Source of the DNA: Candidatus Saccharimonadota bacterium
GTDB taxonomy: Bacteria; Patescibacteriota; Saccharimonadia; CAILAD01; BJGX01
Direction of reading: 5' to 3'
Length of the DNA: 59,019 nt
Assembly: GCA_014191035.1 (NCBI GenBank)
Contig: BJGX01000006.1
Span: 1 to 59,019, forward strand
Each line of letters begins with the position of its first letter. Position 1 is the first letter of the stretch. The notes under the pieces were generated by a model. It saw only the letters and a program-made list of their open reading frames with translations. It ran no database searches and was not told the origin of the DNA. The position numbers were made by a program, and so were the translations under genes. Of this stretch, positions 1-59,019 are shown one piece after another.

Positions 1-1
1 C

Positions 2-1273
2 AAAGAAGCTGGTAATGACCCAAAGCAAGTAAAGCTTTACAAATTAATTTGGTCTCGGGCTATGGCCTCACAGATGTCCGAAGCACAAATTGAAAAGACC
101 GAAATTAGCATAAAAACAAAAGATGCCAGTGAAGATTTTGTTGCAAAAGGAGAAGTAATAGTTTTTGAAGGGTTTTTAAAAGCTTATCAATCTGCAAAGC
201 AAGCAGACCCAAATATCCTGCCCGAACTAACAAAAGGGGACAAATTAACCTCTGAATTAATAACTGCAACCGAAACTTACTCCAGGCCTCCGGCCCGATA
301 TTCTGAAGCTTCACTAGTTAAAAAACTAGAGGCAGAGGGTATTGGCAGACCGAGTACTTATGCACCAACCATATCTGTTATTCAGGCCCGAGGTTACGTT
401 GAAAAGTCTGATGGAGAGGGTAAAGTTCGAAATATTAACATCTTAGAGCTGAAAAAGGGCAAAATTACTCAGACCGAACAAGAAGAAAACTACGATACTG
501 ACCGTAGCAGACTAATACCAACCGATACCGGAACCGTAGTAACTGATTTCTTGGTTAAGTATTTTAATGAAATTTTAGACTATCAATTTACCGCTAAAGT
601 AGAAAAACAATTTGATGAAATTGCAGAAGGCAAAGAAAAATGGGAAGAAATGATTGCTGATTTTTACAAGCCATTCCATAAATTAGTCGATAAATCAGAA
701 GACATATCAAGAGAAGAAGCTAACCAGAGCCGAAAGCTTGGCATTGATCCAAAAAGTAAAAAACCTGTTATAGCCAGATTAGGTCGCTATGGTGCAATGA
801 TTCAAATTGGCGAGGCTGAAGACGAAGAAAAGCCACAATTCGCTCCAATGCCCGAAGGAAGAAAAATATCCACAGTATCATTAGAGGAAGCACTTAAGAT
901 GTTTGAACTACCGAGAGTTGTAGGCAAATCACCAAAGGGTATTGAAATAATTGCCCAGATAGGCAGATTTGGTCCATATCTGAAGGTAGGCAGTATAAAT
1001 GTGTCTTTGAAAGGCGAGGATCCTTTTACAATTAGTGAAAATAAAGCGAACGAACTTCTTAAAGAGCACCAAAAAATGCTTGATAGTAGGGTAATTGCCA
1101 ACTATGAAGCCGAAGGAATTCAGGTCCTGAATGGCCGTTTTGGGCCCTATGTGACAGATGGGCAGGTGAATGCAAAGGTTCCTAAAGGAGTAGAGCCCAA
1201 AAAGTTAACTCTAAAGGACTGCCAAAAGATTCTAACTGACAAAAACTCAAAAGGATCAAAGTCTAAAAAATAA
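2..1273 (+). CDS. topA: DNA topoisomerase I, C-terminal part (5' truncated by window edge)
   Basis: This is the C-terminal part of a type IA DNA topoisomerase, which relaxes negative supercoils. The frame is open from base 2 and reads LYKLIWSRAMASQM, the usual TopA core sequence, so the gene begins outside the window and the ATG at 62 is internal. The segment RPPARYSEASLVKKLE followed by GIGRPSTYAPTI is the conserved core near the end of the cleavage domain. After about residue 230 there are three repeats of the Toprim C-terminal type (IARLGRYG, IAQIGRFGPYLKVG, VLNGRFGPYV), then a lysine-rich tail. No CxxC zinc fingers are present; repeats replace them. The catalytic tyrosine and Toprim domain lie upstream of the window. 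Confidence 0.95.
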   Translation, partial: KEAGNDPKQVKLYKLIWSRAMASQMSEAQIEKTEISIKTKDASEDFVAKGEVIVFEGFLKAYQSAKQADPNILPELTKGDKLTSELITATETYSRPPARYSEASLVKKLEAEGIGRPSTYAPTISVIQARGYVEKSDGEGKVRNINILELKKGKITQTEQEENYDTDRSRLIPTDTGTVVTDFLVKYFNEILDYQFTAKVEKQFDEIAEGKEKWEEMIADFYKPFHKLVDKSEDISREEANQSRKLGIDPKSKKPVIARLGRYGAMIQIGEAEDEEKPQFAPMPEGRKISTVSLEEALKMFELPRVVGKSPKGIEIIAQIGRFGPYLKVGSINVSLKGEDPFTISENKANELLKEHQKMLDSRVIANYEAEGIQVLNGRFGPYVTDGQVNAKVPKGVEPKKLTLKDCQKILTDKNSKGSKSKK

Positions 1274-1274
1274 G

Positions 1275-1303
1275 TTGACCGTAAGAGGCTTCGATGTTAT
1301 AAT
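1275..1303 (+). promoter_or_regulatory. Sigma70-type promoter for the sigma4/HARE gene
   Basis: TTGACC (1275-1280) and TATAAT (1298-1303) are separated by exactly 17 bases, starting just after the topA stop. Transcription would begin near 1310, giving a leader of about 45 nt. The leader contains the palindrome TGGCCTTAAAAGGCCA (1318-1333), which could be a 5' stabilising hairpin or a weak topA terminator. Confidence 0.8.
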
Positions 1304-1355
1304 ATTTAAGATTTAAGTGGCCTTAAAAGGCCATTTATACATTATTTAAAAAATT

Positions 1356-2366
1356 ATGGCTCAATTTACTACTCAACAGCTTAATAATCTTGTTGATTCA
1401 GCGCTTTCAACTTTAAAAAAGGACCGCGACAAAGAGGTCTTAAGAAGAAGGGGCGGCATCAACACTGACTCTCAAACCCTAGAACAAATCGGTAGGGATT
1501 TGAATATCACCAGAGAAAGAGTTCGTCAGATTGAAAAGGCGGCACTAAGTAAGCTGCAAGAAAACTTTCAATCAGATCACGATTTTGCAGTTATTGTAAG
1601 TGAAGTAGTTACAAAAAATGGTGGTCTAGTGGGACTATCAACACTTTCGTCTGAAATTGACCTAGATGATAATTTGACTCCTCACGCTATCTTTTTGGTC
1701 AAAATAAGCCCAGATGTTGAATTTATTGATAAAAATGATAACTTCTCGAGCCTAATTGTAGATTCTGGCACATTTAGCCAAGATAAAGTTAAAAAACTGC
1801 ACGATCAACTTGTTAGTACAATTGAAGAAATTAATAAACCAACTAAATTTGAGGGTATTTATAAGCTTATTGATGGTCCGCATAGTCTAGAAACTATCCA
1901 AGAGCTTGCTAAATCGTCTAACCATATAAGCGAGCTCGATGGAGCATGGGGGCTTACTGTATGGCCCGAAGTGAATCCAAAAAGTATTCGCGATAAAATT
2001 TACTTGGTTCTTAAAAAGGCCGGCAGGCCAATGCACTTTTCAGACATAGCTTCAAAGATATCGTCTTTGGCGGCCAACCCTAAAAAGGTCACCACCCAGG
2101 CTGTACACAACGAACTTATTAAAGACAAGCGTTTTGTCTTGATAGGCCGAGGTATATATGCTTTAGCGGAATGGGGTTACCGTTCGGGTACCGTAGCTGA
2201 TATAATAGAAGAAGTCTTGAAAGAAGAGGGCGGCCCGCTTAGCAAGGACGAAATTGTTAAAAGAGTGCTTGCAAGAAGGCAGGTTAAAACAACTACTATA
2301 GTTTTAAATCTTCAAGAAAAGCCCCAATTCAAGCGAGTTGAAAAGGGTGTTTATACGCTCTCATAA
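1356..2366 (+). CDS. Sigma-70 region 4 / HARE-HTH domain transcription factor
   Basis: A 336-aa predicted transcription regulator. Residues about 20-75 match sigma-70 region 4, with ending TRERVRQIEKAALSKL, the classic helix-turn-helix that contacts -35 DNA. No region 2 is present, so it cannot act as a complete sigma factor. Residues about 215-275 (RPMHFSDIASKI to GRGIYALAEWG) look like a HARE-HTH domain, the fold of the Firmicutes RNA polymerase delta subunit, and a second winged-helix-like unit follows to the C-terminus (KDEIVKRVL ... VEKGVYTLS). The middle is unassigned. It has its own strong promoter and precedes the ATPase gene by 30 bp. It probably binds RNA polymerase or promoter DNA; the precise role is unknown. 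Confidence 0.75.
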   Translation: MAQFTTQQLNNLVDSALSTLKKDRDKEVLRRRGGINTDSQTLEQIGRDLNITRERVRQIEKAALSKLQENFQSDHDFAVIVSEVVTKNGGLVGLSTLSSEIDLDDNLTPHAIFLVKISPDVEFIDKNDNFSSLIVDSGTFSQDKVKKLHDQLVSTIEEINKPTKFEGIYKLIDGPHSLETIQELAKSSNHISELDGAWGLTVWPEVNPKSIRDKIYLVLKKAGRPMHFSDIASKISSLAANPKKVTTQAVHNELIKDKRFVLIGRGIYALAEWGYRSGTVADIIEEVLKEEGGPLSKDEIVKRVLARRQVKTTTIVLNLQEKPQFKRVEKGVYTLS

Positions 2367-2396
2367 ATTAAAAAGGCTAATTATAGCCGATAAAAA

Positions 2397-5039
2397 ATGG
2401 AAATACTGGCAACTATATTTACGACTATCATTGGAGTCATCAGCACGGTCTTATTCAAATTCTGGGGCTGGGTTTTTATCGCTGGCTGGCTATTTTATTT
2501 AATCAGGAAGAACAATCAAAAGGTGGCTTATATCGAAAGATCAGAACATACAATGTTACAAATAATTGTTCCTAAGGACAACGAGAAAAAGGAGTTGTCT
2601 GCAGAGCAGATGTTTGCTAGTTTACACGGAATCCTAAGACCCTCAGAAGATAACAGTGGAATTCAGGAACACATTAGCTTTGAAGTAGTTTCGCATGATC
2701 ACTTAATTTATTTTTATGTATGGTGCCCTAAGCATTTAAAAGATTATGTTGAAAGCCAAATATATGCTCAATATCCTTCAGTTCAGATAACTGAAATGGA
2801 CAGTGATTACAGCCACAAGAATCTTAATGGCCGAAACGCCTACACAACCCAAATAACGCTAGACAAAGACGAAATTTTTCCAATTAAAACTTTTGCTACC
2901 TTCGAAGTCGATCCGCTGGCCGGCCTTACCACGGTATTGGCTAGCCTGAATGATAGTGAAGAAATATGGATTCAAATACTTGCCGAGCCTGTTAGTGATA
3001 GTTGGCACGCCAAGTCTTTGCAATACGTAGACGAAGTTAGAAACGGTAAAAAGAAGGGAATCTTTGATGACTGGACAAAAAAACCAGCTGGTCTAGCTAA
3101 AGATATATTCACTGCAACCGTAACCCCAAAAATATACTACGAACAATCGGCTAAGGCTGCTTCTGGCCCTGGCAAAAAGGAACTATCACCGGGACAAACA
3201 ACCTTACTCTCAGCAGTAGAGGCTAAAGCAGAAAAACTAGGTTATGCAGTAAAAATAAGAATCTGTTATATTGGACAAAATGAACAAGCTGCCAAACAAC
3301 GACTGCAGGCCTTAGTGGGTGGCTTCAAACAATTTAATACTGTAAATCTAAATGGTTTTGTCGGCACACCAATGATCGAGGGCGAAGAAGGCCTTAAGGC
3401 GTATCAAAACCGAACATTTAATGATCAAGGATATATTCTCAATATTGAAGAGCTTGCGAGCGTTTTTCATTTACCTCACACGAGCGTAGAAACACCAAAT
3501 ATAGCCTATACATCCACAAAAGTAGGGGAGCCTCCAGCCTTACTGCCAACGCTTGCCAATACCAAGCCAGAAGACTTAAGTCTGTTTGGGTCAACAACCT
3601 TTAGGCAAGGTGATATTAAATTTGGAATAAAAAGAAAAGATCGTGAAAGGCACCTGTACATTATTGGTAAAAGTGGTGTCGGTAAGTCTTTTATGCTGAA
3701 TTTATTAACTCTATCAGATATCTACCAAAATGAAGGCTTTGCGGTAGTCGACCCGCACGGTGACTACGCCCAAGACATTATGAAATTCATTCCAGCAAAT
3801 AGAATTAAAGATGTAATTTATATTAATCCAGATGACGCCGAATTCCCGGTTGCATTTAACCCGATGGAATATACAGATATAAATAGGCGCAACAATATTG
3901 CTTCTGAGATTGTTGGTGTTTTAAAGAAAATGTTTGGTGATAGTTGGGGCCCAAGACTAGAGCATATACTTAGATTTACACTATTGGCACTTCTAGAAAC
4001 ACCAGGTTCAACTATGCTTGGTATAACTAGAATGCTTACTGATAAAGCTTATCGAAAATCTATAGTAGACAATGTTAGCGATCCAGTTGTGAAAGCCTTC
4101 TGGGTAACAGAGTTTGCTTCTTGGAATGACAAATTTGCATCTGAGGCTGTACAGCCTGTACTAAACAAAGTTGGAGCCTTTACGGCAGTGCCACTAATTA
4201 GAAATATAATTGGTCAACCTAAGAGTTCGTTCAATATTAGAAAGGCAATGGATGAAGGCAAGATCATAATTGTAAACCTAAGCCGAGGTAAGATAGGAGA
4301 AGATAACGCTGCAATACTTGGTTCACTAATAATTACTAAAATTCAGTTAGACGCAATGAGTAGAGCAGACGTGGCCGACATTGAAGAGCGCCGTCCTTTT
4401 TATCTGTACGTTGATGAGTTCCAGAACTTTGCTACTGAGTCTTTTGCCGTGATTTTATCTGAAGCTCGTAAGTATGGGCTGCGCCTAACTGTTGCAAACC
4501 AGTACATTTCACAGATGCCAGAGGAAGTTCGTGATGCAGTCTTTGGTAATGTTGGCTCCATGATTACCTTTAGGGTAGGGGCGGATGATGCTGATTATCT
4601 AGCGAAGTACTTTGCCCCGGTATTTGAACCTATTGATTTAGTAAATCTTGATAAGCAAAACATATATGTAAGTATGAGCATTGACGGCCAAACATCTAAC
4701 CCGTTTAGTGCTAAAAGCCTTATGATGCCCTCTCCTGCCCATGACTATACTGGCGAAATTATAGAACATTCACGCAGTGAATATGCTATGAAGCGATCAG
4801 ATGTAGAAAACGTAATAGCCGACTGGGCCGGCCCTTCGGACAATCAAGCTTCTAAGACCACCCAAGGCCAAGAAAACTCTAGGCACACAAATACACATCA
4901 TGACAACCAAAAGCCTGCTAAACAGGCTCAGAAACGTCCTGAAATTGCTGGAGTTGAGCCTAAGCGCTACAGCGACTTAATTAAGAATAAAAAGAACAAT
5001 TCAAGACCTAACAACAATAGACAGAGACGACGTAAGTAG
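2397..5039 (+). CDS. Membrane-anchored VirB4/TraG-like (DUF87/HerA-type) ATPase
   Basis: An 880-aa P-loop ATPase of the type IV secretion/HerA class. Two hydrophobic segments lie near the N-terminus (about residues 5-40), followed by a large soluble region to about 400. Walker A is GKSGVGKS at residues 424-431. Walker B is about YLYVDEFQNF, followed by the TraG/TraD-type C-terminal stretch (ARKYGLRLTVANQYISQMP). The last 80 residues are hydrophilic, rich in N, Q, K and R, and probably disordered. Known relatives couple ATP hydrolysis to DNA or protein movement across membranes and are widespread in CPR genomes, where they often sit outside full conjugation loci. No other T4SS genes are in the window. 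A small hairpin (GGCTA/TAGCC, 2375-2388) precedes the start; there is no clear Shine-Dalgarno sequence. Confidence 0.85.
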   Translation: MEILATIFTTIIGVISTVLFKFWGWVFIAGWLFYLIRKNNQKVAYIERSEHTMLQIIVPKDNEKKELSAEQMFASLHGILRPSEDNSGIQEHISFEVVSHDHLIYFYVWCPKHLKDYVESQIYAQYPSVQITEMDSDYSHKNLNGRNAYTTQITLDKDEIFPIKTFATFEVDPLAGLTTVLASLNDSEEIWIQILAEPVSDSWHAKSLQYVDEVRNGKKKGIFDDWTKKPAGLAKDIFTATVTPKIYYEQSAKAASGPGKKELSPGQTTLLSAVEAKAEKLGYAVKIRICYIGQNEQAAKQRLQALVGGFKQFNTVNLNGFVGTPMIEGEEGLKAYQNRTFNDQGYILNIEELASVFHLPHTSVETPNIAYTSTKVGEPPALLPTLANTKPEDLSLFGSTTFRQGDIKFGIKRKDRERHLYIIGKSGVGKSFMLNLLTLSDIYQNEGFAVVDPHGDYAQDIMKFIPANRIKDVIYINPDDAEFPVAFNPMEYTDINRRNNIASEIVGVLKKMFGDSWGPRLEHILRFTLLALLETPGSTMLGITRMLTDKAYRKSIVDNVSDPVVKAFWVTEFASWNDKFASEAVQPVLNKVGAFTAVPLIRNIIGQPKSSFNIRKAMDEGKIIIVNLSRGKIGEDNAAILGSLIITKIQLDAMSRADVADIEERRPFYLYVDEFQNFATESFAVILSEARKYGLRLTVANQYISQMPEEVRDAVFGNVGSMITFRVGADDADYLAKYFAPVFEPIDLVNLDKQNIYVSMSIDGQTSNPFSAKSLMMPSPAHDYTGEIIEHSRSEYAMKRSDVENVIADWAGPSDNQASKTTQGQENSRHTNTHHDNQKPAKQAQKRPEIAGVEPKRYSDLIKNKKNNSRPNNNRQRRRK

Positions 5040-5136
5040 TAAGCTTTTAGAAGACCTATAAACACAATAGCATAATTTACTTTATATAAAGCACAATATA
5101 GATGTACTAACTACCAACTTAGACTAAAATATGTCG

Positions 5137-5162
5137 TGTCGCACAATATATCTTTTGCGACA
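5137..5162. repeat. Inverted repeat in the 315-bp gap after the ATPase gene
   Basis: TGTCGCA (5137-5143) and TGCGACA (5156-5162) form a 7-bp inverted repeat with a 12-base loop. The gap 5040-5354 contains no convincing ORF. It holds this repeat and the terminator at 5198-5243; the rest is unassigned AT-rich sequence. Confidence 0.45.
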
Positions 5163-5197
5163 TAAAGCATGTGTTAACTATATACCTAAAATAAACA

Positions 5198-5243
5198 GTT
5201 AAAATCAGAAAAATTCAGTTCTCCCCGATTTTAACTTTTTATT
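5198..5243 (+). terminator. Rho-independent terminator downstream of the ATPase gene
   Basis: GTTAAAATC (5198-5206) pairs with GATTTTAAC (5227-5235), with an inner AGAA/TTCT pairing, followed at once by TTTTTATT. It lies about 160 bp after the ATPase stop and between convergent transcription units. Confidence 0.6.
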
Positions 5244-5354
5244 AGATTATGACTGTGAAAATCTGGTGCTTCTTAGTCTCTGTACTTAGTTCTTAATTTA
5301 TTACTATTTAAACAAAAACCGAACATAGGGGGAGTCAGTTTAATTTTTGAGTTT

Positions 5355-6182
5355 TTATTTGTAGAATGCCTTGCCGGTTACTCTCAAGTCGATATATTCT
5401 GAAGGCTTTTTGTTCTGTGATTTTATAAGCGCCAGCGTTGCAGCCAAAGACTTTATTTGTGAATCTGCTTTATCTGATGTATTGAACTTTATAATATAGC
5501 CATCTTTTAATTTAACATTGAGTTCGCTTGTAGTTTCGCTAACAAATATCTGTTCGACCTCTATTTTATTATCTTTAAAATAGTCATTGAGCTTTAAAAC
5601 AAAGTCCACAAAATCTCTACTAACTACCCTATCGCCGACTTTAACCGGTATGCTGCTGCCGTCTATAACTACAGGTAGGCCATTGGTGTTTTGATCCTTT
5701 GTTTCACTTAGCGAACGTCCATTGATCGACACGACGTAGCGTTGATTGCCGGTCTTCCAAATAATTGCAGACTTTTGTTCGTCGGTCTTAACTTCTATTC
5801 GATTAGGAAATGTTTTATTAACAGTGATTGATTCTTGGCCTGTGAAAGTCTTTTGAAGCTGGCTTTTTAACGAGCCTGCATCAATAAACAACCAATTACT
5901 ACCTGTAAACAAAGCCTTAATATATTTATTCGATTCACTTTCCAGATCTTGTGAAAGTTCGCTGTTCGGTCCCTGTACGTCTACCCTGCTTACCCTAAAT
6001 ATGCCAGAGAAAAATACAACATACATAGCTACAACTATAAGTAAGATATAAAAAGCATATTTTCTTAAGAGCTCAAACCAGTTTATTTTGGCAGGCTTCT
6101 TGACTATTCCAGAAGATTCCCTTGTAGACTTGCTTGAGGGTAGCGAAAACCTGTATGAACGCTTAACATTTCTTCTTTTCAA
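5355..6182 (-). CDS. ftsQ: Cell-division protein FtsQ/DivIB
   Basis: A 275-aa single-pass membrane protein at the end of the dcw operon. It has a basic cytoplasmic N-terminus (residues 1-40), one transmembrane helix at about 41-61, and then a POTRA domain starting FRVSRVDVQGP. The POTRA domain contains the typical motif TFPNRIEVK and is followed by a FtsQ-type beta domain to the C-terminus. FtsQ links early and late divisome proteins at the septum. It directly abuts murG (stop and start adjacent), so translation is probably coupled. No start ambiguity matters for the domain content. Confidence 0.88.
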   Translation of the reverse strand: MKRRNVKRSYRFSLPSSKSTRESSGIVKKPAKINWFELLRKYAFYILLIVVAMYVVFFSGIFRVSRVDVQGPNSELSQDLESESNKYIKALFTGSNWLFIDAGSLKSQLQKTFTGQESITVNKTFPNRIEVKTDEQKSAIIWKTGNQRYVVSINGRSLSETKDQNTNGLPVVIDGSSIPVKVGDRVVSRDFVDFVLKLNDYFKDNKIEVEQIFVSETTSELNVKLKDGYIIKFNTSDKADSQIKSLAATLALIKSQNKKPSEYIDLRVTGKAFYK

Positions 6183-7331
6183 CTATGCCTCTTTCATGTT
6201 TCTATTGATTCCGAGGCTAAGTATTAATTCCGCAATTGCAGTGCTTGAATTTGGCTTAAAAAATTTATGAATGCTCGTAGACAGATAGCTCATAGCTTCG
6301 TGGTCACTCGCCAACTTAGAAATTTCATTTACTAACCTTTTGCCCTCTAGCTCTGACTGTAAAAGCACCCTCACCGCCCCTTGTTTTGCTAAATAATTCG
6401 CATTTTTAAATTGATGATTATTGGTTGAGCCTGCAAGAGGAATAATAATTGAAGGCTTTGAAAGCGCAGCAAGCTCGGAAAGAGAATTCATGCCTGCCCT
6501 TGACACAACAATGTCTGCCCACTTGTATGCCGCAACCATTTCATCAGATAAAAAACCGTAAGGTTCATAAGATTTTTTGAGCTCCTTGGGAAGCCTATGC
6601 TTAACGAACCTCGCCCTCTCCACCCCTGCTTGGCCGGCAATATGCAATACGTCGAAATTTTTTAAAATTAATTCGATATTTTCAAACAAAACATTATTAA
6701 TTGATTCAGCCCCCTGAGAGCCTGCAAAAATCATAATGTTCGGTTTTTGTTCTTTTTTAGGTTTTGGCTTTAGTTCGGCATTTATATAAAATTCAGGCCT
6801 GACCGGGTTGCCAGTAAAATACATTTTTGGATTATTGACGTCTTTATAGGCCTCCACAGGAAAACTTACTGCGATAGCCGAGGCCTTTTTAGAAAGAAGC
6901 TTATTGGCCTTACCCATTACTATGTCAGACTCGTGAATAACATAAGGAACTTTCATTCTGCTTGCAGCAAGCCCCACAGGCAAACTAACATGCCCACCTT
7001 TTAAGAAGATAACGTCTGGCTTAAATTGCTTTATTATTTTACGACTATAATTGTATCCGCCGACCGTTCTGCCCAGGTCCTTGATGTTTTGGATTTGGGT
7101 CTTAACATCAATTAGTTCAGCAAACTTTCCCCTACCATATCTTCTAAACTTCCCGGTTGGGATAATTTTATAGCTAATATTATTATTTTTAAGCAAGTCT
7201 ATTTCAAAATCTTTACCAGAACATACGAAAAGTATTTCAGCTTCCTTATTGAGCTTGCGAATCGACGCGATGACGGCGAGCACTGGCGATATGTGACCTG
7301 CCGTGCCTCCTCCTGCTACCAGAATCTTCAT
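6183..7331 (-). CDS. murG: UDP-GlcNAc transferase MurG
   Basis: About 382 aa, GT28 glycosyltransferase that adds GlcNAc to undecaprenyl-PP-MurNAc-pentapeptide (lipid I to lipid II) on the inner membrane face. The N-terminal glycine-rich loop GGGTAGH is a slight variant of GGGTGGH, and the donor-binding segment SRAGMNSLSELAAL with a following PLAGSTNNHQ is intact. Two ATGs are adjacent. The second (7331) lies 6 nt after GGAGG and is preferred over the first (7334, 3 nt). The gene starts inside ftsW in another frame (see the ftsW entry). It is the enzyme downstream of MraY in this cluster; murC, murD, murE and murF are not in the window. Confidence 0.93.
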   Translation of the reverse strand: MKILVAGGGTAGHISPVLAVIASIRKLNKEAEILFVCSGKDFEIDLLKNNNISYKIIPTGKFRRYGRGKFAELIDVKTQIQNIKDLGRTVGGYNYSRKIIKQFKPDVIFLKGGHVSLPVGLAASRMKVPYVIHESDIVMGKANKLLSKKASAIAVSFPVEAYKDVNNPKMYFTGNPVRPEFYINAELKPKPKKEQKPNIMIFAGSQGAESINNVLFENIELILKNFDVLHIAGQAGVERARFVKHRLPKELKKSYEPYGFLSDEMVAAYKWADIVVSRAGMNSLSELAALSKPSIIIPLAGSTNNHQFKNANYLAKQGAVRVLLQSELEGKRLVNEISKLASDHEAMSYLSTSIHKFFKPNSSTAIAELILSLGINRNMKEA

Positions 7332-8478
7332 CATAGACCTCCTTATAGGTGTATTTAGAAATATTTTGCAATATACCTACCGTAATCAACAGAGCTACCA
7401 AACTTGTTCCTCCGTAGCTTACAAAAGGTAATGGTATACCCGTTAAAGGAATAAGCCCTAGCATTGCCGAAATATTTATCATTGCTTGAAAGCCAATCCA
7501 GAAAGCAATACCAAAGGCTAAAAACTTACCAAAATTATCGGGTGCCGAACGGGCAATCTTAACTGCCCTCCAGAATAATAATGCAAATATTGTAATAATA
7601 AAGCCCGAACCCCAAAGTCCGGCCTCCTCTCCTATGATAGCAAATATTGAGTCATTTGTAGCCTCTGGAAGATACCCATAAGCCTGGAGGCTTTTACCAA
7701 GTCCTCTACCCATAATTCCACCACTTCCTATAGCAATTAATGCCTGGTTGATATGATAAGCAGCTGCGCTACTGTCATCGCTCTTGCCTAAAAATGTTAA
7801 AACTCTAGCCATCCTGTATGGTGTTAATATAGCCAAAAGCACAACCCCACCAAGCATCGAAGAAAGGCCAATTAATAAATTTTGCCAGCCTGCGCCGGCT
7901 ACAAAATACATGGCAAAAACAGACAATACCATTACCATAGCACTACCCATATCTTTTTGTATGACAACCGTTAGCAGAACGACTATTCCGATAATTACAA
8001 AGAGAGGCAAAAGGCCCTCTTTGAAGCTAGATAGTTTTTCTTTACTCTTAGATAGCCAATAGGCAGTATAGATAATTGTTCCAAGCTTAAAAAACTCTAC
8101 TGGCTGAAAGTTGAATCCGGCTATATTAACCCACCTTGTGGCACCATTTACGTTTACCGCTATTCCAGGTATTAAAACCAAAAGCATGATACCTATTGTA
8201 ACTAGGAAAATATTGCGAGCCTGCGATTCGTATCTATGATAGTCAATTTTGCTGCAAAGAATCCAAAAGCCAACCCCCAGAGTAAAACTAATTATTTGCT
8301 GTGTTAAAAAAACATTGTCTTCACTTGCGCCAGCCGACTTTTTAAGAATTGAGATCCAGCCTGTAGATAAAATTAAAATAAGTCCAATACCCACTAGTAT
8401 AACTACCAACAGTGTTATCAAGTAATCTGGTCGGTGCTTATAAAAGATTGGTTTTTTTTGTTTTTGTCTGCGCTCCAT
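7246..8478 (-). CDS. ftsW: SEDS-family lipid II polymerase/flippase FtsW
   Basis: A 410-aa polytopic protein with about ten hydrophobic helices, of the FtsW/RodA/SpoVE family. Family features include GLGKSLQAYGYLPEATNDSI with FAIIGEEAGLWG, and near the end the segment PLPFVSYGGTS. SEDS proteins polymerise lipid II with a class B PBP, here the PBP encoded two genes upstream. Its last about 29 codons overlap murG by 86-89 nt in another frame, ending in an Arg/His-rich tail (SGSRRRHGRSHIASARRH). That tail may be a by-product of the overlap. The start is 2 nt after the mraY stop. Confidence 0.92.
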   Translation of the reverse strand: MERRQKQKKPIFYKHRPDYLITLLVVILVGIGLILILSTGWISILKKSAGASEDNVFLTQQIISFTLGVGFWILCSKIDYHRYESQARNIFLVTIGIMLLVLIPGIAVNVNGATRWVNIAGFNFQPVEFFKLGTIIYTAYWLSKSKEKLSSFKEGLLPLFVIIGIVVLLTVVIQKDMGSAMVMVLSVFAMYFVAGAGWQNLLIGLSSMLGGVVLLAILTPYRMARVLTFLGKSDDSSAAAYHINQALIAIGSGGIMGRGLGKSLQAYGYLPEATNDSIFAIIGEEAGLWGSGFIITIFALLFWRAVKIARSAPDNFGKFLAFGIAFWIGFQAMINISAMLGLIPLTGIPLPFVSYGGTSLVALLITVGILQNISKYTYKEVYDEDSGSRRRHGRSHIASARRHRVDSQAQ

Positions 8479-8480
8479 TT

Positions 8481-9506
8481 TTAGCCCTTACCAACCAGTC
8501 CAATCATCGCCCCCAGGGCTGCTGTTATGGCTCCGATAATCCAAAGCCTCATCGTTATTTTTGTTTCCGGCCAGCCTTTTGCCTCCAAGTGATGATGCAA
8601 TGGGGCCGAAATAAATATCTTGCGTTTGAATATTTTTTTAGAAAGAATTTGGATTAAACTTGAACCTGCCTCAAGAACAAACACCAAACCAATGATAGGA
8701 AGTACAAAAACTGAATTTGTTAGCATTGCTACAACCCCTAGAGCGGTACCCAGTGCGAAAGACCCAATGTCCCCCATGAAAAACCGCGCCGGAAAAATAT
8801 TAAACCATGTATAGGCCAATACGGCACCCACCACTGCCATACAAAATCCAGCAATGCCGATATTTCCCTGTGCCAACGCGATTATAGCAAAGGCGCCAAA
8901 AGCAGATGCCAATAACCCACCCGATAGCCCATCTAGACCGTCTGTAATATTTACTGCATTCGAAGTAGAAACTATCACCAGTATAAATAGTGGTATGTAA
9001 AGTAGCCCAATGTCAAAGTCCCCTACCGCAGGCACATGCAAAATACTATAGCCGAGCCTAAAGAAGAAATATAATGCCCCTGCGGTTGCTATTAGCAGTA
9101 TTAGAGAGAATTTAATTATTGAACGAAGACCTGCCACTCCCTTGCCACTTCCGCGTATGTTTATAAAATCATCTAAAAGGCCAATGGCGCCAGCTGCGAC
9201 TAAGCCAAATAGTGGCAAGTAGGTCTGAGACCTGGAAAGGTTTAAAAGTAGCGTAACAATTGAAATTGCAATCACCATAATTATTCCCGCCATCGTTGGT
9301 ATATTTCGTTTGTGCTTTGCTGCATGTAAGGCTGTAAATACCTTTGCCTTTTCACCCGTTGTGGTTGTAGTTCTTATCTGTTTCCAAAGCTTAAATTTGA
9401 ATGCAAAATAGGTATATACGGGCGTTAATGCGATTGCAATACCGAAGCTAAGAGAAGCTTGTATGAGCACGAAGGTAAAGTTTTGTATTAGCTGTTGTTC
9501 ATTCAT
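8481..9506 (-). CDS. mraY: Phospho-MurNAc-pentapeptide transferase MraY
   Basis: A 341-aa integral membrane enzyme with about ten helices that attaches phospho-MurNAc-pentapeptide to undecaprenyl phosphate, forming lipid I. Family motifs are present: the early segment RNIPTMAGI, the Asp-rich LLDDFINIRGSGKG, the catalytic NITDGLDGLSGG, FFMGDIGSFALG and the C-terminal HHHLEAKGWPE histidine motif. It lies between PBP and ftsW, and its presence implies a genuine peptidoglycan pathway in this organism. Confidence 0.95.
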   Translation of the reverse strand: MNEQQLIQNFTFVLIQASLSFGIAIALTPVYTYFAFKFKLWKQIRTTTTTGEKAKVFTALHAAKHKRNIPTMAGIIMVIAISIVTLLLNLSRSQTYLPLFGLVAAGAIGLLDDFINIRGSGKGVAGLRSIIKFSLILLIATAGALYFFFRLGYSILHVPAVGDFDIGLLYIPLFILVIVSTSNAVNITDGLDGLSGGLLASAFGAFAIIALAQGNIGIAGFCMAVVGAVLAYTWFNIFPARFFMGDIGSFALGTALGVVAMLTNSVFVLPIIGLVFVLEAGSSLIQILSKKIFKRKIFISAPLHHHLEAKGWPETKITMRLWIIGAITAALGAMIGLVGKG

Positions 9507-9537
9507 TGTATCTTGTCCATTTTAGCAAATTTATTCT

Positions 9538-11301
9538 TTAATTCCCATTAGGGGGTATTTGATAATATATAAATAATTGCTTGGCGATTTCGGCAAAGGT
9601 CGGTACGGCAGTTTTTTCGGCAAATCCGTCCACCTTAGGATAATCAACCCTTACTAGCATTACGAATTTTGGATCTTCAATTGGTGCAAAGCCAACGAAG
9701 CTTCCAATATTTTTCTTTTCTTCATAGCCGGTGCCGTCTTTTTTAGGCACCTGAGCAGTCCCGGTTTTTCCTGCAATGTTGTAACCGGGCATTCTAGTAG
9801 GCCAGCCTGAACCTTTTTGAACAACCTGCTTCATCATCTCTGATAACTGGGCGGCGGACTGCGTACTAATGATATTGTCTCGAATTACACTAGGCTTATT
9901 ATTTATTACCTCGCCATTTGGCAAAATTTCTTTTTGAATTAAATATGGCTTATATAGTGTGCCTCCATTTGCGATTGCTGAGACAGAGTTAACCAACTGG
10001 AGGCTTGTAGAAGATATACCCTGACCGAAAGTCATGTTGGCATAGTCTACGCTGTAAGATTTATTATCTTTGACAAAGCCTTTTGATTCACCAGCCAGCT
10101 CTATTCCTGTGCGTTCACCAAAGCCGAATTTATTTATGTAATCGTATAAAACATCTTTTGACTTTTGGGTTATTCGATTAGGGTCAGTCCCGAGTTGCTT
10201 TAATATAAAGACCATACCTGTATTTAGTGATTTTTGAATTACGTCGGTCATTGTGGAGACACCAAATTTTTTATTGTCTGCGTTCCTGATAGTACGATCT
10301 TCCACTTGGGCCTCACCGGTATCATTATAACTAGTATCGGATTTTAATTTACCTTCGTTGAGAGCGGCCGCCATAGTAATCACCTTAAAGCCCGACCCAG
10401 GTTCGAATAGATTTGTAATAGAAGAGTTTATAAATTTTTCATACTCTCCTGAAGGCACAGCTTGGTAATTATTTGGGTCATAGGAAGGATAATTGGCCAT
10501 TGCCTGTATAGCTCCAGTTTTGGGATCCATGATTATAACGCTTCCAGATTCTGCTTTATTAACTTTTACCGCATTTTCAATAGCGCTAGCTGCCATTGCC
10601 TGGACATTACGGTCAATTGTTAGAACCAAAGTACTGCCATCTTTTGGCTTCACTAGAGTATTTTCATTAGAAGTAATAGGAACCCCAAGCGAGTCTGTGA
10701 CCGCTCTACTGACTCCATCAGTTCCGGACAGAGTTTGGTTTTTAAACTGTTCTATACCATATTGCCCCGCTTCATCAGAGTTAACATATCCAGTTATATG
10801 AGAAAACAACTCGCCTTCTGGATAATTTCTGCCATCTTTTGGGGACAATATTATGCCTGGGATTTTCATATCCTTTATTTCTTTTGCTGTCGAATCAGTA
10901 ATTTTTTTGTTCAGAACCACATAGCGAGTATTTTTGTTTTCCAATTTTCTTTCTAATTCATCTTTATCTACATTCCCAAGATACTTGGATAGCTTTTCAA
11001 TAGCCTCATCTGCATTTTCAATATACTTTGGATCGGCTGCCATCAAATATAATTGCTGATTTAATGCAATTGGATACAGTTCTCCATTTCCGTCTTGGAC
11101 ATAAATCTCACCCCTGCGAGCTGGTATAACGAATTTGCGAGATTGCTGAGCGTTCGCTTTTTCGACATACGATTGGTGCTGAAAAACCTGAATGTAAAAA
11201 AGTTTTCCAATCATCAATACGCCAAATAAACACATAAATCCAACAAGGATTGATATGCGCTTATTTGACGATATCTCTTTTATGCCCCTATCCTCTGGCA
11301 T
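9538..11301 (-). CDS. ftsI: Class B penicillin-binding protein (FtsI/PBP2 type)
   Basis: A 587-aa peptidoglycan transpeptidase with one N-terminal transmembrane helix (about residues 17-36) followed by a PBP dimerisation domain (RRGEIYVQDGNGEL). The transpeptidase domain has the active serine in GSGFK (Ser303, Lys306), an SLN triad at about residue 358 and KTGTAQ at 512-517. It cross-links septal peptidoglycan with FtsW. It begins 4 nt after ftsL and belongs to the dcw operon. Position and domain order favour FtsI, but the assignment to division rather than elongation is by synteny. Confidence 0.92.
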   Translation of the reverse strand: MPEDRGIKEISSNKRISILVGFMCLFGVLMIGKLFYIQVFQHQSYVEKANAQQSRKFVIPARRGEIYVQDGNGELYPIALNQQLYLMAADPKYIENADEAIEKLSKYLGNVDKDELERKLENKNTRYVVLNKKITDSTAKEIKDMKIPGIILSPKDGRNYPEGELFSHITGYVNSDEAGQYGIEQFKNQTLSGTDGVSRAVTDSLGVPITSNENTLVKPKDGSTLVLTIDRNVQAMAASAIENAVKVNKAESGSVIIMDPKTGAIQAMANYPSYDPNNYQAVPSGEYEKFINSSITNLFEPGSGFKVITMAAALNEGKLKSDTSYNDTGEAQVEDRTIRNADNKKFGVSTMTDVIQKSLNTGMVFILKQLGTDPNRITQKSKDVLYDYINKFGFGERTGIELAGESKGFVKDNKSYSVDYANMTFGQGISSTSLQLVNSVSAIANGGTLYKPYLIQKEILPNGEVINNKPSVIRDNIISTQSAAQLSEMMKQVVQKGSGWPTRMPGYNIAGKTGTAQVPKKDGTGYEEKKNIGSFVGFAPIEDPKFVMLVRVDYPKVDGFAEKTAVPTFAEIAKQLFIYYQIPPNGN

Positions 11302-11305
11302 AATT

Positions 11306-11632
11306 TTAGCGAGCGGTTGTGTATGAAACCGTCTTTACTGGAGCAAGCTGTGCAGTTTCTGCAGCTTTTTTAGCTTCCGCAATAGATTGAAGTCTGGCAG
11401 CGTCAATAGACAAGTTGTCTTTAGTTGACTGAAGCTGAGTTTGCTTTTGCTCCAAATTAGATATTTTATAATTAAAAGTTGATGTTTTGGTCACCTGACT
11501 AAGATACATCAATCCTAGCAGTATTACCAAGCAAACCAGCATTAAAGCTGTGCTTACAGGACCAGACTGAAGTTTGATCTTGTTTTTTACGATATTCTGA
11601 TTTTTTCGCAGTGACATTGCGGCAGATGACAT
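11306..11632 (-). CDS. ftsL: FtsL-like bitopic division protein
   Basis: A 108-aa protein with a short basic cytoplasmic end, one transmembrane helix (about residues 27-46) and a heptad-like coiled coil (ISNLEQKQTQLQSTKDNL), ending in an Ala-rich tail. FtsL is poorly conserved in sequence, so the call rests on size, topology and position between rsmH and the PBP gene, the standard dcw order. The Shine-Dalgarno sequence AAGGAG lies just before the ATG, after an A-rich leader containing repeats of CAAAAA. Confidence 0.75.
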   Translation of the reverse strand: MSSAAMSLRKNQNIVKNKIKLQSGPVSTALMLVCLVILLGLMYLSQVTKTSTFNYKISNLEQKQTQLQSTKDNLSIDAARLQSIAEAKKAAETAQLAPVKTVSYTTAR

Positions 11633-11710
11633 TTCGGCTCCTTTTTGTTTTATAGATTTTTGTTTTTGTTTTTGCTACATAAATTACTCAATAAACTTTA
11701 ACTAGACTCC

Positions 11711-11776
11711 TTACTTAACTACGCGTACTTTGAGTCGCTTTGCGCGTGGAGATTGATCTTTGATTTTGATGCTCAT
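11711..11776 (-). CDS. 21-aa basic peptide resembling the RsmH C-terminal tail
   Basis: A 22-codon ORF (stop included) between rsmH and ftsL-like, preceded by AAGGAG about 6 nt before its ATG. The product is strongly basic and ends SPRAKRLKVRVVK. This resembles the C-terminus of the RsmH protein encoded just upstream (NPRARSAKLRVVEKIN). It may be a small expressed protein, a translated spacer coupling rsmH to ftsL, or a relic of a partial duplication of the rsmH 3' end. No homologue can be confirmed from sequence alone. Confidence 0.5.
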   Translation of the reverse strand: MSIKIKDQSPRAKRLKVRVVK

Positions 11777-11800
11777 TTTTGAACTCCTTTTTATTTTTGT

Positions 11801-12697
11801 TTAATTTATCTTTTCTACGACCCTTAGCTTAGCACTACGAGCACGTGGATTGTTGTCGTTTTGTAATCCCTTTAATGGCTTTTTATTAATTAGCCTAAAG
11901 TTTGGTGATTCTACTTCCATTCCAGTTACCGGATCCTTGTCCACTTCAATTAGGGATTTAAAGAACTGCTTTACAATTCTATCTTCTAGGCTGTGGAAGC
12001 TTATAATTGCCAGCCTACCATCTTTATTTAGATGCTCTGTAGCCTCTGGCAATGTTGCTTCTAAGCTTTCAAGCTCAGCATTAGTGGCGATTCGTATTGC
12101 TTGGAATGTCCGGGTGGCTGGATGGATCCTGTATGACTTTGGCAAACAATTTTCTACGATATCGGCTAATTGCTTAGTGGTTTTGATTGGTTTGACTTCC
12201 CTATTATCTACAATAGCCTTGGCAATTCTTCGCGATTTTTTCTCTTCCCCGTAACGATATATTATATTGGCCAATTCCTCTTCTGAATACTCGTTTACAA
12301 TCTCTTTGGCGGTCAAACTTTGGCTTCTGTCCATTCTCATGTCTAGCTCGGCATCTTTGTTAAAACTAAATCCCCGTTCTGATTCATCTAGCTGAGGAGA
12401 TGATACTCCCAAGTCCATTAAAATCTTATCTACGCTACCAATGCTCTTCCAGTCGATTTCAGAGTAGTTGCTGTGTATGTAATCTATGTTCTTGCAATTC
12501 TTAAACTTCTTTTTCAATTCTTTTATCGCGTTTTCATCTCTATCGACTAGGATCAGTCGCCCACTCTCGCCGATTATTTTTAATATCTCGGCCGAGTGCC
12601 CGCCATAACCTGCTGTCATATCGATAACAATCTCTCCACTCTTCAAATCGAGTAAATCAATTGTTTGCTCTAGTAATACTGGTTGGTGTAATTTCAT
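11801..12697 (-). CDS. rsmH: 16S rRNA m4C1402 methyltransferase RsmH (MraW)
   Basis: A class I SAM methyltransferase of about 298 aa that N4-methylates C1402 of 16S rRNA. Start HQPVLLEQTIDLL, SAM loop VIDMTAGYGGHSAEIL, DLGVSSPQLDESERGFSF and the late segment IISFHSLEDRIVKQFF are all typical. A GTG at 12709 also opens the frame, but it overlaps the Shine-Dalgarno sequence AGGTGA that serves the ATG at 12697, so the ATG is chosen. It lies second in the dcw operon after mraZ, separated from it by a 290-nt leader. Confidence 0.94.
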   Translation of the reverse strand: MKLHQPVLLEQTIDLLDLKSGEIVIDMTAGYGGHSAEILKIIGESGRLILVDRDENAIKELKKKFKNCKNIDYIHSNYSEIDWKSIGSVDKILMDLGVSSPQLDESERGFSFNKDAELDMRMDRSQSLTAKEIVNEYSEEELANIIYRYGEEKKSRRIAKAIVDNREVKPIKTTKQLADIVENCLPKSYRIHPATRTFQAIRIATNAELESLEATLPEATEHLNKDGRLAIISFHSLEDRIVKQFFKSLIEVDKDPVTGMEVESPNFRLINKKPLKGLQNDNNPRARSAKLRVVEKIN

Positions 12698-12989
12698 TTT
12701 CAAGGTCACCTATTCAGCAGCCAGCTGTCTATTTTTGTTTTTGTTTTTTAAGTTAAATTGCTCATCGCAGTCAGCGTCTGAGCTTAATGTGGTAAGGACT
12801 TTTGTGAGTATAAGTCCTTGTGTGTGAGATAGTTTGTGAGGTGGAGTTTTATATAACATAAGTTGCTAGGATACTTTTATTAAGCGTCACCCTCCAGAAA
12901 CGCTCACTGACTGCCAAATAGTTGACTTTGTATTTTTGATTTTTATTTTTGTTTTTAAGGATCCGGATTTTTGTTTAAAATTCCATCAG
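12698..12989 (-). other. 290-nt non-coding region between mraZ and rsmH
   Basis: No convincing ORF is present. The region holds an 8-bp inverted repeat, AAGGACTT (12794-12801) and AAGTCCTT (12812-12819), and two A-rich stretches on the minus strand made of CAAAAA units (near 12731-12750 and 12930-12960) that recur before ftsL. It may be a structured leader of rsmH or contain an internal promoter that I could not pin down. Confidence 0.5.
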
Positions 12990-13346
12990 TTAACTTTGTT
13001 TGGGTGTGATTCGCCAGTATTTACCAGCGCGCACAAGCATTACTGCTCGGCTATTTCCCAATAAAGCCATCTGATGAGCTTCTAAGGTTACTCTCCCCTG
13101 TTTAGAGTCGAGCTTTGAGGTTGATTTACCGACACGGAATTTAACGTTCAAATCGGCGATACTTTCATCTAGTATATCGCCTGATAACGCAGTTTCCATT
13201 TCGTTATCCCATACCTCTTTGGAATAAAGGTGCAGGTACTGGCCGAAGCCTGGGGTGATTATTACTTCGTTACCTAACTCGTTTTGCAATTCGCGAGGAA
13301 TTGTTAGTCTGTTCTTGTCGTCTAGTTTTCTTTCGAAGTAATCCAT
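12990..13346 (-). CDS. mraZ: Transcriptional regulator MraZ
   Basis: A 118-aa protein with two SpoVT/AbrB-like beta-barrel halves, starting MDYFERKLDDKNRLTIPREL and repeating the motif as KLDSKQGRVTLEAHQ. It is slightly shorter than the common 140-150 aa. MraZ binds TGGG-type direct repeats upstream of the dcw operon. Such repeats are present immediately upstream here, which supports the identification and predicts autoregulation. It is the first gene of the dcw operon. Confidence 0.93.
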   Translation of the reverse strand: MDYFERKLDDKNRLTIPRELQNELGNEVIITPGFGQYLHLYSKEVWDNEMETALSGDILDESIADLNVKFRVGKSTSKLDSKQGRVTLEAHQMALLGNSRAVMLVRAGKYWRITPKQS

Positions 13347-13355
13347 TGTTTTTTG

Positions 13356-13409
13356 TTACCCACTTTTACCCACTACAACTATTGTACTACCCCACATTAC
13401 CCACTGCAA
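13356..13409 (-). promoter_or_regulatory. mraZ promoter with embedded MraZ boxes
   Basis: On the minus strand, TTGCAG (13404-13409) and TACAAT (13381-13386) are 17 bases apart. The spacer contains two TGGG boxes (TGGGTAA at 13397-13403, TGGGGTA at 13388-13394), and two further TGGGTAA boxes lie downstream at 13366-13372 and 13356-13362, exactly 10 bp apart. Another TGGGTAA lies at 13481-13487. This matches known MraZ operator architecture and would place bound MraZ across the promoter. Confidence 0.8.
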
Positions 13410-13439
13410 TAGTTTTACAGGAGTTTTTTATACTTTTTT

Positions 13440-13464
13440 GATACAATTTTTTGTATCTTATAAT
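13440..13464 (+). promoter_or_regulatory. Divergent promoter region with GATACAA/TTGTATC palindrome
   Basis: GATACAA (13440-13446) and TTGTATC (13451-13457) form a perfect inverted repeat around TTTT. It is followed directly by TATAAT (13459-13464), and TTGATA overlaps its left arm. It looks like an operator inside the promoter of the plus-strand transporter. A second TATAAT at 13502-13507 lies 7 nt before the ATG at 13515 and could give a leaderless transcript. Confidence 0.5.
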
Positions 13465-13505
13465 ACGAACAAAAAGCGAATTACCCACTATTATAGTTTG
13501 CTATA

Positions 13506-14012
13506 ATGTATTTAATGAGACACTTAAAGCGCATTGCCCCAGATTACATCCATAGTATCTTCTTTGGCATTGAAGACAGTTTGGTCTCCACCACAGGTGC
13601 ACTAGCCGGTATTGCGATTAGTTCTGGAAGCAAAGAACTCATCCTGGCAACTGCCCTAGTAATAATTGCGGTTGAATCTACCTCAATGGGAGCGAGCGAG
13701 TTTTTAAGTGAAGAAACCGAGGAAGATATTGAAAAAGAAAAGATGCCAGCCAACCCTAAAGTTAGCGGTCTAATATTGTTTTTGTCATATGGCATATCAG
13801 GCTTAATTCCTTTAATCCCTTATCTTATACTTACCGGCTGGGCTGCAATTATTACCAGCATTACGGCCGCGCTTTTCGGAATGATAATTCTTGGAATAGT
13901 CAAAGGCAAGGTGAGTAAAAAGAGTCCGTTTAGATCAGCCCTGGAAGTACTTATTATTGGTGGAATTGCTGCCGGAATCGGTATTGCTGTTGGTTTGATA
14001 TTTAAGGTCTAA
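13506..14012 (+). CDS. VIT1/CCC1-family (DUF125) metal transporter-like protein
   Basis: A 168-aa membrane protein with four to five hydrophobic helices. The stretch FFGIEDSLVSTTGALAGIAI matches the family signature FGxxDGLVSxxGxxxG, and MGASEFLSEETEEDIEKE is the cytoplasmic acidic segment that binds metal in plant VIT1. Family members export Fe2+ or Mn2+ from the cytoplasm. No Shine-Dalgarno sequence precedes either ATG; 13515 (MRHLKRIAP) may be the true start on a leaderless mRNA. Its stop overlaps the glyS stop by 4 nt, convergently. Metal specificity is not deducible. Confidence 0.8.
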   Translation: MYLMRHLKRIAPDYIHSIFFGIEDSLVSTTGALAGIAISSGSKELILATALVIIAVESTSMGASEFLSEETEEDIEKEKMPANPKVSGLILFLSYGISGLIPLIPYLILTGWAAIITSITAALFGMIILGIVKGKVSKKSPFRSALEVLIIGGIAAGIGIAVGLIFKV

Positions 14013-15373
14013 GGCTTTAGCTTTTCGTCTAAATAAGCTTTGAGTTCTTCGATCTTGATGCGTTCTTGCTTCATAGTGTCGCGCTCACGCACAGTAACTG
14101 CTTTGTCCTCTAAGCTATCAAAATCTACGGTTATACAAAAAGGGGTGCCGATTTCGTCTTGGCGTCGGTAGCGCTTACCAATACTCTGAGTTTCATCGTA
14201 TTCAACATTGTAATCCCCTGCTATTTCCGCAAATACGTCTTTAGCTAATCCAGAAAGTTCAGGCTTCTTACTGAGTGGCAACACTGCAGCTTTAACAGGT
14301 GCAATTTCGTTCTTAAAGCGCATTACCACGCGCTTTTCACCACCCACTTCTTCTTCGTCGTAAGCATCAAGCATTACAGCCATTAAAAGTCGTTCTACAC
14401 CCACTGAAGGCTCGATAACGTAAGGAATAAATCTCTCGCCTGTTGCTTCATCAAAATAAGTTAAGTCTTTGCCACTCTCTTTGGCATGAGCACTTAAATC
14501 GTAATCAGTACGGTTTGCAATACCATATAGCTCCTTAAATCCAAAAGGATAATTGTACTGGATATCTACACTAGCTTCGGCATAATGAGCACGCTCATCG
14601 TCGGCATGATCATGATACTGCAAGTTTTCTTTACTTAGACCTATACTCTGCACCCAGTCCATACACTTTTGCTTCCACTCTGCATATTGATCTTTAGCTT
14701 GCTTAGGATGCACAAATACTTCTAATTCCATCTGGGTTAGTTCGCGCAATCGGAATATAAAATCACCAGGTGTAATTTCGTTACGAAATGCCTTACCAAT
14801 CTGGGCAATTCCGAAAGGAAGTTTCTTACGGGTAGTTTCGCGAACATTCTCGTACTGCGCAAAGATACCTCCAGCTGTTTCTGGGCGTAGGTAAGCTACA
14901 TTGGCATCATCTTCGATTGGACCAACATAAGTCTTAAACATCATCTGAAACGTTCTGGCAGGTGTAAATGAGTGCTTAGCTCCGCAATTCGGGCAAGCTG
15001 TTTCCTTAAGCTTCTCGTCGAGCTTTTTAAGATCATTGGTATCGATCCCGGCAACATGGTCGGCTCTAAAGCGGTGCTTACATTCTTTGCAATCCACCAT
15101 AGGATCAACAAAAGTATCAATATGCCCACTGGCCTTCCAAAGCTTGGGATTCTGAATAATGGTCGTATTAACCCCAACTACATTAGCGTTTTTATATACA
15201 AAAAACTTCCACCAGCTCGATTTAATGTTGTCAGCGAGTTCTGCTCCGTAAGGACCTAGGTCCCAGAATCCACCAATTCCACCATAAAGTTCCGAGGCCT
15301 GAAACACAAAGCCACGACGCTTGGCGTAACTGGTTAATTCTTCCATAGATAATTTATTTTTAGATTCGTTCAT
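14009..15373 (-). CDS. glyS: Glycyl-tRNA synthetase (dimeric, eukaryote/archaeal-like type)
   Basis: A 454-aa class II aminoacyl-tRNA synthetase charging tRNA-Gly. The N-terminus (LTSYAKRRGFVFQASELYGGIGGFWDLGPYGAEL) is diagnostic for the single-chain alpha2 enzyme. It has a zinc-ribbon insertion (CKECKH ... CPNCG), motif 2 FRNEITPGDFIFRLREL-like sequence and motif 3 PSVGVERLLMAV. The C-terminus is the anticodon-binding domain (ending DTMKQERIKIEELKAYL). A -10 lies 7 nt before the ATG. Confidence 0.95.
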   Translation of the reverse strand: MNESKNKLSMEELTSYAKRRGFVFQASELYGGIGGFWDLGPYGAELADNIKSSWWKFFVYKNANVVGVNTTIIQNPKLWKASGHIDTFVDPMVDCKECKHRFRADHVAGIDTNDLKKLDEKLKETACPNCGAKHSFTPARTFQMMFKTYVGPIEDDANVAYLRPETAGGIFAQYENVRETTRKKLPFGIAQIGKAFRNEITPGDFIFRLRELTQMELEVFVHPKQAKDQYAEWKQKCMDWVQSIGLSKENLQYHDHADDERAHYAEASVDIQYNYPFGFKELYGIANRTDYDLSAHAKESGKDLTYFDEATGERFIPYVIEPSVGVERLLMAVMLDAYDEEEVGGEKRVVMRFKNEIAPVKAAVLPLSKKPELSGLAKDVFAEIAGDYNVEYDETQSIGKRYRRQDEIGTPFCITVDFDSLEDKAVTVRERDTMKQERIKIEELKAYLDEKLKP

Positions 15374-15380
15374 GAGCTAT

Positions 15381-15410
15381 ATTATACCTTATAGCTTAGT
15401 TTGCTTGCAA
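15381..15410 (-). promoter_or_regulatory. glyS promoter, predicted leaderless
   Basis: On the minus strand TTGCAA (15405-15410), an 18-base spacer and TATAAT (15381-15386) are followed by ATAGCTC and then the glyS ATG. The start codon would be at or next to +1, with no room for a Shine-Dalgarno sequence. Confidence 0.65.
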
Positions 15411-16121
15411 AAGGTTTGTGCTTTCCGATAACACCTTAGAGCTTTTTATTTTTCTTTCGGTCTGCTGCTGTATATAACTAATCAATAGATTCAGTGAATC
15501 AGCAAGCGTTAGTGAATCTACCACAAGCTTTTCAATTAACTGACTGTTTTTTTCTAGACATGCGTGCCATAACTTTACGACGTTAATATCAACAAGAACC
15601 GAGTTATTACCCGCCCGATCTAGCGCTGTTCCATCCGCATAATCTAGCCAGTATTTTTTCAGGCCCGGCTTAATATGTGGTTCTACTCCGTACGATTTTA
15701 GTAAATTCAACAAATAGTAATTGAGCACCAATGAGGTCTTAATGTTTTGTGCTAATTTTTGGAGGGCTGCTTGATAGTTAGAATAAGCGCTCTCGTTGGG
15801 CAAATTTTCAGCCGAGAAAAAATCTACCACCTCGGTCAATAAAAGTGCCGACAAATTAGACTCTATAGTGGTTGCAAAGAACATATTTTTATCGAGCGCC
15901 TTGGCTCCAACAATAGTAGGTAGCTTACCTTTACCTAATGCTCTAAATTTTGTTTCTACCAATGGCTCTATGGCTGATTGTAATTTTGCCTTAGGCTTTC
16001 TTACTCCTTTGGCAATTAAAGAATATCTACCCTGCTCTAACGTGAAAAGAGTTAATATTTTATCGGCATCGTTAATATTTTTACGCGATATAACAAAGCC
16101 TGTTAGCTCAATCTGATTCAT
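15396..16121 (-). CDS. recO: DNA repair protein RecO
   Basis: A 241-aa RecO-family protein that works with RecR in loading RecA at gaps. Its N-terminal OB-fold starts MNQIELTGFVISRKNINDAD and contains LFTLEQGRYSLIAKGVRKPKA, the family signature. The C-terminal half is helical; a cysteine-rich zinc motif is absent, as in many RecO proteins. It overlaps the upstream response-regulator gene by 14 nt. The glyS promoter lies within its 3' end. recR is found 11 kb away. Confidence 0.88.
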   Translation of the reverse strand: MNQIELTGFVISRKNINDADKILTLFTLEQGRYSLIAKGVRKPKAKLQSAIEPLVETKFRALGKGKLPTIVGAKALDKNMFFATTIESNLSALLLTEVVDFFSAENLPNESAYSNYQAALQKLAQNIKTSLVLNYYLLNLLKSYGVEPHIKPGLKKYWLDYADGTALDRAGNNSVLVDINVVKLWHACLEKNSQLIEKLVVDSLTLADSLNLLISYIQQQTERKIKSSKVLSESTNLLQAN

Positions 16122-16497
16122 TTTTTTCCATATAGTATTTTACTACCCCTACCAGTTGGCTTATTGAAAACTGTGATTTAGTGTATATACCGATAATATT
16201 TAACCCTACCAAAAGCTCCTTATTCAACTTAAGATCGTCAGTATTCATTCCTGTAACAATAGCAATCTTCACTTTATTACCACCCTGTTGCCTTCGCAGT
16301 GCTTTTAAAAGTTCGAAGCCATTCTTGCCGTTTAGCATTATATCGAGAATTATTAATCCATATTTTGATGGCGTGAATTTTTCCAATGTCTCTTTATAAT
16401 CCTTGGCAGTGTCTACTTTATAACCCTCTGCCTGAATTGATTTTTGATAAACCTCTAAAAGTAAGCTGTCATCTTCAACTATAAGTATTTTTTTCAT
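16108..16497 (-). CDS. Single-domain response regulator (CheY-like receiver)
   Basis: A 129-aa receiver domain without an output domain. Acidic pocket residues are in LIVEDD (Asp9, Asp10), the phospho-acceptor aspartate is in LIILDIML (about residue 52), the conserved Thr is in IAIVTGM and the Lys is in IYTKSQ. It signals presumably through protein contact. It is encoded 1 nt after a degenerate histidine-kinase-like gene and overlaps recO, so the three are probably co-transcribed. Confidence 0.88.
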   Translation of the reverse strand: MKKILIVEDDSLLLEVYQKSIQAEGYKVDTAKDYKETLEKFTPSKYGLIILDIMLNGKNGFELLKALRRQQGGNKVKIAIVTGMNTDDLKLNKELLVGLNIIGIYTKSQFSISQLVGVVKYYMEKNESD

Positions 16498-16498
16498 C

Positions 16499-17113
16499 TT
16501 ACTTATTGTACTGAAGTGGCATCTGGTTAGACAAATGCATTCTTAAAAATACTAATCTTTTTTCGTTTTGCTTAGAAATCCTTAATTTGGCTCCAAATGA
16601 GTTAAAAAGTATAGATGCTAAGTTTGCAGAATCTTTTAAGAATAAGTCATGATTAATAACTTTACCACCATCAATTTTTAGAGTTGCATAGTCCCCCCTC
16701 CTTCTGATTGATATATTTATTTTTTTAAGATTTGAGTCTTCTAGAATAACTAAAGCTAAAATAATTTTAATCAGTGAACTAACTATTTTCTTATCTCCTA
16801 TTACATCTATTAAAGGCTTGGCTCTATTTATAAGTATCTTAACATTGCTTTCGCTATAGGTAGATTCAGATATTTTGATTGCTTCTATAATATTAGTAGT
16901 ACCCATAGAGCTATCCTGAAAATTTCTGCCAATATATATGAATTCGCTCAACAGCAAAATATTTATTCTGTTTCTTCGTATAATCTTTTTTAGATCAGGA
17001 CTAGCACTAACTTCGTTACTATCTATTTTGCTTTCTATAATTATCTGGTCTGAAGCAATTCTTGTGCTAACTTCAGAGAGCACCAAATTATAAAAGTCAT
17101 AATCGAAGTTCAT
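16499..17113 (-). CDS. Degenerate histidine-kinase-like protein
   Basis: A 204-aa soluble protein laid out like a histidine kinase core. An N-terminal helical region (about 1-75) would correspond to the dimerisation helices. It is followed by a GHKL-like fold: NIIEAIKISES, INRAKPLIDVIGDKKIVSSLIKIILALVI and INISIRRRGDYATLKIDGG. The phospho-accepting H-box and the ATP-binding N and G boxes are not recognisable, so catalysis is doubtful. Pairing with the adjacent single-domain response regulator suggests a scaffold or phosphotransfer-like role. This is an inference from layout and context; it could also be an unrelated protein. Confidence 0.55.
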   Translation of the reverse strand: MNFDYDFYNLVLSEVSTRIASDQIIIESKIDSNEVSASPDLKKIIRRNRINILLLSEFIYIGRNFQDSSMGTTNIIEAIKISESTYSESNVKILINRAKPLIDVIGDKKIVSSLIKIILALVILEDSNLKKINISIRRRGDYATLKIDGGKVINHDLFLKDSANLASILFNSFGAKLRISKQNEKRLVFLRMHLSNQMPLQYNK

Positions 17114-17159
17114 AACCTTAGCTTAAGGGTAGCTTTAATTGTAGGCAAGCTGGAGCACT

Positions 17160-17867
17160 TTAAGGGTTTAGCTTAACTCCTGCAAGTATGTTGTTAAATG
17201 CTTTACTGTAATTATCTGGGTCGTCCGTTCTGAATATTAAAGTTTTCTCTCTTAGAGGCACTACGACTGTTTCAACCTTTTGGTTAGTTTTGCTATCTAC
17301 GGTTCCGGTATAACGCCTTCCTTTTATGCCAGATACTGTTACATCTGAGCCCTTGTACTTGCCACTTTTGACATCTTCTTCGTAATCTTTGATTGTTTCT
17401 AGATAGTTGCCACGAACTAGTTCCATATTAAATTTATGAAAATCACTCAATAAATCGATATAGTCTGGATCAGATGTACCCTTAAATGTGCCGTCTTTTG
17501 GTTTTGCCTCAACAGCCCAACTCCACGACTTTGGAATCGGAACTTGAAAATTACCCAATTCAGAAGGCGCTTTATAGACTCTCACATCTTTACTTTGGGC
17601 ATCAATGTTAGCTTGAGACTCTTCTTTCTTGCCCGCTTCAAAGCCGGTATCATATTGTTTTTTTAAATCAGTTTGCTTAACTTTCGAATTATTAATAGAA
17701 ACTGCTGCTAGGACGACAATTATTATAATAATAAAAACAATTGCCCCGATTATTCCAAAAATGAGTCCCCTGCTCTTTTTGGGCTTGTTTAGATTCATAC
17801 TTGATGGATCAGGCAAACCTCCCCCTGGCGCCGACGATGTGTTATTTAGTGGGTTGTCTGCTTCCAT
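17160..17867 (-). CDS. Membrane-anchored extracytoplasmic protein of unknown function
   Basis: 235 aa. A Pro/Ser/Asn-rich cytoplasmic N-terminus (about 1-33) precedes one strongly hydrophobic helix (about 34-56). After a polar linker comes a globular domain (about 95-235) that contains VPIPKSWSWAVE and ends NNILAGVKLNP. This resembles PsbP-like or lipoprotein-like domains that measure solvent-exposed strands, but I do not recognise a family. It lies 7 nt downstream of ahpC in the same direction. Confidence 0.6.
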   Translation of the reverse strand: MEADNPLNNTSSAPGGGLPDPSSMNLNKPKKSRGLIFGIIGAIVFIIIIIVVLAAVSINNSKVKQTDLKKQYDTGFEAGKKEESQANIDAQSKDVRVYKAPSELGNFQVPIPKSWSWAVEAKPKDGTFKGTSDPDYIDLLSDFHKFNMELVRGNYLETIKDYEEDVKSGKYKGSDVTVSGIKGRRYTGTVDSKTNQKVETVVVPLREKTLIFRTDDPDNYSKAFNNILAGVKLNP

Positions 17868-17874
17868 TCTTGTA

Positions 17875-18405
17875 TTACTCTGGCTTTAAGTTAGCTTCGC
17901 CTGGTTCCCAGTCAACTGGGCACAAACCGCCCGTTTGCAATGCTTTTACAACACGCATAGTTTCCTCAACACTTCTGCCGACATTTCCGTCTGATATAAC
18001 AACATATCTAAGGTTTCCATCAGGGTCGATTATAAATGTTCCTCGCTCGGCAGTTCCATCGCTTTCATTCAGCACTCCATAATCCCTAGAAAGTGTATGA
18101 TTTGTGTCTGCTAAAATTGGGAATTCTACATCTTTTAGATCTCGTTCAAACCAAGCTTTGTGTGAGAAAACACTATCTGTGCTTGCAGCCACAACAACCG
18201 TATTAAGTTTTTCGAAGTCTTTATTCATCTTTGCAAATCCTTCAATCTCGGTTGGGCAAACAAAGGTAAAGTCCCTTGGATAAAAGAATAAAATAACCCA
18301 CTTTCCTTTATAGTCTTCTAGGCTGATTTCGGTAAAATCGTCTTTAATACCTTTTTGGTAGGCTGGCTGTTTAAATGCTGGTGCTGGTTGATTAAGTTTT
18401 AACAT
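17875..18405 (-). CDS. ahpC: 2-Cys peroxiredoxin (AhpC/Prx1 type)
   Basis: A 176-aa thiol peroxidase that reduces H2O2 and organic peroxides. The peroxidatic cysteine is in FYPRDFTFVCPTEIEGF and the resolving cysteine is in the C-terminal GGLCPVDWEPGE. The Arg of the active site is in GTFIIDPDGNLRYV context. It follows SOD by 11 nt, so superoxide dismutation and peroxide removal are co-expressed. No AhpF reductase is nearby; the electron donor is unknown. Confidence 0.93.
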   Translation of the reverse strand: MLKLNQPAPAFKQPAYQKGIKDDFTEISLEDYKGKWVILFFYPRDFTFVCPTEIEGFAKMNKDFEKLNTVVVAASTDSVFSHKAWFERDLKDVEFPILADTNHTLSRDYGVLNESDGTAERGTFIIDPDGNLRYVVISDGNVGRSVEETMRVVKALQTGGLCPVDWEPGEANLKPE

Positions 18406-18416
18406 GTTTATCTCCT

Positions 18417-19001
18417 TTAATTACTGATATTTTCAATTCTATTATTTACGACGCTCCAGTCAATGACTTTTATGAATGCCGATACATAATCCTTGCGGGT
18501 GGTAGCATAATCTATAAAATACGCATGTTCATAAACATCCATAATGAGAAGAGGAATTGAGTTCCAAACCCCGCCCTGATTATGAACGTCGCAAAGATAA
18601 GTGTCGATTTCTTTTGTGTCTCTGTCGTAAGCCAATATGACCCAGCCTCTGGAGCATAGGCCAGTGGCTGCAAATTGCTCAGCCCAGGCATCGACACTAC
18701 CCCATTTAGCTTCTATCATTTCTTTTATTTTACCATTGCATTCTGTGGCTTCTGGGGTCATGTTATCAAAATACATTTCATGAAGCTTTGCACCATTAAA
18801 GGCAAAGCTTTTTTCGAGCTGCAGCTCTCTTAAATCAGAATAAGTTACATTTCCGCCTTCATTAGACGTAGATTTAAGTTTTTCAGTTATTTCATTATAT
18901 TTTTTCACATAGCCAGCATACAAAACATCATGGTGTTCATTTAGTTGTTTTTCTGATATGCCTGGCAGTTCTTTATACTTGAGTGGTTTTGCTTCTAACA
19001 T
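18417..19001 (-). CDS. sodA: Superoxide dismutase, Fe/Mn family
   Basis: A 194-aa Fe/Mn superoxide dismutase. Metal ligands are recognisable: the first His in the HHDVLYAGYVKKYN region, the second in NGAKLHEMYFDN, and Asp and His in MDVYEHAYFIDY. The usual NHxxFW motif is altered to LHEMYF, and the C-terminal DVWEHAYY is altered to DVYEHAYF, so this is a divergent branch; the metal cannot be assigned. It is first gene of an SOD-AhpC unit. A -10 lies 6 nt before the ATG. Confidence 0.88.
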   Translation of the reverse strand: MLEAKPLKYKELPGISEKQLNEHHDVLYAGYVKKYNEITEKLKSTSNEGGNVTYSDLRELQLEKSFAFNGAKLHEMYFDNMTPEATECNGKIKEMIEAKWGSVDAWAEQFAATGLCSRGWVILAYDRDTKEIDTYLCDVHNQGGVWNSIPLLIMDVYEHAYFIDYATTRKDYVSAFIKVIDWSVVNNRIENISN

Positions 19002-19007
19002 GCTTAT

Positions 19008-19036
19008 ATTGTACTACAAAGCTTATAAGCCTTCAA
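19008..19036 (-). promoter_or_regulatory. sod-ahpC promoter, predicted leaderless, with palindromic spacer
   Basis: On the minus strand TTGAAG (19031-19036) and TACAAT (19008-19013) are 17 bases apart. The -10 is followed by six bases and the ATG. The perfect palindrome GCTTATAAGC fills 19021-19030 in the spacer and could be an operator, for example for a redox or metal regulator. Confidence 0.65.
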
Positions 19037-19515
19037 AACTTATAAATGTTTATGGGTTCAATTTTTTTATAAATTTTTATTCCTTCAAAACTAAATGCAT
19101 ACGAAGCAACCAATGCACCGCTCTTAAGCTGGTATTTGAACTTATCATAAAGCTTTTGCATGAATGGTGCTGCAGAAAATACAAAAACCAAATCGGCCTT
19201 CGACAAATCTGCGGACCAATAATTCCCCCAAACGACCTTAGATTTGGGGTATTTCCGAAGTCTAATCTTAGATATAAGATACAAAAAGGGGTTTAGTTCA
19301 TAACCTATCGGCTTCAATCCTGCTTTGGCTGCAGCTAGTAAAACTTTTCCGTCGCCACTACCCAAATCCACAAAAACAGAGCCCTTTTTAAGATTTAGAA
19401 CTGAAAAAAGCTGTGAGGCATCATTTTTTTTACTGGGCACATATGGAGCACCAACAAAAACTATCGCCCCAAAAGAAACAAAAAGCAGGATAAGTATTAT
19501 CCAGATAATTATCAT
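19033..19515 (-). CDS. Membrane-anchored class I SAM-dependent methyltransferase-like protein
   Basis: About 160 aa from the ATG at 19515. A longer frame exists but would overlap bcp by 77 nt, and the ATG chosen has AAGG just upstream and directly starts the transmembrane helix (MIIIWIILILL). The soluble part has a Rossmann-type SAM loop FVDLGSGDGKVLLAAAKAG, an acidic strand end GYELNPF and a following VVWGNYWSADLSKADLVFVF. It belongs to the small SAM methyltransferases often annotated DOT1-like or MTase_31. The substrate is unknown. It follows bcp by 7 nt. Confidence 0.7.
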   Translation of the reverse strand: MIIIWIILILLFVSFGAIVFVGAPYVPSKKNDASQLFSVLNLKKGSVFVDLGSGDGKVLLAAAKAGLKPIGYELNPFLYLISKIRLRKYPKSKVVWGNYWSADLSKADLVFVFSAAPFMQKLYDKFKYQLKSGALVASYAFSFEGIKIYKKIEPINIYKF

Positions 19516-19522
19516 AAAAACC

Positions 19523-19990
19523 TTACTTGTTTTCTTCGAGCCATTTTTTGGCTTCTGGTACGGTCTTAAGTGGTTGAATCTTTGGCCAAACAGCGGCAAT
19601 TTTTAGATCTGGACCAATAATTACGGCCGACCGTTGGGTGCCAAAAAACTTTCGCCCATACATACTGCGCTCTTGCCAAGCACCATAAGCCTCTATCATT
19701 TCGTGTTCTGTATCTGCCAAAATATCAAAAGGCAATTCGTGCTTTATTTTGAATTTTGTATGGCTAGCGGCATCGTCTTTGCTAACGCCAATAACATCCA
19801 TACCCATTTCTTGAAGCTCTTCGAAATTATCCCGTATATCACAGGCTTGCTTGGTGCAACCTGGAGTTTCGTCTTTAGGGTAAAAATAAATTAAAGTGGT
19901 TTTGCCTTTTAGTTCAGATAGTTCGTGTGTTTTACCATCTTGGTCTTGAAGTTTAAATTTTGGGGCGTTATCGCCTACCTGTAGTGACAT
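19523..19990 (-). CDS. bcp: Thioredoxin-dependent peroxiredoxin (Bcp/PrxQ)
   Basis: A 155-aa peroxiredoxin. The peroxidatic cysteine is in FYPKDETPGCTKQACDIRDN, where the second cysteine 5 residues later is the typical PrxQ resolving cysteine. It reduces peroxides with thioredoxin-like donors in the cytoplasm. It is preceded by a Shine-Dalgarno sequence (AAGGAG) and sits beside SOD and AhpC, making an antioxidant group. Confidence 0.92.
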   Translation of the reverse strand: MSLQVGDNAPKFKLQDQDGKTHELSELKGKTTLIYFYPKDETPGCTKQACDIRDNFEELQEMGMDVIGVSKDDAASHTKFKIKHELPFDILADTEHEMIEAYGAWQERSMYGRKFFGTQRSAVIIGPDLKIAAVWPKIQPLKTVPEAKKWLEENK

Positions 19991-20006
19991 ATATATCTCC
20001 TTTTAA

Positions 20007-20729
20007 TTAAACTCTTTGTCGCAAATACTGATCCCAATATTGGAAAAGCTTACCAGTAGCAAACAAATCTTCGGCGTTGTATTTGGCAATATCTAGGTAC
20101 TTGCCTTTTTCGTAAGCTGGACCAACATCACTTCCATCCATTCCAGACTCTTTTGGGCTTTGAATTCCAAAAGCTCTACACCAACGGTGCAGACTACCCT
20201 TATACATTGCTCCACCATAGAAAGTTAATAGATCAAATAGATCGTGATGGGTCGCTCCACGAAGCCCTGTGGAATTATAACGATTGCTAATTAGGTCTTT
20301 GCTTGGTCTAATACCATGCACAGCCGAGCGAATCATCATATATGGAACATCGGCTCGACGACCAAAGAAGCTAATGAATTCATCAGTAATTTCAGCAAGC
20401 CCCCAAAACTTTGTAAGCATCTCCGCTTCGTTCATGGCGACGTATTTAATGCCGTCTACTTCGACATCATCAGCCTTCTCGCCACTGGTGTCATAATACA
20501 CGGCTCCCTTTTCTTCATCGATGTCATAAACACCAATAGCTACGATCTTGCCAGTGAGTGGGCTGAAGACAAGATTGTTCTTCATATCACTCATGGCCTT
20601 TTCGTAGCCTGCTGGATCCTTTTTAGGATCTGGAAATTTTTTAGTTAAGTCTTTTTTGGTGGCTTCATCGAACTTATCGAAATCCTCGCCAACCATTTCT
20701 ATATCAAATACTAATCGTTTTTTATTCAT
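20007..20729 (-). CDS. Predicted DEDDy 3'-5' exonuclease
   Basis: A 240-aa RNase H-like exonuclease. The first acidic motif is VFDIEMVG. The second region is FFGRRADVPYMMIRSAVHG, equivalent to the Asn/Gly-x-x-x-Asp motif, and the last is YNAEDLFATGKLF, which gives the Tyr-x-x-x-Asp of the DEDDy subclass. A long insertion (about residues 20-60) carries lysine/aspartate-rich sequence. It resembles the PolB-like predicted 3'-5' exonuclease family; substrate unknown. A -10 lies 6 nt before its ATG inside an inverted repeat. Confidence 0.72.
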   Translation of the reverse strand: MNKKRLVFDIEMVGEDFDKFDEATKKDLTKKFPDPKKDPAGYEKAMSDMKNNLVFSPLTGKIVAIGVYDIDEEKGAVYYDTSGEKADDVEVDGIKYVAMNEAEMLTKFWGLAEITDEFISFFGRRADVPYMMIRSAVHGIRPSKDLISNRYNSTGLRGATHHDLFDLLTFYGGAMYKGSLHRWCRAFGIQSPKESGMDGSDVGPAYEKGKYLDIAKYNAEDLFATGKLFQYWDQYLRQRV

Positions 20730-20730
20730 G

Positions 20731-20750
20731 CAGATATTATACCATATCTG
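20731..20750 (-). promoter_or_regulatory. Inverted repeat around the -10 of the DEDDy exonuclease gene
   Basis: CAGATAT (20731-20737) and ATATCTG (20744-20750) flank TATACC. On the minus strand TATAAT (20736-20741) lies inside this repeat and is followed by ATCTGC and the ATG, so the transcript should be leaderless and could be controlled by a repressor at the repeat. Confidence 0.5.
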
Positions 20751-20761
20751 TTAGATAGCTT

Positions 20762-21967
20762 TTACCCAGCTATGAATGTAAGGGCTTTACCGGTCTTTCC
20801 GGCACGGCCAGTTCGACCGATACGGTGTACGTAATCTTCGTAGTTATTAGGCTGATCGAAGTTAATTACATGAGATACATTTGGAATATCCAAACCACGT
20901 GCAGCAACATCGGTTGCTACCAAAATGCCTACTTTTCCATCACGGAAGTTACGAAGTGCTCTTTGGCGCTGAGGCTGTGACTTATTACCATGAATAGCTT
21001 CAGCTGGAAGTCCGGCCTTAGTTAAACTATCAGCCAGCTTCTGCACACCAAATTTGGTTTCACCAAACACTAATACCTTTTCGAACTCTTCATCATTCAA
21101 TAATTCATTTAGAATACGAACTTTTTCGTCTTTTGAACGTGCCTTAACAACATCCTGCTCAATATGTTCGCTAGTTTCGCGGGTACGTACTGATATAGTT
21201 ACAGGATCTTTAAGCATGTTGTCGAGTAAGCCCTGAATTTGTGGAGTTATTGTAGCACTAAAGCATAATGACTGACGTTCTTCTGGAAGTTCGGCAATAA
21301 TATCTTTAATATCTGGCAAAAATCCCATATCTAGCATTCTGTCAGCCTCGTCTAGCACTAGAGTGGTTACGAATTCTAACTTCAACACTCTTTGGCGCAT
21401 TAAATCCTTTAGGCGTCCAGGAGTTCCGATAATTACCTGAGGACGTCTGCGCAAATCACGAATTTGCTTTTGCATATTTACTCCACCTACGCATAACGCA
21501 GAATATAGCTTCATATTGTTAGCAAACAACCTAAATTGCTCATCGATTTGCACGGCAAGCTCACGAGTTGGGGCCATAATTAGTACGGCCTTCTGACCTT
21601 GAACTGTCTTAAGTCTTTGGATAATTGGAAGTACAAAAGCAGCTGTCTTACCGGTACCAGTATTAGCAAGGCCAATAACGTCTCGGCCTTCCATAATTGG
21701 CTTAATAGCGCCATCTTGGATAGCGGTTGGATGCTCTAGGCCTTTATTAGTGATGTTGGTTTGTATCTCAGCTACAAAGCCAAAGTCACTAAATTTATGC
21801 ACAGGCACAAACTCTACTCTGTCTACTTGAGCCACAGCTTTGTTTATAAATTTGCTCGGATCGATATAGGCTCCGCGACCGCGATTGCCTCGATTATTAC
21901 TTCTATATTTTTTGAATTGGTTTCCACTTCTTCGAGAACGAGAAGCAGAAAAAGATCTATATGTCAT
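20762..21967 (-). CDS. DEAD-box RNA helicase
   Basis: About 401 aa. Helicase motifs occur in order: Walker A ANTGTGKTAAF, PTRELAVQ, TPGRL, LDEADRMLD, SAT, then LVFGETKFGVQKLAD, VATDVAARGLDIPNV and HRIGRTGRAGKTGKALTF. The N-terminus is an Arg/Ser/Gly-rich RNA-binding extension; there is no C-terminal extension beyond the helicase core. A TTG at 21985 opens the frame, but the ATG at 21967 has AAAGG just upstream and is preferred. A CTGTTCA/TGAACAG hairpin (21978-21996) sits right before the Shine-Dalgarno sequence, suggesting temperature- or helicase-dependent translation control. Confidence 0.92.
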   Translation of the reverse strand: MTYRSFSASRSRRSGNQFKKYRSNNRGNRGRGAYIDPSKFINKAVAQVDRVEFVPVHKFSDFGFVAEIQTNITNKGLEHPTAIQDGAIKPIMEGRDVIGLANTGTGKTAAFVLPIIQRLKTVQGQKAVLIMAPTRELAVQIDEQFRLFANNMKLYSALCVGGVNMQKQIRDLRRRPQVIIGTPGRLKDLMRQRVLKLEFVTTLVLDEADRMLDMGFLPDIKDIIAELPEERQSLCFSATITPQIQGLLDNMLKDPVTISVRTRETSEHIEQDVVKARSKDEKVRILNELLNDEEFEKVLVFGETKFGVQKLADSLTKAGLPAEAIHGNKSQPQRQRALRNFRDGKVGILVATDVAARGLDIPNVSHVINFDQPNNYEDYVHRIGRTGRAGKTGKALTFIAG

Positions 21968-21977
21968 AAATACCTTT

Positions 21978-21996
21978 CTGTTCAATAGATGAACAG
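21978..21996 (-). promoter_or_regulatory. Leader hairpin before the DEAD-box helicase ribosome binding site
   Basis: CTGTTCA and TGAACAG form a 7-bp stem with a 5-base loop directly upstream of AAAGG and the ATG at 21967. Confidence 0.45.
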
Positions 21997-22097
21997 CGAA
22001 CTAAGGCTTAAATAAATCGGTATTCATCACATAATTAATTTGTATCACAATAATAACATAAGTTATTTATACTGTCAATCTAATAATCTGTAGCGGA

Positions 22098-22126
22098 TTG
22101 AAATTTATCTTAATTTAAGCTATCAT
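22098..22126 (+). promoter_or_regulatory. Promoter upstream of the structured region and tRNA-Gln
   Basis: TTGAAA (22098-22103) and TATCAT (22121-22126) are 17 bases apart. Transcription from about 22133 would run through two long hairpins into tRNA-Gln. Confidence 0.55.
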
Positions 22127-22132
22127 TATCAG

Positions 22133-22279
22133 GTTGAAATTGCACCTGCCCTCATAAAACAACAAAAGAATCCGAAGGAGCTTTAGCGACTGTTTCTTTT
22201 GTTGAGAGGAATAAATAAGCGAAAATAATTAAATAAATCTAAGAAGATTTATTTATAAGTTGCAGCTTAATTATGACGA
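22133..22279 (+). ncRNA. Candidate structured RNA or tRNA-Gln 5' precursor
   Basis: No ORF is present. An 11-bp perfect stem, CAACAAAAGAA (22160-22170) with TTCTTTTGTTG (22194-22204), can extend through CCTC and GAGG. The 23-base loop contains GAAGGAG and is GC-richer than its surroundings. A second 10-bp stem is TAAATAAATC (22230-22239) with GATTTATTTA (22246-22255). Neither stem is followed by a U tract, so they do not look like terminators. It could be a stable small RNA processed with the tRNA, or a regulatory leader. I do not recognise a known RNA family. Confidence 0.35.
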
Positions 22280-22354
22280 TGGGATGTCGCCAAGTGGTAA
22301 GGCACCGGTTTTTGGTACCGGTATGCGCAGGTTCGAATCCTGCCATCCCAGCCA
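22280..22354 (+). tRNA. tRNA-Gln (anticodon TTG)
   Basis: The acceptor stem TGGGATG pairs with CATCCCA. The D arm contains AAGTGGTAA, the anticodon stem CCGGT/ACCGG encloses loop TTTTGGT with anticodon TTG, and the T arm has GTTCGAATC. Discriminator G and an encoded CCA end at 22354. The genome therefore encodes CCA for this tRNA. Confidence 0.95.
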
Positions 22355-22393
22355 TTCAAAGAATCGGCACATTTATGCCGATTTTTTGAATGG
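22352..22393 (+). terminator. Terminator after tRNA-Gln
   Basis: AATCGGCA (22362-22369) pairs with TGCCGATT (22376-22383), followed by a six-T run. An outer pairing of CCATTCAAA with TTTGAATGG uses the tRNA CCA end. Confidence 0.85.
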
Positions 22394-22449
22394 TTACCCT
22401 TTTACCAATTTTGACTTTTTATGAGCAGCTTCATTAGTCAATTATACAC

Positions 22450-22478
22450 TTGATTAAAATGATTAATTTTGCTACTAT
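22450..22478 (+). promoter_or_regulatory. Promoter for the 100-aa CxxC protein
   Basis: TTGATT (22450-22455), 17 bases, TACTAT (22473-22478) with an upstream TGC (extended -10). The Shine-Dalgarno sequence AGGAGG follows, before a GTG start. Confidence 0.6.
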
Positions 22479-22504
22479 ATTTGTCCACTTATTAGGAGGT
22501 AAAA

Positions 22505-22807
22505 GTGGAGACTGCCGAAGTCACGTACGTACCAAATGAATTACGAAAGCTAGATGTAGCCATACTTGTTGTTGATTCGTTCACCTGCTACTGCAGTGCT
22601 TGTGGCCAAGAGGCCATGCCTAACGAAACTAACCACAAAATTGTGGCAATTTCTGGACTTGTTGTGGCCAATGCATACCCTGAAGAAGTTGGTTGTGGCG
22701 CGAAATTTATCGCAACCACATCACCTTACGAGGGAATTCACGCGCGTCAAGGCGCTAAGCGGCTGCGGCCCGATCTCCCATTTATCGACGCTCATATCGA
22801 GCGCTGA
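22505..22807 (+). CDS. 100-aa protein of unknown function with a CxxC motif
   Basis: It starts at GTG 22505, 7 nt after a strong AGGAGG, and is bounded by its own promoter and terminator, so it is a single-gene unit. The product contains CYCSACG, a possible half zinc site, and a further Cys in VGCGAKF. No transmembrane segment or signal peptide is visible. By eye its codons are GC-richer (GCGCGTCAAGG..., CTGCGGCCC) than those of its neighbours, resembling the thyA island at 38-41 kb, which may indicate acquisition from elsewhere. I do not recognise the family. Confidence 0.65.
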   Translation: METAEVTYVPNELRKLDVAILVVDSFTCYCSACGQEAMPNETNHKIVAISGLVVANAYPEEVGCGAKFIATTSPYEGIHARQGAKRLRPDLPFIDAHIER

Positions 22808-22813
22808 TTTTCA

Positions 22814-22855
22814 ACCCCGTGTGAGCTTTATTGCTCTGCTCGGGGTATTTTATTT
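22814..22855 (+). terminator. Terminator after the 100-aa protein
   Basis: ACCCCG (22814-22819) pairs with CGGGGT (22841-22846), with an inner GAGC/GCTC stem, followed by ATTTTATTT. Confidence 0.8.
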
Positions 22856-22860
22856 GATGC

Positions 22861-22866
22861 TATAAT
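22861..22866 (+). promoter_or_regulatory. Extended -10 of the 114-aa membrane protein, predicted leaderless
   Basis: TGCTATAAT ends at 22866 and the ATG lies 6 nt later, with no Shine-Dalgarno sequence. Confidence 0.6.
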
Positions 22867-22872
22867 TTAGAA

Positions 22873-23217
22873 ATGAATAAATACTTAAAAATACTAATTT
22901 TCTTTATATTTTTCTTTTTCGCTTTTTTGATTTCTCCCGAATTCAATTACACAAGAATTTGTGCCGACCAAAATAACCCTTTTAGCTGCGAAAACAAATG
23001 GAAAATTGAATATCAAAAAGTTAGATTTACTGGAGGTGTCGATATCATCAAGTTCTCTGCCACTGGCAAGCCAATAAATGAAGATTATGTTCCAGTCACT
23101 CCAATAACATTAATTTTCTCTACTACGGTAGCCCTTGCGCTTACTTTTGCAACGGTGAAGTTAGTTAACAAAAAGACTAAAAAACATAAATCAAAAGATT
23201 CAAAAGAGAAAGAATGA
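22873..23217 (+). CDS. Small membrane protein of unknown function
   Basis: 114 aa with a hydrophobic N-terminal helix (about residues 5-23), an extracytoplasmic loop of about 55 residues containing two cysteines (RICADQNN, FSCENKW), a second helix (about 78-98) and a lysine-rich cytoplasmic tail. The two cysteines could form a disulfide outside the membrane. It overlaps yaaA by 4 nt and probably forms an operon with it and the following membrane protein. I do not recognise the family. Confidence 0.6.
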   Translation: MNKYLKILIFFIFFFFAFLISPEFNYTRICADQNNPFSCENKWKIEYQKVRFTGGVDIIKFSATGKPINEDYVPVTPITLIFSTTVALALTFATVKLVNKKTKKHKSKDSKEKE

Positions 23218-23990
23218 TAATACTGCTACATTCTTCAAAGACAATGAAGCCCTCGAGTTTCAAGGGCCTTAAAATGTCTAAGCCCGAGCTTTTAGAAGAC
23301 TCAAAACAGCTAACTGAATATCTGAAAACTCTTGATATCAAGCAACTTAAAGACACCATGAAGGTATCGGATAAGCTTGCTGTGGAAGTAAAGAACATAA
23401 TAAATTATTGGGGAGAAGATAATACTGGTATGGCAATGTTTACATTTAGGGGTGATATTTATAGCGGCCTTCAAGTAGATAGCTTTGATAAAAAAGATAT
23501 TGAGTTCGCACAAAAGCACCTCCTAATTATCTCGGGGCTCTACGGAATACTTAAACCGCTTGATGAAGTTTCGCCCTATAGGCTTGAAATGGGCTATAAG
23601 CTGCCAAATAAAAAATATAGTAGTCTATATAAATACTGGGGCGATAAATTATCAGCATTAATCAATAAAAAAGATTTGGTGATTAATTTGACATCAGTAG
23701 AATACGGAAAAGTAATTATTCCAAAATTAGATAAAAATAAAATAATAACGCCTGTCTTTTATACTTACAACCCCAGTACACACAAAAATACTACTGTAGC
23801 CGTGCACTCTAAAATTGCCAGAGGAGCTTTCGCCCACTGGCTGATAAAAAATCGTGCCAATAATGACAAAGATATTACAAAATTTAACGAAATTGGCTAT
23901 AGATACGAGCCTAGACTTAGCCTACCTAACTCCCCTACATTTGTTTGCCATGAATTTGGAGGTAAGGGGTTAAGTGTTAGACTTAAATAA
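23214..23990 (+). CDS. yaaA: YaaA-family (DUF328) peroxide stress protein
   Basis: A 258-aa YaaA homologue. The start MIILLHSSKTMKP matches the family start (LxSPAKT) with variation. The diagnostic stretch LLIISGLYGILKPLDEVSPYRLEMG is intact, and a later segment LVINLTSVEYGKVI fits the family. E. coli YaaA limits free iron and oxidative DNA damage after H2O2 exposure and binds DNA. The start codon overlaps the preceding stop, and the stop is followed directly by the next ATG. Confidence 0.9.
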   Translation: MIILLHSSKTMKPSSFKGLKMSKPELLEDSKQLTEYLKTLDIKQLKDTMKVSDKLAVEVKNIINYWGEDNTGMAMFTFRGDIYSGLQVDSFDKKDIEFAQKHLLIISGLYGILKPLDEVSPYRLEMGYKLPNKKYSSLYKYWGDKLSALINKKDLVINLTSVEYGKVIIPKLDKNKIITPVFYTYNPSTHKNTTVAVHSKIARGAFAHWLIKNRANNDKDITKFNEIGYRYEPRLSLPNSPTFVCHEFGGKGLSVRLK

Positions 23991-24418
23991 TGATTAATTT
24001 TATATTAAATGCCTCAATAGTCTTGCTTATAGTTTTTTTAGTAACGTATTTTGCCTACTGCTTTGGTCTATTTTTTGTTTTCAAAAAAATTAATGCTAGG
24101 CCGTGGTTTGCATTTGTGCCAATACTAAATTTCCATGAGCTTGTTATGGCGACAGGGCTTCCTAATCGCTGGTTTTTGTATTGTCTTTTACCCTATGCTG
24201 GCGGCATTTATTCAATTGCTGTGGCAGACAGGCTTGGAAGAATGTTTGGTAAAAGATTTGCCTTCTCTGCATTTTGGCTTACTATTGGCTCCCCTATTGG
24301 TATGAATATACTTGGTTTTAACAAACGTACACCAGACTTTTCTATTAAAAAAGAGCCGAAGCCCGACTTAAATGAACTGAAATATAGGCTTAATAGACTA
24401 AAAAGCAAAAAAGCATAA
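23990..24418 (+). CDS. Membrane protein of unknown function (DUF5684-like)
   Basis: 142 aa with about three hydrophobic segments. The motif KINARPWFAFVPILNFHELVMATG resembles the pattern KagkpgWaalIPiYN seen in small bacterial membrane proteins classed as DUF5684, sometimes linked to signal peptidase genes. The last 35 residues are charged and cytoplasmic. Its start overlaps the yaaA stop by 1 nt. Function unknown. Confidence 0.6.
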   Translation: MINFILNASIVLLIVFLVTYFAYCFGLFFVFKKINARPWFAFVPILNFHELVMATGLPNRWFLYCLLPYAGGIYSIAVADRLGRMFGKRFAFSAFWLTIGSPIGMNILGFNKRTPDFSIKKEPKPDLNELKYRLNRLKSKKA

Positions 24419-24447
24419 TTGCTAAAAAGGCTAAAAAGACGTATAAT
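24419..24447 (+). promoter_or_regulatory. Promoter of the RRM protein gene
   Basis: TTGCTA (24419-24424) and TATAAT (24442-24447) are 17 bases apart. The leader of about 110 nt up to the ATG at 24564 contains a CAGCT/AGCTG pairing and could be a regulatory 5' UTR. Confidence 0.75.
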
Positions 24448-24563
24448 ATAGCTGTTCTTAGAAACTATGCTGCTACGGCTCTAAAGGATCAGGTTATTAA
24501 ATAAGTTCTGGGTTGCAGCTCAACAGCCAACAAGCTGGGATTCACCAGAGAGAAGAAGGAACT

Positions 24564-24821
24564 ATGGCAAAGAATCTATTTGTTGGTTCACTCCCATGGA
24601 GTGTTAACGACGAGCAGCTTGCTCAGATTTTTGCCGAGGCCGGCTCAGTTGATTCAGCTCGTGTTATTACCGAGCGAGACACTGGTCGATCTAAAGGTTT
24701 CGGATTTGTGGAAATGGCTACTGAAGAAGAAGCTAAAAAAGCAGTCGAAACTTTGAACGGCAAAGAAATCGAAGGCCGAGCTATCACCGTAAATGAAGCT
24801 CGTCCAAGAGAAGAAAGATAA
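24564..24821 (+). CDS. Small RRM-domain RNA-binding protein
   Basis: 85 aa, a single RNA recognition motif. RNP2 is LFVGSLPWSV at the N-terminus and RNP1 is KGFGFVEM near the centre. The typical ending GRAITVNEARPREER is the short version of the cyanobacterial Rbp type, without the Gly-rich tail. The chosen ATG has AGAAGGA 5 nt upstream; an in-frame ATG at 24513 lies in the leader. Such proteins bind mRNA and are often cold-induced. It is a single-gene unit with a strong promoter and a perfect terminator, so it is probably abundant. Confidence 0.92.
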   Translation: MAKNLFVGSLPWSVNDEQLAQIFAEAGSVDSARVITERDTGRSKGFGFVEMATEEEAKKAVETLNGKEIEGRAITVNEARPREER

Positions 24822-24832
24822 TATATCTTACT

Positions 24833-24869
24833 CAAGCAAAAACCCCGCTTAATGCGGGGTTTTTGCTTG
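24833..24869 (+). terminator. Perfect terminator after the RRM gene
   Basis: A 16-bp perfect stem (24833-24848 with 24854-24869) around TTAAT, with GCGGGG and a T5 run within the 3' arm. One of the strongest terminators in the window. Confidence 0.9.
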
Positions 24870-24872
24870 CGC

Positions 24873-24901
24873 TTGATAAAAAGATCTTTCACTTATATAA
24901 T
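24873..24901 (+). promoter_or_regulatory. Promoter of the four-CxxC small protein gene
   Basis: TTGATA (24873-24878) and TATAAT (24896-24901) are 17 bases apart, immediately after the RRM terminator. Confidence 0.8.
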
Positions 24902-24948
24902 ATCGAGCAATTCGTACCAACGGATAGAACCAACAGCTCGGAGACATG

Positions 24949-25095
24949 ATGGCTGAATGCAAAGAATGTGGCGGTAACGGCAAATGCAATCATTGTGGCG
25001 GACGGGGTTACTTTAGTACTCCTATTGCTGTCAATTGTCGCCAATGTGGCGGGTCCGGTAAGTGTATTAAGTGTGATGGCTCTGGCCGAGCATAA
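24949..25095 (+). CDS. Small DnaJ-type zinc-ribbon protein with four CxxC motifs
   Basis: 48 aa from the ATG at 24949 (49 from the ATG at 24946); the second ATG has the better spacing from GGAG. The protein is two copies of a DnaJ cysteine-rich unit: CKECGGNGKCNHCGGRG and CRQCGGSGKCIKCDGSG, separated by about 12 residues. Eight cysteines could bind two zinc ions. DnaJ zinc centres bind unfolded protein or act in disulfide exchange; here the rest of DnaJ is absent. It is framed by its own promoter and a strong terminator, so it is a real transcription unit. Function unknown. Confidence 0.8.
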   Translation: MAECKECGGNGKCNHCGGRGYFSTPIAVNCRQCGGSGKCIKCDGSGRA

Positions 25096-25117
25096 TTTTT
25101 TATAAATACTTCCATAT

Positions 25118-25157
25118 AGTCCTTAGTGAGTAATACTTACTAAGGACTGTTTATTAT
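25118..25157. terminator. Bidirectional terminator between the zinc-ribbon gene and cysS
   Basis: AGTCCTTAGT (25118-25127) pairs with ACTAAGGACT (25139-25148), with inner AGT/ACT pairs, followed by TTTATTATTT on the plus strand. It serves two convergent genes. Confidence 0.8.
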
Positions 25158-26531
25158 TTAGGCTCTACTAACTAATGTTCCTACAATTGTGTCGGCAACG
25201 ATTAATTTGTGTTCATCTAATATTTTTTTGCGGAGAGAGTCAGATTTTTCGAAATTTTTATCTTTTCTTGCTTGAGTATAGTCATCAATTTCCGTCAAAA
25301 TAATATCACTCAAAGGCGTATCGTTAACCAAGCGTAGTCCAAATACACTATCAAATAATCTCATCGCTTCACGTGCATCCTCGGTGAATATCCTGCCTTC
25401 AATGCCTGCCAATGCTGCCAGTGCCTTAGGTGTGTTCAAATCATCTTCCATTGCCTCTTTAAATTCCTTATTGAACTTCTCGACAGCTCCACTTTCATCT
25501 TTTGGTGGCAGCTGACCAACTCTAGCCAGCATTAATTGGTCTATATAGGTCCTTAGCTTAGCAATTTTTTCATGAGCATTATCAAGATCGATTTCGCTAA
25601 ATTCCATTTGACTTCTATAATGCGCCGACATAATTAAAAACCTAAAAGCCATCGGGTCTTTAACAGCATCAATATTTTTTATGTTCCCTAGAGACTTTGC
25701 CATCTTTTCACTTGCAATGGTTATGTGTTCGTTGTGCAAATAATAATTTGCCTGAGCCCCGCCACATTGAGCAATTTCATTTTCATGATGAGGAAATTTT
25801 AAATCCACTCCACCAGTATGTATGTCGAATGGCTTACCTAAAAAATCCGTACTCATTGCCGAACATTCAATATGCCAGCCGGGCCGTCCAGGATAATTTT
25901 CGCCACTTATTTCAAAATCCCAATATGGCTCATTGGACTTTTTAGTTTTCCAAAGAACGAAATCTGCAGAACCAGTTTTACTATCCTGATCATCTGCAAG
26001 TCTGCTTTTTGATTCGTAATCCAAATTTATTAGCTTTCCATATTTATTACCGCTATTTTTGTATTTATCGACACTAAAATAAATGCTGCCATTTTCGCTG
26101 TAAGCAATACCTTCATCCAGAAGATTTATGATGATTTCTTTCATTTGGGACACAAAGTCTGTTGCCCTTGGCAAATGAGAAATATCATCTCTTAATATGC
26201 CCACCTTCTCAAGATCTTTTAAAAACAGCTCTTCATACTTATCTGCCAGCGCTTCTAGTGCTGCAACCGGATTTAAATCCTTGTATTGTTCTTTGGATTT
26301 ATTAATCATTTTGTCGTCGATATCAGTAATATTCATTACCCATTCGACATCTTTGTGCTCTAAAAATCTCAAAACTCTCTGAACTAAATCGGGCAACAAG
26401 AATGCTCTGAGATTTCCGATATGGACTCTGTCATAAACGGTCGGACCGCAAGAATACATACCCACCCTGCCAGGATGAATTGATTTAAATTCTTCTTTTT
26501 TATTGGTAAGAGAATTGTAAAGTTTAAGCAT
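25158..26531 (-). CDS. cysS: Cysteinyl-tRNA synthetase
   Basis: A 457-aa class I synthetase. Zinc-site and HIGH regions are in MYSCGPTVYDRVHIGNLR, further zinc ligands are in GWHIECSAM and PHHENEIAQ, and the KMSKS loop is KMAKSLGN, a conservative variant. The C-terminal DALR-type helical domain is short. It follows the DEDDh exonuclease gene by 2 nt. A TATAAT lies 8 nt before the ATG, inside the end of the exonuclease gene, so an internal leaderless promoter is possible. Confidence 0.95.
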   Translation of the reverse strand: MLKLYNSLTNKKEEFKSIHPGRVGMYSCGPTVYDRVHIGNLRAFLLPDLVQRVLRFLEHKDVEWVMNITDIDDKMINKSKEQYKDLNPVAALEALADKYEELFLKDLEKVGILRDDISHLPRATDFVSQMKEIIINLLDEGIAYSENGSIYFSVDKYKNSGNKYGKLINLDYESKSRLADDQDSKTGSADFVLWKTKKSNEPYWDFEISGENYPGRPGWHIECSAMSTDFLGKPFDIHTGGVDLKFPHHENEIAQCGGAQANYYLHNEHITIASEKMAKSLGNIKNIDAVKDPMAFRFLIMSAHYRSQMEFSEIDLDNAHEKIAKLRTYIDQLMLARVGQLPPKDESGAVEKFNKEFKEAMEDDLNTPKALAALAGIEGRIFTEDAREAMRLFDSVFGLRLVNDTPLSDIILTEIDDYTQARKDKNFEKSDSLRKKILDEHKLIVADTIVGTLVSRA

Positions 26532-26533
26532 TA

Positions 26534-27070
26534 TTAACCATTATATACTTTTCGCAAAACTTCTGCAGTATGTCTGCAATCTTCTAGCGCATCGTGCACC
26601 TTTCTGGCGGGTAATCCAAAATGCTGAAATGTAGGTTCACTTCTTAAGATATCACCCCTGCCCTGCTTTACTAAATGGATGTAGGCAACACTCCAAATAT
26701 CTATATAGTGATAGTCATGTTCGTAAATATCCTTACCGATTGATTTAAGCATTTTTACAAGCATTGAATGATCTAACATCTCATTCCAGCTAGCAAGATA
26801 CACTTCAGTGCCGAATTTATCCAAGAAATCCGTAATAACATCTTGCTGGCCAGGGGCTTTGTTTAAATCCTTTTGAGTAATTCCATGTATCTTATAAGAT
26901 TCTTCGCTCATGCCGGACAAGTCTTGATTGATTAAGCTCAAAAAACTATCTTTTTCATCAAGACTGTTTTTATCTAATAAAACTGCGCCCAACTGGATAG
27001 GTAGATCATCGTCCAGGCTCAGCCCAGTTGTCTCAAAATCAATTAGCAAAATGTCCTTGGAAAATCCCAC
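26534..27070 (-). CDS. DEDDh exonuclease (DnaQ/polymerase III epsilon-like)
   Basis: A 178-aa exonuclease domain. The DEDD residues are in LIDFETTGL, the Asp of SWNEMLDHSML, and HDALEDCRHTAEVL, giving the His-x4-Asp of the DEDDh class. Stand-alone proteins like this proofread DNA or degrade oligoribonucleotides. It starts 1 nt after the recR stop, in a recR-exo-cysS run. It may serve as the proofreading subunit, since no other epsilon gene is in view. Confidence 0.85.
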   Translation of the reverse strand: MGFSKDILLIDFETTGLSLDDDLPIQLGAVLLDKNSLDEKDSFLSLINQDLSGMSEESYKIHGITQKDLNKAPGQQDVITDFLDKFGTEVYLASWNEMLDHSMLVKMLKSIGKDIYEHDYHYIDIWSVAYIHLVKQGRGDILRSEPTFQHFGLPARKVHDALEDCRHTAEVLRKVYNG

Positions 27071-27071
27071 C

Positions 27072-27671
27072 CTAAAAAGCCTGCCTGTTATCTAGCGCCC
27101 TGCTTAGAGTGAGTTGATCAGCGTATTCAAGATCACCGCCTATAGGTAAGCCGTGGGCGAGCTTAGTAATTTTGCCCTTATAGCCTACGTCTAATAATTG
27201 CTTGGAAATATAAATCGATGTTGTCTCGCCCTCTATATTTGGGTTAGTTGCTAAAATTATTTCCTCTGGTTCTATAACAATAACCCTGTCTAGCAAGCTT
27301 TGAATTTCTAAGTCTTCTGGCCCCACTCCATCAATAGGGCTAATAACCCCATGCAATATATGGTATGTGCCACGAAACAATCCAGTGCGCTCAATAGCAA
27401 CAATGTCCATTGGGTTTGAGACAACTGCAATAAGCTCAGTACTTCTGGAGTTACTTGAACAAATTGGACAAAGTTCATCTGTAGCATAGTTTTTGCAAGT
27501 CGAGCATTTAACTAAATCTTTTTTAAGATCAGACATTACTCTGCCAAACTGCTCTACATCCCCATTTGCCAACAAATAAAATACTAACCTCTCGGCCGAT
27601 TTGGGGCCGATTGAAGGGAGCTTAGAAAATTCTTCTATGAGGTTAGTGATATTGTCTGGCAATATTTGCAT
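27072..27671 (-). CDS. recR: Recombination protein RecR
   Basis: A 199-aa protein with an HhH motif (LPSIGPKSAERLVFYLL), a four-Cys zinc finger (CSTCKNYATDELCPICSS) and a Toprim domain (IAVVSNPMDIVAIERTG ... LATNPNIEGETTSIYI). It acts with RecO in gap repair; recO is at 15.4-16.1 kb. It sits 1 nt after ybaB, the classic ybaB-recR pairing. Confidence 0.95.
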   Translation of the reverse strand: MQILPDNITNLIEEFSKLPSIGPKSAERLVFYLLANGDVEQFGRVMSDLKKDLVKCSTCKNYATDELCPICSSNSRSTELIAVVSNPMDIVAIERTGLFRGTYHILHGVISPIDGVGPEDLEIQSLLDRVIVIEPEEIILATNPNIEGETTSIYISKQLLDVGYKGKITKLAHGLPIGGDLEYADQLTLSRALDNRQAF

Positions 27672-27672
27672 A

Positions 27673-27981
27673 CTACATACCGGGCAAATTCATACTTCCT
27701 GCAATTTCTTGCATCTTAGAAGTGGCTTCAGTCATAAGCTCTTTATTAGCCTGATTTACTGCAGCTGATATTAAGTCCGACAATCTATCAAGATCCTCTG
27801 CAGCCTCTGGCTTGATATCAATCTTTTTAATTTCTACATTCATACTTGTCTGGCTTATGACTAAGCCTGCTGTAACAACTACGTCGCCATCGCCAGCCTC
27901 AGCTTCAATTTGCATGCGCTTTAATTCTTTTTGTAATTTTAATGCCTTTTGAGCCAGTCTGGCCTTGTCCATCATTGACAT
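27673..27981 (-). CDS. ybaB: YbaB/EbfC nucleoid-associated protein
   Basis: A 102-aa small DNA-binding protein of the YbaB family. It has an N-terminal helix (QKALKLQKELKRMQIEAEAGDGDV) and a beta-sheet centre (VVVTAGL) followed by a long C-terminal helix (LSDLISAAVNQANKEL). AGGAGA lies just before the ATG. Gene order ybaB-recR is widely conserved. It may bind non-specifically to DNA as a dimer. Confidence 0.92.
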   Translation of the reverse strand: MSMMDKARLAQKALKLQKELKRMQIEAEAGDGDVVVTAGLVISQTSMNVEIKKIDIKPEAAEDLDRLSDLISAAVNQANKELMTEATSKMQEIAGSMNLPGM

Positions 27982-28013
27982 AATTTTTCTCCTATTTACT
28001 AAAACTATGCCTT

Positions 28014-29498
28014 CTATTGTATCTGATAAAGCCTTGCTTCGCTATAACCCGCGCTCGTGGTCTCAATTAGCTTCCAGTTTGATGGCAAATTTTTATAGTA
28101 AGATTGATCGCCTGTTTTGCCTAAAATCCAAACTCTTCCACCGGGAATGTTGCGCAAATTATCCAGATATACATTTTTATCATAAATCAATCCAGATTCA
28201 CCATATCCATTTGGTCGTCCATTGCCGGTGTATAGTAAAAAATTACTGCCAGTTTTGTTGTAATAACTACCATCAAAATAAACATAAAGCTCTCCAGAAA
28301 TAATCTTATCTCCTGTCTGATAATTCTGATTAATAAATTCCATCACCCTACTCATTTGATGATTAGACTGAGCATATACATTTCTGATACCTACAAGCTG
28401 AATCAATACTATAATCAAAGCAATGGAAATCGCGAAATACTTATTATTTAAAAATATATAATAAATAGCTAAAGCCATCATCAAGCAAAGTCCTATCGCT
28501 GAGAACACAAAATAGCGCTCATGAAAAACTGGTCTTATAAAAGAAATCAATATAGCCATAATCAGTGGTAAAAATGTAAACAGAGCCAAAAGTCTGGAAA
28601 ATTTTTCTTTGCTTCTATCTTTAATACAAACATAAGCCACCAAACCTAAGATTAATATTGGAACTAGCCAATAAATAAGTATTAATATCTGTCTCGCATC
28701 TGTAAAAGTTATAAACTGCCACACAGTATCATTAAGGGTTCTGATTGAAGTTTTTGAAAGCCAACCTAGGCCCTGTGCTCTTGTAAATTGAGCTATCATG
28801 CTAGGTACCCATGGAAGAAAAATTAACAACGCTAGTATATTAGCTAACCACCAACGCCAATTAGTTATTAACATAATTTTATTCTTTATAAAATAAATGC
28901 TTACAATATAAATCCAAAAGGCAATTACCACCATAGCTGTAAAATAATGAGTATAGAGTCCAGCCGACACACCAATGACATACAAAACATAGCCAAACCA
29001 ATCTTTGCTGTCTTTAGAAACTTTTATTAATCCAATTATCGCAATTAATAAAAATACGCCAAGAATACCATACATTCTGACCTCTTGACTGTAGCGAATT
29101 AAAAATGGGTTTAAACTTAGCAGTAGGCCGGCAAGCAAGGCGACATTTCTTTTTTTAGAAATCATAAATGCAATTTGGTAACCCAGCCAGACTACTACAA
29201 TTCCAGCAACGAGACTTAAAGACCGCACTGATAACACTGAATTTCCAAAAATCTCTGTCCAAAAATGTAGAATTTCATAATATAGTGGTGGATGAACATC
29301 TCTAGCAGAACCCAGCCAAATATCTAAGGGCGATCTAGATGCCAGCATTAAACTAAATCCTTCGTCGTGCCAGATACTTGATTTTAGAAGACTAATACTC
29401 CTAACAAGTAGAGAGGAAATTAAAAGCAGAATCAAAGCAACTGCCCAGTTCTTATCTAGAAAACTTAGAAGTTTACTTTTTTGCTTTGTACTTGCCAC
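28014..29498 (-). CDS. GT39/PMT_2-type membrane glycosyltransferase
   Basis: A 494-aa GT-C glycosyltransferase with about nine or more membrane helices. The early loop WHDEGFSLMLASRSPLDIW followed by DVHPPLYYEILHFW carries the acidic dyad and the typical HPPLYY motif of dolichyl- or polyprenyl-phosphate sugar transferases acting outside the membrane. The C-terminal part is soluble. It starts at GTG and overlaps the GT2 gene by 26 nt. With the GT2, the second GT-C and GtrA it forms a surface-glycosylation set. Confidence 0.82.
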   Translation of the reverse strand: MASTKQKSKLLSFLDKNWAVALILLLISSLLVRSISLLKSSIWHDEGFSLMLASRSPLDIWLGSARDVHPPLYYEILHFWTEIFGNSVLSVRSLSLVAGIVVVWLGYQIAFMISKKRNVALLAGLLLSLNPFLIRYSQEVRMYGILGVFLLIAIIGLIKVSKDSKDWFGYVLYVIGVSAGLYTHYFTAMVVIAFWIYIVSIYFIKNKIMLITNWRWWLANILALLIFLPWVPSMIAQFTRAQGLGWLSKTSIRTLNDTVWQFITFTDARQILILIYWLVPILILGLVAYVCIKDRSKEKFSRLLALFTFLPLIMAILISFIRPVFHERYFVFSAIGLCLMMALAIYYIFLNNKYFAISIALIIVLIQLVGIRNVYAQSNHQMSRVMEFINQNYQTGDKIISGELYVYFDGSYYNKTGSNFLLYTGNGRPNGYGESGLIYDKNVYLDNLRNIPGGRVWILGKTGDQSYYKNLPSNWKLIETTSAGYSEARLYQIQ

Positions 29499-30219
29499 TA
29501 ATTGATCGCCATTTAATTTTTAATAAGTCGCTAAAAGTCTGGATAGAGGCTTTGATTGGAGATGAGCCTGTTATTTTACTTCCCTCCTTAACATCACTCC
29601 AGTCGGGCACTTCAACAAGACCTATTGAATAGCCATTCTTACGAGCAATTGCCAAAATTTCCATATCAAAACCCCAGCCATCGATCGTCTGAAGTGGGAA
29701 AACTGCCTTAACAGCCTCATTGGTGAAAGCCTTAAATCCACACTGGGTATCACTAATACCTGGCAATAAAAGGCCTTGAACTAAAAAATTTCCTGTGGAC
29801 GAAATTAGCTTTCTAAGACCCTTGTGACTTTTTTGAAGGTTTCTAATACAAATAGACACCTGACTTCCTGACTGTAGCTGCGACAAAGCTGACTTAATAT
29901 ATTTTAATGGTGTTGCTAAATCCGCATCCATGAATAAAACATATTTTCCTTCGGCCTGTAACATGCCCTTCTTAACCTGTTTGCCCTTAATAAACTTGCC
30001 CTTGGGCTTGGGACCCGCGTTAATTATTTTAAGATCTTTGAACTTAGAAGAATATTTTTTTACTTCATCCGCAGTACCGTCCGGACTGCCTGCATCTATA
30101 ATCAAAACTTCTGCATCTAATTTTTCGTTTTTTATGTAATCCGATAATTCATTTAGGGTCTTTCCAATCCTCTTTTTTTCATTGTAGGTAGGTATAACAA
30201 TACTTATTTCACGGCTCAT
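29473..30219 (-). CDS. GT2 polyprenyl-phosphate glycosyltransferase (ALG5/DPM-like)
   Basis: A 248-aa cytoplasmic-face GT2 enzyme. Start VIPTYNEKKRIGKTL, donor-binding LIIDAGSPDGTADEV and DADLATP (metal-binding DxD-type) are visible, with the conserved SDTQCGFKAF-like stretch and a GWGFDMEIL acceptor segment. This matches dolichyl-phosphate beta-glucosyltransferase/GtrB relatives, which make polyprenyl-phosphate sugars. It overlaps both neighbours and probably supplies sugar donor to the two GT-C enzymes after flipping by GtrA. Confidence 0.88.
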   Translation of the reverse strand: MSREISIVIPTYNEKKRIGKTLNELSDYIKNEKLDAEVLIIDAGSPDGTADEVKKYSSKFKDLKIINAGPKPKGKFIKGKQVKKGMLQAEGKYVLFMDADLATPLKYIKSALSQLQSGSQVSICIRNLQKSHKGLRKLISSTGNFLVQGLLLPGISDTQCGFKAFTNEAVKAVFPLQTIDGWGFDMEILAIARKNGYSIGLVEVPDWSDVKEGSKITGSSPIKASIQTFSDLLKIKWRSISGKYKAKK

Positions 30220-31781
30220 TGCTGAACCTCAAACACCACAAAGAGTGGGCTGCCATTAAAGTCCGAGCTAATAGTTGTTATCTTGCCTTTGGGGAATTTA
30301 GCCTTAAGTATTTCTATCTGGGAATTTTGGTTTATTCCACTTGGAACTATAATAATTTCATTAAGTTTGCCTTCGATTGGCAGATCCTTAAGTTGCTGTT
30401 CATTTATTAACTCGTATTTAGATTTCTTGTCGGTAAGATATTTAATAGGATTTGCTTCATAGCCACCCATTAGAACAAAATTGTTTTTTCCATCTTTTGA
30501 ATTAGCGTTAAGGTATTTGGCTATTGCAACTGCTCCTTCATTGTAAGCTTCATACGTTCTTGAATCTTGGGCCCAGGCAACAAAGTACTGTCTATAAGCC
30601 TGCACTAGAGATAATCCCATTAAAAGACATATAAGTGTTAGGCCTGTAGCTCTAGCTAGATTATTGATCGGAAACGTCTTATACCAAATATAAAGTAAGT
30701 AGTTTACGCCCATCCCCGCCAGAATAAAGACCGGCACGGCGGTGCCAATTGAACGCAGGGCATGCGGTAAGCCCTCTGCCGTGAGTAAAGACGGTAGTAG
30801 CATGGCACCAAATAATATTAATATCATTGCATAGCGGGGTTTGCCAAAATTGAAAAAACACATAACAAGTCCAAGTACGAACATTAGGCCCACAAATACA
30901 TTAAGCAAAGGTTCACCATTATAATTATGACGATTATTATTATCACCATAAAAATTATATTGGAGTAATGTTTTTGCAGTACTTAATGCAAGTGTTTGCA
31001 CGGGGTTTCCATTATTCAAATCTTTATTCAGGAAGCTAGTACCCCCTGCCCTTGCCGTAGAGCCCCCCGGATCTTTAATAGTTGTATACAATAATGGTGT
31101 CATTACAATACCAAAAACGGCAAAGCTTAGAAGTAACTTTTTCCAATTTATTATTAGCCAAGATCTTCTTTTTATAAGCATGTATATAAATCCAAGACCA
31201 AGCGCAACAATGATCATTGAAAAAGCTGTATAGGTGTAAAATCCTAGGCCAAGGGCTACAGCTGATAAGACATAAAATATCGACTTGTTTGTTTTATAAG
31301 CTTTTGCTGCAAAGTACAAAAGAAGTGCCAAGAAAAATGGCACCATGCTGGCTCTAAAACCATCCCTTTGAATAGTCACTACCCATGGACTAATTGCAAA
31401 AAAGAAGGAAGCTATCAAGGCTGTGCGGCGGTTAAACCACTCTTTAGTTGCAAAATATACTGCTATAACGCTTAATACGCCAAATAAAGCTGGGGCTATT
31501 CGAAGTGCTAGAATTGTGTTGCCCATAAAGTATACAAATATTGCCTGCAAGTAAAAAAACAGTGCTTCGCGTGGTCCATTTGTGTTATAAATCACTCTAA
31601 AGTCGTTGTTTTGAAGAATCCTAAAAATATCCAGACCGTTTGCTGCTTCGTCCGGGTGTAAGCCTGGTGGCAGGCTGTTTAGCTGATAAAACCTAAAGAA
31701 TATTGCAATTAAAATTATTCCTACCAGAAGCAGGCCAGGAAAATACTTTTTTATGAAATTTTTATTATTTTTTTTCATCAT
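30216..31781 (-). CDS. GT39/PMT_2-type membrane glycosyltransferase (second copy)
   Basis: About 521 aa with a dozen hydrophobic segments. LPPGLHPDEAANGLDIFRIL and NGPREALFFYLQAIFV give the luminal acidic motif of GT-C transferases, followed by repeated membrane helices and a soluble C-terminal domain. An in-frame TTG at 31790 exists, but ATG at 31781 is preferred. It overlaps gtrA and the GT2 gene. It differs considerably from the first GT-C, so it probably uses a different acceptor. Confidence 0.8.
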   Translation of the reverse strand: MMKKNNKNFIKKYFPGLLLVGIILIAIFFRFYQLNSLPPGLHPDEAANGLDIFRILQNNDFRVIYNTNGPREALFFYLQAIFVYFMGNTILALRIAPALFGVLSVIAVYFATKEWFNRRTALIASFFFAISPWVVTIQRDGFRASMVPFFLALLLYFAAKAYKTNKSIFYVLSAVALGLGFYTYTAFSMIIVALGLGFIYMLIKRRSWLIINWKKLLLSFAVFGIVMTPLLYTTIKDPGGSTARAGGTSFLNKDLNNGNPVQTLALSTAKTLLQYNFYGDNNNRHNYNGEPLLNVFVGLMFVLGLVMCFFNFGKPRYAMILILFGAMLLPSLLTAEGLPHALRSIGTAVPVFILAGMGVNYLLYIWYKTFPINNLARATGLTLICLLMGLSLVQAYRQYFVAWAQDSRTYEAYNEGAVAIAKYLNANSKDGKNNFVLMGGYEANPIKYLTDKKSKYELINEQQLKDLPIEGKLNEIIIVPSGINQNSQIEILKAKFPKGKITTISSDFNGSPLFVVFEVQQ

Positions 31782-32286
31782 TAAAAACAAAGAATTTATA
31801 AGATAGGTAATTATAGAATAGCACCACTATGATTGCTATTAAAAGAGCGAGGTTTCTGCTGACAAATTCCTGACCGAGTTGCAATTGATTACTGCCAAAC
31901 CAGTAGAATGGCAATCTTATCCATTGAGTAATGTCATATGCGACCTGTGATGGCCACAGCCAAACGCTTGTAAAGAAATAAATAATTAATGGTCTTATTA
32001 CATAGAGACCAAATGCTGTTATAACAAAGAATAAAATCAATTTAAAGACCGAAAGTTTTTTAGCCCTAAAAGTAAAATTCTTGTTGAAAATAAAGCTATT
32101 TATCATAGCAGCAGTTCCAGATATTATCCCGGCCCAGACTGCAGATACACCTGGTGCAAATCTTAGCAATGAATTGTAAATAACAAAGTCAACCAAAAAA
32201 TTTGAGACGCCAACAATGGCAAATCTAATTATCTGCCCTATTTCTCTCTTACCTTCTTTTTTATTATTTTTATTACTCTCACCCAT
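31765..32286 (-). CDS. GtrA-family membrane protein
   Basis: A 173-aa protein with four transmembrane helices of the GtrA/DPMS family. The N-terminal block GQIIRFAIVGVSNFLVDFVIYN and the central FIFNKNFTFRAK are diagnostic. Relatives flip or stabilise lipid-linked sugars. The loop between helices 3 and 4 is longer than in most family members. It heads the GtrA, GT-C, GT2, GT-C run. Confidence 0.88.
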   Translation of the reverse strand: MGESNKNNKKEGKREIGQIIRFAIVGVSNFLVDFVIYNSLLRFAPGVSAVWAGIISGTAAMINSFIFNKNFTFRAKKLSVFKLILFFVITAFGLYVIRPLIIYFFTSVWLWPSQVAYDITQWIRLPFYWFGSNQLQLGQEFVSRNLALLIAIIVVLFYNYLSYKFFVFNDEKK

Positions 32287-32331
32287 AATACTAATGTTTA
32301 TTATATATGAAATACTTATATTTCTAAAGCC

Positions 32332-33690
32332 TTATTGATGAACCCTATCAATGTTCTTAAATAGAGTCTGATCGGGTTGGAAGTATAATTCAACATCACC
32401 TGTAGGGCCATTTCTGTGCTTTTTGATTAATATGTCAGCAATGTTTTTCTTTTCAGTTTCTTTTTCATAATAATCTTCGCGGTAAATAAACATAACAACA
32501 TCTGCGTCCTGTTCGATTGACCCAGATTCACGAAGATCTGATAATTGAGGAATTTTTGGGCTGCGCTGCTCGACCGATCTGCTTAGCTGAGACAAAGCAA
32601 TTACGGGCACATTGAGCTCACGGGCTAGGCCCTTTAGGCCTCGAGAGATTTCAGATATTTCTTGAACCCTGTTATCTGAGTTATTTGATCCACCACTCAT
32701 AAGCTGTAAATAATCAATGACTATTAAGCCTAGGTCATGCTCTGATTGTAGACGCCTGGCTTTTGTTCGCATCTCCATTACATTAGTCATTGCTGAGTCG
32801 TCAATATAAATTGGGGCCTCTGCAAGCACACCCATAGCTTTATTGAGCTTTTCAAAATCTTTATCTTCTAAACTTCCAGTTCTTAATTTCCAGCTATCAA
32901 TACCCGCCTCTGAAGCCAACATCCTGTCTATGAGCTGTTCCTTGCTCATTTCCAGACTAAACACTCCAACAGGAACACCCTGTTTGGTGGCCACATTTTG
33001 GGCAATGTTTAGTGCAAAGCTTGTCTTGCCCATACTTGGTCGTGCCGCAAGAATAATTAAGTCTGATTTTTGAAGTCCAGCCAATATATTGTCGAGGCCT
33101 GTAAAGCCGGTCGGCACTCCCCTAAGACTTTCATTGTCCTTATGAAGACTGTCAAGTCTGTCAAAACTATCTGCTAGAACATCTTTAATTGATATGAAAT
33201 TCTGCCTAAGATGTTTCTGACTGACATCAAACAGAGTCTTTTCGGCCTTGTCTAAAAGATTATCAAGCTGTTCGTCTTCGTCGTAGGCTATATTATTTAT
33301 TAAATTAGCAGCCTCTATCAATCGCCTAAGTGTTGCTTTTTGAGTGACAATTTTAGCGTAATTCACAACATGAGCTGCAGTTGGCACACCATTAACAAGA
33401 TCAGTCAAATAACTCGCCCCACCTATTTCTTTTAGCACCCCTTGGCTTTCGAGAGTTTCGGACAGAGTAACCACGTCTAGGGGCTCTCTTTTTTCAAAAA
33501 GCTTTAAAATTGCTTCATAGATAAGTCCGTTCTTTTCAATATAAAAGTCATCTATATGAACAATATCTGCAACCTTAATAATTGCATCCTTATCCAGTAG
33601 TAATGATCCAATCAAGCTCTCCTCGGCCTGCGGATTCTGAGGAGGCACCTTTACTTTTAATAGATCTTTGGCGCTTTTGCTCTTAGGCAT
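32332..33690 (-). CDS. dnaB: Replicative DNA helicase DnaB
   Basis: A 452-aa hexameric fork helicase. The N-terminal domain starts PPQNPQAEESLIGSLLLD, and Walker A is ARPSMGKTSFALN. Further motifs are VFSLEMSKEQLIDRML, DYLQLMSG and REGSxSIEQDADV-type RESGSIEQDADVVMFIYR. There is no intein. It overlaps dnaX by 8 nt, so helicase and clamp-loader subunits are made from one unit. Confidence 0.97.
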   Translation of the reverse strand: MPKSKSAKDLLKVKVPPQNPQAEESLIGSLLLDKDAIIKVADIVHIDDFYIEKNGLIYEAILKLFEKREPLDVVTLSETLESQGVLKEIGGASYLTDLVNGVPTAAHVVNYAKIVTQKATLRRLIEAANLINNIAYDEDEQLDNLLDKAEKTLFDVSQKHLRQNFISIKDVLADSFDRLDSLHKDNESLRGVPTGFTGLDNILAGLQKSDLIILAARPSMGKTSFALNIAQNVATKQGVPVGVFSLEMSKEQLIDRMLASEAGIDSWKLRTGSLEDKDFEKLNKAMGVLAEAPIYIDDSAMTNVMEMRTKARRLQSEHDLGLIVIDYLQLMSGGSNNSDNRVQEISEISRGLKGLARELNVPVIALSQLSRSVEQRSPKIPQLSDLRESGSIEQDADVVMFIYREDYYEKETEKKNIADILIKKHRNGPTGDVELYFQPDQTLFKNIDRVHQ

Positions 33691-35089
33691 CCGTCACCTC
33701 CGCACCAAAAATAGCAGCAGCTGATTTAACCACTTCTTCTGCTGGATCGATTTTCTCAGGTTTGTTGTTGTCCACTCCCACAGATAAATGCATACCTTTA
33801 CCATACACCTTACTAAATGCTTTTTCTATTAGGTTGGTATTTCTTTGTTCCATAATTCTGTCCTTATGAAAGCTAAATCTACAGTTAATTCTTATTTCTT
33901 CATTAACTATATCTATTTCAGACCCCTTAAGAACAGCAAACAGCGAGTTGTTGTAATGCTTGATAACACTTAACGATTTAATAAGTAAATCTTCGTTACT
34001 TTTTGTGCTTTTAGGCTGCACTTCCGAGTTGCCTTTATTATTTTGCGGAATTCGTGTGGCTTGGCTGCTTTTAGTTTCGGTTTGTGGAGTATTTTCAATT
34101 TCTTCCTCGGGACTGTGCGTTGGTGACTTTTTACGAACCAATGCTACTTGCAGCACTAACTCTGGCGAACCAGAATATCTCATATTGGTTTGTGCCCAGT
34201 GCAAGTTCTCTGCTGTTTCAATCAAAAATTCACTGTCTTGTGGGCTATTCAAGAGCCCTTGCTGTATATAATCTAGCATCTGCTGAGTCAGCTGGCCCGC
34301 ATCAGCTCCGGCCGAAAATAGCTCACCTAAAGATTTTAATGCATCTTTTGTCTTATTATTTTTTACAAATTCAAATATCTCTTCTATGGATTTTATATCT
34401 TGAATTCCTGTAAAATCCCCGACCGTTTCAATAGTTATTTCGGAACCTACTGAAGCCAATTGATCAAGCAAGCTTATGGCATCTCTAAAGCCACCCTTGC
34501 TTAGTTGGGCTACTAAATCAAGAGCGTCATCGGTTATCTTAATTGATTCCGAATCAGCAATAAAACGCAGGTGTAAAACCATATCGCTTTTACCGATTGG
34601 TTTAAAATCAAACCGCTGAGTCCTAGAAATAATCGTATCTGGAAGCTTATGAACTTCGGTCGTGGCAAAAATAAAAACGACATGGGCTGGTGGCTCTTCA
34701 AGAGTTTTTAATAGTGCGTTAAATGCCTCCTTGGTAAGCATATGAACTTCATCGATAATATAAACTTTATAGCTTAACTTGGCAGGTGCAACCTGGACCT
34801 TTTCGCGAAGACTTCTGATCTCATCTATTCCTCGGTTACTAGCTCCGTCGATTTCGATAATATCTAAATAGCTATCAAGAGAATCGTCTTTCTTTAAGCC
34901 ATTGAGTTGCTTGGCAATGATTCTAGCTATTGTAGTTTTGCCAACACCTCTTGGACCAGTCAGTAAATAGGCATGGCTATGTTTGCCATTTTTGATGGCA
35001 TTTGTAAGAGTCTTTACGACATGCTGTTGACCAACTACCTCATCGAAGTCGGCCGAGCGATATTTACGATACAAAGCTAAATTACTCAA
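33683..35089 (-). CDS. dnaX: DNA polymerase III subunit gamma/tau
   Basis: About 468 aa, the clamp-loader ATPase. Walker A is TGPRGVGKTT, Walker B is YIIDEVHMLTKEAFNALLKTLEEPP and sensor 1 is FATTEVHKLPDTIISRTQRF. The zinc module normally found between Walker A and the conserved DGASNRGIDEIR is missing: that stretch (NGLKKDDSLDSYLDIIEIDG) has no cysteines. The frame opens at GTG 35101, but this overlaps the Shine-Dalgarno sequence GGAGGG. The TTG at 35089, giving SNLALYRKYRSADF after the initiator, fits the DnaX N-terminus and is chosen. A short tau-like tail follows about residue 365. Confidence 0.93.
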   Translation of the reverse strand: MSNLALYRKYRSADFDEVVGQQHVVKTLTNAIKNGKHSHAYLLTGPRGVGKTTIARIIAKQLNGLKKDDSLDSYLDIIEIDGASNRGIDEIRSLREKVQVAPAKLSYKVYIIDEVHMLTKEAFNALLKTLEEPPAHVVFIFATTEVHKLPDTIISRTQRFDFKPIGKSDMVLHLRFIADSESIKITDDALDLVAQLSKGGFRDAISLLDQLASVGSEITIETVGDFTGIQDIKSIEEIFEFVKNNKTKDALKSLGELFSAGADAGQLTQQMLDYIQQGLLNSPQDSEFLIETAENLHWAQTNMRYSGSPELVLQVALVRKKSPTHSPEEEIENTPQTETKSSQATRIPQNNKGNSEVQPKSTKSNEDLLIKSLSVIKHYNNSLFAVLKGSEIDIVNEEIRINCRFSFHKDRIMEQRNTNLIEKAFSKVYGKGMHLSVGVDNNKPEKIDPAEEVVKSAAAIFGAEVTDA

Positions 35090-35145
35090 AGCTCCCTCCA
35101 CTTTTAATCCATTATATCTTATTGAGAACGTATTTTACAGGTTTA

Positions 35146-35685
35146 TTAGGCTGAAATTACTGCTTCTATAGCTGCCCACTGGGCTTCGCCGACTTCTGGT
35201 ACCACTACAGTTACTTCATCTCCAGGCTGCGCCTTAAAATAAGTTACACTCGCATAAAGCACACGATAATTTCTATCTCCAACTACAGCCACATATTGGC
35301 CATTTTCTAGCGCCATTTTAGCGATAATTTTTTTACGGGCAATTGGACCGATTTGCTTATAAATAAAGCTTCCATCCTGTGCAATTGTTAGCTTTAAGGT
35401 ATCACCCTCTACAAGCTTAGATTTAGATGCATAGTTGGCTGGCACCGGGTACACTTTGCCGTCTGGACCAATCATATTCTGGCCATCAAACTGGCCTTCA
35501 ATTATTTTGCCAATAGATTCTGTAGAGCCAGGCTGTACCATGTCTTGTTTTTTAGGTTCTGGGAGCTCTGACTTATCTACGCCGAGCTTTTTGAGCTCTT
35601 CTTCGACTTGCTTAATTGTATCTTGAGCTAGCTGCATTTGAGTAGCTAGATTTTGCAAAGTTTGTTGTTTATCTTTATCACTCAT
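35146..35685 (-). CDS. Conserved-looking protein of unknown function with N-terminal coiled coil
   Basis: 179 aa. Residues about 5-40 form a Gln/Glu/Lys-rich helix likely to be a coiled coil, then a linker rich in Pro and Glu, then two beta-rich segments (KVYPVPANYASKSKLVEGDTLKL and YRVLYASVTYFKAQPGDEVTVVVPEVG). The second part looks like an OB or barrel-type fold, with the pattern of GD-x-V in two places. No signal peptide or membrane helix is visible. It is encoded between dnaX and rplL on the same strand. I do not recognise its family. Confidence 0.6.
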   Translation of the reverse strand: MSDKDKQQTLQNLATQMQLAQDTIKQVEEELKKLGVDKSELPEPKKQDMVQPGSTESIGKIIEGQFDGQNMIGPDGKVYPVPANYASKSKLVEGDTLKLTIAQDGSFIYKQIGPIARKKIIAKMALENGQYVAVVGDRNYRVLYASVTYFKAQPGDEVTVVVPEVGEAQWAAIEAVISA

Positions 35686-35714
35686 TTTTATTTACCTTTA
35701 CATAAATTACTTAA

Positions 35715-35734
35715 TTTGCTATCAGTGTAGCAAA
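35715..35734. repeat. Inverted repeat upstream of the coiled-coil protein gene
   Basis: TTTGCTA (35715-35721) and TAGCAAA (35728-35734) with a 6-base loop, 30 bp upstream of the start at 35685. It could be an operator or leader hairpin. Confidence 0.4.
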
Positions 35735-35753
35735 CAATTAAACAAAAGCCAAA

Positions 35754-35775
35754 CAAAAAAGACCCCGGAGGGTCT
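35754..35775 (-). terminator. Terminator after rplL
   Basis: On the minus strand AGACCC, TCCG loop, GGGTCT, then TTTTTTG, 20 bp after the rplL stop. Confidence 0.9.
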
Positions 35776-35795
35776 GATTTGTGAATTTCAATAAA

Positions 35796-36251
35796 TTACT
35801 GAAGTTCGATAGTTGCGCCAGCTTCTTCAAGCTTTTTCTTAGCTTCTTCAGCTTCTTCGGCAGGAACACCTTCTTTAATCATAGCAGGTGCACCATCAAC
35901 TACGCCCTTGCTTTCAGCAAGACCTAGGCCAGATACTTCACGTACAGCCTTGATTACATCAATCTTCTTATCGCCTGCGGCTGATAGGAAAATGTTGTAA
36001 GAGCTTTTAGCTTCTGCAGCAGCTTCTTCGCCCGCAGCAGCGCCACCGGCAGCAGCAACAGCTACTGGTGCAGCAGCACTAACGCCAAAGTGATCTTCAA
36101 GAACTTTTACAAGTTCAGATAGATCCAATACGCTTAGTTCAGAAATTTGGTCAACCAAAGCCTTGAACTTAGCTGGAACTTCTTTTGTTTCTTCTGCAGG
36201 TGTTGCAGTTTCTACTTTTACTTCTTCTTGTTTTGCAGTTTCTTCTGCCAT
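35796..36251 (-). CDS. rplL: 50S ribosomal protein L7/L12
   Basis: A 151-aa stalk protein, longer than the usual 120-130 aa because of a 25-residue N-terminal Glu/Val/Thr-rich extension before [21 protein letters not shown] hinge of Ala/Gly ([18 protein letters not shown]) follows. The C-terminal domain [26 protein letters not shown] ending GATIEL is canonical. It binds translation factors at the ribosomal stalk. It follows rplJ by 1 nt. Confidence 0.97.
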
Positions 36252-36252
36252 T

Positions 36253-36783
36253 TTATGCTTCTCCTTTTTTATCCTGTATGGCGTTTAGGGCATACAGAAG
36301 TTGAGTTATATTACCATTAAGTACACGTACAAATCCGCTAAGCGGTGCGGCGATGGTTCCAACCACCTGGGCGGTAAGAACTTCACGACTTGGAAGCTTG
36401 GCTAGCGCCATAACATCCTCTCGACTTAGAGTTTTGCCTGATTCATCGATTGCTCCGATGATTTCCAAGTTTTCGTTGGCTTTAGCAAAGTCTGCAATAA
36501 TTTTGCAAGTCTGTGCTTCGTCCTGGCCAAAAGCGATTGCCATTGGGCCGGTGAAAATTGAAGTATCGGCATCTTTGAGCTCAGTGTCCTTGATGGCAAC
36601 TTTTACTAAGGTGTTTTTAGCCACCTTGTAGCTTACCTCTGCATCTCTTAGCTGATTGCGCAAATCGTTGATTGCAGGAACATTCAGCCCCCTATAATCG
36701 GTCATTACGGCAATTTTGCTTGAAGAGAAAGCTTCAGATAAAGCAGCTACGTCAGCTTGTTTTTGCTCACGTGTTTTTGCCAT
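36253..36783 (-). CDS. rplJ: 50S ribosomal protein L10
   Basis: About 176 aa, the base of the ribosomal stalk. The N-terminal [18 protein letters not shown] and [31 protein letters not shown] are typical. The ATG at 36783 is chosen because GGAGG lies 6 nt upstream; the alternative ATG at 36789 abuts that GGAGG. L10 autoregulates through the leader at 36787-36945. In this genome rplJ-rplL is separated from rplK-rplA by about 5 kb. Confidence 0.97.
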
Positions 36784-36786
36784 GGG

Positions 36787-36945
36787 CATCCTCCGATGCT
36801 TTTAGTTAATGTGCTGATTACCAAACAAAAAATCTTTGGGTTTATCCAAAGATACAAAGTTTGAAAATCTATTAAAGATTTATAACCTCGTGTAGCGGAT
36901 TAAGTTTTTACACAGCTACAGTCTTTGGTAATCGAGATTATTTTA
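36787..36945 (-). promoter_or_regulatory. Ribosomal L10 leader (rplJL autoregulatory RNA)
   Basis: A leader that pairs GATTACCAAA with TTTGGTAATC at its ends (36816-36825 with 36924-36933, in plus coordinates). The inner part on the minus strand contains CTTAATCCGCTACACGAGG and AGACTGTAGC, close to the conserved L10-leader core, with TGTAGC/GCTACA pairing. Known L10 leaders bind the L10-L12 complex to repress translation. Confidence 0.8.
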
Positions 36946-36968
36946 ACAGATATATTGTGTTTTTTCAA
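36940..36968 (-). promoter_or_regulatory. rplJL promoter
   Basis: Minus strand TTGAAA (36963-36968), a 17-base spacer, and TAAAAT (36940-36945), just upstream of the L10 leader. Confidence 0.75.
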
Positions 36969-36981
36969 TACTTATTTGATG

Positions 36982-38235
36982 TTAAATTTCTTCATACCAC
37001 CAGGCCAACTCGGAGGCCAGATTTCTACTAAATTCGCGTAGTTTAGCGTCTCCTCCGCCATTAATGACTCGACCAATTAAAGATCCAAGAGTGTTGGCAT
37101 TTTCAACACTCAGTCCCCTGCTGGTCAACGCTGCTGTACCTAGTCTTAATCCACTTGGTTCCCATGCCGACTTTTCTTCATTTGGAACTGAATTTCTATT
37201 TGTGATTATCCCAAGTCCTTCAAGTTCTTTTTGCAAATCCAAGCTATTTATTTTTTCAGGCAACTTAATAAGTACAATGTGATTTTGGGTATTACTTACT
37301 ATTTCAATACCCTCATCGATTAGGCCATCCTCTAATGATTTAGCATTGTTTAAAACCGCATCAATGTATTTGTTAAATGGCAGCTTATCTGGATAGACAT
37401 CTTCCCCCGAAACCTCAATAAGAGCCTGGCCGACTGCAGCTATTTGATTTAAATGTGGTCCACCGCTAGTGCCTGGAAAAACAGTTTTATTTATTGAATC
37501 AATATATTCTTTTTTGGCAAAAAGTAGTGCCGAGCGCGGACCACGCAAAGTTTTGTGAGTTGTGGTGACCACAAAATCTGCACCCTCTACATCTGCTTTA
37601 AAAGGACTATCATGATTGCCACTCGCTACGAGTCCTGAAATATGGGAAATGTCTGCAAGCACCAATGAGCCATTTTCGTGGGCAATTTTGCAAAATTGAC
37701 CGAACTCGAATTTTCTAGTGTAGGACGAAAATCCGATTATTACTAAGCGCGGATTATGGCTTTTTACTTTAGCTCGAAAATCATCGATGTCTAATTCATA
37801 ACCACTACGCCCCTGCTTAACATTATATGTTTCACCCTTAAAAAACTTTCTAAAAACACTGGTAGAGTGCAGATGGCTTAGGTGTCCGCCACTACTTAAA
37901 TCCAAACTTAAAACCGTATCCCCGGGCTCAAGAACAGAAAAATACACCATTGCGTTTGCAGGGCTTCCAGAAAGCACCTGGACATTTACTTCGTATTCTT
38001 TTGTCGCATTAAAAACCTCTAAGGCTTTATTTTGCACAAAGCTTTCAAGATCGTCGGCTACCACGTTTCCGGCATAATAACGCTTTGTTGGGTAGCCTTC
38101 TGCATATTTATCATTCCATATAGACCCAAGCAGTTCTAAAGTTTTGGGGCTTGGGTAATTTTCCGAAGCGATTAAGTTCAAGCTATTTCTTTGCCTGACA
38201 TATTCTTTCTGAGTTAGCTGAAATAAATCATTCAT
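36982..38235 (-). CDS. glyA: Serine hydroxymethyltransferase
   Basis: A 417-aa PLP enzyme that converts serine and THF into glycine and 5,10-methylene-THF. The N-terminus NLIASENYPSPKTLELLGS and EGYPTKRYYAGN are diagnostic. The PLP lysine is in VVTTTHKTLRGPR. It is divergent from thyA, which uses its product methylene-THF. Start: TATAAT is 6 nt before the ATG with no Shine-Dalgarno sequence. Confidence 0.96.
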   Translation of the reverse strand: MNDLFQLTQKEYVRQRNSLNLIASENYPSPKTLELLGSIWNDKYAEGYPTKRYYAGNVVADDLESFVQNKALEVFNATKEYEVNVQVLSGSPANAMVYFSVLEPGDTVLSLDLSSGGHLSHLHSTSVFRKFFKGETYNVKQGRSGYELDIDDFRAKVKSHNPRLVIIGFSSYTRKFEFGQFCKIAHENGSLVLADISHISGLVASGNHDSPFKADVEGADFVVTTTHKTLRGPRSALLFAKKEYIDSINKTVFPGTSGGPHLNQIAAVGQALIEVSGEDVYPDKLPFNKYIDAVLNNAKSLEDGLIDEGIEIVSNTQNHIVLIKLPEKINSLDLQKELEGLGIITNRNSVPNEEKSAWEPSGLRLGTAALTSRGLSVENANTLGSLIGRVINGGGDAKLREFSRNLASELAWWYEEI

Positions 38236-38241
38236 GAACTA

Positions 38242-38281
38242 ATTATAGCACTGTGACAGATAAGGTTAAAAATGCTATAAT
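38242..38281. promoter_or_regulatory. Overlapping divergent glyA/thyA promoters in an inverted repeat
   Basis: ATTATAGCA (38242-38250) and TGCTATAAT (38273-38281) form a 9-bp inverted repeat; each arm is an extended -10 element. The plus-strand promoter is GTGACA (38253-38258), 17 bases, TATAAT (38276-38281) for thyA. The minus strand -10 (38242-38247) lies 6 nt before the glyA ATG. The -35 regions lie within 38248-38275, so the two promoters share sequence and probably compete. Confidence 0.75.
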
Positions 38282-38291
38282 TTGCCTGGCA

Positions 38292-38318
38292 ACACCTCAT
38301 ACGAGGAGGTAAGGTGTG
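38292..38318 (+). promoter_or_regulatory. Possible hairpin hiding the thyA ribosome binding site
   Basis: ACACCT (38292-38297) can pair with AGGTGT (38312-38317), which overlaps the GTG start, and CCTC/GAGG inside can pair with part of the Shine-Dalgarno sequence GAGGAGGTAAG. Two pairings are mutually exclusive, a possible translation switch. Confidence 0.4.
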
Positions 38319-39215
38319 AGATATCTGCCATACGAGATGAGGAAGCCCGATGATCAATATCGGAATCTTCTTTATAGCATTTTGACAAAAGGTGAATCCG
38401 TTCCTTCAAGGCAAGGGCCATCTGCAATAACTCTTTTTGGTGCTCCTCAGATGAGGTACAGCCTTAAAAATGGTTTTCCTTGCATTACCACCCGCGATAT
38501 TGGGGGGTTTTGGAGGGGTGCTATTGGAGAGCTTTGTGCTTTCATCAACGGAGCAACGACCCTTGATGAGTTCGAAAAATTTGGTTGCAATTGGTGGGGC
38601 CCCTGGGCTTCTGAAGAAAAGTGCTCAAAGCGCAATCTTGCAACCGGCGATTTGGGTCCCGGCAGTTACGGTGGAGCATTCCACAGCTGGCCTGATTTCA
38701 ACGGAAGCACTTACGACCAATTTGAGCATCTTGTTTATCAGATTAAGGAATTCCCTGGTGATCGCACCCATGTGATCAGCCCTTGGAATAGTGCTTACTT
38801 GGCGCGCGATTCAGGTCGCATTAACAAAGCCACTATTGCACCATGCCACGGGTGGCTTCAGGTTCGTGTAATGAATAACAAAATTCATCTGCACCATATG
38901 CAGCGCTCAGGTGATGTGCCTATCGGCGTACCGTCGAATATGGTTCAATATGCTGCGCTACTTTTGATGCTTGAACAGATCACCGGCTACGAGGCTGGCG
39001 AATACATTCATTACGTTGTGGATGCCCACATCTATTCTGATCAAGTTCGTTCTGCCTGGGAAATGGTGAATCGCACTGAACTTCGCTTGCCAACTGTACA
39101 AATTACATCAGAAGGCAAAAAGATTAGTGACATTCATAATTTTCGTGCTCAGCACTTTGAGATTAGTGATTACTACCCTCACCCCGCAATGAAAGGTATA
39201 CCGGTGGCAGTATGA
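38316..39215 (+). CDS. thyA: Thymidylate synthase (ThyA)
   Basis: A 299-aa enzyme making dTMP from dUMP and methylene-THF. The catalytic Cys is Cys177 in IAPCHGWLQV, and the conserved phosphate-binding and Asn region reads QRSGDVPIGVPSNMVQYA. The dUMP loop DAHIYSDQ is also present. The usual PPCH is IAPCH. It starts at GTG after a strong Shine-Dalgarno sequence. The stop overlaps the DHFR start by 4 nt. By eye it is GC-richer than its flanks. A divergent but intact member. Confidence 0.9.
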   Translation: MRYLPYEMRKPDDQYRNLLYSILTKGESVPSRQGPSAITLFGAPQMRYSLKNGFPCITTRDIGGFWRGAIGELCAFINGATTLDEFEKFGCNWWGPWASEEKCSKRNLATGDLGPGSYGGAFHSWPDFNGSTYDQFEHLVYQIKEFPGDRTHVISPWNSAYLARDSGRINKATIAPCHGWLQVRVMNNKIHLHHMQRSGDVPIGVPSNMVQYAALLLMLEQITGYEAGEYIHYVVDAHIYSDQVRSAWEMVNRTELRLPTVQITSEGKKISDIHNFRAQHFEISDYYPHPAMKGIPVAV

Positions 39216-40219
39216 TTAGCATAATCGTCGCAAGAGACAAACAGAGAGTTATTGGTAAGTCCGGCGATCTTCCCTGGAATATCCCGGCGGATATGAAGCA
39301 TTTTCGCGAAGTTACCAATGGCAATGTAGTGGTTATGGGACGAGGAACTTACGAATCAATCGGAAAACCTCTACCAAACCGCAAAAACATTGTAATTACT
39401 GGCAAGGAAAACCTTGAGGACGAAGCAGATCTTTTCTTTCGAAACAATTATGAAGAAGCGATTATTTTGGCAAGCCAGCTGGCGAGCGAAAATGATTGCA
39501 AGATTTATGTAATTGGTGGAGCTTCTGTCTATGCTGAAGCGATCATGGACCCAAAGGTTGATGAACTTCTAGTTACTTTGATCAATCATGAGTTCGATGG
39601 GGACAGATTTTTTCCCTACACTTCTCCCGAAGATTGGGAACTTGCAGAGGTTAATTGGCACAGGCCAAGTAATGATGATGAAAATGACAACTTCGAGCTT
39701 GCATTCATGCGCTTCTTGCGCCGAAAGCCAGACACAAATCCTGAAAGCATTTTCTACTACCCTAGCTCTCGTTCTGCTGAACAAACAAAAAAGATGCAGG
39801 ACATTGAGAGTGCTGGCATCTGTCCGTTCTGTCCTGAGTGGCTCGAATGGTTTCATGATTCACCGATTGATAATAAATTCAATTTTAATCATTGGGTTGT
39901 GACTCCAAACGACAACCCTTATGAAGGCACAGTTTGTGACCTGCTAATTATCAGCAAGCACCACACTGTAAAGTTTTCTGATCTGCCTGAATCAGCCCAG
40001 TCTGAATTTGGTTTGGTTATAGCAAAAATTGCAGAAACCTATACGCTTTTCAACTATGCAGTTGGTATGAGAGTTGGGCCCGCCAGTATGGTTGGTGGCT
40101 CTGTAAACCATCTGCACGCCCATATCAAGGTTGGAGATGTTTATAGTGATAGTCACAAGTCGATCAAATTTAAAATGAGCAACAAGCCTCAAGAAAACAA
40201 GCCCCCGGAGACCTACTAA
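39212..40219 (+). CDS. folA: Dihydrofolate reductase fused to a C-terminal HIT-like domain
   Basis: 335 aa. Residues 1-165 are DHFR: start ISIIVARDKQRVIGKSGDLPW, then PADMKHFREVT with active-site Asp, VVMGRGTYESIG, and YVIGGASVYAEAI. From about 190 the protein is unlike DHFR: a CPFC motif (Cys204, Cys207) is followed by a beta-rich region and HLHAHIK (His300, His302, His304), the triad arrangement of HIT/GalT nucleotide hydrolases and transferases. The two cysteines resemble the zinc site of some HIT proteins. The fusion probably links dTMP production to nucleotide processing; HIT substrate unknown. It overlaps thyA by 4 nt. The stop lies in the terminator stem. Confidence 0.88.
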   Translation: MISIIVARDKQRVIGKSGDLPWNIPADMKHFREVTNGNVVVMGRGTYESIGKPLPNRKNIVITGKENLEDEADLFFRNNYEEAIILASQLASENDCKIYVIGGASVYAEAIMDPKVDELLVTLINHEFDGDRFFPYTSPEDWELAEVNWHRPSNDDENDNFELAFMRFLRRKPDTNPESIFYYPSSRSAEQTKKMQDIESAGICPFCPEWLEWFHDSPIDNKFNFNHWVVTPNDNPYEGTVCDLLIISKHHTVKFSDLPESAQSEFGLVIAKIAETYTLFNYAVGMRVGPASMVGGSVNHLHAHIKVGDVYSDSHKSIKFKMSNKPQENKPPETY

Positions 40220-40250
40220 TTACGTAGGTCCCTGGGGGCTCTTATTTTAT
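40200..40250. terminator. Strong terminator shared by DHFR-HIT and the facing deaminase gene
   Basis: AGCCCCC (40200-40206) with GGGGGCT (40234-40240) and inner GACCTAC/GTAGGTC, ending with CTTATTTTAT. It includes the DHFR-HIT stop and lies between convergent genes. Confidence 0.85.
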
Positions 40251-41078
40251 GACCCTGACAATTTCAACGCCATTGGCTTCCAGAATTGTTTGAGCATCGA
40301 GAACAGCATAGCCTTCCTCAAAATAAACCCTCTCAATTCCGGAATAGGCAATCGCTTTGGCGCACCAAGGGCACGGAAACGTAGTTACATAAAGATGCGT
40401 ACCAGATAGGCTTAGGCCAACTTCAGCAGCCATAGCAATAAGGTTGAGTTCAACATGCAAAGCCGTTCCAAGTTCTACGTTTTTGCCAGCCCTAAAGCTA
40501 GAACGCGGATCTCCGTCGTAATAAGCTTGATCGGGCCTTGGAACATGAATGTTATGAACTGCAGGAAGCATCAAGGTGCCGTTTTTGACAATACAGCCAC
40601 CTACTTGACGCCACCAATCCCCACTTCTACTAGCCTCTTTTTTACAAGCTAATATCATCTTACGATCAAATTCCAAACTAGTAATAGCAAAGTTTTCGAC
40701 TGCTTCAGTCTCTTTTAATGATTTCTTCTTATCCCAGCGCAAAAAAACACTTACAAATTCAACTGACTTCTTGTTGTCCAAAAATCTCTTAAAGAATTCA
40801 TGTGAGATTTCTTCGTCTGGCATGACAAAGTCATTATAGCCATCAAGAATTGATAAATCAGTAAGCTCGTAAACATCGCATTCGATTAGGCTGGATCCAC
40901 TAAGAAGCGAGACCATTTGATCTGATTTCAAAGCTCGAACATCTTTACGCAAAGATGGCTCTAGCTCAATAGCTGTACTCGACTCTATTACAAAAACGCT
41001 ATCTACGTTGCCAATTTCTGCTATGAAATTCAAGTAACCATTGTGGATTACCGGAAAATAGAGAATTGCAGCTCTCAT
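40242..41078 (-). CDS. dCMP/cytidine deaminase-like enzyme with an extra N-terminal domain
   Basis: 278 aa. The C-terminal half (about 130-278) is a zinc-dependent cytidine/dCMP deaminase: SGDWWRQVGGCIVKNGTLMLPAVHN, the HxE-type ligand in HVELNLIAM (His-Val-Glu, usually His-Ala-Glu), and the PCPWC ligand pair. dCMP deaminase gives dUMP, the ThyA substrate. The first 120 residues are an additional domain starting RAAILYFPVIHNGYLNFI. Its HNGY pattern recalls the HxGH of nucleotidyltransferases but lacks the second His. It overlaps the upstream cytidylyltransferase-like gene by 4 nt. Confidence 0.78.
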   Translation of the reverse strand: MRAAILYFPVIHNGYLNFIAEIGNVDSVFVIESSTAIELEPSLRKDVRALKSDQMVSLLSGSSLIECDVYELTDLSILDGYNDFVMPDEEISHEFFKRFLDNKKSVEFVSVFLRWDKKKSLKETEAVENFAITSLEFDRKMILACKKEASRSGDWWRQVGGCIVKNGTLMLPAVHNIHVPRPDQAYYDGDPRSSFRAGKNVELGTALHVELNLIAMAAEVGLSLSGTHLYVTTFPCPWCAKAIAYSGIERVYFEEGYAVLDAQTILEANGVEIVRVIK

Positions 41079-41635
41079 TTCATATCCTTTCCTTGGCTCT
41101 GCTTTGAAAGTTTCTCGGCGTCCTCAAGATTAATTTTTCTCACCTTTGCGCTGGTTGATGTCTCAGCCTGCCTTGGCAAAACAATTACTTTTTTACAAAA
41201 AAAGCTTTCAAGCTCAAAAATTTCTTCTTGAGTATAATTGTCTTCTGTGGCGATGAGAACATCAGGCCTAACACATTTGATGAGCTCCCACTTTGCACTG
41301 TTGTGGTACTTAAGAGTAATAATATCAACAGATCTCAAATGTGAGAGAATCTTGACCCTTTCACCCTGAGGATTTACTGGCCTACCCTTGCCTTTGCGTT
41401 GACGAATCTTTTTATCATTATCAACACCAACGATTAGGATGTCTCCGCACTTCTTGGCACTCTCCAGGTATAGAGCATGGCCAATATGGAAAAGGTCAAA
41501 AGAACCAGATGTAAGTACAATCTTGGCACCAAGGCCCTTCAAGTACTCAACTTGCTTTTGCAACTTTTCGTAGTCTGGATAGAAACGAGACTTGAAGTTT
41601 GTCTCATGAGAAAAGTAGCCAAAATCAATCGGCAT
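41075..41635 (-). CDS. Cytidylyltransferase-fold protein (RfaE/TagD-like)
   Basis: A 186-aa nucleotidyltransferase. The motif IVLTSGSFDLFHIGHALYLESAKKCGDILIVGVDND includes the HxGH signature, and KGKGRPVNPQGERVKILSHLRSVD follows as in HldE/TagD/FAD-synthetase relatives. The first 35 residues are an extra leader. The family couples a phosphate ester to CMP or AMP; no heptose or teichoic-acid genes are nearby, so the substrate is open. GGAGG precedes its ATG. It is transcribed with the deaminase and probably serves the same nucleotide pathway. Confidence 0.8.
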   Translation of the reverse strand: MPIDFGYFSHETNFKSRFYPDYEKLQKQVEYLKGLGAKIVLTSGSFDLFHIGHALYLESAKKCGDILIVGVDNDKKIRQRKGKGRPVNPQGERVKILSHLRSVDIITLKYHNSAKWELIKCVRPDVLIATEDNYTQEEIFELESFFCKKVIVLPRQAETSTSAKVRKINLEDAEKLSKQSQGKDMK

Positions 41636-41699
41636 TTATCCTCCACTTGTCTAGGAACTGTCTCAATCATACCAGACAATAACCGATAATAAAGCATAA

Positions 41700-41729
41700 T
41701 AAAAAAGCCCGACGTCATCGAGCTTTTTT
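41700..41729 (-). terminator. Terminator after rplA
   Basis: Minus strand AAAAAAGCtCGA, loop TGACG, TCGgGCTTTTTT; stem with a U tract 20 bp after the rplA stop. Confidence 0.85.
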
Positions 41730-41749
41730 ATAAAAATTGTTTGTTTGAG

Positions 41750-42655
41750 TTATTTTGACTCTTTAAGAGCTTCTGATGTATCAATTTTAATACTCGGACT
41801 CATACTTGAATTTACGAATGCGTTTCGAATAAACACACCCTTTACACCACTTGGCTTGGAGCCTGATAGAGATTTTACAACTGCCTTAATATTTGAGTAT
41901 AAGTCTTCTGTTTTGAAACTTACTTTACCAAATGCAACATGAACTACGCCATTGGCATCGTTTTTAATTTCAACTTTACCTTTTTTAAACTCTTCGGTTG
42001 CTTTAGCCGGATCCGCAGTAACTGTTCCATTCTTTGGTGAAGGCATTAAACCTTTTGGTCCAAGAACCTTAGCTAGCTTTCCAAGTTCCGCCATTTTATC
42101 TGGGGCGGCTATAAGAACATCAAAGCTAATTTTTTCTTTTGCAATGTCTTTTATTAACATATCTGCATCAACCATGTCAGCGCCTACTTTTTTAGCTGCT
42201 TCTGATTCTTTATCTCCAGCAATTACTGCAACCTTCACTGCCTTACCGGTTCCGGCTGGAAGTGAAGTAGAAGTTCTAACTATTTGATCGGCCTGCCTTG
42301 GGTCGATATTAAGAGTTACGTGAATTTCAGCTGTTGCATCAAATTTGGTTTTGGAAATTTTTGGAAGCAGTTCTACTGCTTCACTTAGGCTGTAAAGTCT
42401 AGCAGGATCAATTAGTTCACGGGCAGCTTTTTGGTTCTTTGAGTATTTTTTAACTCTTGGGGCTTGCTTTATTTTCTTTGCAAGCTCTTTATCAGCACTA
42501 TCTTTCTTAGCCTTTTTGACTTCCTTTTCTGCTTCTTCGGCCTGAGCCTTAGCGCTTCTTTTACCAGCTTTGGCTGTTTTTGCTTCAACTTCAGGCTTTG
42601 AGTCTTCAGCAACTTCTTCCTTTAATTCTTCTTTAGATTTCTTTTCTTCTGCCAT
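41750..42655 (-). CDS. rplA: 50S ribosomal protein L1 with long N-terminal extension
   Basis: About 301 aa, where L1 is usually 225-235 aa. The first 70 residues are Lys/Glu/Ala-rich, low-complexity and likely disordered. From RVKKYSKNQKAARELID the sequence is ordinary L1, with KGLMPSPKNGTVT and GVKGVFIRNAFVNSSM. The start at 42655 is chosen because AAAGGAGAA lies 4-5 nt before it; the TTG at 42676 overlaps that region. It follows rplK in the secE-nusG-rplK-rplA run. Confidence 0.95.
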   Translation of the reverse strand: MAEEKKSKEELKEEVAEDSKPEVEAKTAKAGKRSAKAQAEEAEKEVKKAKKDSADKELAKKIKQAPRVKKYSKNQKAARELIDPARLYSLSEAVELLPKISKTKFDATAEIHVTLNIDPRQADQIVRTSTSLPAGTGKAVKVAVIAGDKESEAAKKVGADMVDADMLIKDIAKEKISFDVLIAAPDKMAELGKLAKVLGPKGLMPSPKNGTVTADPAKATEEFKKGKVEIKNDANGVVHVAFGKVSFKTEDLYSNIKAVVKSLSGSKPSGVKGVFIRNAFVNSSMSPSIKIDTSEALKESK

Positions 42656-42714
42656 ATCTTCTCCTTTCGTGGTCAAGCTCCAAAATTATTGGATCCCACA
42701 TCTAGGTTAATAAT

Positions 42715-43143
42715 TTATTCTACTTCAACGCCCATTGATCGAGCGGTGCCTGCAATGATCTTTTTAGCTGCTTCGATATCATTAGCATTCAGATCAGGCA
42801 TTTTCTTTTCTGCAATTTCTGTAAGTTGAACCTGGGTAAGCTTACCAACTTTTTCCTTATTTGGAACACCTGAAGCTTTTTTCAGCTTAAGAGCTTCTTT
42901 TATCAATACTTTTGCAGGTGTACCTTTGATTACAAACTCCATTGATTTGTCTTCAAAAATAGTCACAACCACTGGGGTTGGCTGACCTTTTCGGTCTTGG
43001 GTCTGCTCGTTAAAAGGATTGATAAAGTCCATCATATTAACTCCATGCTGACCAAGAGATGAGCCAACAGGTGGAGCTGGAGTTGCTTGCCCACCCATAA
43101 TTACCATTTTAACTTTAGCTTGTACTTTTTTTGCTTCTGCCAT
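42715..43143 (-). CDS. rplK: 50S ribosomal protein L11
   Basis: A 142-aa protein with the standard features KMVIMGGQATPAPPVGSSLGQHGVNMMDFINPFNEQT and the C-terminal rRNA-binding domain ending KIIAGTARSMGVEVE. It forms the GTPase-associated centre. It precedes rplA on the same strand by 60 bp. Confidence 0.97.
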   Translation of the reverse strand: MAEAKKVQAKVKMVIMGGQATPAPPVGSSLGQHGVNMMDFINPFNEQTQDRKGQPTPVVVTIFEDKSMEFVIKGTPAKVLIKEALKLKKASGVPNKEKVGKLTQVQLTEIAEKKMPDLNANDIEAAKKIIAGTARSMGVEVE

Positions 43144-43155
43144 AATAAATCCTTT

Positions 43156-43689
43156 CTAGATCTTCTTAACCTGAAGTGAATCAAGTTCTACGGGGGTTTC
43201 ACGACCAAACATACTTACAAGAACTTTAATCTTGCCTTTCTGTTCATCAATTTCATTTACTTGTCCGTCAAAACCTTTAAACGGTCCGTCGGTGATGTTT
43301 ACTGTTTCGCCGATTTTAAAATCAATACTATAAAGTGGTTCATCTATACCCATGCGTCTCTGAATTGACTTAACTTCTTCTTCGCTTAGTGGCGAAGGTG
43401 TTGTGCTGGTACCTACGAACCCCGTTACATTTGGGGTATTTCGAACTACAAACCAAGAGTCTTCGGTTACTAGCATTTGAACCATTATGTAGCCTGGGAA
43501 AATTTTACGCTCAACGGTACGTCGGCGACCATTTTTTATTTCTATCTGCTTCTCTTTAGGTACGATAACATCAAAAATCTTGTCTTTCATATCAAGTGAA
43601 TCTATTCGCTGTTTAAGCGCTTCGGCTACTTGATCTTCATAACCCGAATATGTATGAATAACGTACCAATATTTTTGTACTTCTGTCAT
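43156..43689 (-). CDS. nusG: Transcription antitermination factor NusG
   Basis: A 177-aa NusG. The N-terminal domain reads WYVIHTYSGYEDQVAEALKQR and FPGYIMVQMLVTEDSWFVVRNTPNVTGFVG. The C-terminal KOW domain is GETVNITDGPFKGFDGQVNEID. It binds RNA polymerase and couples to ribosomes. The gene abuts secE, with the stop of secE directly before its start. Confidence 0.97.
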   Translation of the reverse strand: MTEVQKYWYVIHTYSGYEDQVAEALKQRIDSLDMKDKIFDVIVPKEKQIEIKNGRRRTVERKIFPGYIMVQMLVTEDSWFVVRNTPNVTGFVGTSTTPSPLSEEEVKSIQRRMGIDEPLYSIDFKIGETVNITDGPFKGFDGQVNEIDEQKGKIKVLVSMFGRETPVELDSLQVKKI

Positions 43690-43881
43690 TTAAGGAATCC
43701 TTAAAATTAATGTTTTGAGCGCAGTCCTCCATCCGGCATCAAGGGCTGTTAGTGCTAATCCTAGCACCAACGACACCACTATAATCAATAGTGTTAACTG
43801 TAAAGCCTGTTTTCTTGTTGGCCAAACAACCTTCTGCAATTCTGCTATTGAATTTTTGATGTAGTTTGTAAATCCGCGCAT
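43690..43881 (-). CDS. secE: Preprotein translocase subunit SecE
   Basis: 63 aa with an N-terminal amphipathic helix (NYIKNSIAELQKVVWPTRKQA, with the conserved VxWPTR) and one transmembrane helix (LTLLIIVVSLVLGLALTAL). It stabilises SecY in the translocon. There is no Shine-Dalgarno sequence. It is first in the secE-nusG-rplK-rplA operon. Confidence 0.95.
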   Translation of the reverse strand: MRGFTNYIKNSIAELQKVVWPTRKQALQLTLLIIVVSLVLGLALTALDAGWRTALKTLILRIP

Positions 43882-43894
43882 TGTTTTAATCTAA

Positions 43895-43949
43895 AAAAGC
43901 CTTTCGGCCTTTGGTTACTATTTTAACCAATAATTGGCCTTTTTGTCAA
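43895..43949 (-). promoter_or_regulatory. secE-nusG-rplKA promoter with 5'-end hairpin
   Basis: Minus strand TTGACA (43944-43949), an 18-base spacer and TAAAAT (43920-43925). The transcript should start near 43912 and immediately fold a small hairpin AAAGGCC-GAA-AGGCTTT (43895-43913) followed by a U run. This looks like an attenuator or a 5' cap-like stabiliser. Confidence 0.65.
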
Positions 43950-43952
43950 TAA

Positions 43953-45134
43953 TTAGTTGGGTTTAGGTATATTTATTTTAACTGTATCTGGCAATGAATT
44001 CCATATATTCACAAGAAATTCTGATATTTCGGATGAGAAAAGAAAGCCAATTGCAAAATAAGAAATTAAAGCAATAAGGATAATTATAATTAATATCCAA
44101 AAAGCAAAATAGTCACTATCGTGATCTGCATAAAAACTTAATCTAGTCATATGCTTTTCATAATTTTCTAAAGAAGACCAATAACCAACGCTAAAAGCGG
44201 CCCAGCAAGACCACAAAATATAAATTAACGCCGAATATATAGATAAATAGCCAATATTTGTGGCAACGGACTCTGAGTTAATTAATAAATTAATCAATAA
44301 GTACGCCAGATAGGAGCAAAGTAAAGTTATTATTACAAATATTAAAATCCACAAAAAAGATTGTAAAAATGATCTTACTGGATGCTTAAAAGCCTGGCCA
44401 AGAGAAATAGTAAACTTCTTTTTTTGAATGTCCAGACCGATAGCAGATGAGGCTTGTAGAGTAAATCTAAATTTTACATATAGTGTATAGATAATCACTA
44501 TAAAAATACTGCTTAAAATATACAAAGTTATTTGGTTCGTTAAAGAACCGTAGCCCAAAATAAAACTGCAATAAATTAACAAACAAAACATCATAAAGAA
44601 GAATATAAAAACTAATTTTCTTTGTATTTTTGCAAGAACCAATGTCCCTGTGTTTTTTAAAGCTTCATTTATATTTCTAAGTGCAGTCGATTTTCTATGG
44701 TCGATTTTTTGAAAGTTATATCTCATTAAAGCAGAAACAACAAAAGTATCAAATAGCCAGCTGAGGATAAGAAGAACAATAATTGCAAGTCCATAGGCAA
44801 CGAACTGAAAAGTATTTTGTGGTGTTAATATAGACTTAATGCTTGATAAAATTTGATCTGGCTTTAAGACCAATAGATATCTTAATTCGAAATAAACTAA
44901 AGGTATAAAAATAAAAAATAACGGCTTAAAAGAAAAAAGACTTCTTAAAAAAGAAAACATAAAAATCGAGCTATCAAAAATAGTTTTTATCCCATTGAAT
45001 AAGCCAAAACCTAAGCCTATGGTCAATTTCTTGGTTCTTGTGTTTTTTCTATCTTGCCTTGGAACCCGATAAATTTGCTTAGTTTTTTTAGGCTTATTGT
45101 TTTTTGAAATTTTAACAATATCAATATTTCTCAT
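43953..45134 (-). CDS. Polytopic membrane protein of unknown function, downstream of crtB
   Basis: A 393-aa integral membrane protein with a basic 40-residue N-terminus (KKTKQIYRVPRQDRKNTRTKK) and about seven hydrophobic helices; the two long ones near the middle (VLAKIQRKLVFIFFFMMFC and LTNQITLYILSSIFIVIIYTL) flank a polar loop. There is no enzymatic motif that I recognise. It lies 35 bp after crtB on the same strand. It might be a carotenoid transport or membrane-organisation protein, as corynebacterial clusters carry an unrelated transporter, but that is inference from context only. Confidence 0.6.
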   Translation of the reverse strand: MRNIDIVKISKNNKPKKTKQIYRVPRQDRKNTRTKKLTIGLGFGLFNGIKTIFDSSIFMFSFLRSLFSFKPLFFIFIPLVYFELRYLLVLKPDQILSSIKSILTPQNTFQFVAYGLAIIVLLILSWLFDTFVVSALMRYNFQKIDHRKSTALRNINEALKNTGTLVLAKIQRKLVFIFFFMMFCLLIYCSFILGYGSLTNQITLYILSSIFIVIIYTLYVKFRFTLQASSAIGLDIQKKKFTISLGQAFKHPVRSFLQSFLWILIFVIITLLCSYLAYLLINLLINSESVATNIGYLSIYSALIYILWSCWAAFSVGYWSSLENYEKHMTRLSFYADHDSDYFAFWILIIIILIALISYFAIGFLFSSEISEFLVNIWNSLPDTVKINIPKPN

Positions 45135-45169
45135 AAAGCTTGTGTTTATTATAGGTTAAAAGAAAGAAA

Positions 45170-46009
45170 CTAACTAGCCAATGACTTCTTAATTTTAACT
45201 GAAGTAAAGATTCTTATTTTTTGAGATTTGCTCAAACTAATTCTGCCATTTACTAAATCTTGAACTGGCGTTTTAGACATTTGATTGTTTAGGGCTGAAA
45301 AATATTTAAAAGCTAACTCTACACCAAATCGACTTGAGACTGGTAATTTTCTTAGAGCAGGCTTTGCTATTGATAAGTCCTTCTTGATGTCTGTAATTAT
45401 TTCTTTTTTGTCGAGCTCACTAAAGTGGCGAATATTTTTGCCTGGAAAGTATAGGCGTCCAAGCCCTGAAGAATCGGCGTTTAAATCTCTTAAAAAATTT
45501 ATCTTTTGAAAGGCCGCCCCTAAAGCTTTTGCGGCAGGTAAAAGAGAATTGTAGTTTTTCTTATTGCCATTAACAAAAACCATTAAACACATAAGTCCTA
45601 CTACTTCCGCAGAGCCATAAATATAAGTTTTATACTCTTCCAAAGAGTAAGATTTCTTCTTGATATCCATCTTCATACTTCTTAAAAAAGCCTCTACAAG
45701 ATCTAAAGGAATATCGTACTTACGAACAACCGATGCAAAGCTGTGCACTATAGGATTTACACTAAATCCACTCTTAATCGCTCTTTTATAGTCATTGGAC
45801 AGCTCATTGATGTACATTTCCATTCCTCTTGGCCGCCAGCTATCTACTATCTCATCTGCAATTCTAACAAAGCCATAAATTGCATATATCGAATCTGCCA
45901 CTTCAGGACTTAAAAGACTAGTGGCCGAAGAAAAAGAACTCGAATATGTCTCAGTAATATCTTTGCTGACTTTCAAACTTATTTTTTCATAGAGCTGAAT
46001 ATTTAACAT
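45170..46009 (-). CDS. crtB: Phytoene synthase CrtB
   Basis: A 279-aa head-to-head prenyl synthase that joins two GGPP into phytoene. Aspartate-rich motifs are in FVRIADEIVDS and NFLRDLNADSSGLGRLYFPG, and GSAEVVGLMCLMVF is the squalene/phytoene synthase signature. The start is 1 nt after the crtE stop. The sequence is compact (usual 290-310 aa) but complete. It sits third in the crtI-crtE-crtB unit. Confidence 0.94.
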   Translation of the reverse strand: MLNIQLYEKISLKVSKDITETYSSSFSSATSLLSPEVADSIYAIYGFVRIADEIVDSWRPRGMEMYINELSNDYKRAIKSGFSVNPIVHSFASVVRKYDIPLDLVEAFLRSMKMDIKKKSYSLEEYKTYIYGSAEVVGLMCLMVFVNGNKKNYNSLLPAAKALGAAFQKINFLRDLNADSSGLGRLYFPGKNIRHFSELDKKEIITDIKKDLSIAKPALRKLPVSSRFGVELAFKYFSALNNQMSKTPVQDLVNGRISLSKSQKIRIFTSVKIKKSLAS

Positions 46010-46010
46010 T

Positions 46011-47108
46011 TTATTTCTTCCTTACAACGCAGTAATGAGAAAACGCAATTAAGATTGATTTTGTATCTTTATCTATTTGCATCTCATCAATAATCCCGAG
46101 GGCCTTTTGCAGATGATCTTCCGCAGCCACCACTGCTTTAGCTTGAGCCCCACATTCTTTAAGTATTGAGCGCACTAACTTAACGTCATCTGCGGAAATG
46201 TGTTCTTTACCCAACCTAGTGCTTATAGCCTTCCATTCCAGCGGAGAGGCCAGCTTCTTAGCATAGTACATTAATAAAGTCTGTTTTCCTTCACGAATAT
46301 CTGATCCAACTGGCTTGCCGGTTTGTCTTGAAGAGCCAAACATACCTAATAGGTCGTCGGCTATCTGAAAAGCCTTACCTAATTCGGCCCCAAAATCAGC
46401 GAAGGTGTTCATTAGTTTTTTGTCCCCTTCGGCAGCGATTACGCCAAGCTGCAAGGGTGAGGTTACAGTGTATTGTGCAGTTTTATAATAATTAACTTTT
46501 TCTATTTTGTTTAAATTTAAATCTCCTCTTATGCTAGACATTACATCGAGCTGCTGGCCAGCACCTGTTTCAAATAGAACTTTTTGGAAATGCGCCATCA
46601 TTTCAAAAATAACCTCTTTTTCGAAATCAAGCTTTGTTAGTACCTCAAAAGTAAAAAATTCATTTAGCTCCCCCGCCAATATAGCTATTGCTTCGGCGGT
46701 GTGCCTGGCATTATTTTCAGGTAATTGCTTTTTGAATCTTTTGAAATAAACGCCTGTCATATTAGCGCCACCATAGCGAGTCATGTCTCCATCCATAACA
46801 TCATCGTGTATTAAGACAAAGTTATGAAAAATCTCTAAAGACAGGGAGGCGTCTAGGGCCGCCTCAAAATCTGTTCCTCCTGCCGCCTTATATCCCAAGA
46901 GCATTAATGTTGGCCTTAGTCTTTTGCCACCTCTTTGAATAAACTTTTTCATATCCAATAAAAGTTTTTCGTAGATGGGGTCAATTTTTTTAGCCTCAGC
47001 AATCTTAAGGTTAAAAAACTTCTCTAGCCTTTTATCTATCTCTTTGGATACGTAGTTGTTGAGCTCTGTTAGCTCACGTAAATTTTTAATTTCGTTATTA
47101 TTTTGCAT
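46011..47108 (-). CDS. crtE: Geranylgeranyl diphosphate synthase-type polyprenyl synthetase
   Basis: A 365-aa trans-isoprenyl diphosphate synthase. The first aspartate-rich motif is VLIHDDVMDGD (DDxxD) and the second is FQIADDLLGMFG (DDLLG in place of DDILD). KRLRPTLMLLGYKAAGG is the IPP-binding region. Context between crtI and crtB makes GGPP the likely product, although chain length cannot be read off safely. It overlaps crtI by 11 nt. IPP/DMAPP synthesis genes are not in the window. Confidence 0.9.
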   Translation of the reverse strand: MQNNNEIKNLRELTELNNYVSKEIDKRLEKFFNLKIAEAKKIDPIYEKLLLDMKKFIQRGGKRLRPTLMLLGYKAAGGTDFEAALDASLSLEIFHNFVLIHDDVMDGDMTRYGGANMTGVYFKRFKKQLPENNARHTAEAIAILAGELNEFFTFEVLTKLDFEKEVIFEMMAHFQKVLFETGAGQQLDVMSSIRGDLNLNKIEKVNYYKTAQYTVTSPLQLGVIAAEGDKKLMNTFADFGAELGKAFQIADDLLGMFGSSRQTGKPVGSDIREGKQTLLMYYAKKLASPLEWKAISTRLGKEHISADDVKLVRSILKECGAQAKAVVAAEDHLQKALGIIDEMQIDKDTKSILIAFSHYCVVRKK

Positions 47109-48612
47109 CGCTTAATATTCTCTCGGTAACTAACTTGGCACTCAAAGTTACCATAGGTATTCCTCCACCTGGGTAAGTGCTTGCGCCTACAAAGTAAAGA
47201 TTCTTTATATCCTTGCTTTTGTTATGGGGCCTAAAATATCCGGACTGAAAAAAGTGATGACTGAGCCCAAAAGCGGAACCTACGTGTAGGTTATATTTCT
47301 TTTTAAAATCTTCAGGTGTAAATACTGATTCGACCTTAATTTTCTTCTCTATATCTAAATCAAACTCTGTCTTAAGTCTTGAAATAACCTGCTTTTTAAG
47401 TCTTTTAATGCCTTTTTCCCAATTAACTTTTGAGTCAAGATTTGGAACAGGCACTAGGACATAAAATACGCTCTTTCCTTTTGGAGCCAATGTTGGATCA
47501 GTCTTTGTGGGAATATAAGTGTAAAAAGAAGGGTCTTTGGGTAGTTTTTTCTTATGAAATATTTCTTCTAAATTACCCTTAAAATCTTTACATAAATACA
47601 CATTATGATGCAGCATCTGTTCGCATGGGTCATCGACACCCCAATAAAATAGTAGAGCAGAACTTGCTTGCTTGTAATTTTCTAATTTCTGGTTAGGTGA
47701 TGAGGGTCGATGTTTTTCGGCGATTAGTTCTTTTTGTGCATAGACCAAGTCTGCGTTAGCAACTATGGTATTTGCGCTAACTACTCTACCCTTTTTTAAT
47801 CTTACGCCAACTGCTTTTTTGTCTTTAATAATTATTTCCTCTACAGATGAAGAGGTTAAAATTTCACCACCCAAATCCTTTACGAGCTTTTCCATGGCCA
47901 TCGAAAGAGAGTACATGCCTCCTTTTGGATACCAAATACCCAGCCCCGTCTCCATATAGCTAACCATACTGTAGACCGCGGGGGCTTCATGTGGACTAAC
48001 TCCCAAATACATACTCTGGAAGCTAAATAGCTGCCTTAATCTTTCATCTTTAAAATAATAAGCCACAAAATCATACAACTTACTCAAACCCCTTCTCTTA
48101 AGAAGTTGAGCACCGCTTACAGGATTAATAAAGTCTGTTATACGTCTAAAGTTTCTATCTATAAAACTTTTTCTTGAAATCCTATACATTGCCGAAACAT
48201 CAGAGAAAAACTTAAAAAACTGCTCTGGTCCCTTTGGATCAAACTTTTCTAGTTCTGAGCTAAACTTTGGAAGATTACTGCTTACTGTAATTTTAGTTTT
48301 GTCTGCAAAGGCGACTCTGTAGTTTGGTTCCAATTGAAGAAGGGTGATGTAATCATCGAAATTTTTGCCACAATATTTGAATGTGTCATATAGAACATCT
48401 GTCATCATCAGTAGAGTTGGGCCCATATCGAAAGTGTAGCCTTTCTTTTCAATGCGGTTGGCTCTACCGCCCACTTTGTCTTCTTTTTCTATAACGGTAA
48501 CTTTGTACCCATTCTTAAGAAGTCTCGCAGCAGTACAAAGACCACCAATGCCACCTCCGACAATTATTGCAGATTTTTGTGAATTATTTTCCATAGATTT
48601 ATAAACTATCAT
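47098..48612 (-). CDS. crtI: Phytoene desaturase CrtI
   Basis: About 504 aa (ATG at 48594 giving MENNSQKS is an equally good or better start). The FAD-binding dinucleotide fold reads AIIVGGGIGGLCTAARLLKNGYKVTVIEKEDKVGGR, and the C-terminal FYFVGASTYPGGGIPMV-like end (NLYFVGASTYPGGGIPMV) is the CrtI hallmark. It desaturates phytoene, probably to lycopene. It is divergent from crtYc with overlapping promoters; leader very short. Confidence 0.95.
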   Translation of the reverse strand: MIVYKSMENNSQKSAIIVGGGIGGLCTAARLLKNGYKVTVIEKEDKVGGRANRIEKKGYTFDMGPTLLMMTDVLYDTFKYCGKNFDDYITLLQLEPNYRVAFADKTKITVSSNLPKFSSELEKFDPKGPEQFFKFFSDVSAMYRISRKSFIDRNFRRITDFINPVSGAQLLKRRGLSKLYDFVAYYFKDERLRQLFSFQSMYLGVSPHEAPAVYSMVSYMETGLGIWYPKGGMYSLSMAMEKLVKDLGGEILTSSSVEEIIIKDKKAVGVRLKKGRVVSANTIVANADLVYAQKELIAEKHRPSSPNQKLENYKQASSALLFYWGVDDPCEQMLHHNVYLCKDFKGNLEEIFHKKKLPKDPSFYTYIPTKTDPTLAPKGKSVFYVLVPVPNLDSKVNWEKGIKRLKKQVISRLKTEFDLDIEKKIKVESVFTPEDFKKKYNLHVGSAFGLSHHFFQSGYFRPHNKSKDIKNLYFVGASTYPGGGIPMVTLSAKLVTERILSDAK

Positions 48613-48623
48613 ATAATAATACT
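48608..48623. promoter_or_regulatory. Overlapping divergent crtI / crtYc -10 elements
   Basis: Plus strand TATAAT (48612-48617) lies 6 nt before the crtYc GTG start, predicting a leaderless mRNA. Minus strand TATGAT (48608-48613) lies 13 nt before the crtI ATG at 48594. The two -10 elements overlap by 2 bp, so the two halves of the pathway may be alternately expressed or jointly controlled. The -35 elements are weak. Confidence 0.5.
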
Positions 48624-48938
48624 GTGAAATACACCTATTTGACCATACTTATTTTTAGCATAGTCGGCATGACGCTTTTAGATTATAAATATAAGCTGTC
48701 ATTTTTCAAGTACCCAAGGGCTGCTTTCAAGAGTACCCTAATAGTAATGTCCTTGCTTTTATTTGCCGATATTGTAGGTATAAATTGGAAAATATTTTCT
48801 ACTAATACTCGATACGTGTCAGGACTATTTATTGGTAGCGAAAATCTCCCTATTGAAGAATTCTTCTTTCTATTTATGTTGTGCTATTTTACTCTGAACA
48901 TTTATCAGATTTTAAAAAGAAAGTATCTAGATGTTTAA
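48624..48938 (+). CDS. crtYc: Lycopene cyclase subunit, CrtYc/CrtYe type
   Basis: 104 aa with three hydrophobic helices. The family signature is in GLFIGSENLPIEEFFFLFMLCYFTL (P-x-E-E). Heterodimeric cyclases of Actinobacteria comprise two such proteins: CrtYc and CrtYd for C40, CrtYe and CrtYf for C50. Because a lycopene elongase is encoded next, the C50 cyclase role is likely. It starts at GTG with no Shine-Dalgarno sequence and overlaps crtYd by 8 nt. Confidence 0.85.
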   Translation: MKYTYLTILIFSIVGMTLLDYKYKLSFFKYPRAAFKSTLIVMSLLLFADIVGINWKIFSTNTRYVSGLFIGSENLPIEEFFFLFMLCYFTLNIYQILKRKYLDV

Positions 48939-49254
48939 GTATAGTTTTTTAATAATCATGCTTTTATTCATTGCTTTTTTTGTGGGCTATATTTATAAAC
49001 TAAAATTAAACCTTAATAAAGCCTGGCGCTACACCGCGCTCATAAGTTTTGTTGCTATGATTATTTTTAATACCTACCTTACTGCCCTTCCGATAGTGGT
49101 GTATAATGTTAACTCAATTCTGGGAATTAAAATATTAACATTTCCTATTGAAGATATAGGATATTTAATAATGGTATTGCTACTGCTCCCGCCATTGTTC
49201 GAAAAGTTATCAGATGAAAAAAGAGACCACCCACAAAAACCGACCAAACATTAA
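48931..49254 (+). CDS. crtYd: Lycopene cyclase subunit, CrtYd/CrtYf type
   Basis: 107 aa with three hydrophobic helices. The signature IFNTYLTALPIVVYN matches the CrtYd-type FDNYLTALPIVxYD, and FPIEDIGYLIMVLLLL carries the P-x-E-D motif. It would form the cyclase with CrtYc. It overlaps crtYc by 8 nt and the following fusion gene by 41 nt, so all three are translationally coupled. Confidence 0.85.
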   Translation: MFKYSFLIIMLLFIAFFVGYIYKLKLNLNKAWRYTALISFVAMIIFNTYLTALPIVVYNVNSILGIKILTFPIEDIGYLIMVLLLLPPLFEKLSDEKRDHPQKPTKH

Positions 49255-51229
49255 AGAGGTGCTTGCCACTTCAAGGCCATTTAGCTGGCTAAATACGGCT
49301 GTCCCCTTCTTTGTTGGTTTTGTAATCTCATTTGGAGGTATTAATCTAGCGTGCATTCTGGCAACAGCCTACTTTACATTCTTCTATAATTATTTGATGT
49401 ATGGTGTAAATGATATATTTGACTACGAATCAGATATAAAAAACCCTCGCAAAAACTCAATTGAGGGGGGGCTGGTCGACAAGAGCAAACACAAGTTCAT
49501 GTTCTATTTAATTGTGTTCTCAAATTTACCTTTTGTGTTATACCTTTTGTGGAGTGGTAATCTTCAAAGCAATATAACACTTATAGCAATTATATTTTTT
49601 GCTTTCAGCTATTCTGCCAAGCCATTTCGTTTTAAGGAAGTGCCAATCCTTGATTCCATAAACTCCAGCCTTCACTTCGTCTTGCCATTGGTCTTTGGTG
49701 TTTTCTATGCCGGAAGTACAGCCTTACCGTGGCCTGCAGTGGTAGCATTTTTCTTCTGGGGCGCCGCATCCCAAGCCTTAGGAGCTATTCCAGATATAAA
49801 ACCTGATAGAGCCGCAAATATAAACTCTATAGCAACAAAATTAGGAGCGAAGTTTACCAATAGTTATTCTTTATTGCTCTATACTTTATGCTGCATTATA
49901 GTGGCTGTTTTTTATTACCCATGGGGACTTTTAGCCGCTGTGATTCTTGCGGTATACCCATTAAATGTCTTGTTTTTTAGAAAATATAAGTCTGATGCCA
50001 AAAGCCCAGAGTATCAGAGAGCCTGGAAAAATTTTATTTGGCTGAATTTGATAGTTGGCTTTTGGCTAAGCCAGCTTTTGCTTTTTATATATGACCCTTT
50101 TGGATTAGGGCTAAAGCGAGTTGGTTTTTTTGCAGGATTTTTAGTAACTTTTGGCTTAGCACAATTGATGCTTATAGTTTATAATTACCAAAAATTTTCT
50201 AGACCCAAGTCAAAGAGATTGGGCGACTTGCCGCATATAGACATAATAATGCATTCAATAGGAAATAAAGATAATATAGCCTCAACCTTCTTGGCATTGA
50301 TTGGTCAAAACTATCCAAATTTTGACATATATTATGCAAATCTAGACCGCAACCCTTCTGCTCAAAAAATAGCTGAAAGCTATCAAGATCCAAGGCTACA
50401 CATTATTGACATTCCAAAGCCCGAAAAAGGATGGAGCCTACAAGCTTGGGCGAGCCAGAGACTATTGAAAAAAACTAAATCCAACCTAGTTGTTTTAATT
50501 GGTGCTGATACGTTACTTTTACCAAACACGTTATCTGTTATAGCCAGTATGTTTGATTCAAAAAAACTAGAATTTGCATCCCTTCTGCCAGCCGATCAAA
50601 ACAAATCCTTCTGGCAACAATTAATTATGAGCCAAGAACATTATTTTCTTTTTGGTCTATACCCATCGGCCTATATAACTAACAAAAAGCCACTTCTGGC
50701 CACAGCATTCAGTAGTCTTATTGCCTTTAGAAAGAGTTCAATTAAAAAAATTGGCGACTTTGAAATTGTCAAAAAAAGTCCACTTGAAGATTTGGATATA
50801 GCAAACAAAGCCAAGCAAAATGGCTTGGTATCTGAGTTTTATTCAGCTAGTGATTTAGCTGTTAGCCAAAACCGCTCTGAGCTTGGCCAATTAAGAGAAT
50901 ATAATGAACAAAGACTCTATCCTAGTCTACATTTTAATATGCCCGCCAGTATAACGATTGTTTCTTTGGGAATATTTATAACAATTTTTCCGGTTGTTTT
51001 GCTTTGTTCTTTACTGCTTTTAGGAATTTATGAAGGAACCCTGCTACTTGCTATTGGTTGTGGCATACTCTTATTAAACAGGTTCATAATTATGTCAAAA
51101 TCCAAGCAAAGTATTACTAGCACGCTGCTATACCCGATTGGTAGCCTTATATTAATTCTTGAAATATTTTCTTCGATGCTAAATTACGAAATGAAGAAGC
51201 CTCGCTGGGAAAAGCGCAGGGAGATATAA
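49214..51229 (+). CDS. crtEb: Fused lycopene elongase (UbiA/CrtEb) and membrane GT2 glycosyltransferase
   Basis: 671 aa. Residues about 1-300 are a UbiA-family prenyltransferase with eight or so helices, starting SRPFSWLNTAVPF as in CrtEb. The metal-binding motifs are NDIFDYESD (Asn66 to Asp74) and DIKPD (Asp194 to Asp198). It would add C5 units to lycopene to make C50 flavuxanthin-type carotenoid. From about 335 comes a GT2 domain: HIDIIMHSIGNKDN, VVLIGADTLLLPNTL and SPLEDLDIA, then three C-terminal helices. This resembles carotenoid glycosyltransferases (CrtX/CrtQ). The fused order suggests C50 carotenoid glycosylation. It overlaps crtYd by 41 nt. Confidence 0.86.
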   Translation: MKKETTHKNRPNIKEVLATSRPFSWLNTAVPFFVGFVISFGGINLACILATAYFTFFYNYLMYGVNDIFDYESDIKNPRKNSIEGGLVDKSKHKFMFYLIVFSNLPFVLYLLWSGNLQSNITLIAIIFFAFSYSAKPFRFKEVPILDSINSSLHFVLPLVFGVFYAGSTALPWPAVVAFFFWGAASQALGAIPDIKPDRAANINSIATKLGAKFTNSYSLLLYTLCCIIVAVFYYPWGLLAAVILAVYPLNVLFFRKYKSDAKSPEYQRAWKNFIWLNLIVGFWLSQLLLFIYDPFGLGLKRVGFFAGFLVTFGLAQLMLIVYNYQKFSRPKSKRLGDLPHIDIIMHSIGNKDNIASTFLALIGQNYPNFDIYYANLDRNPSAQKIAESYQDPRLHIIDIPKPEKGWSLQAWASQRLLKKTKSNLVVLIGADTLLLPNTLSVIASMFDSKKLEFASLLPADQNKSFWQQLIMSQEHYFLFGLYPSAYITNKKPLLATAFSSLIAFRKSSIKKIGDFEIVKKSPLEDLDIANKAKQNGLVSEFYSASDLAVSQNRSELGQLREYNEQRLYPSLHFNMPASITIVSLGIFITIFPVVLLCSLLLLGIYEGTLLLAIGCGILLLNRFIIMSKSKQSITSTLLYPIGSLILILEIFSSMLNYEMKKPRWEKRREI

Positions 51230-52090
51230 TCACTTTTTATTCTTTTTCTTGAGATGCTTATCTCTACCCCTAAAAACTGCCTTGCTTATAAAAACGCCGG
51301 CCAAGCTAGCAGCTGAAATGATTGCAAAAATAGTAAATGTATCCCTAGCGATGGTAAGCAAAAGCTTTGTTAGGAGTTGAAAATTATCTATGCCGCTGGA
51401 AGATGCTATATCCAAGCCGATACTGGTAGATGCAAAACTTGATCCTAGTGCAATTATAATCCCAAAAACAGATCCAATAAGAATTGGCACTAAGATACGG
51501 TTGATTTTTTTACTACCCGAGCGAAGGTTTAACAAAAACAATAAAGCTATTGTTGATCCAAGTACCAGCCAGAGATAAGGAATAAGTTGTTCTAGTGATC
51601 TATACAATTCCTTTACTCTTAAAAGCTGAGGGAGAATATTACTTTCATCTTTCGAATCATCAAGCAGAATAAAACTATCTGGTAACAGTCTAGTGATTTC
51701 AAATCTTACTTGATTGTCGGTGGTCTTTAGGCTCACCTTATTTTTTATGGGAAGTAAATCTAAATCAACATTCAAGCTGTCTTGTTTATTATTAAGCCAC
51801 TCCAAGAGTACAATTTGAGCTGGCTGAATAACCGATTTAGCCACGTCGGAATTGACCGTAGTTGAAATACTATTCTTGATGGCTTCATTAAGTAGCGAAT
51901 TCGAAGAGCTTACCTGTTTGTTTAACTCTTCAGCCATTAACTTAGAGGAGGCTTCATAAAAACCTGATTCATCCAATACTTTAGTTAGTTTCTGGTTTGA
52001 AGAAAATACTCCTACTATACTTATAGAGTAGACCAGGCATAAAAAGACTATCAACAGAATGGCCTGTAATATTTTATTAATAAACTTCAT
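51230..52090 (-). CDS. Membrane protein of unknown function with large exterior loop
   Basis: About 286 aa. One N-terminal membrane helix (about 5-28) is followed by an external segment of about 130 residues, then helices at about 171-190, 200-220 and 240-265, and a basic tail. No recognisable motif. The ATG at 52090 is chosen over GTG 52093. Its stop lies directly against the stop of the UbiA/GT fusion on the other strand. It is not obviously part of the carotenoid pathway. Confidence 0.55.
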   Translation of the reverse strand: MKFINKILQAILLIVFLCLVYSISIVGVFSSNQKLTKVLDESGFYEASSKLMAEELNKQVSSSNSLLNEAIKNSISTTVNSDVAKSVIQPAQIVLLEWLNNKQDSLNVDLDLLPIKNKVSLKTTDNQVRFEITRLLPDSFILLDDSKDESNILPQLLRVKELYRSLEQLIPYLWLVLGSTIALLFLLNLRSGSKKINRILVPILIGSVFGIIIALGSSFASTSIGLDIASSSGIDNFQLLTKLLLTIARDTFTIFAIISAASLAGVFISKAVFRGRDKHLKKKNKK

Positions 52091-52128
52091 CACTTATATG
52101 TTACCAAAAAATAAGTATAATTACTCAA

Positions 52129-52671
52129 TCAGCTTATGGCTTTCATTATTTCATCTATCTGCGAGTAAAAATCTTTGTAAGATCCGTTATTTTGTACTTT
52201 GTAGCTAGCGCTGTTTTCGACTTCATTGATATCAAAACCTACTCCCGAATTCTCTCTTTTCTCGAGCTTTTCGAATTTTGTTTTATCAATGTTATCACCT
52301 TCCCGATTTCTTTCTAAATTTCGTAAATAGCGGCTATCAAAATCCGCATAAACATCAATAATTATTCCATGATTTTGAATAACTAACTGAGATTCGTCCG
52401 GATGTCTAAGCGCTGATAAAACAACTTTCTGATCTTTATAATTCTCGAGTGCCATCTGTACTAATACATCATTACCCTTTTTAGCTCTTAATTCTTCAAC
52501 TACTTTAGACATATTCTCGCGTGTTAAATTACCCAAGCTGTTTGTATTAATATAACTTCTTAATATGTCAGCAGTTGATACGTGTAAATAGCCATATTTT
52601 TTAGATATATAATTCGCTGCAGTATCTTTACCACTTCCAGCCTGGCCAACTATTGCGAGCAATTTATTCAT
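52129..52671 (-). CDS. P-loop nucleotide/CoA kinase-like protein
   Basis: 180 aa. Walker A is AIVGQAGSGKDTAANYI, and the following HVSTADILRSYI resembles the substrate-binding region of adenylate or dephospho-CoA kinases. The Arg/Asp-rich ADFDSRYLRNLERNREGDNID is a lid-like segment. The family (AAA_17/AAA_18, T4 gp1-like dNMP kinase) is broad. Substrate not deducible. TACAAT lies 7 nt before the ATG (leaderless). Confidence 0.7.
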   Translation of the reverse strand: MNKLLAIVGQAGSGKDTAANYISKKYGYLHVSTADILRSYINTNSLGNLTRENMSKVVEELRAKKGNDVLVQMALENYKDQKVVLSALRHPDESQLVIQNHGIIIDVYADFDSRYLRNLERNREGDNIDKTKFEKLEKRENSGVGFDINEVENSASYKVQNNGSYKDFYSQIDEIMKAIS

Positions 52672-52678
52672 AATACTA

Positions 52679-52684
52679 ATTGTA
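52679..52684 (-). promoter_or_regulatory. -10 of the P-loop kinase gene, predicted leaderless
   Basis: TACAAT on the minus strand, then TAGTATT, then the ATG at 52671. No clear -35 or Shine-Dalgarno sequence. Confidence 0.45.
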
Positions 52685-52706
52685 GTATGAATTTAATGAA
52701 ATTTAT

Positions 52707-53405
52707 CTATTTTAATGAGCTTATTAGCTTATTTTTTGCTGTTTCTAGCGACAACTTAAACTCGGCCATAGCTGAATCTATAACCTGCTTTCTTTTTATC
52801 AATAGTTGATCGATCTCAGTTTTGTTATTTTCTAAGCTACTCTTATTAACTTTAAATTCTCCTTTTAAGCTTGTCATACTTTGCTTGAATGTCTGCGCAA
52901 TAATTTTTGGATCTTTACCTTCCGCACAAGAATCGGCAGCTAATTGGCTAGCTGCTTGAACTGCCGAAATGAGTTTTGTTTCCTCTGAATTGATAATCTC
53001 ATAATGACTGTTAATTACGGAGTTTGCCTTTTCAATAAAGTCTTGCCTCGCTACGTCTGTTTTTTCTCTTCTAACTCTTAGAGCATATTCAATGGTGGAT
53101 TTGTAATCATCTATTGCCTGTTTTTGCACTTCACTAGGATATTTTTCATAAAGCTTCTTATATGTTTCACTTCGTTTCAGATCGGCCTGGCTTCGGATTG
53201 AAGAAATTTTATCCTCTTTAATTTTCCTAGGTTCAATCCTTGAGTGCTTTTTGTTTTGCATTCGGCCCAACATTTGCTGAGAGCCTGGGCCCAATTTAGC
53301 ACAAAAGTTATTTTTCTCTTCAGCCCTAGCAGGGGCCGCCAATAAAAAAGATCCCGCGATTAGGCTGAATAAGAGTATGGCTGCTTTTTTATTATATGTT
53401 TTCAT
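52707..53405 (-). CDS. Secreted coiled-coil protein of unknown function
   Basis: About 232 aa from the ATG at 53405, which has GAGG 6 nt upstream. A signal peptide is clear: basic start KTYNKKAA, hydrophobic ILLFSLIAGSFLLA and cleavage after APARA. The mature part is highly helical and charged with only two cysteines, FCAKLGPG and SCAEGKDP. It overlaps the anti-sigma-like gene by 14 nt. Possibly the periplasmic partner or target of the ECF system; unknown. Confidence 0.6.
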   Translation of the reverse strand: MKTYNKKAAILLFSLIAGSFLLAAPARAEEKNNFCAKLGPGSQQMLGRMQNKKHSRIEPRKIKEDKISSIRSQADLKRSETYKKLYEKYPSEVQKQAIDDYKSTIEYALRVRREKTDVARQDFIEKANSVINSHYEIINSEETKLISAVQAASQLAADSCAEGKDPKIIAQTFKQSMTSLKGEFKVNKSSLENNKTEIDQLLIKRKQVIDSAMAEFKLSLETAKNKLISSLK

Positions 53406-53910
53406 CGATTGCCTCATTAACATTTGAATCCGTAATCATTTCGGACTTTACCGATGATAGATTTGCGGCCTCGGTATCCAATTGCGAATTTTCTGTTTCT
53501 ACATCAGCTAAACTTATGTTATTTATACTCGTAACACTGCCGTCGGAAGTAATCGTGGAGAGTTTGTTATCGTCTCTGTCCATACCGGAGTTATTGAAAA
53601 AGCCAAAGCCGCCTACCATCAGCGCAATAAGTAGCGCAGAAGAAGCGATTGCACCAAAGCCAAATCTTGAAAATATAAATGATTTTTGAGTTTCTTTATC
53701 TTCTGCAACATCAAGCTCTTTAATAATATTTTTGAAAGAATTTTTACCAAACGATTCTGAAACTTTAATAGAATCTATTTTCTTATTTAGTTTAGCAACT
53801 TTATGTAATTTAGAAATATCAGCACTACTAAGCTGTTTTGTGTCACTCTTTGAAACAAACTTAATATTGTTTTGTATATAGTATTCAATTAATTGATCGA
53901 TTTTATTCAT
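53392..53910 (-). CDS. Anti-sigma-like single-pass membrane protein
   Basis: About 172 aa from the ATG at 53910, which overlaps the sigma gene stop. A longer start would overlap the sigma gene by 74 nt. The N-terminal half is cytoplasmic and charged, one transmembrane helix lies at about residues 83-106 (FGAIASSALLIALMVGGFGFF), and the tail is acidic and external. No zinc-binding ZAS motif (HxxxCxxC) is seen. Position after an ECF sigma gene suggests an anti-sigma factor. The sequence itself is not diagnostic. Confidence 0.5.
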   Translation of the reverse strand: MNKIDQLIEYYIQNNIKFVSKSDTKQLSSADISKLHKVAKLNKKIDSIKVSESFGKNSFKNIIKELDVAEDKETQKSFIFSRFGFGAIASSALLIALMVGGFGFFNNSGMDRDDNKLSTITSDGSVTSINNISLADVETENSQLDTEAANLSSVKSEMITDSNVNEAIDENI

Positions 53911-54472
53911 AAATTTTCTCATTAAGTTCTTTTTGCAATTTTTGTATGCCTCTTGAATATAATTTTCTTGTTGCAACTTCTGATTTATTAATTATTTTTG
54001 CAATCTCCGGATTTGTTAAGCCCTGAATCAACCTTAGAGCTATTACCTCTTGATAATTGTCTGGTAGGCGCTGGATGGCCATTACAATTTCCTTAGTTGA
54101 CTCATTGCTTTGAGCAATCTCATCTGGCCTTCTATTAGAATCTACTAGTAGCGGTAAGATATCTTCGGAGTTTTCTACTTTCCTATTTTTATTTGCCCTC
54201 CAGTAATCTGCGACTACACTTCGCGCTACAGTAAATACGTATGCCATCGGAGAATATCCCTGATCTTTCCAGTTCTGAAGGTTGTTATAAAATCTAATAA
54301 ACACCTGCTGAGATAAGTCCTCGGCATCATCCTGGGAAGGCACCCTGAAAGATATAAACCTCAATATTGGTTCATAGCATTCATTATAGAGTTTCTCAAA
54401 AGCTGCTTCATCTCCAGCTTGGGCTTTTAGAACTAAATCTAATAACTCTTTTTGCTGACTATGTTCGCTCAT
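53903..54472 (-). CDS. ECF-type RNA polymerase sigma factor
   Basis: A 189-aa group 4 sigma factor. Region 2: LYNECYEPILRFISFRV, DAEDLSQQVFIRFYNNL and AYVFTVARSVVADYWR. Region 4: RLPDNYQEVIALRLIQGLTNPEIAKIINKSEVATRKLYSRGIQKL. The membrane protein encoded after it is the likely regulator. The promoter region is at 54511-54518. Confidence 0.92.
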   Translation of the reverse strand: MSEHSQQKELLDLVLKAQAGDEAAFEKLYNECYEPILRFISFRVPSQDDAEDLSQQVFIRFYNNLQNWKDQGYSPMAYVFTVARSVVADYWRANKNRKVENSEDILPLLVDSNRRPDEIAQSNESTKEIVMAIQRLPDNYQEVIALRLIQGLTNPEIAKIINKSEVATRKLYSRGIQKLQKELNEKIYE

Positions 54473-54510
54473 AAAAACGTTTTTTTAATGATATCTGTGA
54501 CACGGGCAAA

Positions 54511-54518
54511 ATTATACA
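54511..54518 (-). promoter_or_regulatory. Extended -10 element of the ECF sigma gene
   Basis: Minus strand TGTATAAT (plus ATTATACA, 54511-54518) upstream of the sigma ATG at 54472, overlapping the end of the ABC permease gene. It is of the housekeeping type; no second ECF-type signature was found. No -35 is obvious. Confidence 0.5.
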
Positions 54519-55721
54519 CTAATTACCCCAAATTGCATCTATTATAGATATTCTTATGGTTCTCCAAGCCGGTATAAGTGCTGCTACAATAGCAACGGCA
54601 ACCAAAATGACTGCATAGATAATCATGTTGTTATAGTTAAGCTGTAAAAATACTTTACCGTAAGGAATTTTAAATGGGTAGGCCCGCTCAATTGGTACCA
54701 CAGCATAAATAAACACCAATGCTCCAATTGAAGAGCCTATGATTGTGTAAAACAAAGCACGTAGCTCATAAGACAAAATTATTGTTGGCGCATTAATACC
54801 TATAGCTCTTTCTATTCCAATCTGTCTTCTTTTATTAATTAAATCTACGTAAGTTACGATGAATATCGTTATGGCTGCAACCAAAATAGCGGCAAAGCCT
54901 AATATCCTATTAACCACCTTTAATGTGTCGGTGAAGCCCTTAACAAACCCCGCCCTTTCTTCCCAAGTCCTGAATTGCAGATCGCTCCTTAGTTTTTTTA
55001 TTTGATCTATGACATAGCTTTCGGGAACTCCTTTTTCTAGTTTAATATTTATCGATTCAACTTTACCACCCGGCTGTACTAGCCCATATTCATTATCAGT
55101 AATAAAAGTCTTGAGGTCTGATTCAAAAAATTCATTTAGAAAAATTCCCTTAACTGTATATTCTTTTTTAAAACCACCTGGGTAATTTACGGTTACCTTA
55201 TCCCCAGCATGAACATTTTTTAAACTATCTGAATATAGCTCTAACCTGCTGATATCTGCTCCAGCTATTTGTGCGCCTAAAACAATTTTGTCCTTATCAT
55301 CTTTTGTTAAAAATTCACCTTCTATCATATTTTTAGGAGTCACAAAGACATCTCCATATGTACTAGGGTTAATTCCACTTATTTCTGCAAGTGATTTTTC
55401 TTGTCCTTTACTTAACTCCGCCGGAACACTTCTGGTTTCAGTTGCACCAGCAACGCCATTGATTTTTCTTATATCATCAAGCAACACTACAGGACTTTCT
55501 ATTCCGTCAGAATTTTTAGGTAAAACAACCACATTTCCTGTTTGACTTGATATCAATTTTTCATTAACTGTGCTTATGAATCCATTTAGCAAGGAGGAAG
55601 TAAAATTAATATTTACATAGACTATAACTATCATAAATATAGCCATAAAATTCAATCCCCAATTCGACCTGGCAACAAGTTTTCTAGCTAAAAAATTAGC
55701 AACTGAAATGCTTTTGCGCAT
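54519..55721 (-). CDS. MacB/FtsX-type ABC transporter permease
   Basis: A 400-aa permease with one N-terminal helix (about 20-40), a large external MacB-PCD-like domain and three C-terminal helices (AAILVAAITIFIVTYVDL, IIGSSIGALVFIYAVVP and IYAVILVAVAIVAALIPAW). QIGIERAIG is the conserved cytoplasmic motif. It exports or extracts lipoproteins, antibiotics or signals; substrate unknown. Start overlaps the ATPase stop (TAATG). It lies directly upstream of the ECF sigma gene. Confidence 0.85.
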   Translation of the reverse strand: MRKSISVANFLARKLVARSNWGLNFMAIFMIVIVYVNINFTSSLLNGFISTVNEKLISSQTGNVVVLPKNSDGIESPVVLLDDIRKINGVAGATETRSVPAELSKGQEKSLAEISGINPSTYGDVFVTPKNMIEGEFLTKDDKDKIVLGAQIAGADISRLELYSDSLKNVHAGDKVTVNYPGGFKKEYTVKGIFLNEFFESDLKTFITDNEYGLVQPGGKVESINIKLEKGVPESYVIDQIKKLRSDLQFRTWEERAGFVKGFTDTLKVVNRILGFAAILVAAITIFIVTYVDLINKRRQIGIERAIGINAPTIILSYELRALFYTIIGSSIGALVFIYAVVPIERAYPFKIPYGKVFLQLNYNNMIIYAVILVAVAIVAALIPAWRTIRISIIDAIWGN

Positions 55722-56398
55722 TATATAGGCTTCCTTTTAACTATTCTACCGTCGAGTAACCTAACAACTCTACTTGCGTATTTCTTGTCCGACTCATCGT
55801 GGCTGACAAACACAATCGTAGTTTTATAATTCTTATTAAGCCAATACAGTGTTTCCATTACGTTCTTACCGGCTTTAGAATCTAAATTAGCGGTTGGCTC
55901 ATCGGCAAAAATTATTTCAGGCTTATTAACCATCGCTCTAGCAATTGCAACTCTTTGCTGCTGGCCCCCAGAAAGTTGGCGGGGCAAATGCTTCATTCTA
56001 TTTAATAGGCCAACTGCGTCCAAAAGAGTAATTGCCCTGTCTTTATATTCTTTTGGCCAGCGCCCCAACATTTTGGCAGGCAAATATACGTTTTCTAAAG
56101 CAGTCAGTTCCGAAAGTAAGGCATATTCTTGAAAAACATAGCCCATTGTCTCTAATCTAATCCTAGACCTGACCTTCTCCTTAAGCTTTCCGACATCCTT
56201 TCCTGATAAATAAATCTTTCCTTTTGTTGGACTATCAATTAATCCCAATATTCTAAGGAGGGTACTTTTACCCGAACCACTCCGCCCCATAATGCAAAGC
56301 ATTTCGCCCTCTTTGATAGTAAGAGTTACATTATTTAAGGCCGGAACTTCCACATCTCCTAGCTTATAAATTTTAGAGGCATTTTTAATTTTGAGCAT
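55721..56398 (-). CDS. LolD/MacB-type ABC transporter ATPase
   Basis: A 225-aa ABC ATPase. Walker A is [17 protein letters not shown], the Q-loop [19 protein letters not shown], the signature [15 protein letters not shown] and Walker [14 protein letters not shown], then the switch His in FVSHDES. It energises the adjacent MacB-type permease. TATAAT (56407-56412, minus strand) lies 8 nt before the ATG. Confidence 0.93.
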
Positions 56399-56406
56399 AC
56401 TTAATT

Positions 56407-56412
56407 ATTATA
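56407..56412 (-). promoter_or_regulatory. -10 of the ABC ATPase/permease operon
   Basis: Minus strand TATAAT, then eight bases, then the ATG; predicted nearly leaderless. Confidence 0.45.
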
Positions 56413-56459
56413 GCTTATGCTTATAAAGCCTACTAGGTGATATTTATATCATTTTTTGG

Positions 56460-56465
56460 TAAAAT
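56460..56465 (+). promoter_or_regulatory. -10 of tRNA-Trp
   Basis: TAAAAT at 56460-56465, about 12 nt before the mature tRNA. TGATATTTATATCA at 56438-56451 is a short palindrome upstream that covers the expected -35 region. Confidence 0.4.
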
Positions 56466-56476
56466 AGCGTCTACAA

Positions 56477-56553
56477 AGGGGTGTAGCTCAGATGGCTAGA
56501 GCGTCGGTCTCCAAAACCGAAGGCCGCGGGTTCGATTCCTGCCACCCCTGCCA
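56477..56553 (+). tRNA. tRNA-Trp (anticodon CCA)
   Basis: Acceptor stem AGGGGTG with CACCCCT, D arm GCTC...GAGC, anticodon stem TCGGT/ACCGA around loop CTCCAAA (anticodon CCA), T arm GCGGG TTCGATT CCTGC, discriminator G and encoded CCA. Confidence 0.95.
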
Positions 56554-56564
56554 TAAATTATTTT

Positions 56565-56587
56565 AAGCTCTTAGATGAGCTTTTTTG
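56565..56587 (+). terminator. Terminator after tRNA-Trp
   Basis: AAGCTC (56565-56570) pairs with GAGCTT (56577-56582), then a T run. The U tract overlaps the presumed -35 region of the histidine kinase gene. Confidence 0.75.
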
Positions 56588-56606
56588 TTTTATAAAGCTA
56601 AATAGC

Positions 56607-56612
56607 TATAAT
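56607..56612 (+). promoter_or_regulatory. -10 of the histidine kinase gene, predicted leaderless
   Basis: TATAAT, seven bases, then the ATG at 56620. No Shine-Dalgarno sequence. Confidence 0.55.
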
Positions 56613-56619
56613 AGTTGTT

Positions 56620-58302
56620 ATGGCAAAAGACAAGCCGATAAAAGAAATCTTGGCTAAAGAAGATGCTATCTTAGAGGCCAAGACAACCACACCTTTAGTG
56701 ATAATTTCATGCTTATTTATACTGGTGAGCTTTTATTTTGGTCTGACTTTTTCAAAAAACATTTATTTAGTTGCTACTACCGTGGGCTTAATTATCATTT
56801 TTGGGATTACAAATTATATACCTAAGCTTAAATTCTCACAAAAGCACATACCTTACCTGATTAGTTATCATTTGGCATTGGCGTTTGTCTTAATTTTTAT
56901 AATGCCGACAATTAGCTATTTCATTGTATTTTGGATATTACTCGCTTACTTATCTGAATACTTCTACCAGACAAAAGGCTTGGCAGCTAGTTTAGTGGCA
57001 CTATTTGCAACCTTAGTGGCAGGACTTTATGTGCAAAATAATTTTAACTTTGAATCGCTCGTTACATATGCTCAATGGTTCATAATAATCGGTGGTGCAT
57101 CATTGGTTTTTAACAGAATAATTCTAGGCACCAAAGAAGTCCGCAAAAACCTAGCTGAAAAAACCACCAGAGCCGAATATGAACATCAACGACTATTGGC
57201 GCTCATAAATAGTATGGCAGAAGCCGTATTGTCTGTAGATGAAGAAGGAATTATTAATATGTACAATTCGGCTGCATTGGATATTCTAAACACTCATTCG
57301 GATCTAAATAATAAAAAAATACAAGGCTTGATTGAACTTTTGGACAATGAAGATAATCCTGTTGATATCATGGAAGTTGTTCGAGAAACGAAATATATTT
57401 CTAAAAAAACCGAATACCATATTAAAAGATCTGACAAAGAAATAATTATGCTAGAAATAAACATTAGCAAGGCAGGCTCAACAACTCCTATTAATCATCA
57501 AGCAGGTTACACAATACTTCTACGAGACATAACAAAGCAAAAATCACTTGAAGAAGAAAGGCAAGACTTTATATCGGTCGTAAGCCATGAGCTAAGAACT
57601 CCTATAACGGTAGCGGAAGCGAATGTCTCAATGGCAGAGCTAATTTATAAACGAGAACATTTTAGCGATCAAAAAACTCTGGACTCACTCCAGAAGGCCC
57701 ATGAAAAGATTTTATTTTTGTCTGATATGGTAAATGACTTGTCGACCCTCTCAAGAGCAGAACGCCAAGACAAAGAAATGGACATAGAGACATTCCATAT
57801 ATCAGAAATCATAAAAGAGGTAATCGATCTTACTGAAGACAAGGCCAAGCAAAAATCAATAAATTTAGAAACTGAAGTTCAATCAAAAATTTCAGATATA
57901 ACAACCTCAAAACTATACTTAAAAGAGATTTTGCAAAACTTTGTAACTAATGCAATTAAATACTCAAGTAAGGGACCAATCTTAATATCGGCAACAAAAA
58001 ATAATAATGGAAAAATAAGATTGGCTGTAAAAGACCATGGTGCAGGTCTTTCAGAGGCAGATAAACAAAAGGTTTTCGATAAATTTTGGCGATCCGAAAA
58101 TCCTCTTACCAGAGAAACCGAAGGAACAGGCTTAGGTCTCTATATTTCCTCGAAGTTGGCAAGGCGTATTAATGCTGAGATTGGTCTTGAAAGTAAATTG
58201 GGCTATGGATCTACTTTTTATTTAGACCTACCTGCCTTGGCCACTCAAAAAGTAGATCAAACAAATGTGGTTAAAAATGAGGCCAGAAATATACTAGGTT
58301 AA
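56620..58302 (+). CDS. Membrane PAS-domain sensor histidine kinase
   Basis: 560 aa. Five to six hydrophobic segments lie within about 24-168, then a PAS domain (about 190-305: LLALINSMAEAVLSVDEEGIINMYN). The dimerisation/phosphoacceptor motif is FISVVSHELRTPI with His323. The catalytic ATPase boxes are FVTNAIKYSS (N), VKDHGAGLS (G1), FWRSENP (F) and GTGLGLYI (G2), all intact. No response regulator lies beside it. It ends 1 nt from the facing seven-helix protein gene. It could sense membrane or redox state through PAS; the ligand is unknown. Confidence 0.92.
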   Translation: MAKDKPIKEILAKEDAILEAKTTTPLVIISCLFILVSFYFGLTFSKNIYLVATTVGLIIIFGITNYIPKLKFSQKHIPYLISYHLALAFVLIFIMPTISYFIVFWILLAYLSEYFYQTKGLAASLVALFATLVAGLYVQNNFNFESLVTYAQWFIIIGGASLVFNRIILGTKEVRKNLAEKTTRAEYEHQRLLALINSMAEAVLSVDEEGIINMYNSAALDILNTHSDLNNKKIQGLIELLDNEDNPVDIMEVVRETKYISKKTEYHIKRSDKEIIMLEINISKAGSTTPINHQAGYTILLRDITKQKSLEEERQDFISVVSHELRTPITVAEANVSMAELIYKREHFSDQKTLDSLQKAHEKILFLSDMVNDLSTLSRAERQDKEMDIETFHISEIIKEVIDLTEDKAKQKSINLETEVQSKISDITTSKLYLKEILQNFVTNAIKYSSKGPILISATKNNNGKIRLAVKDHGAGLSEADKQKVFDKFWRSENPLTRETEGTGLGLYISSKLARRINAEIGLESKLGYGSTFYLDLPALATQKVDQTNVVKNEARNILG

Positions 58303-58303
58303 G

Positions 58304-59014
58304 TCACTTTTTTTTATTGCTCATAACTAATGTGCCGGCTATAAAAAGCCCGGCTATCACAATGTTTAAGGCAAGTATTAGGGTCGTAGATCTAAAGTCT
58401 AGTGTAGATATAATTGCTGGCTGCAAAACATAAACTGCACCTATAATAAACAGAATTGTTGCAATCGTGTAGACTCGTATTTTTTTATAATAATCATTTG
58501 TAAATTTAGCTTGCGACGCAAAGAAAAATGCCAACAGCAAAAAGCTTGAGTATTGCATAGCCGTAACTACTGCGTAGATGCCACTGAAGTAAAAATTTAG
58601 TACCCATCCACCGTCTACGGACTGCGAGATTGTCACGGGGTTAGACAAATTTGTACTTATAGACAGATATGCACTCAAGCCGAGCAATATAACAATTAGG
58701 GTCAGCATTATGCCTTTTAAGAAAGGTCTTTTTGCTGCATAAGCCCTAATTACTGCCAACCAAACTACAAAAAGTGCAACAAACTGAAGAATATCCCCTA
58801 AAATTGTAGACAGAGTTAAGACGGTACTATTTTCAAAAAACAAGGCTGGAATCCCGTATGTCAAAAAGCAAAGAGTGTAAAAAATTCCAATAAGACCAAG
58901 GTATTGGTTTAGCTTATTTTTATCTTTTTTATACTGTAAAAGGCCTCTGAAACCAATAAATAATGTAAAAGGAATGCCTACATACCAATGAATTGCATTT
59001 AGCGGAATATGCAT
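58304..59014 (-). CDS. Seven-helix membrane protein of unknown function
   Basis: 236 aa with seven predicted transmembrane helices and a short basic tail. No Lys is found in the seventh helix (STTLILALNIVIAGLFIAGTLV), so a retinal Schiff base is not possible. Helices 1-7 resemble 7TM sensor domains in membrane-sensing proteins. Its start at 59014 lies 5 bp from the window end, so an upstream extension cannot be excluded. It converges with the histidine kinase. Confidence 0.6.
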   Translation of the reverse strand: MHIPLNAIHWYVGIPFTLFIGFRGLLQYKKDKNKLNQYLGLIGIFYTLCFLTYGIPALFFENSTVLTLSTILGDILQFVALFVVWLAVIRAYAAKRPFLKGIMLTLIVILLGLSAYLSISTNLSNPVTISQSVDGGWVLNFYFSGIYAVVTAMQYSSFLLLAFFFASQAKFTNDYYKKIRVYTIATILFIIGAVYVLQPAIISTLDFRSTTLILALNIVIAGLFIAGTLVMSNKKK

Positions 59015-59019
59015 AAGAG

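Follow-up and report, generated by a model that had tools for sequence, protein, structure and literature searches.

The window, that is, the whole stretch of 59,019 nucleotides that was analysed, belongs to an order of uncultured, tiny Saccharibacteria, of which 17 genomes were compared, and it carries a compact carotenoid gene cluster (Table 1). Judged by sequence, its crtE, crtB, crtI, crtYe and crtYf genes match the set used to make cyclic C50 carotenoids, a group that includes decaprenoxanthin, sarcinaxanthin and C.p. 450 (PMC3598387). Beside them, a single open reading frame (ORF) without internal stop joins, in frame, an elongase to a family 2 glycosyltransferase (GT2). The two flanking membrane-protein genes remain beside the fusion gene where the crt genes have been lost. 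A CruF-family (PF04240) gene of the same genome lies on another contig (L109:7866-8696, G000:C9); within the order this family occurs in 10 of the 17 genomes, among them G002, G007 and G008, in which crtI and crtB were not found.

Table 1. Genes, domains and sequence motifs at the locus (positions in the window; residue numbers of the fusion protein)
Feature	Position	Strand	Basis or remark
Membrane protein, no Pfam match, beside the cluster	43953..45134	-	Homologue lies right next to the fusion gene in G012/G002
crtB-type phytoene synthase	45170..46009	-	Pfam SQS_PSY, E 5e-38
crtE-type prenyl diphosphate synthase	46011..47108	-	Pfam polyprenyl_synt, E 4e-50
crtI-type phytoene desaturase, divergent	47098..48612	-	TIGR02734, 515.6 bits (cut-off 238)
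crtYe-type C50 cyclase subunit	48624..48938	+	TIGR03462, 53.9 bits (cut-off 39.4)
crtYf-type C50 cyclase subunit, 41 bp overlap with fusion gene	48931..49254	+	Pfam Lycopene_cyc, 44.6 bits (cut-off 27)
Fusion gene joining a CrtEb/LbtBC-type lycopene elongase (UbiA) to a membrane GT2	49214..51229	+	671 aa; Pfam, NCBIfam, AlphaFold2
UbiA/CrtEb elongase domain, residues 10-292, nine predicted membrane helices	49241..50089	+	PRK13105, model
First Asp motif NDIFDYESD, residues 66-74 (N66, D67, D70, D74)	49409..49435	+	Lost in L010/L011 only
Second Asp motif DIKPD, residues 194-198 (D194, D198)	49793..49807	+	SIKVD in L010/L011
Helix 301-327, N-terminal membrane anchor of GT2	50114..50194	+	AlphaFold2 model
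GT-A catalytic domain, residues 342-551	50237..50866	+	Pfam, model, Foldseek
GT2 'DD' nucleotide motif site, here Asn376-Leu377	50339..50344	+	Motif comparison
Gln410 in place of Lys/Arg of unfused relatives	50441..50443	+	Motif comparison
Asp432, last Asp of the DXD position	50507..50509	+	Invariant in 14 fused copies
Glu525-Asp526 (LED), catalytic base position	50786..50791	+	D, E or N at 526 among 14 copies
Interface helix and three C-terminal helices, residues 557-661	50882..51196	+	AlphaFold2 model
Membrane protein, no Pfam match	51230..52093	-	Flanks the fusion gene in several relatives

The initial annotation had described one ORF in which a UbiA/CrtEb-like domain is followed by a GT2 domain with three C-terminal helices, and this description was confirmed by Pfam, NCBIfam and AlphaFold2. 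The domain search that it had proposed found both domains, with UbiA covering residues 30-276 (E 6.6e-28) and Glycos_transf_2 covering residues 344-513 (E 2.1e-7). The AlphaFold2 model of the fusion protein, built with 14 relatives as input, reached a pLDDT of 85.7 and a pTM of 0.82, and its layout runs from nine UbiA helices through the helix 301-327, the GT-A domain (342-551) and an interface helix to the three C-terminal helices. By using the GT half as a Foldseek query, matches to BcsA, hyaluronan synthase and PcManGT were obtained, and the GT2 (GT-A) class is indicated by the Pfam match and the GT-A fold together. The helix count suggests that both catalytic sites are located on the cytosolic face.

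The assignment of the N-terminal half as a lycopene elongase of the CrtEb/LbtBC type is well supported. The NCBIfam model PRK13105 matches residues 10-292 with 294.1 bits, above its cut-off of 217, and the two Asp-rich UbiA motifs, described at the outset as intact at residues 66-74 and 194-198, are in place as NDIFDYESD and DIKPD. Together with the crtYe-crtYf-crtI-crtE-crtB neighbourhood, these observations bear out the elongase identity first proposed.

A protein search of 99 relatives, extended to the whole order, revealed the two-domain ORF in 14 of the 17 genomes, the window's own included; the other fused copies are 41-70% identical to the window protein, and all are free of stops. In the other families of the class, crtEb is a separate gene, found downstream of crtYe-crtYf at most loci. 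A search for the same architecture across CPR genomes, also suggested initially, succeeded within the order but gave nothing further in a phylum sample of 287 genomes, where only 22 had any elongase-family match and none of these 22 carried another UbiA and GT2 ORF. On plasmids, no fused copy was found by tblastn. When 295 genomes of the class were searched with the GT half, scores above 560 bits were obtained solely for the 14 fused copies and the runner-up reached 94 bits, so that by these scores the GT half appears to be without a close unfused relative there. Since the fusion is order-wide and such scores are confined to fused copies, it is a long-standing feature of this order. The fused copies were not resolved as a single clade in the elongase tree (one or two label changes), and therefore a single origin is likely, but not proven.

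Other elongase loci were recorded in the course of these searches. In another CPR family, a 571-aa ORF (L059:7227-8939, G136) joins a crtB phytoene synthase to a crtEb elongase and adjoins crtI. A second crtI-crtEb pair (L069:5412-7849, G005:C10) has an elongase at a tree distance of about 0.13 from that of G068, a member of another family, which suggests horizontal transfer. An Arthrobacter plasmid (L076:7659-8855), for which no gene is listed at that place in the plasmid table, carries a cyclase subunit fused to an elongase that clusters in the tree with stand-alone copies of the class.

The GT half had been called carotenoid-type, and its lipid/carotenoid-type character was supported. All 14 copies match HpnB and CruG, the latter being the carotenoid 2'-O-glycosyltransferase of NCBIfam, and the best GT matches on plasmids (tblastn) belong to carotenoid gene clusters of Thermus, Gluconobacter and Palleronia, whose GTs align with the GT half over their full length, including the C-terminal W-(R/K)-x-R. 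The scores of the window GT half are far under the equivalog cut-offs (72.5 against 379 for HpnB and 19.8 against 600 for CruG), and the HpnB score is 59-73 bits in the window's clade compared with 80-116 in the other copies scored. By homology, the GT half appears nearest to lipid/carotenoid GTs such as HpnB and CruG, yet it is no clean member of either family.

Its nucleotide site was compared between the 14 fused copies and 23 unfused rows, which represent 21 distinct loci. At the DD site, D-D stands in all 21 distinct unfused GT2s, whereas D-L is found in nine fused relatives and N-L in the window's clade of five; likewise, the Lys/Arg after DD is present in all 21 and absent from all 14 fused copies. 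In the window GT, the nucleotide-binding Asp pair and the Lys/Arg are replaced by N376-L377 and Q410. These changes would be compatible with a changed donor or with lost catalysis, and they speak for an alternative in which the GT2 half has ceased to work as a nucleotide-sugar transferase (being a pseudo-enzyme or having a strongly altered donor) and forms a conserved scaffold in the membrane or a lipid- or carotenoid-binding module on the elongase. The variable residue at the base position (D, E or N) and the lower HpnB scores of the window's clade, in which the first Asp has become Asn, point in the same direction. The first DXD Asp is also lost in the fused family, but this was rejected as proof of a dead GT because unfused relatives show the same loss and it is not diagnostic. 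The last DXD Asp and most conserved GT positions have been kept even where the elongase decays, as described below, and we consider this alternative somewhat unlikely.

Such decay was found in two genomes, G012 and G002 (both 93% complete), which count as one evolutionary event and have kept the fusion, with no match to crtI, crtB or a cyclase. The flanking membrane gene lies immediately next to the fusion on the contigs of both genomes, and thus the block crtB-crtE-crtI-crtYe-crtYf is gone from that place. Their elongase halves (L010 and L011) carry DSICEDKYN and SIKVD where the Asp motifs should stand, and score 180 and 168 bits with PRK13105, under the cut-off of 217. Of the positions that do not vary among the remaining 12 copies, 20 of 68 are changed in the elongase half of L010/L011, as against 2 of 47 in the GT half, where 45 are retained (p = 0.0006). 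This conserved-site test was used because the nonsynonymous/synonymous changes between G012 and G002 number 14/9 for the elongase and 5/13 for the GT, a contrast that alone reached only p = 0.058. As the GT was preserved after the Asp motifs and the pathway had been lost, it seems to be selected for even without home-made carotenoids, which argues for a function that may go beyond capping the cell's own C50 product. In G013 (87% complete) the fusion is likewise kept and its elongase motifs are intact, but neither crtI nor crtB nor a cyclase was found; MAG gaps may account for the missing genes. In G014 the crtI gene is in pieces (L111, G014:C9:12361-13493), running across several frames with its middle missing, and the crtB and fusion genes beside it look intact.

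These genomes, with the fusion retained, the pathway genes unmatched or broken and, in G012/G002, the elongase motifs gone and the membrane gene directly adjoining the fusion, lend themselves to a second alternative, in which the main acceptor of the GT would have nothing to do with the C50 carotenoid that the cell itself makes and would be a membrane or host-derived lipid, the elongase being chiefly an attached partner that can be lost. This we regard as unlikely, since 11 of the 14 fusion-bearing genomes have cyclase genes, adjacent to the fusion in most, G012 and G002 count as a single event, and G013 may be incomplete. That two genes were joined by an assembly error or a frameshift can be dismissed almost with certainty, because, apart from the unusual architecture, nothing favours it, and the occurrence of the same stop-free ORF in 14 genomes, on separate contigs of separate assemblies, refutes a chimera.

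The reading that we adopt, with moderate confidence, is that of a bifunctional membrane enzyme of the C50 carotenoid pathway, combining elongase and glycosyltransferase. The elongase half would put hydroxylated C5 units onto lycopene, CrtYe and CrtYf would then cyclise the ends of the elongated carotenoid, and the GT half would glycosylate the terminal hydroxyls on the same membrane face. This is favoured by the families scoring above cut-off, the motifs, the order-wide conservation without stops, the crt neighbourhood and the membrane GT-A model, and further by the HpnB/CruG matches, the alignment with GTs of carotenoid clusters and the constrained GT half of L010/L011. Against it stand the lost DD and Lys/Arg, the low HpnB and CruG scores and the survival of the GT beyond the pathway in G012/G002. 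Homology and context favour the putative GT role, and the altered nucleotide motif weakens the case for it. The idea of the initial annotation that the fusion lets the hydroxylated product pass straight to glycosylation was not supported as worded: the separate CrtYe/CrtYf would act on the same product, and the altered nucleotide residues and a GT kept in two relatives without the elongase's catalytic Asp residues and without the pathway also speak against direct hand-over.

Under the adopted reading, the GT half, whose donor pocket is changed, must also be of use where the home pathway is missing, the simplest use being the glycosylation of hydroxy-carotenoids, or of a similar lipid, from outside. 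A tentative proposal follows these lines: the GT half might carry the selected function, the elongase might turn into a catalytically dead membrane partner once carotenoid synthesis stops, and a rewired GT might modify host carotenoids or lipids. Saccharibacteria have been proposed to obtain retinal from actinobacterial hosts (PMC9296517), and scavenged carotenoids could be a similar case. In the window genome (G000, 93.6% complete), LytB, HMG-CoA reductase and type 2 IPP isomerase were not found despite the complete carotenoid genes, so the isoprenoid precursor may be supplied by the host. PF01036 (rhodopsin), which would point to an antenna role, had no match in the order, and its control was likewise without a match anywhere. 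If the adopted reading is true, the locus represents a naturally occurring fusion of elongase and glycosyltransferase for C50 carotenoids, present in bacteria that are reduced and probably depend on a host. The lineage in which one half decays and the other is preserved amounts, in addition, to a natural experiment in which the two functions come apart, so that the role of the GT is directly testable.

The initial view that no enzyme of this architecture had been described was supported, as no elongase-GT fusion was found in the open-licence literature searched. Elongase fusion as such is not new, since in Dietzia the LbtBC protein joins a cyclase subunit to the elongase (PMC6669644). Dietzia LbtBC and the Arthrobacter protein of L076 resemble the window protein in that a second enzyme of the pathway is attached to the elongase; they differ in the partner, which is an N-terminal cyclase subunit there and a C-terminal GT here, crtYf being an ORF of its own in the window. 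In Dietzia crtX is a separate gene (PMC6669644), and in Corynebacterium the glucosylation enzyme for C50 carotenoids was still unknown in 2012 (PMC3598387). Membrane GT2s of the HpnB, CruG and CrtX-like types, which act on hopanoids and carotenoids, are like the GT half end to end, with an N-terminal helix, GT-A and three C-terminal helices, whereas the fused copies lack DD and Lys/Arg, fall far under the equivalog cut-offs and are joined to an elongase. A related published case is Baikal-deep-G192 (L001/L008), whose fusion is 70% identical to that of the window. Its C50 genes were reported, in the available text of that article, as bacterioruberin genes, with lyeJ, crtD and cruF named (PMC9948471); in the same text 'glycosyl' does not occur and no glycosyltransferase is named (PMC9948471). 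In contrast to that label, the locus has crtYe/crtYf, pointing to a cyclic C50 product. Actinobacterial CrtEb, CrtE2 and LbtBC share with the window protein a UbiA domain that exceeds the cut-off of PRK13105, the two Asp motifs and crtYe/crtYf/crtI/crtB/crtE neighbours, and the identity to an Arthrobacter copy is 38.6%; the window copy differs in bearing a whole GT2 at its C-terminus and in residing in a Saccharibacteria-type CPR bacterium.
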